Shown here one piece after another: positions 1 to 36,482 of a DNA stretch of 36,482 nt. The stretch is taken from IMG/VR virus record IMGVR_UViG_3300018080_000363, positions 1 to 36,482 of that record; one strand, written 5' to 3'. The notes under the pieces were generated by a model that searched no databases, was not told where the DNA came from, and worked only from the letters and a program-made list of their open reading frames with translations. The position numbers and the translations under genes were made by a program. Each line of letters begins with the position of its first letter. Position 1 is the stretch's first letter. This stretch comes from a virus.

Positions 1-215
1 AATGCTCCAAGTCTGATTACTAGCAGCTTTCTAATTTCTCTTTTATCCATTAGGGCTTCTTCTTCCGGAGTAGTTATATCGAGACAGTCATAACGCACTA
101 ATAATTTACGATAATAATTTTTATTTACTTGCGTAACTCCATTTATGAATTTGAAACCCATAAAATAATTACTAAAATTACTGCCAAGTCTTTCGGGAGC
201 TTTTAGCGTATACAT
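1..215 (-). CDS. Partial unknown protein (N-terminal 71 residues)
   Basis: An open frame starts with ATG at 215-213 and runs off the left edge, so only the N-terminal 71 codons are visible. The start overlaps the stop of the upstream 153-aa gene by one base (TAATG), a classic coupling arrangement, and an AAGAGAG ribosome binding site lies just upstream. The protein begins MYTLKAPERL and contains a segment (FKFINGVTQVNKNYYRKL) of the 'x-F-x-N-G-x-x-x-V' type seen in short phage structural proteins, followed by a charged helix (EEEALMDKREIRKLL). I do not recognise the family. The reading frame is supported by the coupling and the uninterrupted frame; the function is unknown. Confidence 0.65.
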   Translation of the reverse strand, partial: MYTLKAPERLGSNFSNYFMGFKFINGVTQVNKNYYRKLLVRYDCLDITTPEEEALMDKREIRKLLVIRLGA

Positions 216-676
216 TAAATTCTCTCTTTTTTAACTGTTACAACTATATGTAACTTGTTTTCTTCTCGTATACTTACTTCAAGAACTAACCATTGGTTAA
301 CATGGGTTGTTTTAATCGTATTAATAATTGTGCTATTATCGCTTTCTCTATCAAAAGTTATCTTTATGCAGTCATCTCTTGAAGTTTTATAGATTTTTTT
401 TCCAATATCTTCCGCTGTAATTTTTCTAGAAATACGCCTAGTTACCATTTGTCCAGGAACAGATGCTCCCTTCATCATGCAAGCAATCATCGTATCTGAC
501 TGCCAATATTCTCCTACACCACATGATAAAGTAAAAATTTTCTCTTTAAAATGAAGATCTACAGCACAAAGCCCATCATGTCGCCCATGAGTCCAACTTG
601 CTTGATGTCGTCTTACCAAAGAATCCGAACCCACTTCAGATTCGCCATCTATAAAATGTTTTATCCATCCTTGCAT
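215..676 (-). CDS. Unknown 153-aa phage protein, coupled to the HTH/NUMOD3 gene
   Basis: This 153-aa protein starts at ATG 676-674, inside the last codons of the upstream 120-aa gene (16-nt overlap), so it is probably translated by coupling. It ends in a one-base overlap with the next gene. The N-terminal half is rich in Trp, His and Gly (MQGWIKHFIDG, HQASWTHGRHDG, GVGEYWQSD), and the C-terminal half is beta-rich and charged. The pattern of a short 'GW.KHF.DG' opening followed by 'ASW..GR.DG' and 'GEYWQSD' reminds me of small proteins of unknown function in other phages, but I cannot name the family from memory with confidence. No catalytic motif, signal peptide or membrane segment is visible. 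It could be a small virion or accessory protein. Confidence 0.75.
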   Translation of the reverse strand: MQGWIKHFIDGESEVGSDSLVRRHQASWTHGRHDGLCAVDLHFKEKIFTLSCGVGEYWQSDTMIACMMKGASVPGQMVTRRISRKITAEDIGKKIYKTSRDDCIKITFDRESDNSTIINTIKTTHVNQWLVLEVSIREENKLHIVVTVKKERI

Positions 677-1023
677 TGTTTTCTCTCCCTGTAACGTTTC
701 TTTTGTGATTCACTCATTTTACGTCTTGTGCTCAACGAATGTTTTCGACCATACATAGGATGATCTTCTTTCGTAATAAATCTTTTTTTTGCGAATTCAG
801 ATAGAAATTTCTTTCTTTCAGACGAGAGATGCTTGCCACGAGTAACATTACCAATGCAATGCTTTCTTCTTTCAATATTAAATTTAGCTAGCCAATATCT
901 AACAGTAACAGCAGATACATTAAATATTTCGGCTATTTGTCTTACGGTAAGCCCCTGCTCGTGGTACATTCCATTTAGAACGTCTTTATGATGCCAGGGT
1001 CTTTTTAACTTTGACTTTCTCAC
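661..1023 (-). CDS. HTH plus NUMOD3-like DNA-binding protein (homing-endonuclease-like, no nuclease domain)
   Basis: This 120-aa basic protein starts with GTG at 1023-1021, chosen because AAGGTGG lies at good spacing upstream. Residues about 14-50 form a helix-turn-helix (GLTVRQIAEIFNVSAVTVRYW). Residues 60-81 and 86-110 form two copies of a NUMOD3-type module (GKHLSSERKKFLSEFAKK; MYGRKHSLSTRRKMSESQ). NUMOD3 modules are DNA-binding parts of GIY-YIG and HNH homing endonucleases. No GIY-YIG, HNH or other catalytic motif is present, so this is either a remnant, a stand-alone DNA-binding protein, or the targeting half of a split nuclease. It sits behind its own extended -10 promoter and two inverted repeats, unlike the structural genes, which suggests later insertion. 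Confidence 0.8.
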   Translation of the reverse strand: MRKSKLKRPWHHKDVLNGMYHEQGLTVRQIAEIFNVSAVTVRYWLAKFNIERRKHCIGNVTRGKHLSSERKKFLSEFAKKRFITKEDHPMYGRKHSLSTRRKMSESQKKRYRERKQCKDG

Positions 1024-1038
1024 TTTACCACCTTTTTT

Positions 1039-1059
1039 GGAGCCCTTACACCAGGCTCC
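1039..1059 (-). other. GC-rich hairpin just upstream of the HTH/NUMOD3 ribosome binding site
   Basis: A perfect 6-bp inverted repeat (GGAGCC / GGCTCC, loop of 9) lies in the leader of the 120-aa gene. On the coding strand it is followed at once by six A residues and then the AAGGTGG ribosome binding site. No U-run follows it on either strand, so it is not a canonical terminator. It may shape translation initiation or protect the transcript end. Confidence 0.5.
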
Positions 1060-1089
1060 GATGCAATCGTTACTTGTGGTTTTTACCCA

Positions 1090-1098
1090 ATTATAACA
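1090..1098 (-). promoter_or_regulatory. Extended -10 promoter candidate for the HTH/NUMOD3 gene
   Basis: On the minus strand the 85-nt gap between the 174-aa and 120-aa genes holds TGTTATAAT, a perfect extended -10 element (TGnTATAAT). No good -35 box is present at 16-18 nt, which is typical of extended -10 promoters. Transcription would begin near 1083, leaving a leader of about 60 nt that contains the GGAGCC hairpin. It is one of only two gaps in the window where I see a host-type promoter. Confidence 0.5.
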
Positions 1099-1102
1099 AT
1101 TC

Positions 1103-1122
1103 CATACACTAACTGGTGTATG
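1103..1122 (-). other. 7-bp inverted repeat over the stop codon of the 174-aa gene
   Basis: CATACAC / GTGTATG form a perfect 7-bp inverted repeat with a 6-nt loop that overlaps the TAG stop of the 174-aa gene. The bases after it on the coding strand (GAATTGTTATAATT) are only moderately T-rich. It could be a weak terminator or mRNA end-stabiliser for the structural operon, placed directly before the new promoter. The stem is AT-leaning, so a strong terminator is unlikely. Confidence 0.4.
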
Positions 1123-1633
1123 TGTATTCTAGAACTTGGTCAAAAAATCGAGCACCAGCAGTGGATTCGTATTGAGGAACAATAACCTTTACTGCAAATG
1201 TTGCTTCCTCGCCAGATGCAATCGTATTGGCTGTAGCAATATTCATATCCGTTCCAAGTCCAAATGCAGTACCAGAAATACCAGTTGAAGAGTTATGCAC
1301 TACCCAGCCACCAGAAGGACCACCGGCTGTAGTATTAATCCAAAATCCTCCATCAAGACCAGCCGTATCGGGGATGCCATCTGTAGTTGTTGAAGTATCT
1401 CCCCATGCTATAATTTCATTATAATCTGCTGCTGTTCCTGCTGAACCTGTATACCCTGTACCACTATAAGGCTGGATATAAAGACCGCATCCGGTAATAT
1501 CATTTGTTCCATCATGGCTTACAAATAATTCTAAAGCTGTAGAAGCACTACCGTTGCCAATATTACCCCAATCTTTTGGATCGGTCATTGCTGAACCACC
1601 TGCTGTCTCAGACCATGTAATCGAAACTACCAT
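1109..1633 (-). CDS. Small beta-rich virion protein (probable fibre- or decoration-type)
   Basis: This 174-aa protein is rich in Gly, Ser, Thr and Ala, almost devoid of Lys and Arg, with no signal peptide or membrane segment. Its C-terminus (EEATFAVKVIVPQYESTAG then FFDQVLEYTYT) reads like the last strands of an Ig-like beta-sandwich. It follows the fibre genes and has the strongest Shine-Dalgarno site in the window (AGGAGGTGAT at 1641-1650, six to eight bases before ATG), which suggests a high-copy structural protein. The stop is TAG inside an inverted repeat. I do not recognise a named family. A receptor-contacting tail tip, a fibre subunit or a surface decoration protein are all possible. 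Confidence 0.75.
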   Translation of the reverse strand: MVVSITWSETAGGSAMTDPKDWGNIGNGSASTALELFVSHDGTNDITGCGLYIQPYSGTGYTGSAGTAADYNEIIAWGDTSTTTDGIPDTAGLDGGFWINTTAGGPSGGWVVHNSSTGISGTAFGLGTDMNIATANTIASGEEATFAVKVIVPQYESTAGARFFDQVLEYTYTS

Positions 1634-1640
1634 CTATTGA

Positions 1641-1653
1641 ATCACCTCCTTCT
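1641..1653 (-). promoter_or_regulatory. Unusually long Shine-Dalgarno site of the 174-aa gene
   Basis: AGAAGGAGGTGAT matches the complement of the 16S rRNA 3' end almost throughout (known anti-SD core CCTCC within ATCACCTCCTTT). It decides the start at ATG 1633-1631 and predicts strong translation of the small beta-rich protein compared with its neighbours, whose sites match over 4-7 bases. Confidence 0.7.
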
Positions 1654-1677
1654 TTATTTATTTAAATAAAAACTATT

Positions 1678-4584
1678 TTACCACGGAGATAACGGTTCGC
1701 TTCCTAGGCCCGGGAAAGGTGTCGGTTCTGATGTTGGCCTAGAAATAGTTAAATAAGAACTAACTAGACTAGCAGCAACAGCTACAAAAACCGGTTCTTC
1801 AGTTCCTACAACAAACATGTGTCCATTTCTTTCTCCGCCGGTATAAATTTCTGGAACAAATATTTTGTGTTTTTTCTTTGGTGGATATTCATTGCCATAT
1901 TCGTTAACGGCAGCGACATAAACCCAGTATACATTATTGGGGGTTAAATTATCAATATAGTACACGTTAGTATTGCCAATTGCATCTGGAACAGGTGTTG
2001 TATTATGCTTAGTAAAACGTCCGTTTTCACTCTTGCCATAATATATATTATAGGCATAAATAGGCACTGGCATTGGAATTTCTTGGAAAACAGAAGTAGT
2101 TGATTTTTCTTCGAGTCTTACATGTCCCCAGGCAAAAGAATCTTGATCATAAGAAACAAAATCCTCATCTGTAACATCCGCGCTTCCCAATAACCCAATA
2201 TAAACATCAATATCTCCTGCGTTATCACCAGTAAAAGAAACACCACACTTATAGTATCCGTTTCCAAGATCCCAAGTAAATGGCTGAATTGTAAAGTCTG
2301 AAGCTATATAGCTAGTAAAACTATTTCCAGTAGACAAGTCATATCCACATCTAAAACCATTTGATCCTTGTTTAACCCAATACATAAAATAGTTTCTATT
2401 AATTGCTTTAAAATAGCCAGACAAAACATATACTCGCGAGGCCGAAATAGAAGTTCCATATGAATAAATATTATAAGAATCCCAAGTACTTCCACCGCTA
2501 TCATATTCGAAAAACGTATTCATTGTATAAGCTCCAGTTAAATCTGGATATGTATTACGAGTATATAAAGGGCTAGGGAAATAAGTTGCATTAGGGATCC
2601 AAATATTATCGTCTAGTTCTGCTATATTTGGTATCTCGCTGGGCCATTCTATTCTAACAGCGCCCGGGGTATTAAACGATGTTTCCGTAAAAGTAGTATC
2701 TGGCTGGGGGCCATAATATCTAATAACAGGATATGTTCCAAATGCCATATGCTTTTTTACTAAATCTTCAACTTGTTTTTTTGTTAAAGTTCCACCATAA
2801 TCAGATAATAGCGTATAAGGCAGTTTGACTATTACTGATCCCTGCCCTCCATATGGAATGTTTCCTCTTAAATACCATATAGATTCTGGAGAAATTTTTA
2901 AGACATCATCAACGTTCTCGTCTTTAATTCCTCCTCCCTTTTTTCTTACATCTAAAAGGACAACATCATTTGGAGCTACATTCTCTGTAACGGATGCTTC
3001 CGCAATTACAAAATACCTATAAGTTTGCCCCGCTTCTCCAGAAGGAGCTATTACTGTGTATTCGTTCAAAAAAGTTCCAGTTCCACTTCCGGCTTCAGTT
3101 TGTCTTCTGTCTCCGTATTGCATTCCAATAATACCACCGGAATCAACTGAAACATTTAATGCGGCTTGTGACGTATAAGTAATAGAACCGCTACAATTTA
3201 CCAAAAGATAATTGACTGTGGTGGTAGCATTCTCCGTACCAAGAGCCGTAGAACGCGGAACTAGGTATATTGCAGCAAACCCGTTTTCTGGTATGGATGT
3301 ATTTCCCATTGGATTGAGGTCTAAAGAAACATATTCGTAATATTTCTCTTCAAATCTATATGTTACAGTCCCAGTATAATAATCTTTTAATACTAAATCC
3401 AATTGGATAAAACCTTCCTTTTCGCTATAACTTAATATTTCGTCTGTACTCCAGCTAACAGTAGAATTATAAGCGGTACTATCTTTTGTTGAATCTGTAG
3501 TTAAAGCATATATTACTTCTTCGTTTTTATTTTTAATAATAATATCAAACGTATACGATTCAAACAATGCTGGAGTACGAGCTATCTTGATAATGTTTTT
3601 AGCTACAATATCAAACGGCTCACCAGCCGATATCTTGTAGGGTTCAATTGGATTGAATGTTTGGCTGGAAAATTCAGGTATATCATAGATATACTTTATG
3701 CCATCTGACGATGTATAAAGAAATGAGCCGTCAGCTATCCGAAGAAACCAGGGATAGTCTTTATCATCCATAGCAGGTCTTTCTACATAGATTCGCGCAT
3801 TTTCAAGAATTAAAATACTATATGTAGTTGATGTAGGAAAAGTTAGTTTATAATACGTACTTATTTCTTCTACCAAGTATGCCTTTACCCAGGGTTTTAA
3901 TTTTCCTGTATACCAGATATCATCAGCCGTAGCTTCGGTCCAAATTGGTTTATTATTTAATAGAACAGTTTGAGATACCCCATCTTCGTCTATGTATCTA
4001 ATATAATAAACAGTTAATTCTCCAGTCTCTTCGTCGAAACTATTTTCATAATTATTATAAACAGCTACATAATCCACTGTAGTTGTAGCTACACCGGTGG
4101 TTTCGTCGTAAACATAGACTGTCTCAACTTCATAAGTATAACTTCCAACATCATTAAAATTAGAATCCAAAATTGTTATTCTATCTGTGTTGACTGCCGG
4201 AAGCTTATGAACATAATATAAAGCTTCTTGTGGCTTTGAAGGAATTGCCGTAGTAAACTTATCAGTAGGTAAAACATTTCGATATGCAGTAGTATAAACT
4301 ATAGCAGAAAAAGTATCTTCATTATTTTGTAATAAATCTCTGCTATTTTCTGCTAAGCTATCGCTAAAATCATCTACTATCAGATTATTATCTGCATCTA
4401 ATTCTTCTACGGCGGCATAAGCCAATGTTACAGCATCATCCGGTAATATTTTACCAAACCTTATATCTGCTATCGGTTTCTTGACGGCCTGGAAAGTATC
4501 TATATATTTTGTTGGTCTATAGTCTGTGCCATCGCCATAAGTAATTACCGTACTAAATTTATGACCATTTGAATTAAATGACAT
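1678..4584 (-). CDS. Large tail fibre/baseplate-tip protein with carbohydrate-binding-like and FnIII-like segments
   Basis: This 968-aa protein is almost entirely beta-rich, with high Tyr, Thr, Ser and Asp, as in phage fibre and receptor-binding proteins. Residues about 660-830 resemble the jelly-roll/carbohydrate-binding-like module found in many phage tail proteins (VYVLSGYFKA, WDLGNGYYKCGVSFT, WGHVRLEE). Residues about 835-912 resemble a fibronectin type III repeat (YNIYYGKS, IDNLTPNNVYWVYVAAVNEYG). The C-terminus is Pro/Ser-rich. The start at ATG 4584-4582 has GAAGG upstream. It follows the 712-aa fibre-like gene by 17 nt. A receptor-binding or distal baseplate role is inferred from position and composition; domain assignments come from pattern reading only. 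Confidence 0.75.
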   Translation of the reverse strand: MSFNSNGHKFSTVITYGDGTDYRPTKYIDTFQAVKKPIADIRFGKILPDDAVTLAYAAVEELDADNNLIVDDFSDSLAENSRDLLQNNEDTFSAIVYTTAYRNVLPTDKFTTAIPSKPQEALYYVHKLPAVNTDRITILDSNFNDVGSYTYEVETVYVYDETTGVATTTVDYVAVYNNYENSFDEETGELTVYYIRYIDEDGVSQTVLLNNKPIWTEATADDIWYTGKLKPWVKAYLVEEISTYYKLTFPTSTTYSILILENARIYVERPAMDDKDYPWFLRIADGSFLYTSSDGIKYIYDIPEFSSQTFNPIEPYKISAGEPFDIVAKNIIKIARTPALFESYTFDIIIKNKNEEVIYALTTDSTKDSTAYNSTVSWSTDEILSYSEKEGFIQLDLVLKDYYTGTVTYRFEEKYYEYVSLDLNPMGNTSIPENGFAAIYLVPRSTALGTENATTTVNYLLVNCSGSITYTSQAALNVSVDSGGIIGMQYGDRRQTEAGSGTGTFLNEYTVIAPSGEAGQTYRYFVIAEASVTENVAPNDVVLLDVRKKGGGIKDENVDDVLKISPESIWYLRGNIPYGGQGSVIVKLPYTLLSDYGGTLTKKQVEDLVKKHMAFGTYPVIRYYGPQPDTTFTETSFNTPGAVRIEWPSEIPNIAELDDNIWIPNATYFPSPLYTRNTYPDLTGAYTMNTFFEYDSGGSTWDSYNIYSYGTSISASRVYVLSGYFKAINRNYFMYWVKQGSNGFRCGYDLSTGNSFTSYIASDFTIQPFTWDLGNGYYKCGVSFTGDNAGDIDVYIGLLGSADVTDEDFVSYDQDSFAWGHVRLEEKSTTSVFQEIPMPVPIYAYNIYYGKSENGRFTKHNTTPVPDAIGNTNVYYIDNLTPNNVYWVYVAAVNEYGNEYPPKKKHKIFVPEIYTGGERNGHMFVVGTEEPVFVAVAASLVSSYLTISRPTSEPTPFPGLGSEPLSPW

Positions 4585-4601
4585 ATGCCTTCACTATCCT
4601 A

Positions 4602-6740
4602 TTAGTCATTAGTATCGTTTATTTCTACCCATTTTGGATTATGAGAACCACCCTTTTCATACATACATACATACAAAGAATTATTGGCCTCGCCTCCACC
4701 ACTATTTGCGACAACTACTATTTTGCCAATATCTGTCGCAGTTGGAGTTCCAAGACTGGTACTAGCAGTATAAACCGGGAGCTGTACGGCTTTCATTTCA
4801 GAAAAATCTACTACTGCATCTGTTCCTGTTGCCCCTGGTGTCATTCCAGAATGGTCCATTTCTAGCCTAGAATTACTCCCAACAAGATAAATATAAACCC
4901 AATTACTGATATTGCCAGCAGTCAATTTTGCTGTAGTTTCGCCTCCTAAATAAAGATAGCCTCCGACAGCATCAATACCGATACTCCTGCCAGCTGTCAT
5001 TGTAACGTCCCCAGCTGCGTTGGTTGCATATAGATACAAATCATTGCCACGTAATGTAATATCATCACCGGCTTGTATTAGTATGTCCCCCGCTGCATCG
5101 GTTGCATCTATAGTAACATTTTTTCCATCTATATAGGTATCGGCAGCCGCCATAATATTTACATCTGTACCTGAATACATCGTAATATTAGAGTCGTAAC
5201 TCCGATACTCGTTACAATAGATTCTCCTGTCTGTTATAATATTACCATATGTTCCAGTAAATTTTATACCGCTGTGAGGAGATGTAGTATATATTAGCTG
5301 GCACGAAGTAGAGCCCATATAAATTGAATATGAATCCATCGTCGTATTCGCATATGATAACGATGAATGGTCACTTCTGGCTGCGGCAATGAAAAGATCT
5401 CCTAGCATAACATTATCATCTTGTCCGGCATCTACACTCGCTTTATACCCGGCTCGAAGTAAATATTGGGGATGATCGTTTCCAACGATAACAGAAGGAG
5501 CAGTTTTATAATGCTTTACATATTTACTATAAAGATTCGCATCTGTTATAGCCTTAGATGTTAGGTCGGAATGATCAACTGGTCTTGCATATCTAAAACT
5601 ACTATGATCATGTCTATCTAATTTTTGCCGAAGCTCTGCTAACGTTTCTGTAATTGTAGATCCTAAGGTCATTATCCTGTATCGGCTATTACTCGTGGTT
5701 GTAGAATCTACATCTGCAAGAGTGGAGCCATAAACTTTTACGGTATTAGAGTCTACATACTTATATGTTAATCCCTCTACAATTGCACCGCCAGTAACCC
5801 CGTATTCTGTAGATGTTAATGTAGACGGCGTATCATCCCAGAGATAAATATAGCCATCAGGAATAATATCGCCAGACGTCAGATTCCTTGTAAGAGCATA
5901 TGGAAGTGTAGCGGTAAATTCTGCCGGAGCATTTTGCCCTTCTGCTATCCCTTCAGCTAGACCATCTTCGCCTCGCTTGGGAAAATACCTAATGTTCGTA
6001 GGTAAATCAACAACATAAGTATCATCTGATGTATCGTAAGAAACAACACAGTGTCGTCCCGATGCGCCGGTTTCATTGACATCTGGGATAAAATTCATTG
6101 TAGCTTTATCATATGTATCCCAAAACAGTTGTGTTACATAAGTACCAGAGGCAGCATTACATGTGGAATCTGTACGGCTATATGAATATACTCTACCAAA
6201 TTCATCTACGGTATAATCTCCGGCTGCTATAACTAGGATTTGGCTTGCCTTATACGTCTGAAAAACAGACGATCCAATTCCTTCCAGGAAATCTCTTACA
6301 TGTGTTGATCCATCTGTATCGCTATCAACTACAATATCGTGTTCTGGAAAATCTCCACTAGCTGCTCCACCAGTATTATACTTAAGAGCCGGATAAGGTA
6401 AAGTAAATTCATTTACGTTTAATGGAATATCTCCAGCAGATACCGTTACTGTAATACTTTGTCTATCTGAAATTCGATGGGGATTTAGAGCAGATGCCGG
6501 GCCGATTAATCCTGCTATATTAGATATTTGTGCAACACGCCTATCTTCCCTTGAAAGAGCAAACGGTCCAGAGTCTACACTTTGAACCTGATCGCCCCAA
6601 GCATTGCCAACTACTTTCTCTAATACTTGCATTCCAGAATTAGTTTGACTTGCCCAGCTAGTAAATTTTGTATTATCGGGCTGTTCACCTTTAACAAATT
6701 CTACCGGAACAGGAAACGCATCTCTAAATTTATCGGCCAT
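4602..6740 (-). CDS. Tail fibre-like protein with short beta-helical repeats
   Basis: This 712-aa protein begins MADKFRDAFP and has an AGGAGTG ribosome binding site. Residues 1-110 look like an attachment domain. Residues 377-427 hold His-containing motifs typical of phage fibres (HDHSSF, VDHSDL and NDHPQYLL). Residues about 515-605 are short beta-helix-type repeats (IDATDAAGDILIQAGDDITL; YATNAAGDVTMTAGRSIGID). The last roughly 60 residues (VVVANSGGG, LYVCMYEKG) look like a small C-terminal knob. I infer a trimeric fibre or fibre-adaptor. A tetranucleotide tract falls in the codons for the last 28-23 residues. There is no catalytic motif suggesting a depolymerase, though one cannot be excluded. 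Confidence 0.75.
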   Translation of the reverse strand: MADKFRDAFPVPVEFVKGEQPDNTKFTSWASQTNSGMQVLEKVVGNAWGDQVQSVDSGPFALSREDRRVAQISNIAGLIGPASALNPHRISDRQSITVTVSAGDIPLNVNEFTLPYPALKYNTGGAASGDFPEHDIVVDSDTDGSTHVRDFLEGIGSSVFQTYKASQILVIAAGDYTVDEFGRVYSYSRTDSTCNAASGTYVTQLFWDTYDKATMNFIPDVNETGASGRHCVVSYDTSDDTYVVDLPTNIRYFPKRGEDGLAEGIAEGQNAPAEFTATLPYALTRNLTSGDIIPDGYIYLWDDTPSTLTSTEYGVTGGAIVEGLTYKYVDSNTVKVYGSTLADVDSTTTSNSRYRIMTLGSTITETLAELRQKLDRHDHSSFRYARPVDHSDLTSKAITDANLYSKYVKHYKTAPSVIVGNDHPQYLLRAGYKASVDAGQDDNVMLGDLFIAAARSDHSSLSYANTTMDSYSIYMGSTSCQLIYTTSPHSGIKFTGTYGNIITDRRIYCNEYRSYDSNITMYSGTDVNIMAAADTYIDGKNVTIDATDAAGDILIQAGDDITLRGNDLYLYATNAAGDVTMTAGRSIGIDAVGGYLYLGGETTAKLTAGNISNWVYIYLVGSNSRLEMDHSGMTPGATGTDAVVDFSEMKAVQLPVYTASTSLGTPTATDIGKIVVVANSGGGEANNSLYVCMYEKGGSHNPKWVEINDTND

Positions 6741-6755
6741 ATATTTTCACTCCTA

Positions 6756-9026
6756 TTACACTACGGTAAATGTATGCCCTTGGGCATATCCATTAACCGC
6801 AAATCTATATCCTTGTAATGCAATCGTTTTTTCTAGTTCCAAATGTCTGCCAGAGCTAAACGGATTAGTAGTTTCTACTTCTCCTGTTAATGCCATTCCT
6901 GTTGAAGACGGCCATAAAACACCCCAATAACCAACAGCAGGATTAATAGAAAGATAAGTTGCACCATTTATAGCGCTAGCTTGATTAAAATAATCGTCAT
7001 GTAATCTAAAACCAAACGGTACAGTCCCGATAGATTCTGAAACGTAAGTACCCTTTAAATATTGTGGAATATCAAGTCTTATACTGATATCATTGCTATC
7101 AATATTTTGTCTGTACAAAGAGCTATATGCACTTGCTTTTATATCTATATCTGTACCGCCAGTAATCCAATATGCAACATGTCTTATATTTACACTAAAA
7201 GCGTGAGACAGTACACCTTTTGATGTTCCTCCCGCGCCTCCATCTACGTCGGGGCTTGCAACCGTAACACCAGTATATGCTAAATTATCTGCATAAATTA
7301 TATAGTCATTTGTTATTGACGTTGGATGTACAGAAGTATAAGCGCCTGCAAATCCAGTACGAGGATGTATAGCAGTATCATCCCATTTATATTCTACAAC
7401 TTTTTTACCTCCGGTAAGATTTACAGAATCCCACGGTAACCAGGGATCACCGCTATATACTTTATATGTATAAATATCTGTTGTTAGAGGATTATCGGGA
7501 GCATCAAGCTGATTTGCGGTATCGGTTATTGGGTGTTCTATATAAGTTCCAATAGAATCTATAGATTGAGGTGGCGTATAAACTATTTTGGCCTGTCCGT
7601 CTGCATTTGTCACGCTAGTAGCTGTTTCAATTCTTCCAGCTAGCATACCAAAATCTTCACTGCCAGTATATTCGGGAAAACTAAATGTAACAGTAATCCC
7701 GGGAACCGGTAGACCTTTTCTATTATAAACAGTAGCTATTAAATAAGTATAATCTACACCTATGTATAGTGGCCCAAATAAATTAGAACTAATTTCTGTA
7801 GTATCTGCCTCCAGGGTAATGCTTGCTACCCGCATATCTTCTTCACTAATATATACAAAACCTTCATTAGTTGTACTTCTTACAGGATTAAGGTTTATAT
7901 TTTGAGAATCGATATAATTAATAGAATACTCCGGTTCATATTCAACCATTACACCCCGACGATATCTTAAATACAACGCAGACCCTGCCGCTGGCGGAGT
8001 ACTTGGAAAGGTTAGTTCACCGGTATTGGTATCTAAACTATAATACCCACTATCAGCAGTTGCCTGGTTTACTCTAAATTTATGTCCAGTTTGAGAACTC
8101 CAGGTATCTGAATCTAGCCTGTTTACTACATGAGTTCCTATATCTTGCCAACGGCTCCAGGTAGTAGAATAATCATCTACGTATAATGTAATCTCTGTAT
8201 TATCTACAATAGGGAAAAATCTAGTTAAAAACATTTGCCCGGATGAGCCATCACTTTCTCCAAGATACTCGCAATATTCCAGCTCATCATCACTTGAAAT
8301 ACTGCTTTTGCCAATTAATTCAGTAAAATCTTTATTGAAAATTAACTTTGGAGGATCTTGATATCTATCTACAATAAATTCATCTTTTGATACATCGGCG
8401 TATTGCCAATCAATTTCATTTAACGTACCAGTCCTCGTATCGTTCTCAACATTGTCGGTATAGGTTCCAGAAAAATTTATTTTTTGCTTAATAAATTTGA
8501 ATCTTTCATTTTCATCATATTCTATCTCGCGATACCAAACTGTAGCATGTATAGGTGAGCCATGTTTTAGCCTATGCGTTAATGTTAAAACATTTCTTGT
8601 CGGATCGGTATCAACCCCAGACCCCTCGTTATCTGCATTATCTATAAATTGAACTATTGACTGGTCTGAAAAATAGTATCTTTTTGGAATATATCTAAAA
8701 TAATTACCATGCCTTACTCTAGCACTCCACTTGGGTACGCTAGATTGCTGTTGCTTTACAATCCCAAGTACTTCCAGATCTGTTTTAGTGTTTCCAACGC
8801 CACACTGGATATATGCATCCGGAATTCCATACATGGGGGCATCGCTTACCATTTCTAGTTTTAAGTTAACATTTTCAGTTCGGTCATCTCCCCAATATCT
8901 ATCATCCCATTTCCATGGATCAAAATCATATGGCGAGCTTAAAGCATCAGTTCCAACTAAAGGACGGAGAGTGTTATCGTCATGTATAATCTGTCTTGTA
9001 TCTATTTTTATAGATGTTCTCGCCAT
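6756..9026 (-). CDS. Baseplate/tail structural protein with an invasin-type Ig-like domain
   Basis: This 756-aa protein begins MARTSIKIDT and has GGGGAGAG before ATG 9026-9024. The first 400 residues are beta- and aromatic-rich, with no family I can name. Residues about 400-490 read as a bacterial Ig-like domain of the Big_1/invasin type (VYNRKGLPVPGITVTFSF, then TSVTNADGQAKIVYTPP). The C-terminal 250 residues are again beta-rich (GYWGVLWPSS, RFAVNGYAQG). It lies between baseplate wedge genes and fibre genes, so it may connect fibres to the baseplate or contact host surface. Ig-like domains are common on phage surfaces and usually give weak sugar contact. Confidence 0.75.
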   Translation of the reverse strand: MARTSIKIDTRQIIHDDNTLRPLVGTDALSSPYDFDPWKWDDRYWGDDRTENVNLKLEMVSDAPMYGIPDAYIQCGVGNTKTDLEVLGIVKQQQSSVPKWSARVRHGNYFRYIPKRYYFSDQSIVQFIDNADNEGSGVDTDPTRNVLTLTHRLKHGSPIHATVWYREIEYDENERFKFIKQKINFSGTYTDNVENDTRTGTLNEIDWQYADVSKDEFIVDRYQDPPKLIFNKDFTELIGKSSISSDDELEYCEYLGESDGSSGQMFLTRFFPIVDNTEITLYVDDYSTTWSRWQDIGTHVVNRLDSDTWSSQTGHKFRVNQATADSGYYSLDTNTGELTFPSTPPAAGSALYLRYRRGVMVEYEPEYSINYIDSQNINLNPVRSTTNEGFVYISEEDMRVASITLEADTTEISSNLFGPLYIGVDYTYLIATVYNRKGLPVPGITVTFSFPEYTGSEDFGMLAGRIETATSVTNADGQAKIVYTPPQSIDSIGTYIEHPITDTANQLDAPDNPLTTDIYTYKVYSGDPWLPWDSVNLTGGKKVVEYKWDDTAIHPRTGFAGAYTSVHPTSITNDYIIYADNLAYTGVTVASPDVDGGAGGTSKGVLSHAFSVNIRHVAYWITGGTDIDIKASAYSSLYRQNIDSNDISIRLDIPQYLKGTYVSESIGTVPFGFRLHDDYFNQASAINGATYLSINPAVGYWGVLWPSSTGMALTGEVETTNPFSSGRHLELEKTIALQGYRFAVNGYAQGHTFTVV

Positions 9027-9027
9027 T

Positions 9028-9948
9028 TTACTCTCCCCACAACATATTGCGTACTGACATAATTTCGTTTATATAATCAACCGCTTCCGAAGTAGGTACT
9101 CCATCAATATAAAGCCCCTCTTCATTCAATACTTGTTCAAAAATTTTGCTTCTAAAGGTCGTGGAAGTAAATTCATAAATATTAACAGGGGAAATTTCTA
9201 ACTTAGTAGGAAAATCATGGTAATAATAGCTTACAACGGTACCTATTGGAGCTGGATCATAACTATAAATCATATTATTTGTATAGTCTATATAATAATC
9301 ACCACTAGCAACAATTCCATCGATCCCATATACTAATTCATGGAAAACTTTATATCCCTCTGTGGAAAACCTCACAGAATTTTCAACTATATTAGTATAT
9401 AGTAATTTATTTCTTTTAATATTTTTGAGTGGTTCTAGCGCCTGCCAGGTCATAGTATCTTTTGGTAAAAGTATTCCCGAAGGCATACCTCCGTTCACGC
9501 CAGGCAGTAATGTTGCAGAAAAATACGTATTAGAATCAATAGCGTCAACTAAATCTTTTATGAAATATACACTGCTACTTCTGCTATATATATCATATTC
9601 TGTGTAGTTCGTATCGTCTTCCCAGAGCTGTAAATAAGTATCTCCAACAATTATTCTGCCATTAGTAGCGGTTGTTGATATTGATATTGCTTCCCGTCTA
9701 TTTAATCCTAACTCTCTTGTAAGAGCATTTATAAGCCCGTCTTGATGGGCTCCGCCACGATGAATATAAACATCTAATAGTCTAGCCCTATAGTCAGCAT
9801 TTCTTTCGCCAGGAAGCCTTTGAAGGCCGATAAGCATACCAAAATGATCAAATGAATTATAAATTGTTGTTGCTTTTGGAATAGCTGTATATTCACCAGC
9901 ATGAGTAACATTGAATGCATGTCCCTGGTAACCGTAGTCAACTGCCAT
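9028..9948 (-). CDS. Baseplate wedge-associated protein
   Basis: This 306-aa protein follows the 568-aa gene by two bases and lacks a strong Shine-Dalgarno site, so it is probably translated by coupling. Residues about 30-75 carry a helical motif (FDHFGMLIGLQRLPGERNAD, YRARLLDVYIHRGGA, GLINALTRELGL). Similar segments occur near the start of phage baseplate or tail proteins that dock on the baseplate periphery. The rest is beta-rich with many Tyr residues. No enzymatic motif is visible. The position after baseplate J-like and wedge genes supports a baseplate role; the exact component cannot be named. Confidence 0.7.
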   Translation of the reverse strand: MAVDYGYQGHAFNVTHAGEYTAIPKATTIYNSFDHFGMLIGLQRLPGERNADYRARLLDVYIHRGGAHQDGLINALTRELGLNRREAISISTTATNGRIIVGDTYLQLWEDDTNYTEYDIYSRSSSVYFIKDLVDAIDSNTYFSATLLPGVNGGMPSGILLPKDTMTWQALEPLKNIKRNKLLYTNIVENSVRFSTEGYKVFHELVYGIDGIVASGDYYIDYTNNMIYSYDPAPIGTVVSYYYHDFPTKLEISPVNIYEFTSTTFRSKIFEQVLNEEGLYIDGVPTSEAVDYINEIMSVRNMLWGE

Positions 9949-9950
9949 AA

Positions 9951-11657
9951 TTAATCAACCCAATCATCTGAAGGATAAACAGTTACTTCATCGTAATTTT
10001 CATGTAAATATACAATTTTATTATCAAAATCAATCAACATATTATCTGTTGCTAATCGTAATTTGTGTGCATAGGTAAAATAATCTACAAGCCATAGTTT
10101 TTGCTCAGAATCAAAGAAAAGAGTATCAGGATAATTTTGCAAACTAGTTGGTAATTCTAGCCTTGCCAGAGCAACTTTATAATGAACCTGTACTGGCAAA
10201 ATATCTACTTCTGTTGTTCCGTCTACGTAATCAACTTCCAATTTGAATTTATATGTTCCACGTTGAGAAAGAGTATAGTCGAAACGCTGTTTGTCTACAT
10301 AGTCGGTATCTAATCCAGAAGATGAGGGAAAGGGACCAAAAACTAATTCTGTATAAGTTCTATTTCCTATCCAGGCGGCATCTCCAGACGATATTTCATT
10401 TCCGTCTATATCTAAATAAGTTGTTGTTCCGTCGGGTTTTGTAACATGCCATCTGTTCCTATAGATTCTTTTTACTTGGCGACGCCAAAATGGTTCAAAC
10501 GTAATAACATCATTCCTGACATAATCAACATAGTTGCTAGCTATAATCATATCTGGCCCATCGGATTTTTCTGACATTCCGGTATAATCAGGATAGCTAT
10601 CAAATTGGTCCCAGATATATAAATGTGTATCGTCCACACCAAACAATCGACCTGTAAATGGTTGTATAGCATAACCCCACAATGAAACATTTGTGAAAAC
10701 TCCATCTGACGTTTCGTATCCTAATTCAATTTCTTTTATGGCATATAAAGTATCTTGCCCAGCATAAAGATTATCTATTTTATTTGCAACAACAGTTTTA
10801 TACTGGTGTACTGTTCCATAACTTTTATCATCTATACTATGGTATAAAAGCTTTTCCGTAAAAATGTCTACATCTAACATATACTTATCTACATCTCGGT
10901 CTTCAAAATAAGGAAAAGCACCTATATAAATTGTTCCAGTTGACGGAGTTAAACCAAACTGTGATACATCTGTAATTTGCTTCCAAATCTTTTTTGTAAT
11001 AAACGTCCCATTATAGTTAATATAAATTCTTTCTGTATCTTCTCTTCCAGTAGAAGTTATTCCAGTTAATACAAGAAAAGAGGACCGGGTTCTTCTATTT
11101 ATATTTACAAAATCTTCACATCCGCTTATTACAACTACTAGTCTATTACAAAATGTATTTCCATTTATATCGATTGGCATATCCTCTAGCGTGTATGAAT
11201 CATTATCAATATTTTCAATGGAAGTTTCGGCCATGACACTAGCAAATGCTATTGTATTGTTATCGTCTAATACCCTTGTAGGTACGGAATTATAGTAAAA
11301 ATCCTCTATTGTATTTGATTCTGTCATTTCAACAACAATATCAGTTCCGTTTTCTTTAGCTAAAACAACCGGAGCAACATATGTTTCACTTTCAAATGAA
11401 TTGGGATCACGAACGAATTCAAAATTTGATGGTAGCTGAACAGTATATAGTATATCTAAAATATCTAGATTTGCTGTTGCCAGGTAACTATTCCTCACTC
11501 CATCGGCTGCATACTTAAATAATTCTTCTAACATTGACGCTGAAGGGTTCAGCATTTGCTGAAAAAAACTATGTTTATATTGTCTTCCGTCAGCCCAATC
11601 AGGTATTCTGTTTGCTATCCTTTGAGTAAGCCACGATCTGTGAATACGATTAGACAA
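9951..11657 (-). CDS. Baseplate/tail structural protein (TTG start)
   Basis: This 568-aa protein starts at TTG 11657-11655. The start is fixed by a strong AAAGGAGG site nine bases upstream and by an 8-nt overlap with the end of the baseplate J-like gene. The N-terminus (MSNRIHRSWLTQRIANRIPDW by first codon as Met) is helical to about residue 75, with an ASMLEELFKYAADG segment, and the remainder is beta-rich with many Tyr and Asp residues. I do not recognise a named domain. Position directly after the J-like wedge gene and before another wedge-associated gene suggests a baseplate wedge or tail protein that connects to fibres. Confidence 0.75.
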   Translation of the reverse strand: MSNRIHRSWLTQRIANRIPDWADGRQYKHSFFQQMLNPSASMLEELFKYAADGVRNSYLATANLDILDILYTVQLPSNFEFVRDPNSFESETYVAPVVLAKENGTDIVVEMTESNTIEDFYYNSVPTRVLDDNNTIAFASVMAETSIENIDNDSYTLEDMPIDINGNTFCNRLVVVISGCEDFVNINRRTRSSFLVLTGITSTGREDTERIYINYNGTFITKKIWKQITDVSQFGLTPSTGTIYIGAFPYFEDRDVDKYMLDVDIFTEKLLYHSIDDKSYGTVHQYKTVVANKIDNLYAGQDTLYAIKEIELGYETSDGVFTNVSLWGYAIQPFTGRLFGVDDTHLYIWDQFDSYPDYTGMSEKSDGPDMIIASNYVDYVRNDVITFEPFWRRQVKRIYRNRWHVTKPDGTTTYLDIDGNEISSGDAAWIGNRTYTELVFGPFPSSSGLDTDYVDKQRFDYTLSQRGTYKFKLEVDYVDGTTEVDILPVQVHYKVALARLELPTSLQNYPDTLFFDSEQKLWLVDYFTYAHKLRLATDNMLIDFDNKIVYLHENYDEVTVYPSDDWVD

Positions 11658-12915
11658 TTCGTTTTTCCTCCTTTCGTGTTCTTACTCTAACAGGATCTCT
11701 TCCGTTACATTCGCCAAATTCTACCATAAGACGTTCAAAGTCATAAGTAGAATAATCGTTAACAATCTTATACGATCTACGGTTATCTTCTGAATACGAA
11801 TATTTCCATATATATAATTCATCAATTGGTTGAACTGTCGTTCCTATACTTTTAATATTGGAATCAACTGATAAAATTTCTTTTTCCAACTCTACCGCTT
11901 CCAGGGAAATACTAATTCCTAAATCGTTAATATATTTATATAAATGATCGATTACTCTAAGTCGAAGATCTTCGTCATCTTCTGGAGATAGAAGCTTATA
12001 CAGGTTTAAAGTTACAGCAATTTCTACTCCCACTGCTGTAGGAGCTTTTACTATTATATCTGAACCAAATGCTTTAACTCGATCTACCTGACTCTGGACA
12101 ACTTCTAATAAATTTGTAGAAACAGGAACTACTGTACTTTCAACATATACCGCTCCAGTTCCAATACCATAGGCATATTCATCTAGCATGATATCTCTAA
12201 CACCAGGAACAGATAACCCTGCCATTCTAATAGCTACCGAATTGGCAGTTTCTGCGGCTAAAGTCTGATTGATAATCCTATATCTAAAATTATCATCACT
12301 TTCATCTTCTCTTGCATAAGTAATAGATTCTAGATTAGTTGTTTTGAGGCTTGCATTTAAATAATCAGAATAATTTTCAAAGTTATGTAGCACTAGCATT
12401 CCTTGACCTACATGAGAAACAGTACCATATTCAATACTTTCTATTGAAGCATAAGCAGTCCTAGCAGAAGAACTGCATGTAAGATCTTCGATAATCCGAT
12501 ATTTGATTGCTTCAGTGTCCGTATCGGGTGTTACACGAGTTCTGACTTCTGTGCCAGCAGGTATAGTAATAGAACTTCCTGAATTTATAGACCCGAAAGT
12601 TCCTCCACCTTGTACATAGAATTTTTGAACTTGAGTACCTGAATCTATTTCTGCTCTTGTTGCTTTGTATCTGCTTATTCCAACTAATTCACCAAGCAAA
12701 TCAAGGTTTTGCCCAGAGGCATATTTAACAAATACCTGAAGTAACTCTTGATCAAAATAACGATATGCATTATTGGTTTCTCTGGATGTTATTTCGACAA
12801 GAGCACGAGCTTTTGCGCCAGGAGATAATTGTGTAATATCGGTTTTAGATTGTAATTCAGTTAGTGCCGCATCTACAAGCGCAGCCTCTCTATCTTCATA
12901 AATTATTGTTGGCAT
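11650..12915 (-). CDS. Baseplate J-like wedge protein
   Basis: This 421-aa protein has the layout of the baseplate J family (P2 gpJ / T4 gp6-related wedge proteins). It has an N-terminal helical segment (SPGAKARALVEITSRETNNAY), then LDLLGELVGISRYKATRA at 71-88. A beta-region follows with the IPAGTEVRT strand at 118-126. Next comes the hallmark ESDDNFRYRI, AAETANSVAIRMAGLSVPGV and DIMLDEYAYG stretch at 205-250, and a C-terminal alpha/beta part. J-like proteins form the wedge dimers that make the inner ring of contractile tail baseplates. The length is usual for the family. It lies directly after the gp25-like gene, the common order. Confidence 0.9.
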   Translation of the reverse strand: MPTIIYEDREAALVDAALTELQSKTDITQLSPGAKARALVEITSRETNNAYRYFDQELLQVFVKYASGQNLDLLGELVGISRYKATRAEIDSGTQVQKFYVQGGGTFGSINSGSSITIPAGTEVRTRVTPDTDTEAIKYRIIEDLTCSSSARTAYASIESIEYGTVSHVGQGMLVLHNFENYSDYLNASLKTTNLESITYAREDESDDNFRYRIINQTLAAETANSVAIRMAGLSVPGVRDIMLDEYAYGIGTGAVYVESTVVPVSTNLLEVVQSQVDRVKAFGSDIIVKAPTAVGVEIAVTLNLYKLLSPEDDEDLRLRVIDHLYKYINDLGISISLEAVELEKEILSVDSNIKSIGTTVQPIDELYIWKYSYSEDNRRSYKIVNDYSTYDFERLMVEFGECNGRDPVRVRTRKEEKRIV

Positions 12916-12927
12916 TATACATCCATC

Positions 12928-13353
12928 CTATAAAATCTGTACGGTCTGCTCCATACTACTAAACAAAATAGACATTTTAAGTTCCTCGTCATATCTTAGA
13001 TCCGGCAATGTTATTCCTATATCATAGTATATGTGATGTCGACTAACAGGCATGTATCTAACTTTAATACGATTCCTGTCACAAAAACCGTCTTTTATAA
13101 GTGCATTAATAATTCTAGTCTTGCCTTCTTCTGCTGTTGTTTTATCATTAGGTTCGCCCATAAGAGAAGACAAGTCCGCTCCTAGTTGCGGATGTAATTG
13201 CCAGTCTTTTAAGTCGCTACGAACACGAGTCTGGACTTCCTGATAGAAAGACCTAACTGACTCAGCTTTTGTATCAGACAAGTCACCATTATCTCCGACT
13301 ACAATATCTCCGCTCCATGTCCATAACAAATCATTTACGCGATATGATTTCAT
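12928..13353 (-). CDS. gp25-like baseplate wedge protein
   Basis: This 141-aa protein fits the short gp25/lysozyme-like baseplate wedge family: an N-terminal 'DLLWTWSGDIVVGDNGDLSD' beta segment, a central helix (SFYQEVQTRVRSDLKDWQLH), 'PQLGADLSSLMGEP', then 'GKTRIINALIKDGF' and C-terminal beta strands. gp25-like proteins clamp the wedge and prime the sheath at the baseplate. It starts in a one-base overlap with the stop of the 108-aa gene (TAATG) and has no strong Shine-Dalgarno site of its own, so coupling is likely. It ends with TAG. No lysozyme catalytic residues are expected or seen. Confidence 0.85.
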   Translation of the reverse strand: MKSYRVNDLLWTWSGDIVVGDNGDLSDTKAESVRSFYQEVQTRVRSDLKDWQLHPQLGADLSSLMGEPNDKTTAEEGKTRIINALIKDGFCDRNRIKVRYMPVSRHHIYYDIGITLPDLRYDEELKMSILFSSMEQTVQIL

Positions 13354-13679
13354 TATACTAAGAATCCCATTGCCCAGCCTACTGCCTCAACAATATCATC
13401 TACTGCTCCAACAGGAAGATTAGGTATAAGATGAGGAACAGGAAAAGCTGTTGTTGATGGAAGCATTTGCATAAAAGGACTGTTCTGCAACCAAAAACCG
13501 CCAACCCTTATTTGGTCTGGAACGGTCATGATGCTTAATTTACCAGAAAGGTATAAGCCAGTTGTATCTGCCCGTATACCATTTACCCCTCCGGTAGCGC
13601 CTACTGACATAGTTACTGATTCTGTCTGTAGCGAAATACCAGCTCGCGCATCTTCACGGACTTTCCAGATTTTCTTCAT
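13353..13679 (-). CDS. Small baseplate spike-associated protein
   Basis: This 108-aa protein begins MKKIWKVREDARAG and then shows alternating beta segments with Gly turns (ISLQTESVTMSVGATGG, LYLSGKLSIMTVPDQIRVGG) and a Pro-rich end (LPSTTAFPVPHLIPNLPVG) followed by a hydrophobic tail (AVGWAMGFLV). The beta-repeat look, small size and place between hub and gp25-like genes fit a spike or tail-tip component, but there is no PAAR or gpV motif that I can identify. It is the first gene after a near-consensus promoter and has GGAG seven bases before ATG. Role inferred from context only. Confidence 0.65.
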   Translation of the reverse strand: MKKIWKVREDARAGISLQTESVTMSVGATGGVNGIRADTTGLYLSGKLSIMTVPDQIRVGGFWLQNSPFMQMLPSTTAFPVPHLIPNLPVGAVDDIVEAVGWAMGFLV

Positions 13680-13699
13680 AAAATCACTCCATTATAATA

Positions 13700-13728
13700 C
13701 TTATAGTACATAAGCTAGCTTTCGTCAA
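13700..13728 (-). promoter_or_regulatory. Near-consensus sigma70/sigmaA promoter
   Basis: In the 53-nt gap between the 139-aa and 108-aa genes the minus strand holds TTGACG (13728-13723), a 17-nt spacer and TATAAG (13705-13700). Each hexamer matches the consensus (TTGACA, TATAAT) at five of six positions with ideal spacing. A second TATAAT lies just downstream (13696-13691). The start would be near 13693, so the promoter would drive the baseplate spike, wedge and fibre genes separately from the genes upstream. The -35 begins right after the stop of the 139-aa gene. Confidence 0.65.
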
Positions 13729-13732
13729 TAGT

Positions 13733-14152
13733 TTAAATAATAGAGCCAGCTGGAGCAAGTAAAGTAATAGGCTCTTCAACTTCGGACATTTTTTCTAAGT
13801 TACCGATAAATCTACTATCTGCGAATAGATAAACAATACCACTATTTGGACCGGCGCCTCCATATTCAAGACGGCACCGACGTCCTATAAGATCATCACC
13901 AAAAACTTGTGCAATGAAATCAATTGGATATCCTAATTTATAGAATCCATCTATTGATTTTTGTATATTAGATATACGATCATCTAATTTTATTCTAACT
14001 TCAAAGACTGGCTGGCCATCTGGCGTAGAAGTTGTTCTTTGGTCTACAATTACTCCGTAGGCTGGTTTTTTCTGAGAATTTGGATCTCCACGGCTAATTT
14101 CTAATTCTAGTTGACGTCTAGATTCTTGTTCTTCAGTAAATGGCGCTTTCAT
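13733..14152 (-). CDS. Small baseplate hub-associated protein
   Basis: This 139-aa protein follows the hub gene by eight bases and has AAGGAGA before its ATG. The N-terminus is charged and helical (FTEEQESRRQLELEISRG). The rest is beta-rich (AYGVIVDQRTTSTPDG, FEVRIKLDDRISNI, RCRLEYGGAGPNSGIVYLF), which would fit a small OB-like or barrel domain such as those that cap or stabilise hub-spike complexes. This is an inference; I cannot name the family. It is the last gene before the internal promoter, so it ends the hub gene group. Confidence 0.65.
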   Translation of the reverse strand: MKAPFTEEQESRRQLELEISRGDPNSQKKPAYGVIVDQRTTSTPDGQPVFEVRIKLDDRISNIQKSIDGFYKLGYPIDFIAQVFGDDLIGRRCRLEYGGAGPNSGIVYLFADSRFIGNLEKMSEVEEPITLLAPAGSII

Positions 14153-14160
14153 GAATCTCC

Positions 14161-17100
14161 TTAATAATTTAGAAAGTCTGTGGCAGTTTCTTTTATATAA
14201 TTAGTGATAAGTTCATTATCCCAAAGTTCATTCCAGCCTTCTTTTACATCCTTTGTAAACTTTTTCCATTTCCCGCCAATATTAATAATTAAATTATCTA
14301 TCTTATATCCATCTACGCCCGCCAATAACGGTTTATGCTTATGAACTAAAGGAGTCATTACAATAGGCTGGCGTTCCTGGGTCCACTGAATAATCTTATA
14401 TCCACCAGCAAACGTGGCAGCTAGCCCAACGGCTCCCGCAGCCAATCCAAGTGTTGCTGTTGCCAATGCCGCAGTAGCTACCGCAGCTCCAGAAATTGCT
14501 CCAGAAGTTTTGAATAATTGATTGGCGACATGCCACATTGCATCTGTTGTAGATAGTGATGTCCAGTCGTTATATGTAACAACTAAATCTGGTTTAATTT
14601 CTGTAATAAATCCTACATCTTGAGAGAAGATATGAGTAACCCTTTCAACCTCGATAGGCCCAAACATATCATTATAAGAATCATATAAATAACAAATATC
14701 ATATGGTTTTATTTTAGGATTACCTGTTATAAGAACTTCCCCTTTATACATGTCTCTTAAAGAACGCATTAAAAGCCCGCTAGCATAACGACGGGCATAG
14801 TAATCGCCATAACAACTGTAATAAGTTGCTTTCATTATTCGCGTATCTTTATCTTCTATATTGTCATCGAGTTTTAATCTTAATACCTCTTTTTTATCCT
14901 CGATAGTACTAATAATTTCATCTTGTTTCTTTGCCTTTTGCAATGAGTCTCCAGACGGGTCCTCAAAATAAGTCAAATCTATAGCATTAAATACTCCAGA
15001 AGCAGAAGCCCTAATATGATTCGCAACAATATGATTATCTGAAGTAATAGTCCAATATTTTCTAAATGGTCTAAATCTATCCATTTTCCCGAGATACATC
15101 CACTCAAGTTGTTCCTTGTATCTGCGCTTAATTTCTTTATCTATTACATCTTCGTTCGCATATCCAAAACTTAAAGAGCTAAGATAAGATCTATAAGATA
15201 AGGTTCTTCTTGATTCTGCCGATGCATATCTTGTAGCCAAGTTATCAATAACTTCTGATGTTGCTTTTTCGTTTAATTTAAGACTTCTACTCCAATAGCT
15301 ATGAGAAGGAGGGCCGAAAAACATTGTATATCTTTGTTCATATGGAACCGGAAACGCAACAAATCCGGGATGACGCAATTCCATTTCTTTAAAAATATCC
15401 CAAATAGTTACTCTATATGGATGATAAACCCCGTTACTTCCTAAAGCATCCCATACAGCTTTTGCGGTATCCATCACCGAACTTAACCCTAGCCAGTCCA
15501 AGCATAGATGAATTTGGTCGCTTATATCTCCGTATTCGCTACCATATTTTGGCGCAAAAATATTATCATCTTGCGGTTTATTCAGAAATGTCCACTTACG
15601 TAAAAGACTATTTTTGAGTTCCTTAATAAGACTATCTAATATACCATGTCCACCGCCTTGCCTATTAATTTCCTGCCTGATTTCTTCTGGAGAATAATTA
15701 GCCGTACGACTCCATCTTCCAAAATGTGTAACTTCTGGAGAACAAATCATAGTACTTAATAATTCTTGCGTTGTTTCGTATACCTCTTTTTCAAAAGAAA
15801 CTCCTTTTAATTCCTGTACTAACTCTACACCATAACTTTGACATACTAGCTGTGCTAAATAATTATTTTCTTCATTAAAAACATCGACTTCTACAACTTG
15901 GCCATTAAATACTGTTTCTAGTTTCGAAGGATTATTTGAATACCCTAATCTTACTTGTATTTTTGAACCTTCTACAACAACTAATTTGGAAAAAGGGTTT
16001 TCCTGATCTGTATTTACCTTTGACGGATCAAATTTTTCGACTATTCTTGAACTTTTTTCTTCATCAGAGTCATTAGAGTAGGATAAGAAATCTAATTCTC
16101 CATTCATATTGGCAATAGTTATTACGCAAAGATCAGCAGCTATTTTTCTACTTCTTACAATACGAATATCTTTAACGGCTGAATAACTATAAAAATCATC
16201 AAAATTTCTAACCGTTGGGCGCTGGTCGTATAACCCCGTATCGTCTTCAATAAAATAGATTTTAAATGTGGGGAATGCTCTAGCCATTCTAAATGTATCT
16301 TCTTCATATGTAGCCCAGCTTCCGAAAAGTGCATCGTCGAAATCGTTATTTGCTTTTTTTGAAGCTTCTTCGGAATATTTATCTATAGAATTTACACCAA
16401 ATGCTGCATCGGAAATATTATCGGGAAGAGTATTCCATCTAAATGGTTGCAATTCTTCTGACATATTCTTGTTTTTGCCTAAAACTTTTTCTAACTTTTC
16501 CTTATTTATTGTCCATTCTCTATCGATTGGGAATTCGCCATCATGAACAAAGGCTGCTGATATCATTTTCCCTGCTCGTTCATCAGAAAAAACTTTTTTC
16601 TTTCTATCGTCATCATTTATGACATTTTTGTTAAAAGAAATAATGCCTTCTGAATATGTTTCTTTTGTAAATGTTTCCTGCATAGAGCTAATTGTATTTA
16701 ATTGCAATGTTTTCGCCTGCTTAAACCATTGGTTCATTTCGGCAGTATGAATATTTCCTAGCTGTCCGTCTGTAGATTGATTCCAAAAATAAAAATCAGG
16801 ATCAGTATCTAAGACTTCCTTTGTATAAGGGTGTTCTGGTAAATCAAGATCTGGATATGTAGGTAAACCGTCCTTTAAGAATCTAAAATCATTGTAGTAT
16901 CTCATATGTATTGGCCTAAATAATGGCATTCCTTCTAATTCTGATAAAATAATTCCTTTAGCTTGGCCCTGCCATTTTTTTAATATTTCAACAAACATAG
17001 AATCTCTTTCGGACACAGAAGTAGACATGTATTCGCTTGAAACTAAACTGCCAGGTATGCCTAATTCTTCAATTTTATCAACTGGCAATCCAGTATTAGT

Positions 17101-19797
17101 AAGCGAGCCATAGATTACTACAGCAAAGAGAATGCCTGCATATATGATACATACCCGCTTAAATGCTTCATTGAATCCGCTTAATTTTTCGCCAGATAAA
17201 ACCGTATTTATTATACCTTTTAGCATGTCTTGTAAATCCCAATTTCTAGGCGATCCAAAATGACCAAAATAAATTATTGGGAGTTTTCTCTTTTTATAAA
17301 ATCCCTGTAATGTTAACTCTAAATCCCCGCCTTGTTTATCGCCAAAAAGTCTACTAAACCTCTTTTTTAGTTGTTCCTTTCTAAGTTTTTCTGACCTTTC
17401 TTTGTTTCTTATAGCTTCGCCATGATACCAAGGATTTTCTAGATTATTTATTGTTCTAAGCTCATCTTCAACCTCGAAAGCAAAATTAAAGAGTCTTGCT
17501 AGAACACTATCAGAAGGGTCTACTTCGTGCCATAATTCCTTCATCTCCCCTAGGCTTATAAAGTTTTTTCCCCCGGGCGGTACTGGAACTTTGGCAGAGG
17601 AACCCCAAGTAGAACGTATGTAATTCGGTGCATACGTTCCAATGTGGGAAACTATATTGGTATAGAAATATTTAGCTATCTCTACACTTCTGTTAGTACG
17701 AACATATTTTTCCTGACGCAATTCAGGGACTTCTGTTCTTTTAAAACCCGTAATACGCAGTGTCACATTATAGGTATCAGGCAAACCCTCTATATTTTCA
17801 GATGTTATACCCTCTATAATCCCCTGATTGAAGCCTACTAGGTTAAATATAGGATTCTTGATGTTTATTACAGATGCCTCTCGAGACTGACGACTACCTC
17901 TAGAATTTGCTTGTAGCATATTGAATACTTTGTTTAGTTCAGCCAATTTCCTATCTGTAACTGCCACAAAGCTTACAATGGCATCCATATCCCTTCCGCC
18001 AAGGAATTGCTGAGTATAAAATTCATGTCCTAATATAGGAAGACTAGCTATAGTATTATGTTTAGATATCGCTATATTCTGTATAACTAGCTCTTTATTT
18101 GAAGCATCAAGAAAAAAGCTTTTATCTTTATAGAAAGATAAATACGTACTATTACTTGAAAAATTATCTAGTTCCCAATTTTCTCCGCTAGAGACTGTAT
18201 CATTTAAAGCTTTCTTTAACTTTTCTTTTGCAAACTCTAATGCTTTTTCATTACCTCTAGTAAATAGTTCATTCTTAGCTCCAGAAATAATCGCTTTTTT
18301 CCTTGCATTCCTGATCTCACGAATACTCATTCCTGGTCTAATTTCTGCATTCCCGCTAAACTTGCCTTCATACAATGTTTGTAACGGTTTGTAATCAAAA
18401 TGCCAACCTTCTACAAAGCTAGTACCGGCTGCCGTTCCGTATACAATTTTATCATTGTGTTCAAAATGACGGAAAAATCCCCCATGTAACTCGTTTAATG
18501 TTCCTTTTCTTTTTGCAATAGAATATCCAAGGTTATACCATCCATATTTCGAACCGTTATCTACAAGCCATTTCCAATGTTCATAATCAGTTTTACGATA
18601 GTCCAAATCAAATGCCAATCCTACCTCATGCCATGATTGTCCTGGAGGATTAGCTGTATGATAACCCCTAGCTTGAAATTGTTCTTTGCTTATTTCCCAT
18701 AACTTCTTTTGTTCTTCAAAAGTTCTAAAACAACTATTAAGTCTTAATGGAAATCGTCCGAATTCCTTATAAAAGGCTTCCATCATTTTATATAATTTAT
18801 CAGCTGCTTCTTTCTGTAACCTGTAATTTACACTACTCCTAAGCCTTGAAACATATTTTGTATCTAACTCGACTAATGCACCGGGGCCGTCCAACATAGA
18901 AAGTAATTCTGATTGTTCAATACTCGAAAGCGTTTTATATTCTTTATATAGAAAAGATAATCCAGCATTAAATTCTCCGATTGGCTGAAATAATTTCTCC
19001 TTTTTGTTTATATATTCAATTAAGGGTTTTGACCGTTCTGGCCATTTTACTGGAGCAGTTAGAGCCGTAAGTGGTTCAATTTTTTTAGATAAATTATTAT
19101 CTGCCACATCTCTTGGAACCTTTACGTCTTCGGCACTTGTCTCGTTTGGACGAACATCCTTTTGAGAGGTTTCTGTTTCTTCGGCTATCCAATTTTCTTT
19201 ATAAGCAAAATCAACCGAATATGGTTTATAGTTAAACCATAATAAGTCTAAATCTGCAACTAATACAGTAGGATAACCTGGGTCTGTTCTGACAACTATA
19301 TTAATTAACGAACAAGCCATTGTATCCATAATAGGATCGTCATTCTCGTCGCCAGATCCGATGGTATTATTCCTTATAAATTGGTTTTCAATAAAAACGA
19401 ATGGTGTTGCTTCAAATGACGCCAGTAATCTTCTTAGGCCTAAATTAATAGCTTTTATACCAACAAAATATAAACTAAAATTAATACGGATATTACTTCT
19501 TCCAGTTGGTACTTTTTGTATCCCCGAAGTACGTAACGTATGTAGTCTTTGGTTTGCGCTTTCTCTCTGGATCCTAATATAACTAGGAGGGGGCACGTCA
19601 CGAGGAACAGAAAAAACTATATCATTAATTTGTAAAGTATCAGTTCCTTCTGCAATCCTATCTATTTCATAACTTATTTGGCTTGAGCGAATTTTAGAAA
19701 TAAGATTCTCGTCATCACTCAAGTAAGCTTCGGTAACTGATCCTATATCGGCTTCTTCGGGCGAAATAACAGATGATTTTTTATTATAAATAGCCAT
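14161..19797 (-). CDS. Giant baseplate hub protein with embedded M15 (VanY-like) zinc peptidase
   Basis: This 1878-aa protein overlaps the preceding gene by one base (TAATG) with GAAAGG upstream. Residues about 100-195 and 605-690 look like two related beta domains (RINFSLYFVGIKAINLGLRR; AIVSFVAVTDRKLAELNKVF). Between them, residues 330-470 form an M15 peptidase: SWHEVGLAFDLD gives zinc ligands His390 and Asp397, and VEGWHFDY gives catalytic Glu463 and ligand His466. M15 enzymes cleave peptidoglycan stem or cross-link peptides. Residues 1200-1330 (KLVVVEGSKIQVRLGYSNNP, VFNGQVVEVDVF) resemble the gpD/gp27 hub fold. Hydrophobic segments lie at 882-898 and 1766-1803. I infer the central hub, with a peptidase that opens the cell wall at infection. 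Confidence 0.85.
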   Translation of the reverse strand: MAIYNKKSSVISPEEADIGSVTEAYLSDDENLISKIRSSQISYEIDRIAEGTDTLQINDIVFSVPRDVPPPSYIRIQRESANQRLHTLRTSGIQKVPTGRSNIRINFSLYFVGIKAINLGLRRLLASFEATPFVFIENQFIRNNTIGSGDENDDPIMDTMACSLINIVVRTDPGYPTVLVADLDLLWFNYKPYSVDFAYKENWIAEETETSQKDVRPNETSAEDVKVPRDVADNNLSKKIEPLTALTAPVKWPERSKPLIEYINKKEKLFQPIGEFNAGLSFLYKEYKTLSSIEQSELLSMLDGPGALVELDTKYVSRLRSSVNYRLQKEAADKLYKMMEAFYKEFGRFPLRLNSCFRTFEEQKKLWEISKEQFQARGYHTANPPGQSWHEVGLAFDLDYRKTDYEHWKWLVDNGSKYGWYNLGYSIAKRKGTLNELHGGFFRHFEHNDKIVYGTAAGTSFVEGWHFDYKPLQTLYEGKFSGNAEIRPGMSIREIRNARKKAIISGAKNELFTRGNEKALEFAKEKLKKALNDTVSSGENWELDNFSSNSTYLSFYKDKSFFLDASNKELVIQNIAISKHNTIASLPILGHEFYTQQFLGGRDMDAIVSFVAVTDRKLAELNKVFNMLQANSRGSRQSREASVINIKNPIFNLVGFNQGIIEGITSENIEGLPDTYNVTLRITGFKRTEVPELRQEKYVRTNRSVEIAKYFYTNIVSHIGTYAPNYIRSTWGSSAKVPVPPGGKNFISLGEMKELWHEVDPSDSVLARLFNFAFEVEDELRTINNLENPWYHGEAIRNKERSEKLRKEQLKKRFSRLFGDKQGGDLELTLQGFYKKRKLPIIYFGHFGSPRNWDLQDMLKGIINTVLSGEKLSGFNEAFKRVCIIYAGILFAVVIYGSLTNTGLPVDKIEELGIPGSLVSSEYMSTSVSERDSMFVEILKKWQGQAKGIILSELEGMPLFRPIHMRYYNDFRFLKDGLPTYPDLDLPEHPYTKEVLDTDPDFYFWNQSTDGQLGNIHTAEMNQWFKQAKTLQLNTISSMQETFTKETYSEGIISFNKNVINDDDRKKKVFSDERAGKMISAAFVHDGEFPIDREWTINKEKLEKVLGKNKNMSEELQPFRWNTLPDNISDAAFGVNSIDKYSEEASKKANNDFDDALFGSWATYEEDTFRMARAFPTFKIYFIEDDTGLYDQRPTVRNFDDFYSYSAVKDIRIVRSRKIAADLCVITIANMNGELDFLSYSNDSDEEKSSRIVEKFDPSKVNTDQENPFSKLVVVEGSKIQVRLGYSNNPSKLETVFNGQVVEVDVFNEENNYLAQLVCQSYGVELVQELKGVSFEKEVYETTQELLSTMICSPEVTHFGRWSRTANYSPEEIRQEINRQGGGHGILDSLIKELKNSLLRKWTFLNKPQDDNIFAPKYGSEYGDISDQIHLCLDWLGLSSVMDTAKAVWDALGSNGVYHPYRVTIWDIFKEMELRHPGFVAFPVPYEQRYTMFFGPPSHSYWSRSLKLNEKATSEVIDNLATRYASAESRRTLSYRSYLSSLSFGYANEDVIDKEIKRRYKEQLEWMYLGKMDRFRPFRKYWTITSDNHIVANHIRASASGVFNAIDLTYFEDPSGDSLQKAKKQDEIISTIEDKKEVLRLKLDDNIEDKDTRIMKATYYSCYGDYYARRYASGLLMRSLRDMYKGEVLITGNPKIKPYDICYLYDSYNDMFGPIEVERVTHIFSQDVGFITEIKPDLVVTYNDWTSLSTTDAMWHVANQLFKTSGAISGAAVATAALATATLGLAAGAVGLAATFAGGYKIIQWTQERQPIVMTPLVHKHKPLLAGVDGYKIDNLIINIGGKWKKFTKDVKEGWNELWDNELITNYIKETATDFLNY

Positions 19798-22700
19798 TAA
19801 TACCTTTCTCGAATATCACCTATATTTTGAGCAGTTAACTTTGATCTGTTATCTGAATACCTTATATCAACAGTTGCCCCCGGAGTTAACTTACCAAATA
19901 CATTATACATTGATTCTTGGTCCGGAGCACCCGAGAAACCAGTTTGAGCATTTATCATATAACGTCTTCCTGTTCGCATATTCATTGCAGGAGAAGTTGT
20001 CATATATGTTTCCGGCGAAGACATTCCTGGAATACTCGGATTCCCGTTAACGGACTGTGGCAATGGGAAATTTTCTGGTCTTAAATCTCTACCGGTTGAC
20101 TGAATAGGTCTCGTCATTCCACCAGAAACTCTTTGTGCATATGCACGATTTGCTTCTGTTTCTCTAGATGCTCCAGCTCCTTCTGCAGGAGGTATCATTG
20201 GTTTAGGACTAGGACCTCCCATTAGCATGGATAAAGCAGCCGAGCCAGCAAGACCATATAAAAAGGGCTTTCCAAAGGATCTAGCAACAGACCCAAGTTC
20301 TGTTTTTGCTTTATTTAGGGCACCCATCGCGTTTCTAGCCATTCTTGAGCCAGTTCCTTCTACTGTAGATATCTCTCTCATGGCAGTTGCAGTTAAAAAA
20401 TCAGTTTTTCCGGTTTTGGCCATATTTAACATGGCATTCATCTGCTTGATATCTATCTCGAATTGGCCCCGCGCACCTTTAATCATTTGAGAATACAATT
20501 TACCTTCAACCGATTGTCTAAATTGCTGGCGAGCATTTATTGCCTCAGTCCACATCTTCTCTGGGTTTATACCTGCCATTGTCCAGCTTTGGCCAGCCAT
20601 AGACATTGAAATATCTTTTTCTAATTCTGTACCCATTAATCTACGTGTAGATTCTACCAGCGAACCAACATCAGCATTACGTAAACCATTAATCATTTCG
20701 GCAGCTATATTATCTGATATTGATTTCATATGTTTACCGCTGATAACCTGTTGTTCTAATATTTCAGCCAGGACATTAAATTTGTAAGCTCCTGCCGGTT
20801 TTTGGGTCGCCATAGACATTTTAAGCTCGCTTAAGGCATTTGATAATTGACCGAGTTCCCATCCAACACCCAGGCGTAACTTAGATGAACCTGTAATTAG
20901 TCTATCTATATCTGTTTGTTCTATAATATCTGCAGCATTAGCTGCATTTCTTTGTTTTATAACTTCCCTGATTAGTGAAGATTCAGCCGCAAACTGTCTA
21001 TATTTTTGCGTATATCCACCCGTCCTTAAAGCATTTCTTAATTCCGCATCTGCTTTCTTTGTTCCAATTAATTTTACTATAGCTCTATCGTCATCATGGT
21101 CCATAGCTAAGCCTAATAATGGACTAATATCCGCTTTAAACTCTGATATTCCGGCAACTTTAGAACCTAATCTAACTGTTTCCTCTATTGGTCTTGAAGT
21201 TCTAATAAAATACTCTTCTGCCGACTCTGCGCCTTCCGCTACGCGGGCCCATGCTGCTTGCATACTATATGGGCCTATTAATCCATGGCGCCCCAAGCCT
21301 ACCGGCATTGCTTGTTGACCGACAAGGAATTCATGCATTTGTTTTTTAATAAACTCTATTTCTTTTTCTGTCTGTGCGCTAGCAAGCAGATCTTTGAACA
21401 TATCCTTTGCAGCTGCTCTACTTATTTCTATGGTACCAGGAGCGGCCTCACTATAACGAGTGTCTATAGTAGAAGGTGCTAGAAAAGCAGATCCTGCCAT
21501 CCGTCCACGTAATGCACCTTGCATTCCACCTTCTGATACACCTGCCATAGCATGAGACATTGATTCAAGAATAGAATCACTTAGCTTTTTTGCAGATTTT
21601 TCTAATGCAGCAGCTCCAGCTGTAGTGTCTTTCATATGCTTGGCTGTTCTTACGAAATGGTAAAATGACTGGCTTAATGATTCGGCTGCTGTCTCTCCGC
21701 CAGATAACCTATATAAATCAAGACCACGTACGCTCTTGAAACCGGGCACATATATTTTAGAAGCACCACCAAAAGCTTCAATTGGGCGACCTACGTCGAG
21801 CATATATCCTTGTTTTTTTAGATATCCAGTACCTGCACTAATTGAAATATCTTCTGCTGTTTGCCCTAAGCTAATATCGGCCAATTTGTAATCTGGAGCT
21901 TCAATTGTTTGGCCTGCCATACTAGCTATGGTCCGCTGTATATCTCCCATTTCTTGTCCATAGCCTTTCATAGATCTAGCTATTTCACCCGCAAGCGCCC
22001 TGCTTGCAGGATCTCCATGTGCATATAATTGCATAAATCCACGAGGCTCAAATGTAGCTCTGCTTCCTCCTCCACCAGTATATCTAAAACCACCTACTGC
22101 AGAAGTACTTAGACCGAGAACATACTGAGCACTAGACAACTCTTTATGTAAAGCCTTGGCTGATATTCCCATTTTGGAAGCATTTCTCAAAATAGCTCCG
22201 TACTCAGATTTGGGTAATATTTTTGGCAACATACCTCCAATAGGTCCAAGAGGAAGCCCCCATCTTTTAGCCATACGTAACACATCGGCTTCTGTTCTGC
22301 TAAAGTCTCCAGCCCAATTCCATCCTTCTTCAAGAAACATATTAATTTCTGGAATATATTTTGAAGAAACTTTACCAGCCTGCATAGCATCAGCAGCTGT
22401 CCATGCAAGGGCAGATTGCATTTGCATTCTAAGAAAAGATTGATTTTTTCTTAGCTCATCTGCATATGCAAACCCATCTACAAATCGACCAATATTTGGT
22501 ACGCCTGCATCAGCAGCAACCTTCTGAATAACAGCATCTTCTCGTGCTCGTGTAGTTGCCTTTGTCATACCAAATAATTTTACATACCATCCTGGCATAT
22601 GAGTTTGTTGAATCTGTAATTTTAAAGCAGTACCACCTGCATAATTAAATGGCTCTGCTCCAACTATTTGCTCGGTAAGCCCAGCTGCTTTGGCGGCTGA

Positions 22701-24332
22701 TATTTCCAATCCGCTACCCAATCCATAACCTATACGCTCGCCAGCAGCTAGGGGAATTGCACTTCCAAAAGATCCTTTTCCAATTTGATTTAAGCGTCTT
22801 CGTAATTTAGGAGACATATATTCGGCACCAGATATAATTTCTTCTCTTGTACTCCAGGTATTAAACAAAGGCATTAATTTCTGTCTAATTAGAATTTCTT
22901 CAGCAGCAAGCTGAGATCCCTTTAATGTACTTTCTAATCTTCCACCAGGAACAGCATAAGCCATCATTAGTTGGGGAGATACCTGTCCTCTTCCTACAAC
23001 ATTTTCTTTCCACCAATTTGTTGCTAAGAATGGGATATCTCGTCTGAAAGCTCCGCCCGGACCAAATTGGCTTCTCATTAATTTCGCAGCACCAGTTGTG
23101 GGAGAGTATGGTCTTATTCCTTGTAATGGCCTTCTCTCAATAGGATATACTTCTGGGTTGGCATAAACAGACCTTGGGTCAAAATTAGCAAAAACTTTTG
23201 CTTTGGAAATTGTTTTTGGTGTACCCGTTGGATAGTACATACCTGTTTTATAAAGTCCAGCCATTTCAAGATCTTGTATTTGACTTCCTGCCATCTCCGG
23301 AGCTATTACTATATTAGACTGAATCATATCAATAATTTCTTGACCAGGTGTTTTAAGTGAAGGAGTATATACCATATAGGCTGACATCTTCTGGTTAAAT
23401 TCCATAACTGTACGCTTTATAGATTCTTTTGTTGGATTTGGTTCTGCTAATAATCTTTCGAGCAAACCGCCCCGACCTGTAATTCTTCCCATCTGGAATT
23501 CGCCAAATGTCATTTTGCGTCCGCCAACAAGTATATTCTGTGTCATATAAGAAGATTCCATATGCTGTCCGCTTCTGTATATGCCTTCGGTCAAGGGGAT
23601 ATTCAGTCTAACAGCAGAAGGAAGACCAGGATGAGTAAGTCTTAAGCGCCCCATATAGGTAGGCGTTTGGCCTCCGAACTCATAATAAGACATGCTGGCT
23701 CCCCATTCAGCCGGTATAGCTTTTGTTATTTTTGATGCTTCAAATAAAGTATCGGGAGCCATATGGGCCATATATTCTTCTGATACTCCATATTGACGCC
23801 GCATCCCTGCTAAGATATTCGGGTCTAGCAATTCTCCGGTTGGAGCACCCTGACCAAAAGATTTCATTCGTTGATAAAATACTTTGGGGTCTCCGTATTG
23901 ACCAACTACATTCCTAGCCAAATCAAAAGCTGCTGCAGCCTCTGTAGAGCCGCCAGTAAATCCCGCTCCATAGAGTCCTCGAGAATATCTTTCAATATCT
24001 TGAGGGCTTAAGGCCATTCCTCGCCATAAAGATGCTCTCATTGCTTCGTTGATTTGAGCTTTAATAACACTATTTGGGCCTCCTCGCATATAGCTCATGC
24101 TTGTAGCCATTCTATTAATTCCCTGTGTATAAAAATCGGATGTTGCTCCTGCATAACCAGCAGAAACCATGGCATTTTTATATGCGATTGCATTAGAAGG
24201 CCTGGTAAACCAGCCCTTTGGATTTATCATAGCGCTTCCGCCCTTATAGATATTATAAGCGCCATATCCTGCTCCTGCTGCTACAGGAGCCCAAGTTATC
24301 GAACTTCCAGATGATTCATCTTTGTCGGCCAT
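19797..24332 (-). CDS. Giant Ala/Gly-rich tail protein (tape-measure position)
   Basis: This 1511-aa protein starts three bases after the 1431-aa gene's stop, with only weak GGGATGG upstream, and overlaps the hub gene by one base. It is rich in Ala, Gly and Met. A short hydrophobic patch (VAAGAGYGAYNIY) is near the N-terminus and a stronger one (FLYGLAGSAALSMLM) at about 1357-1371. A Pro-rich linker and a small C-terminal beta segment (TPGATVDIRYSDNRSKL) follow. The middle has many short helices (QIQDLEMAGLYKTG; LSNALSELKMSMATQ) but no long coiled coil. Position between the chaperones and the hub is that of a tape measure protein, but with another giant gene before it the tape could be either one or both. 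No lysozyme or peptidase motif was seen. Confidence 0.75.
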   Translation of the reverse strand: MADKDESSGSSITWAPVAAGAGYGAYNIYKGGSAMINPKGWFTRPSNAIAYKNAMVSAGYAGATSDFYTQGINRMATSMSYMRGGPNSVIKAQINEAMRASLWRGMALSPQDIERYSRGLYGAGFTGGSTEAAAAFDLARNVVGQYGDPKVFYQRMKSFGQGAPTGELLDPNILAGMRRQYGVSEEYMAHMAPDTLFEASKITKAIPAEWGASMSYYEFGGQTPTYMGRLRLTHPGLPSAVRLNIPLTEGIYRSGQHMESSYMTQNILVGGRKMTFGEFQMGRITGRGGLLERLLAEPNPTKESIKRTVMEFNQKMSAYMVYTPSLKTPGQEIIDMIQSNIVIAPEMAGSQIQDLEMAGLYKTGMYYPTGTPKTISKAKVFANFDPRSVYANPEVYPIERRPLQGIRPYSPTTGAAKLMRSQFGPGGAFRRDIPFLATNWWKENVVGRGQVSPQLMMAYAVPGGRLESTLKGSQLAAEEILIRQKLMPLFNTWSTREEIISGAEYMSPKLRRRLNQIGKGSFGSAIPLAAGERIGYGLGSGLEISAAKAAGLTEQIVGAEPFNYAGGTALKLQIQQTHMPGWYVKLFGMTKATTRAREDAVIQKVAADAGVPNIGRFVDGFAYADELRKNQSFLRMQMQSALAWTAADAMQAGKVSSKYIPEINMFLEEGWNWAGDFSRTEADVLRMAKRWGLPLGPIGGMLPKILPKSEYGAILRNASKMGISAKALHKELSSAQYVLGLSTSAVGGFRYTGGGGSRATFEPRGFMQLYAHGDPASRALAGEIARSMKGYGQEMGDIQRTIASMAGQTIEAPDYKLADISLGQTAEDISISAGTGYLKKQGYMLDVGRPIEAFGGASKIYVPGFKSVRGLDLYRLSGGETAAESLSQSFYHFVRTAKHMKDTTAGAAALEKSAKKLSDSILESMSHAMAGVSEGGMQGALRGRMAGSAFLAPSTIDTRYSEAAPGTIEISRAAAKDMFKDLLASAQTEKEIEFIKKQMHEFLVGQQAMPVGLGRHGLIGPYSMQAAWARVAEGAESAEEYFIRTSRPIEETVRLGSKVAGISEFKADISPLLGLAMDHDDDRAIVKLIGTKKADAELRNALRTGGYTQKYRQFAAESSLIREVIKQRNAANAADIIEQTDIDRLITGSSKLRLGVGWELGQLSNALSELKMSMATQKPAGAYKFNVLAEILEQQVISGKHMKSISDNIAAEMINGLRNADVGSLVESTRRLMGTELEKDISMSMAGQSWTMAGINPEKMWTEAINARQQFRQSVEGKLYSQMIKGARGQFEIDIKQMNAMLNMAKTGKTDFLTATAMREISTVEGTGSRMARNAMGALNKAKTELGSVARSFGKPFLYGLAGSAALSMLMGGPSPKPMIPPAEGAGASRETEANRAYAQRVSGGMTRPIQSTGRDLRPENFPLPQSVNGNPSIPGMSSPETYMTTSPAMNMRTGRRYMINAQTGFSGAPDQESMYNVFGKLTPGATVDIRYSDNRSKLTAQNIGDIRERY

Positions 24333-24334
24333 GA

Positions 24335-27300
24335 TTATACCATCCCATGAAATTCAGGATTTGAAGCATAGAGTTTAAGTGCTCGTTTTCTATCATCTTT
24401 TAGGTTAACTTCTACGTAATCTCGGCTATCACCAGAAGGCATTGATACAACTTGTATATTATCTAGCCCTAATACTTCGGCTAGACGAGCCTTCATTTCG
24501 GCTTCACTATACTGTACTTCGCCAGTAACCTTTGCCTCTGATCCTTCAAGATATGGTTTTTGAGCTAATTGTTTATCTCGAGACTGCCATAAATTAAAAT
24601 CATGCATATCTTGCCCGGCCATGTTAACAACTTTTAGCTTAACGTCTTCTAAATCAACTCTTGGGTCAAATCCAACAAAATCAGGGCCAGGTAAAGGATG
24701 CTCGTTAAAGTATTCTTCAAGTTCCTTTCTTCTTGCCCAGTCTGCATAAGATTCCTTTTTATACTTTTGTTTTTCATATTTTTCCATTGATTCGGGCGTA
24801 ACTTCTCTACCTTCTCCAACCCGTTGTTTATATAGGGAATCTAATAATTTCTCTGATTCATTAGTAGAAATACCCATTCTTTTTTCTGCACGAAGAGCAT
24901 TGGCTAACTGTATATTCCACTGTGCCTGATAAATAGGTTTTTGATTAGGAGGTATTATCTCCATTATTTTAGCTCTATCTTCGGTAGATTGGGCGCTTTG
25001 AAATGCAGAAAAATAATCTCTATCCAAGGCCGGTAATGCACTAAAGATATTTTTCCAGGATCCATATGGATTTGTTCCAAATAGAGTAGTACGTTGTTGT
25101 TCTCTAAATTCTTTTGCTGCTTCCATGTCCCCAGCAGAATCAGCAGCCCTTTCTAAAATCTTAGCTTTAACATATTTTAACTTATCGAAATACTCTTCAA
25201 TTTCCCAGCGTTGCCGTACATGCTCTGGAATTTCTTCTGTACCAAACATACGTTTTGTCATCCATGTTGCTGGTCTTATAAAATGTTCTACTGGATGTTG
25301 CCAAAATGCAGCTTCTGTTCCATAAGTCCTGGATCGCTCATATTCTTCAATTGCTGATCTTTGATGAACGAACTTTGACATAGGAGAAATTGGAGTTAGA
25401 TATTCTAATGGAGACTCATGATGTGTAAAAGTTTCCCATAGTTGACCAAGTATTCTTTCGCCAGCATTATACTTGGATGCGTTTGCAAAAACATCATCTT
25501 CTTTGTATTCGGCTATACCCTGACTAACTAATTCTGCTGCTAAATCAGTGCCCTCAGCACTAATTGCTGCTGGCTGGTATGCCCCCTTAGATGTAAGCTT
25601 ATATCTATGGTTCAAATCTTTATGAACATAGACATCTAATGCTGTACCTGGAGTCCCATACTGTTCCAGAAAATCTGACATCATAGCACGCTTTTTTCTT
25701 GTATCGACAGCCATTAGCTTCTCGGCATTTTCACTTGCAATTTGTTCTTTTGCCATTTGAATACCGGAAAGCTTTATAACTCCGTGTTTTTCTGTAACAA
25801 AAGTTCCTGGAGAAATCTGTTCTTTAACATGAACACGCATTTTTTGTAAAGTATCTTGCGTAAACTGATATTCGTTAAAACGTTTTCTCTTTTTCTTTTC
25901 TGATACTTGCTGATTAATCTCTTGTATTTGTGCAATTTGATCTTCTGTTAACAATCCCTGTTTGGCAGCTTTTGCTGCTTCAATTTTTGTTCGCTTAAAT
26001 TCATCACTATACATCGCAACATCAGCTAATATTTTAAATCTATGGAATAACGGATATTCTGCCGGAGTCAGCCCAGCAACATCTGGATTTAAAGCAGAAT
26101 ATCCAGCTCCGGGAAGCCTAATTTCTCCAGAAGGAACCTTTGTAAACGGATCACCATGACGAAAATCTATATAATAGTTCGGACCAGGAAGCCATTCTGG
26201 CATAAGATTCCTTATTGGATTATATAAACCAATTTGCCTTCTACGATGTGGTATAAAACGCCTTATGGGCTCTGTAAGCCCTAAACCGCCACCAAGATCT
26301 AGATCCCAATATTTACGCTCAGCACCATACGCCCGTCTTGCCGATTCAAGTTGTTCATACTGATCAAAATAATCTTGTGTCCCAGTTAAATGTTCTTTAA
26401 TTGCACCATGAACAAAGCCCGTGAGTCCTCTTAATTCGTTAATATTATACATAAAGCGCCCTAGGCTAGATTCCATTCCATGAGATGCTATTGGCGTGGC
26501 CGGAGAAATTCCTCCTATTTCTTTATTTGGTTCACTTAATGCCGCCGTTGGAACTCGTTTCACAATTGCATCAGAAGAAATATTTTCGCCTCCGCCTAAT
26601 AACCATTCTTCTGTATGCATTAAACGAGGCGGTTTAATAAGTTTTCCTATTTGTTGAGTTGCTGGACCGATAAACGGAACGTCTTCAAAATAAGTTCCAG
26701 ATACCGGATATGGTCGTTCATGATAGTATTTTTTCTCCCAATGGTATTTAAAATCTTTATCAAATAGAGCCTTAAATGGATGAAGCATAGGATCGTAAGC
26801 CCAGCGTTCTTCTTCGCTGCCATATAGTGCCTTTGCCCTTGCTTCTGCTCCTGAGCGTAGCAATGCAACTTGATGTGGCCTATAATGGCTTATGCGTCCG
26901 CCTTCCCAAGATGATCTTCCAAATTCCCAAAACCTACCCCTTCTGATAGGTACTTCTTTACGACCAGAATATATATCCTCAAGTTCTTCTGCTGTCTTTT
27001 CCGTACCTAATATTCCAGGAAGAGAACCAGTAGCAAGGCTTGCTGCAAGTGCAAATCCACCCCAAAGGGCTAGGCCCGCCAAACCTGCTTGCCTTCCTCC
27101 ATATAGAAAACCTTTGGTAGCTTTTTGGGTTGCTGTTTCAGCAGCAGGAAAGAAAGCTGCTTTAAACTTAGCCAACGGTCCTTTTGCTAAAGAAGCTGCT
27201 TCAGCAAATTCTGCTTTTCCTTTTTTTAGGAGTTCGCTATATGCCCCATAAATACCAAGACTCTTGGCTTCAGGCGTACCTTTTAGTTTATTAAGTAAAC

Positions 27301-28630
27301 TAAATTTTCTATATATTTGTAAAGGCCAGCTGCCCAGCCAAGCAGCACCAGCAAATCCAGCCACAGTAGAAAGCTTGGTAATTCCAGGCATAAGAGATTC
27401 TTGTTCTTCTGTAGCTCTTGTTAATCCTAGCGGCTCAGAAACATTTTTTGCATAAGAAACATGCCCTCGAGCCCAGAGTTCTGCTATACCCGGAATTATT
27501 CCACGGTCAAATGCCGGAGATGCACCAATCAATCCGCCGATTGCAGCGCCCCATAAAGCTGTTCTTGGGTTTTTACTAATAGCCCCAAGAGCGCTAGCAC
27601 CAATTCCTGCGCCTATTAGACTTGTTCCAAAGCTTGCTTCTTGTCTAGATCTAAGATAGCTGAAATATTCAAACCCCTTAAATGCAGCAGCGATTGCAAG
27701 ACCTTTACCTGCATACCTAAGTAAAGTCTGAGTAGCAGTACCAGGCTTAACCGGCAATCTAAATCCAATATTCTTTTCGGTCCAGGTTAGTGCTCGACCA
27801 ACAACAGGAAATTCATATGCTGCTTCTAATAATCTATTTAATCTACTAATTTGCGAAGCCCAATAAGCTCTAGCATATCTACCAATTACTCTTGTTTTCT
27901 GTAATCGAATAGCTGCTACTTCTGATAGCGGTATACCCAGAACTTTATCTGTATAAGGAGCAGTTACAAACATTCTTTCTGCCTGGGCAGTAGTTCCACC
28001 CGCAGAAGAAAGACCGCTTACTTTGGCATACGCATCTATAAATCCTCTTCCCGCTGAAGAGCCTAGATTTACAGGAAGTGCAGCTCTTGTTAAAGTGGGT
28101 CCTCCTCGTACGCTTGCTTCTCCGAATAATAATCCTGTTCTCCTAAACTCTATTCCACGATGAAAAGCACCGGTAACGGCTAATTCGTTAGGTTTTAGCC
28201 CTAGCATATTAGACGCAAAATGCTGCGCTCTATATCTTGGTGTTCTAGTAACTACACCCGTAACCGGATCAACGACTTCTTCCATAAAGAAGCCACTCGG
28301 CGTAAGTATTCTAGACGGCACGGTACCCGCAGGACTAAATATCTGTGAAAACTGGAATGTTTTAAACATGCCATATGGAGATAACTCTTCGGCATGTCTA
28401 ATTCCACTCAAATAATAGTCCCATATTCTTTTGCCGCCACCAGCAGGAATAAATCCAGCAGCTCCTATTCCGGCAATTGCTCCTCCAAATATTGCCGCAT
28501 TTCTTAACGCATTATTTTGTTGCGGTGGGTATTCTCCGCCAGCCCAGTAAGGATCCGGAGCACCAGGACGTTTATAAGCAGTTCTAAATGTAGTTGGAGC
28601 TGGATATGGAGAATTAAAAATATAAGGCAT
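24335..28630 (-). CDS. Giant tail protein with membrane segments and a degenerate nuclease-like domain (tape-measure candidate)
   Basis: This 1431-aa protein directly follows the tail assembly chaperones, the usual tape-measure slot. Hydrophobic Ala/Gly stretches lie at about 42-62, 336-372, 419-435 and 512-540, as in tape measures that enter the host membrane. Residues about 929-1045 resemble the staphylococcal-nuclease fold: MRVHVKEQISPGTFVTEKHG, VIKLSGIQ, then GTDLAAELVSQGIAEY. The residues that are catalytic in active nucleases appear replaced (the 'DGDT' and 'R-x-x-x-I-D-x-P-E' positions), so it would be structural or binding. No Shine-Dalgarno site lies between the chaperone stop and ATG; a palindrome covers that junction. 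The tape role is inferred from position. Confidence 0.75.
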   Translation of the reverse strand: MPYIFNSPYPAPTTFRTAYKRPGAPDPYWAGGEYPPQQNNALRNAAIFGGAIAGIGAAGFIPAGGGKRIWDYYLSGIRHAEELSPYGMFKTFQFSQIFSPAGTVPSRILTPSGFFMEEVVDPVTGVVTRTPRYRAQHFASNMLGLKPNELAVTGAFHRGIEFRRTGLLFGEASVRGGPTLTRAALPVNLGSSAGRGFIDAYAKVSGLSSAGGTTAQAERMFVTAPYTDKVLGIPLSEVAAIRLQKTRVIGRYARAYWASQISRLNRLLEAAYEFPVVGRALTWTEKNIGFRLPVKPGTATQTLLRYAGKGLAIAAAFKGFEYFSYLRSRQEASFGTSLIGAGIGASALGAISKNPRTALWGAAIGGLIGASPAFDRGIIPGIAELWARGHVSYAKNVSEPLGLTRATEEQESLMPGITKLSTVAGFAGAAWLGSWPLQIYRKFSLLNKLKGTPEAKSLGIYGAYSELLKKGKAEFAEAASLAKGPLAKFKAAFFPAAETATQKATKGFLYGGRQAGLAGLALWGGFALAASLATGSLPGILGTEKTAEELEDIYSGRKEVPIRRGRFWEFGRSSWEGGRISHYRPHQVALLRSGAEARAKALYGSEEERWAYDPMLHPFKALFDKDFKYHWEKKYYHERPYPVSGTYFEDVPFIGPATQQIGKLIKPPRLMHTEEWLLGGGENISSDAIVKRVPTAALSEPNKEIGGISPATPIASHGMESSLGRFMYNINELRGLTGFVHGAIKEHLTGTQDYFDQYEQLESARRAYGAERKYWDLDLGGGLGLTEPIRRFIPHRRRQIGLYNPIRNLMPEWLPGPNYYIDFRHGDPFTKVPSGEIRLPGAGYSALNPDVAGLTPAEYPLFHRFKILADVAMYSDEFKRTKIEAAKAAKQGLLTEDQIAQIQEINQQVSEKKKRKRFNEYQFTQDTLQKMRVHVKEQISPGTFVTEKHGVIKLSGIQMAKEQIASENAEKLMAVDTRKKRAMMSDFLEQYGTPGTALDVYVHKDLNHRYKLTSKGAYQPAAISAEGTDLAAELVSQGIAEYKEDDVFANASKYNAGERILGQLWETFTHHESPLEYLTPISPMSKFVHQRSAIEEYERSRTYGTEAAFWQHPVEHFIRPATWMTKRMFGTEEIPEHVRQRWEIEEYFDKLKYVKAKILERAADSAGDMEAAKEFREQQRTTLFGTNPYGSWKNIFSALPALDRDYFSAFQSAQSTEDRAKIMEIIPPNQKPIYQAQWNIQLANALRAEKRMGISTNESEKLLDSLYKQRVGEGREVTPESMEKYEKQKYKKESYADWARRKELEEYFNEHPLPGPDFVGFDPRVDLEDVKLKVVNMAGQDMHDFNLWQSRDKQLAQKPYLEGSEAKVTGEVQYSEAEMKARLAEVLGLDNIQVVSMPSGDSRDYVEVNLKDDRKRALKLYASNPEFHGMV

Positions 28631-28636
28631 TTTTGG

Positions 28637-28651
28637 AGAGGATTATCCTCT
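28637..28651 (-). promoter_or_regulatory. Palindrome over the chaperone stop / giant-gene start junction
   Basis: AGAGGATAATCCTCT is a 6-bp perfect inverted repeat with the TAA stop of the 223-aa gene as its three-base loop. It includes the only purine-rich candidate ribosome binding site (AGAGGA) for the 1431-aa gene, whose ATG lies six bases beyond. If it folds in mRNA, the site would be hidden until a ribosome finishing the chaperone melts it. Confidence 0.4.
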
Positions 28652-29314
28652 ACGTCCCCTCCTTTTACTTCTCATTTCTTTTATTTGCTGTAATTGCCGT
28701 CTTTCTTCTGGTGTTAAGTCACTAATACTATTAACATCATTTTTCATGAACTTATTCATTTTGCTACCATCAAGAACTAAATCATCAGCTATTAGTTTCT
28801 TGGGTTTTGCTTCTTCTTCAGAAAGAAGCCGAATAGGCTCAGCAATTTCTGGAGGATTTTTTTGCATCAATACCTGTTCTGCCTGAGCTAAACGAAGTTT
28901 TACCTTATGCCATGGCATGGATTCTATATCCTCTGGAGTATAGGATGGGAAAGCCCGACATATTAATATAATAATTTGAGAATTTAATATTCCGGCCTCC
29001 TCTCTTGCAAAATCCATGTGCGTATTAAACTCCTCCAGTTTAGCAGGACCCGATAAATGCATGATAACAGAAGCAACCGTGGCAACTATTCCTGCTCTCA
29101 TTTCGTACATTTGTTCTATCATTCCCTGGTCGCATACACACTCTTTAAAAACTACATCCTCAAGAATATCGGCTGGAATAGTTCCCTTATTTAAAAGGTT
29201 TAAAAAGGTATTAAAATCCCTCCAGCATAAGAGGTTAAAATGCACTATAGTTCCACAAGGAAACGTTATTCTATAAAGCTTTTTTCCTTGTCTTGCATCC
29301 TCAAGGATGTTCAT
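28643..29314 (-). CDS. Tail assembly chaperone-like protein (second of two)
   Basis: This 223-aa protein lies directly before the tape-measure region, where phages place tail assembly chaperones. It shows the usual pattern: a beta start (YRITFPCGTIVHFNLLCW), a helix (RDFNTFLNLL), then ILEDVVFKECVCDQ and an all-helical middle (GIVATVASVIMHLSGPAKLE). The C-terminus is basic (ERRQLQQIKEMRSKRRGRRG), and may contact nucleic acid or the tape. It has its own AAGGAT site, 13 nt after the first chaperone stop, and its frame is closed just upstream by a TAG, so it is not an obvious frameshift extension of the first. Chaperones of this kind coat the tape measure and guide tube assembly and are absent from virions. 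Confidence 0.7.
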   Translation of the reverse strand: MNILEDARQGKKLYRITFPCGTIVHFNLLCWRDFNTFLNLLNKGTIPADILEDVVFKECVCDQGMIEQMYEMRAGIVATVASVIMHLSGPAKLEEFNTHMDFAREEAGILNSQIIILICRAFPSYTPEDIESMPWHKVKLRLAQAEQVLMQKNPPEIAEPIRLLSEEEAKPKKLIADDLVLDGSKMNKFMKNDVNSISDLTPEERRQLQQIKEMRSKRRGRRG

Positions 29315-29327
29315 GGTAGAAAAATCC

Positions 29328-29858
29328 TTATAGTTCTTCTACCATATTCAAAGCAGACATTGTATCGTAGAAATGGCATCCCTGCATAATGACATTAAAT
29401 AGTGTAGGAATTGTACCCGCACGAGAAAGAGCAACAAATTCAGGAGTAAAAGCTGGCCATAATACTGCGCGACGCACAATAGCTTCCTGCATTTTCATTT
29501 CATTTTGTTGATAATCTTCATTAGCAACAATCTGTTGCCATTCCTGCCGATTTAAATAACGCCATACATAAAGATCTTTGTCAGATAATGGAAGAATGTA
29601 TATAACTCCGCCATATCTTTCTTTCCATAGTGCTATTTGTTCGTCAGAGGGAGCATTAGGAAGTGTTTTTAAAATAGATTTTGCCGGTCTACCAAAAGCA
29701 GCAGCAGCAGCAGGAACAGGCTCTTCTTTCATTTCTTCATTCTGCTGTTTTTCTAATTCGGGATTCGCTTCACATGTACAAACAGTTTGCCCACATTTCG
29801 GGCAACCTAACTCTCTCTGAGCCTCTTCTATCAAATCTTTAGGGTCAACTGTGCCCAT
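29328..29858 (-). CDS. Tail assembly chaperone-like protein with Cys cluster (first of two)
   Basis: This 176-aa protein has a strong AAAGGAGG site. A cysteine cluster, CPKCGQTVCTCE (Cys19, Cys22, Cys27, Cys29), can bind zinc near the N-terminus, followed by an acidic, Ala-rich linker. Residues from about 75 on match the chaperone pattern of its neighbour: ILPLSDKDLYVWRYLNRQEW, then helix and 'AIVRRAVLWP'. Two similar-sized chaperones in a row before a tape gene are normal in long-tailed phages, often made by ribosomal frameshift. Here they are separate genes with their own start signals, and no slippery heptamer is seen. The zinc cluster is a less usual addition. Confidence 0.7.
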   Translation of the reverse strand: MGTVDPKDLIEEAQRELGCPKCGQTVCTCEANPELEKQQNEEMKEEPVPAAAAAFGRPAKSILKTLPNAPSDEQIALWKERYGGVIYILPLSDKDLYVWRYLNRQEWQQIVANEDYQQNEMKMQEAIVRRAVLWPAFTPEFVALSRAGTIPTLFNVIMQGCHFYDTMSALNMVEEL

Positions 29859-29871
29859 TTAATTTCCTCCT

Positions 29872-30645
29872 TTAAGCTAAATTTTTACCAATAAAATCAT
29901 ATCGTTCTGCTATAGGTTCACCATTAATTTGAATTACCTGACTTTGCCCTATTATCTCACAATCTAATAGTTTTTTGATAGTGTGATTTGCTGCTTTATT
30001 TGAAATATCTCCATATAAAACCCAAATATCGAAAGGCGGATATTGGTCACCCCGGCGATAAACATCATAAAATTCATTTGTAGCCTCGGGGGGATCCGCT
30101 CCTTCATAATTCTGCAGATTAGGAGTCTCAAAATTTGAAATTAGCCCTTTTCCCCAGAGCTGATCTTCAAATCTTTCAGCAATACCTTCGAACTCTTCAT
30201 CAGATAATGCTAGTAAATCATTATAAAATTCAAATCTATCTGCTGTATTTTCACTCTGAATCATTCTTTCAATATTAAGCCTTAATACATTGTAGTTTTT
30301 ACCTTTTTTAGTGATTGGGCTCATATTTTTAGCAGCAGACATTTTATGGTAAAAATTAGCTAAAGCTATAGGAATATAACCAGCTTCCTTAAATGGAATA
30401 ACGAATTGACCACTAACAATAACCTGGCCCGGTGCAACTACATTATAGTATTGAGATGCGTAACTGTAAATTGGTTTTTTGTTTTGTCTAACGTCGAATG
30501 CAATATGTGCAATATCATCGATTAGTAAATCTCCAATATATATAGAGATTTGACTACCGCTAAAATAATCAAACTCATAAGATGACGTATTTAGATCCAT
30601 TACATACTTAGAATCATATGCATTGTAATTAACGTTGTCTCTCAT
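29872..30645 (-). CDS. Tube-like tail protein, third paralogue (helical insertion)
   Basis: This 257-aa protein shares the core of its two upstream neighbours: N-terminal LLIDDIAHIAFDVRQNKKPIYSY, an 'IVSGQFVIPF' strand at 75-85 and the C-terminal hallmark 'DQYPPFDIWVLYGDIS' at about 200-215 and 'EIIGQSQVIQI'. An insertion at about 103-196, largely charged and helical (RMIQSENTADRFEFYNDLL), replaces the loops found in the others. Its ribosome binding site is AAGGA. The paralogy, and position after the sheath, suggest a member of the tail tube/initiator family (T4 gp19, gp48, gp54 are such a set). The exact role (tube, tube initiator or tail terminus) is inferred. Confidence 0.7.
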   Translation of the reverse strand: MRDNVNYNAYDSKYVMDLNTSSYEFDYFSGSQISIYIGDLLIDDIAHIAFDVRQNKKPIYSYASQYYNVVAPGQVIVSGQFVIPFKEAGYIPIALANFYHKMSAAKNMSPITKKGKNYNVLRLNIERMIQSENTADRFEFYNDLLALSDEEFEGIAERFEDQLWGKGLISNFETPNLQNYEGADPPEATNEFYDVYRRGDQYPPFDIWVLYGDISNKAANHTIKKLLDCEIIGQSQVIQINGEPIAERYDFIGKNLA

Positions 30646-30654
30646 GATAATTCC

Positions 30655-31653
30655 TTATACAAATGGATTTAATCTTTTAAGCCTACGCTGTCTACTAAGC
30701 AAACCTTCTATAGTAGTCGGAGGAGGTATTGGGCTGTTTGGTTCTAATATTCGACGTTTTTCATGTACTGGCTGCAATAAATCTACATCTCTCGCTACAA
30801 ATTGCATTACATTCTCTGTAAGCATATCCTGAATACTTATAGTCTGGCCTTCACTAATAATTTCAAGACCATATAATACCATATATGAATTATCTCCAAC
30901 TTCGTTGGAAAATAAAAGAGTCAAATCAAATGGAGGTAATTGATCTACCATTACAGTACTAAATTCCGGGTAAGCACCTTCTGATCCGGATATTACACCA
31001 GTACTGTAAAATTTTAAATTAGTTTGTAATAACTCCCATAAACAAGCCTTGTTAATAACAGTAAAAATAAGAGAACCTGCTATTGTACGTCCGCCTCTAG
31101 TATAGCTTTTAGGATATACTCGGCCTAGTGTCCTAACAGGGAATTTTTCTCTATAAGACGAATAAGAAACTGTCTGTAAATTACCAAGGATTACAGGTTT
31201 TACATAGGTCTCGGCCCCTTTATTATCTTTTGTAGCGGCATTAAGACGATTATATTGCGTAAAAGCAGCCTGCTCCTGCGTCCTAAGTGCTTCGATTGCA
31301 TTAGGTGGATACTTTTGATTGAATACATCCACTCGTCTTCTGACAGCATTCCAGGCACTTAACGTGCCCGCTACATCTCCGCCTCCAGCAACGGCGGCAT
31401 CATAAGCAGCTTGCGCTGCTGCCAACTCTATACTTAAATCTTCTGCCTCGCCAAGAATACTTACTATGGAAGACTGTATGGCTTTTAATTCATCAAGAGC
31501 CTTGTTCCTTTCGTCCTGTAATCTTTCAAGAGGTATAGGAAGAAACACAACAGGCTTAACATCGGCACCACTAAAAGATATAGTACCAATACTAGCATCT
31601 ATTGCCTCTTTCATCTGTCTTTCATTTTCTTTCGTAATCTCAACGAGAGCCAT
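30655..31653 (-). CDS. Tube-like tail protein, second paralogue (coiled-coil insertion)
   Basis: This 332-aa protein has the shared core: ISFSGADVKPVVF at 25-37, then GNLQTVSYSSYREKFPVRTL at 157-176, 'RTIAGSLIFTVI' at 189-200 and 'MVDQLPPFDLTLLFSNEVGD' at 235-254. A segment of about 110 residues (39-148) with heptad-like Ala/Leu helices (LDELKAIQSSIVSILGEAED) splits the first beta hairpin. A Pro/Arg-rich tail (about 296-332) ends it. The upstream AAAAAGGAG site follows a GC hairpin. Its core is nearly co-linear with the 233-aa neighbour, so it is probably a modified tube protein, for example one at the baseplate or with an exposed or internal arm. Confidence 0.75.
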   Translation of the reverse strand: MALVEITKENERQMKEAIDASIGTISFSGADVKPVVFLPIPLERLQDERNKALDELKAIQSSIVSILGEAEDLSIELAAAQAAYDAAVAGGGDVAGTLSAWNAVRRRVDVFNQKYPPNAIEALRTQEQAAFTQYNRLNAATKDNKGAETYVKPVILGNLQTVSYSSYREKFPVRTLGRVYPKSYTRGGRTIAGSLIFTVINKACLWELLQTNLKFYSTGVISGSEGAYPEFSTVMVDQLPPFDLTLLFSNEVGDNSYMVLYGLEIISEGQTISIQDMLTENVMQFVARDVDLLQPVHEKRRILEPNSPIPPPTTIEGLLSRQRRLKRLNPFV

Positions 31654-31666
31654 ATATCTCCTTTTT

Positions 31667-31682
31667 GGCCCGATAACGGGCC
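31667..31682 (-). other. GC hairpin between the first and second tube-like genes
   Basis: The minus strand reads GGCCCGTTATCGGGCC, a 6-bp all-GC stem with a four-base loop, six bases after the stop of the 233-aa gene and directly before AAAAAGGAG, the ribosome binding site of the next gene. It has no following U-run, so it is not a classic terminator. A role as 3'-end stabiliser for the abundant tube mRNA, or as a block on downstream translation, is likely but unproven. Confidence 0.55.
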
Positions 31683-31687
31683 GTTAA

Positions 31688-32389
31688 TTAACCAGTTACA
31701 CGGTTAATAAATTCAGTCTTAGGTCTTACCCACTGCCATGGTAAAACTGTACGAGCTAAATAAGTATATTGCTGTTCGGAACTAATGTCATCAACACTAA
31801 TACCATAACCTTCGTTCAATAGCTCAATACCAAAGATCTTCATGACAGCCAAAGCCCCGGCTTCATTCGCTGCAGTTAGAGTTACGTTAAACGGGGGAAT
31901 TTGATCGACATACCACGGATGAGCAATCTCCTGATCTTGACCTACACCAGTAGAAACACTAGATTCTTGTTGAATTCCACCCTCATAAGCAGGTGAAGCC
32001 GCAATACCCCCACCAACAGGAGAAGCCGCAGTCCGGCCACTAGAGGCAGAAAGTTGGAAATCCAATGCCTGCGTCTGTCTTCCTAGAAATTCAGGTCGGA
32101 TATCATCAATATCGGACTGGAAGAATAGGTCGTGTAATTCAGTCAGTAATGCATGGCGATCAAAAACGGTAAAGATCATCGTTCCTGCAATACCTCGCTT
32201 TCCTCTGGAAAATCCACGAGGATCAGGGCTCCCCATCGTGTAGATCGGAGCTTTTTCTCTGGTTATCGAATATGAGATGGCCTGTAGTTCGCCAATGGTA
32301 ACATTACCGAAGGTGGCTTTCATATCAACACCAGAAAATGAATTTAGCGATTTTGCATATTCGCTAACAATAGGAGCTGTAGCAACCAT
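31688..32389 (-). CDS. Tail tube protein (first paralogue)
   Basis: This 233-aa protein directly follows the sheath with a strong AAGGAGGAG site, the usual place of the tube protein. The core contains NSFSGVDMKATFGNVTIGEL at 16-35, 'QAISYSITREKAPIYTMGSP' at 36-55, 'KRGIAGTMIFTVF' at 64-76 and 'YVDQIPPFNVTLTAANEAG' at 160-178. A Gly/Ser-rich flexible loop (about 101-156) sits between the two halves. It is the shortest and least decorated of three paralogues, and its strong start signal fits the many-copy main tube. Tube assignment is by position, size and the shared core with its neighbours, not from a database. Confidence 0.75.
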   Translation of the reverse strand: MVATAPIVSEYAKSLNSFSGVDMKATFGNVTIGELQAISYSITREKAPIYTMGSPDPRGFSRGKRGIAGTMIFTVFDRHALLTELHDLFFQSDIDDIRPEFLGRQTQALDFQLSASSGRTAASPVGGGIAASPAYEGGIQQESSVSTGVGQDQEIAHPWYVDQIPPFNVTLTAANEAGALAVMKIFGIELLNEGYGISVDDISSEQQYTYLARTVLPWQWVRPKTEFINRVTG

Positions 32390-32403
32390 CTGTTATCTCC
32401 TCC

Positions 32404-34293
32404 TTAAATAGCAGCCAGTGACAGTACCAGCGTAATTTGCCGTAATTCGTACGCAGGAACTAGTGTTAATTCGATAGTTGCGTCACCTTCAACTATTTGA
32501 GCTGGAGTTGCAGTAATATTTAGATCATACCGAGTAATATAGCCGCCTTTTTGTAGCTTTCCTAAGGCCGACTCGATGGCTGTTTGTAAAGCAGCTCTCT
32601 GTGCTCCAGTATTAGGTTCTCCAATAAATGGATCAGCAGCAGCACGGATTGCGTCTACAACGTCTTTTACTATTAATACGGTAGTTAAGCGCCTGTAATC
32701 GCTATCAGATTTAGCTGCAGTAGGAGCATCAGCCACAACAACGCCCTTTGGGCGTTCTCGCAACATAACATACTTAACTCCAGCCAGCTGGTCTTGTTTC
32801 GTGTTATTTATCCTCCATGGTAACCCAACTGCTTCTAATACTTTATTAGTTGGAGCACTTTTGGAAGGTAAAGTTGATACAAAACCTGCATATGTTGGAG
32901 CCACTGTAGCAGTATATCCAAAGCCAGTTGTATCATATGAGTTGTAGATATTACCCCAAGCACCAACAACTGATATATATGCGCCAATATCGATTACAGA
33001 ACCTCCACGATCAGTTTCCTCGGTTCCATCTAGATAGTGATCATCGGTAAGAATAAATCCTCCACCAGCCACACTACTCCTGAAACCGTATTTACCGGCC
33101 ATAAACTTATTACCTAGAAGACCGGTTCCATTATAAGCAGAACTTGAAATTGTCTGATTGCCATTTGAGTCAGTTACGTAAGTAGGTAACTTGCCGATCC
33201 AGTCGTTAACATCAGAAAGCGCTGCCGTGGTAGGAGGTAGCACGCCTATAAATCCATGACATTCAACATTATTTTCTGAATTGACATAACAGAAATCAGC
33301 CAACTGATAGGCAAAGTTTACTTCATGAAAATCAGAAGCAGTTAATACTGTACCATCACAAGTATGGGTAGCGTCAGCACTGCCAGCAGATGGATAAATC
33401 TGCGCTCCACTAAAAACAGGACTTGCTGGATCCGCAGGGAACCACCACCAGAAGTACCATTCACCACCATATTCCTCGGCATAGAACTTACCTAAAACAT
33501 CATCTGTATCTCCCTCGGTTGGATAATCGCTTAATGAAGTTAGTGCCCGCGAAGTAACTTGTGCGGACGTTAAATCTACAACATTAAGATCGTCTAAGTA
33601 TATATCAACAGGGACTACAAGATCAAAGTCGGTATTTTCTAAGTCCTTATATGCCTTAAATAAAAGTTCATATAATTTCATTCGGCTAGGGCCTGTACCG
33701 TCTGTTCCAGCTGTATAAGTAACTGCATAACTTACCGCTCCAACACCTACATTGGCAAAAGTTACGAAGCTAGAAGCAGAACCAATATCGGTACCATTGC
33801 CATCAGGCTCGCCAGAAACATATACTTCACCAAGATCGATTGTCGCTGCAGTATTAGCCCAGCTACGGTCGAATACGGTAATTCCGGTATTTTCGTTTCT
33901 GACAACTAGGCGTTCTGCACTAGCGGTAGCATCAAAATACATTGCATAGTCAGTACCAACACTATCATCTTTGGTATCTGTCTCAATTTTAATTCCACCT
34001 GTAGTAGCAGCAACACCTAAACCTTCAATAGTACAAGCAGTTGCACCAATACGAAATAGGATTATATTTTCAGCACCAGCAGTAGATACTTCATACATTC
34101 CTCGGATTAAACTTCCTGTTGTACCAAAATCAACCGCAGCTTCTTGAGTGCGGCCAACCAGATAGGGGGTCTCAGCAAAACCCTTTGAGGAAGTACCAAG
34201 AACTAGTACTTTAGGAGCACTGCTGGTGGTAAGAATTCTTAATCCACCATCAATTTTTTCGGTATAGACTGCCGGTAAATTAGTATAAGCCAT
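32404..34293 (-). CDS. Contractile tail sheath protein
   Basis: This 629-aa protein begins MAYTNLPAVYTEKIDGG, a typical sheath N-terminus, and ends with the conserved sheath C-terminal domain (about 500-629): LAGVKYVMLRERPKGVVVA, DYRRLTTVLIVKDVVDAIR, 'ADPFIGEPNTGAQRAALQTA', GYITRYDLNITATPAQIVEG and 'IELTLVPAYELRQITLVLSL'. This domain interlocks subunits around the tube and drives contraction. The middle (about 80-480) carries phage-specific beta domains likely exposed on the outside. Two ribosome binding stretches (AAGGAGG, AAAGG) precede the ATG. It is the strongest proof that the phage has a contractile tail. Confidence 0.92.
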   Translation of the reverse strand: MAYTNLPAVYTEKIDGGLRILTTSSAPKVLVLGTSSKGFAETPYLVGRTQEAAVDFGTTGSLIRGMYEVSTAGAENIILFRIGATACTIEGLGVAATTGGIKIETDTKDDSVGTDYAMYFDATASAERLVVRNENTGITVFDRSWANTAATIDLGEVYVSGEPDGNGTDIGSASSFVTFANVGVGAVSYAVTYTAGTDGTGPSRMKLYELLFKAYKDLENTDFDLVVPVDIYLDDLNVVDLTSAQVTSRALTSLSDYPTEGDTDDVLGKFYAEEYGGEWYFWWWFPADPASPVFSGAQIYPSAGSADATHTCDGTVLTASDFHEVNFAYQLADFCYVNSENNVECHGFIGVLPPTTAALSDVNDWIGKLPTYVTDSNGNQTISSSAYNGTGLLGNKFMAGKYGFRSSVAGGGFILTDDHYLDGTEETDRGGSVIDIGAYISVVGAWGNIYNSYDTTGFGYTATVAPTYAGFVSTLPSKSAPTNKVLEAVGLPWRINNTKQDQLAGVKYVMLRERPKGVVVADAPTAAKSDSDYRRLTTVLIVKDVVDAIRAAADPFIGEPNTGAQRAALQTAIESALGKLQKGGYITRYDLNITATPAQIVEGDATIELTLVPAYELRQITLVLSLAAI

Positions 34294-34310
34294 AACTACC
34301 TTTAGCCTCC

Positions 34311-35048
34311 TTATTCATCATATTCCGTTGTATTAGCCCGATAGCGTAAAATAACACGCCTAATTGTTGGTTCGGATAGATATGTCAAACGCTCAGTTCG
34401 GACATAATAGAGCATCGGACGGCCATGGATGAGATTGCCTTGTCCGCCGCCATCTAATACAAGATCTTCATCTCTACGCAAGAATAATACTTCCATAATT
34501 CCCATATACTTATAATACCAAGCGTATTTCTTCATGAGATCTTCGAACCATAACGCCCGTAAATTTGCTTGCTTGTTAGTCTTTGCCCAACAGGTAAATC
34601 TAACTTCATTTTCATATTGCTGTCCATATATTATCATCTTATGGCCCGGACGTTCTGGATCATCAGTTAAACCTCTAATACCTGGTCGCAATTCCTTAAA
34701 ATGGCCCTGAAAAGGTCTTCCGCTACCTAGTCCCGCAGGAGTTCGACTTACTAGATTTAGCGAAATAGTTTCCGTAACCATATCATTAGGCGGATAATCC
34801 TCTGTAAATATTATCTTATTCTCGGTGGTAACACCTTCATCTGTTTGGGTATCGTCAATTGCATCCTTTACGTATTGATAAAAACCACTTAGATCTTTTG
34901 CTTCGTGTGGCTGACGCGAACGACCATCAGAATCAAGCAAGCTATCCAAGTATGTTCTTGGCACAACACCATGAGTTGCAATCTTTTCTAAGATAACCCT
35001 AGATTCATCTAATAAATCATCTGAGAGAATATCCGTCCTTGGTGGCAT
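34311..35048 (-). CDS. Neck / tail-terminator-like protein
   Basis: This 245-aa protein lies between the connector genes and the sheath, where phages place tail completion or terminator proteins. It has AAGGAGG before ATG. The N-terminus is helical (ILSDDLLDESRVILEKIATH), the middle has Pro/Gly-rich turns (RTPAGLGSGRPFQGHFKELR) and the C-terminal half an alpha/beta core (VRFTCWAKTNKQANLRALWF, then RTERLTYLSEPTIRRVILRY). That 'beta-helix-beta' core with 'F.CWA.T...A' is like the terminator fold that closes the tube at the neck, but I assign it mainly by position. Confidence 0.65.
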   Translation of the reverse strand: MPPRTDILSDDLLDESRVILEKIATHGVVPRTYLDSLLDSDGRSRQPHEAKDLSGFYQYVKDAIDDTQTDEGVTTENKIIFTEDYPPNDMVTETISLNLVSRTPAGLGSGRPFQGHFKELRPGIRGLTDDPERPGHKMIIYGQQYENEVRFTCWAKTNKQANLRALWFEDLMKKYAWYYKYMGIMEVLFLRRDEDLVLDGGGQGNLIHGRPMLYYVRTERLTYLSEPTIRRVILRYRANTTEYDE

Positions 35049-35057
35049 ATAGCCTCC

Positions 35058-35660
35058 TTATTGCCAGGTCGACTTAATACTACGTTTAGCCCCGGCAAGT
35101 CTCCAATATTCAATACGACCAGAATCAGATCTGAATGGTTGGCATCTTGACATTGTATATATAGCACTACGGCGATAAGGTGAGGAAATCTTACCATCCA
35201 GTTCTCTATCCACTTCAATTACTTTGTCATGTCCACTTGGATTAACAAAGTATTCTACATAAAAGAAGGTATAAGGTATATTATATATACCTGCCTTCTC
35301 GGGATTATCTTTTCTAACAAGGCCTTCATTAGTAGATACTTCTACCTTGTAAAAAGTTATCCACTCTTCAGTCCATAAATACCCTTCTCCAGCACAATAA
35401 GGGCACGCATAATCAATTTCTGGTTCTTTTGTTACTTCATCTAAACATACGCATTCAATTAATTTTCCATCATCATCTAATCTCATTCTTCTAAGTAATC
35501 CTCGTTGTCCTTTCGGAATTTCCCTTCCGTAACCATATAAAAACCTTCGGAATTCTGCTCTTAAATCTATCTCGGTAGTCCCGCTAGCCACCGGATATAA
35601 TGCAGTATTCGCAGAATACGGATTATAATTTGTTACACTAGGATAAGGATCATATGCCAT
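35058..35660 (-). CDS. Head closure / stopper-like protein with zinc cluster
   Basis: This 200-aa protein follows the first connector gene by three bases and has only weak upstream purines, so coupling is likely. Residues 70-90 carry a four-Cys cluster, CVC (Cys70, Cys72) and CPYC (Cys86, Cys89), 13 residues apart, that can bind one zinc. Such ribbons occur in some phage head-closure proteins. The rest is beta-rich with many aromatic residues (GYLWTEEWITFYKVEVS, IPYTFFYVEYFV) and a C-terminal Arg-rich end. By order it should be the second head-tail joining protein (stopper). No match to a named family can be claimed from reading alone. Confidence 0.65.
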   Translation of the reverse strand: MAYDPYPSVTNYNPYSANTALYPVASGTTEIDLRAEFRRFLYGYGREIPKGQRGLLRRMRLDDDGKLIECVCLDEVTKEPEIDYACPYCAGEGYLWTEEWITFYKVEVSTNEGLVRKDNPEKAGIYNIPYTFFYVEYFVNPSGHDKVIEVDRELDGKISSPYRRSAIYTMSRCQPFRSDSGRIEYWRLAGAKRSIKSTWQ

Positions 35661-35663
35661 ATT

Positions 35664-36356
35664 TTAATAGTCCCATCTAGAATTCCAGCGGCTTGGCCAT
35701 CTAAAATCTCTGCTCCACCGCCGCTGGGTAGTTAATTTAGATTTAATATTCGCAGCAGGTATTTCTGCATCTGCGCCATTATAAGTTACTGTAGGCTGCC
35801 ATTGACGCCCTATAACTGGTCTATCTATATCATATTCACCCTTAACAACATATTGTGGTTTCTGGCTTGTTCCGGGACCAATTTCACCTGCTGATGTTAA
35901 TACAGCTTCAAATCTTGCCATGCAAGACAATGCCTTTTTTAGTAATTCATCTGTTCGGCCATCATACGAGACATCTAAGTCCGCTAATCTCTTAGATTTA
36001 GCAGCACCTCCGCTACCCAATATACTTCCTAATAAAATAACTTCAGCCAAGCATGTTACATACATTCGTCTGGCAAATAAGAAAAACTCTTGTTCATTTC
36101 CAGAAGTAGGAGCCGTACCAAAAGTTAAAGCATCTGCTTCTAAACTCGCTTCAAATATTGCTAGATTAATCGTATCTTCGGGTATATCCCTAATAACATT
36201 ACCTAAATCTAATCTAACTCTTCGTACAGAAGTATATAGTGGAGAATATGTACTTGTAAAGTAAAACTCATAATCTTCTTCAAGCGTTAGACCTCCTGTG
36301 CTCGCGATATCTTTACTTAGCTTTACAAATATCACATTATTATCATATACAGTCAT
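35664..36356 (-). CDS. Head-tail connector-like protein
   Basis: This 230-aa protein is the first complete gene after the partial probable capsid gene, with AAAGGGG ahead of its ATG. The N-terminal 150 residues have a beta start and a helical core (PEDTINLAIFEASLEADALT; QEFFLFARRMYVTCLAEVIL; ELLKKALSCMARFEAVLTSA). The C-terminus is Pro/Trp/Arg-rich and likely extended (IGRQWQPTVTYNG, RRWSRDFRWPSRWNSRW). Helical adaptor proteins of this size dock on the portal ring and start the neck. The assignment rests on order and secondary structure. Confidence 0.65.
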   Translation of the reverse strand: MTVYDNNVIFVKLSKDIASTGGLTLEEDYEFYFTSTYSPLYTSVRRVRLDLGNVIRDIPEDTINLAIFEASLEADALTFGTAPTSGNEQEFFLFARRMYVTCLAEVILLGSILGSGGAAKSKRLADLDVSYDGRTDELLKKALSCMARFEAVLTSAGEIGPGTSQKPQYVVKGEYDIDRPVIGRQWQPTVTYNGADAEIPAANIKSKLTTQRRWSRDFRWPSRWNSRWDY

Positions 36357-36365
36357 ATTGCCCCT

Positions 36366-36482
36366 TTATTCAACCAACAGCTGGAGGTTCTTGATTAAGA
36401 AGTTTGAACTTTTCTGCCCAGTATTAAGTTGGCCTATTCTGACCATGGAATCAGTTGTGTATAGTATTTTATTTGTGCCAGC
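36366..36482 (-). CDS. Partial gene: C-terminal 38 residues of a probable head/capsid protein
   Basis: An open frame enters from the right edge and ends at TAA 36368-36366, nine bases before the next ATG. The visible residues include LYTTDSMVRIGQLNTGQKSS and end KNLQLLVE. Its location before the connector genes is where phages carry the major capsid protein, so a capsid or capsid-associated product is likely, but the sequence is too short for a family call. Confidence 0.5.
   Translation of the reverse strand, partial: AGTNKILYTTDSMVRIGQLNTGQKSSNFLIKNLQLLVE

Follow-up and report, generated by a model that had tools for sequence, protein, structure and literature searches.

A staphylococcal nuclease-like domain, very probably non-catalytic, within a predicted virion protein of 0305phi8-36/ME3-like jumbo phages

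What becomes of a nuclease fold that sits inside a giant phage protein after its catalytic residues have been replaced? This question was raised by a 36.5-kb virus record (IMGVR_UViG_3300018080_000363; the window, i.e. the whole stretch of 36,482 nt analysed here), which carries a contractile-tail gene module. An initial annotation placed a staphylococcal nuclease (SNase) layout with a replaced metal-binding Asp and Arg/Glu pair at about residues 929-1045 of a 1431-aa protein in 'tape-measure position', and suggested that it binds DNA, peptide or a tube partner. The module includes genes for the sheath, tube-like proteins, the 1431-aa protein, a 1511-aa protein, a VanY-bearing hub homologue and baseplate wedge/J proteins, with the following main features:

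32404..34293, minus strand: tail sheath protein, which puts the locus inside a contractile-tail module
24335..28630, minus strand: 1431-aa virion protein with the SNase-like domain (tblastn and blastp with synteny)
19797..24332, minus strand: 1511-aa protein in the assigned tape-measure slot (0305phi8-36 orf146), by gene order
14161..19797, minus strand: 1878-aa baseplate-hub homologue (VanY peptidase domain)

The gene order of the window (sheath, tube-like, chaperonin-slot, 1431-aa gene, tape-measure slot, hub, wedge) is shared with Acinetobacter phage ME3, Moorella phage MTATph1 and Bacillus phage KLEB27-3. Several of the syntenic genes in the ME3 record are annotated as homologues of Bacillus phage 0305phi8-36, for which Hardies et al. 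(2007) assigned orf146 as the tape measure and orf147 as the hub (PMC2147016). Based on these annotations and assignments, we grouped ME3, MTATph1 and KLEB27-3 with 0305phi8-36. By tblastn or blastp with synteny, the relatives of the 1431-aa protein are ME3_35, MTATph1_CDS0026 and KLEB27-3 gp031 plus gp033. Its gene therefore sits one gene upstream of the tape-measure slot, which is taken by the 1511-aa protein, so the initial placement was off by one gene. We rejected a tape-measure identity for the 1431-aa protein because the tape-measure slot lies directly upstream of the hub gene, and because the structure predicted for residues 531-1431 is globular and helical, unlike the extended, mostly coiled-coil helix of a tape measure. 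Instead, a homologous scaffold and synteny place it in the ME3_35-type pre-tape-measure virion family (the annotation of ME3_35 gives homology to YP_001429636 of 0305phi8-36), and gene order and annotation suggest that it resides in the tail or virion. Tape measures of the 0305phi8-36 lineage diverge fast (PMC2147016), and similarity of the 1511-aa protein to its slot counterparts was not detectable. The VanY D-Ala-D-Ala carboxypeptidase domain occupies residues 326-425 of the hub homologue. The family HMM and an intact-SNase HMM found no SNase domain in the window's hub homologue or in its tape-measure-slot protein.

The architecture of the 1431-aa protein was delimited as follows:

25847..27040, minus strand: helical scaffold N-terminal of the domain, residues 531-928 (AlphaFold2 model of 531-1431)
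26108..26197, minus strand: most conserved motif, PEWLPG..YYIDFRHGDPFTKVPSGEIRLPG, residues 812-841; an insertion at or near it splits some relatives
26057..26089, minus strand: residues 848-858, site of an insert of ~150-200 aa of PD-(D/E)XK type in other family members (absent in the window)
25502..25846, minus strand: pseudo-SNase domain, residues 929-1043 (leave-one-out HMM, profile against PDB SNases, AlphaFold2, Foldseek)
24461..25501, minus strand: helical scaffold C-terminal of the domain, residues 1044-1390 (AlphaFold2 model; kept in domain-less relatives)

The AlphaFold2 model of residues 531-1431 (46 sequences) was a compact multi-helix body with a pTM of 0.82, in which the SNase-like part is the main beta domain. 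Among the PDB matches listed for this 901-aa model, all were SNases; thus, no solved relative of the scaffold was found in the PDB. In L036:8180-9460 and L004:21140-22241 (KLEB27-3 gp031/gp033), two parts of the gene are separated at or close to the most conserved motif. The gap in L036 contains a LAGLIDADG-like ORF, which suggests an intron; a search of both split genes for introns in Rfam gave no match. In L033:6372-8015, the homologous protein is interrupted by an intein with a LAGLIDADG domain.

Identification of the domain depended on its family. The initially described segment (25496-25846) corresponds to residues 929-1045, and its motifs were confirmed in the window: GVIKLSGIQ (IKLSGIQ at 952-958) and GTDLAAELVSQGIAEY (1027-1042). 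Pfam SNase and PHROGs searches with the window sequence alone returned no match, hhalign of that sequence against SNases gave 1.4%, and a single-protein scan of viral contigs recovered no relatives, which were instead gathered from viral and genome contigs by scans guided by alignments. In contrast, the family profile identified the domain: compared with intact SNases in hhalign it scored 97.3%, and the best 60 of 276 PDB matches were all SNases (top E 7e-4). PF00565 matched 8 of 25 family members searched singly. When an HMM was built from the relatives without the window, residues 929-1043 were its top match across all window ORFs (E 1.6e-5), with a domain score of 26.0 bits, whereas the highest of 2000 shuffles reached 9.6; this rules out a chance resemblance.

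Structure prediction agreed with the profile, yielding an OB fold with SNase topology. Using the family alignment, the domain was modelled with a pLDDT of 82.6 (>90 for much of the core), and Foldseek placed the SNase 1f2z first (E 1e-5, probability 1.00). The top 50 PDB matches were SNase or Tudor-SN structures, including Tudor-SN 3bdl (E 1.7e-4); as these are SNase-specific and not OB folds in general, a non-SNase OB fold was rejected. The overall structural match was modest (TM 0.47/0.60, rmsd about 8 A), possibly due to extra helices and a long insert in the model. The best BFVD match was A7KUR9_2, a piece of a long viral protein. Taken from the family profile and the model, and not from the window sequence alone, SNase descent and fold are almost certain.

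Next to this fold, the residues that an active SNase needs have gone. Profile alignment assigned the counterparts of the catalytic and metal-binding set as follows:

25805..25807, minus strand: Gly942, counterpart of metal ligand Asp21
25772..25774, minus strand: Lys953, counterpart of Arg35
25757..25759, minus strand: Gln958, counterpart of metal ligand Asp40
25748..25750, minus strand: Lys961, counterpart of catalytic Glu43
25580..25582, minus strand: Ala1017, likely counterpart of catalytic Arg87, where the alignment is less certain

All five positions (D21, R35, D40, E43 and R87) thus read G, K, Q, K and A in the window, in agreement with the replacements first noticed, and the domain is very probably non-catalytic, judging from these residues. 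None of 81 distinct homologous domains keeps at least three of the five, and 40 keep none. The D21 equivalent is essentially never Asp, the E43 equivalent is Glu in 7/81 and the R35 equivalent is Arg or Lys in 44/81. Residues of the fold are conserved: the Gly of L-x-G is present in 70/81 domains and Ala90 in 67/81. A search of 127 family segments for an intact SNase at this site found none. Since the catalytic set is missing from every homologue, we rejected the idea of a recent decay confined to a single phage. The dN/dS ratio was about 0.08 for L030/L116 and about 0.28 for L021/L032, estimated only from pairs with usable dS, dS being saturated in most others. These sequences indicate that catalysis was lost anciently, because no homologue keeps three of the five residues, and that purifying selection has acted since.

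The domain is an optional module of the family, present in 83 of the 127 segments and missing from 44. Where both flanks could be placed, they lay 109-161 aa apart when the domain was present and 19-42 aa apart when it was missing, and absence was clean in ME3, L015, L027 and others. In a left-flank tree of 85 sequences with weak deep support, nearly every sampled member of a long Firmicute-type clade has the domain; its distribution is patchy in the short clade containing the window. Parsimony gave ~5 gain/loss changes on this tree. A tree of the domain itself set the dead copies apart from intact SNases, together with the degenerate SNase of another ORF in L026/L047 (support 0.94), and grouped the window with L106 and L093 (weak support).

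Other nuclease domains occur in the same lineage. The signature is largely intact in SNase domains of hub or hub-like proteins from ME3 (L133), MTATph1 (L134), KLEB27-3 (L135) and L157 (DGDT, x-PE and Arg in ME3, MTATph1 and L157). Hardies et al. (2007) noted an SNase domain in the BtI1 hub and called its purpose not obvious (PMC2147016). A family member without the pseudo-SNase (L114:3927-9443) has an SNase in its N-terminal part with GIDAPE and YGR, its DGDT motif reading DADT. Upstream of the gene in L026, a separate 399-aa ORF (L026:1514-2710) has an N-terminal SNase (PF00565, E 5.6e-12) whose catalytic motifs are degraded.

A second insert site in the scaffold, equivalent to residues 848-858, is occupied in 16 ORFs. 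Of seven inserts scanned with Pfam, five matched PD-(D/E)XK: those of L034, L089 and L076 passed the cut-off, and those of L125 and L094 gave weaker matches. The motif set H / E / G-x-x-D-A / I-K / Q is common to all seven. Motif residues of this Cas4/RecB-like insert are intact in L034, L125, L089, L094, L118, L076, L086 and L122; by eye, the catalytic residues look degraded in L026/L047, L030/L116, L033, L121 and L088. L109 has a short insert only, at the second site. With two kinds of nuclease-type insert, several of them degraded, the protein family has acquired nuclease folds repeatedly and often inactivated them. It is conceivable, though we regard this as a tentative picture that may well be wrong, that the virion protein serves as a platform with two adjacent insertion sites for modules derived from nucleases (SNase and Cas4/RecB-like PD-(D/E)XK). 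Some of these modules would be intact and would be delivered together with the genome, and others would have been inactivated and put to structural use, the state that the window represents.

We propose that the pseudo-SNase is probably a retained non-catalytic packing or binding module in a conserved helical virion protein. An SNase-type OB fold would have been inserted into the compact helical virion protein of 0305phi8-36/ME3-like jumbo myophages, would have lost catalysis before the sampled lineages diverged, and would thereafter have been kept as a non-catalytic surface for packing or binding. The putative contact is a protein partner (tape measure, hub or tube) in tail or baseplate assembly or in ejection, a role that we favour slightly over its not being so. 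Across the family the domain has a net charge of -1.2 +/- 5.0, and the window copy has +2; this near-zero, variable charge, the lost metal ligands and the globular scaffold together favour protein contacts over DNA binding. Of the partners originally suggested, DNA thus gains no support from the charge, and a protein contact fits better. Tudor-SN offers a functional precedent by analogy only: the metal ligands of its SN2, SN4 and SN5 domains are degenerate, and its SN1-SN2 groove binds Metadherin (PMC5900569).

The same fold could instead bind nucleic acid without cutting it, for example by retaining the leading end of the genome within the tail or by binding DNA in ejection. In its favour, nucleic-acid binding is a general property of SNase and OB folds, several relatives have a PD-(D/E)XK domain that looks intact in the same protein, and the signature is largely intact in the hub SNase domains of related phages. 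Against this stand the charge distribution and the R35 position, which is basic in just over half of the domains, and no conserved basic patch emerged; we consider nucleic-acid binding by the domain unlikely. For the protein as a whole, a nucleic-acid role may apply, as several relatives have intact-looking nuclease domains (hub SNases and the PD-(D/E)XK insert). Less likely still is a passive remnant of evolution, in which the domain would be a neutral insertion that a surface loop tolerates: its patchiness in the short clade and its clean absence from phages such as ME3 would suit such an insert, but dN is far below dS in the pairs with usable dS, the domain occurs in nearly all sampled members of the long Firmicute-type clade and the fold residues are retained. 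An active domain that cuts in an unorthodox way, with a different set of residues, is very improbable, because even though a conserved D-x-T-x-x-T-x-R-A-V motif adjoins the old R87 site in many relatives (replacing D-x-Y-G-R in many of the first 53 sequences), there is no conserved metal-ligand set and the window lacks this motif too, reading KLTSKGAYQPAA.

The retained non-catalytic module that we prefer can be set against known systems. It resembles the SNase family (PF00565, thermonuclease) in fold, by profile and model, in the order of strands and helices and in the fold residues kept, but differs in that the window copy has all five catalytic or metal residues replaced and sits inside a giant virion protein. 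The hub SNases of the same lineage (BtI1, PMC2147016; ME3, MTATph1, KLEB27-3 and L157) are likewise fused into a large tail protein; however, they belong to a different gene, and the ME3, MTATph1 and L157 copies are largely intact, whereas the present copy is dead throughout its relatives. The degenerate SN domains of Tudor-SN (SND1) are also SNase folds without catalytic residues retained for binding, yet they belong to a eukaryotic tandem-repeat protein of RNA metabolism that is not closely related. The 0305phi8-36 'virion structural protein' (YP_001429636) and ME3_35 share gene position and a homologous scaffold with the window protein, although ME3_35 has no SNase-like domain at all. An SNase domain in tail proteins of this lineage was therefore already known from the BtI1 hub; new is the family-wide dead copy in a different, non-hub virion protein, which was not found in the open-access literature searched.

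Together, these results name the fold of one region in a family of large jumbo-phage proteins, the scaffold of which lacks a detectable PDB relative, and show virion-borne nuclease domains to be common in the 0305phi8-36/ME3-like lineage. They point to an enzyme fold that has become a conserved, very probably non-catalytic part of the phage virion. Since intact-looking sister copies exist in related hubs, this step from enzyme to structural part would be directly comparable.
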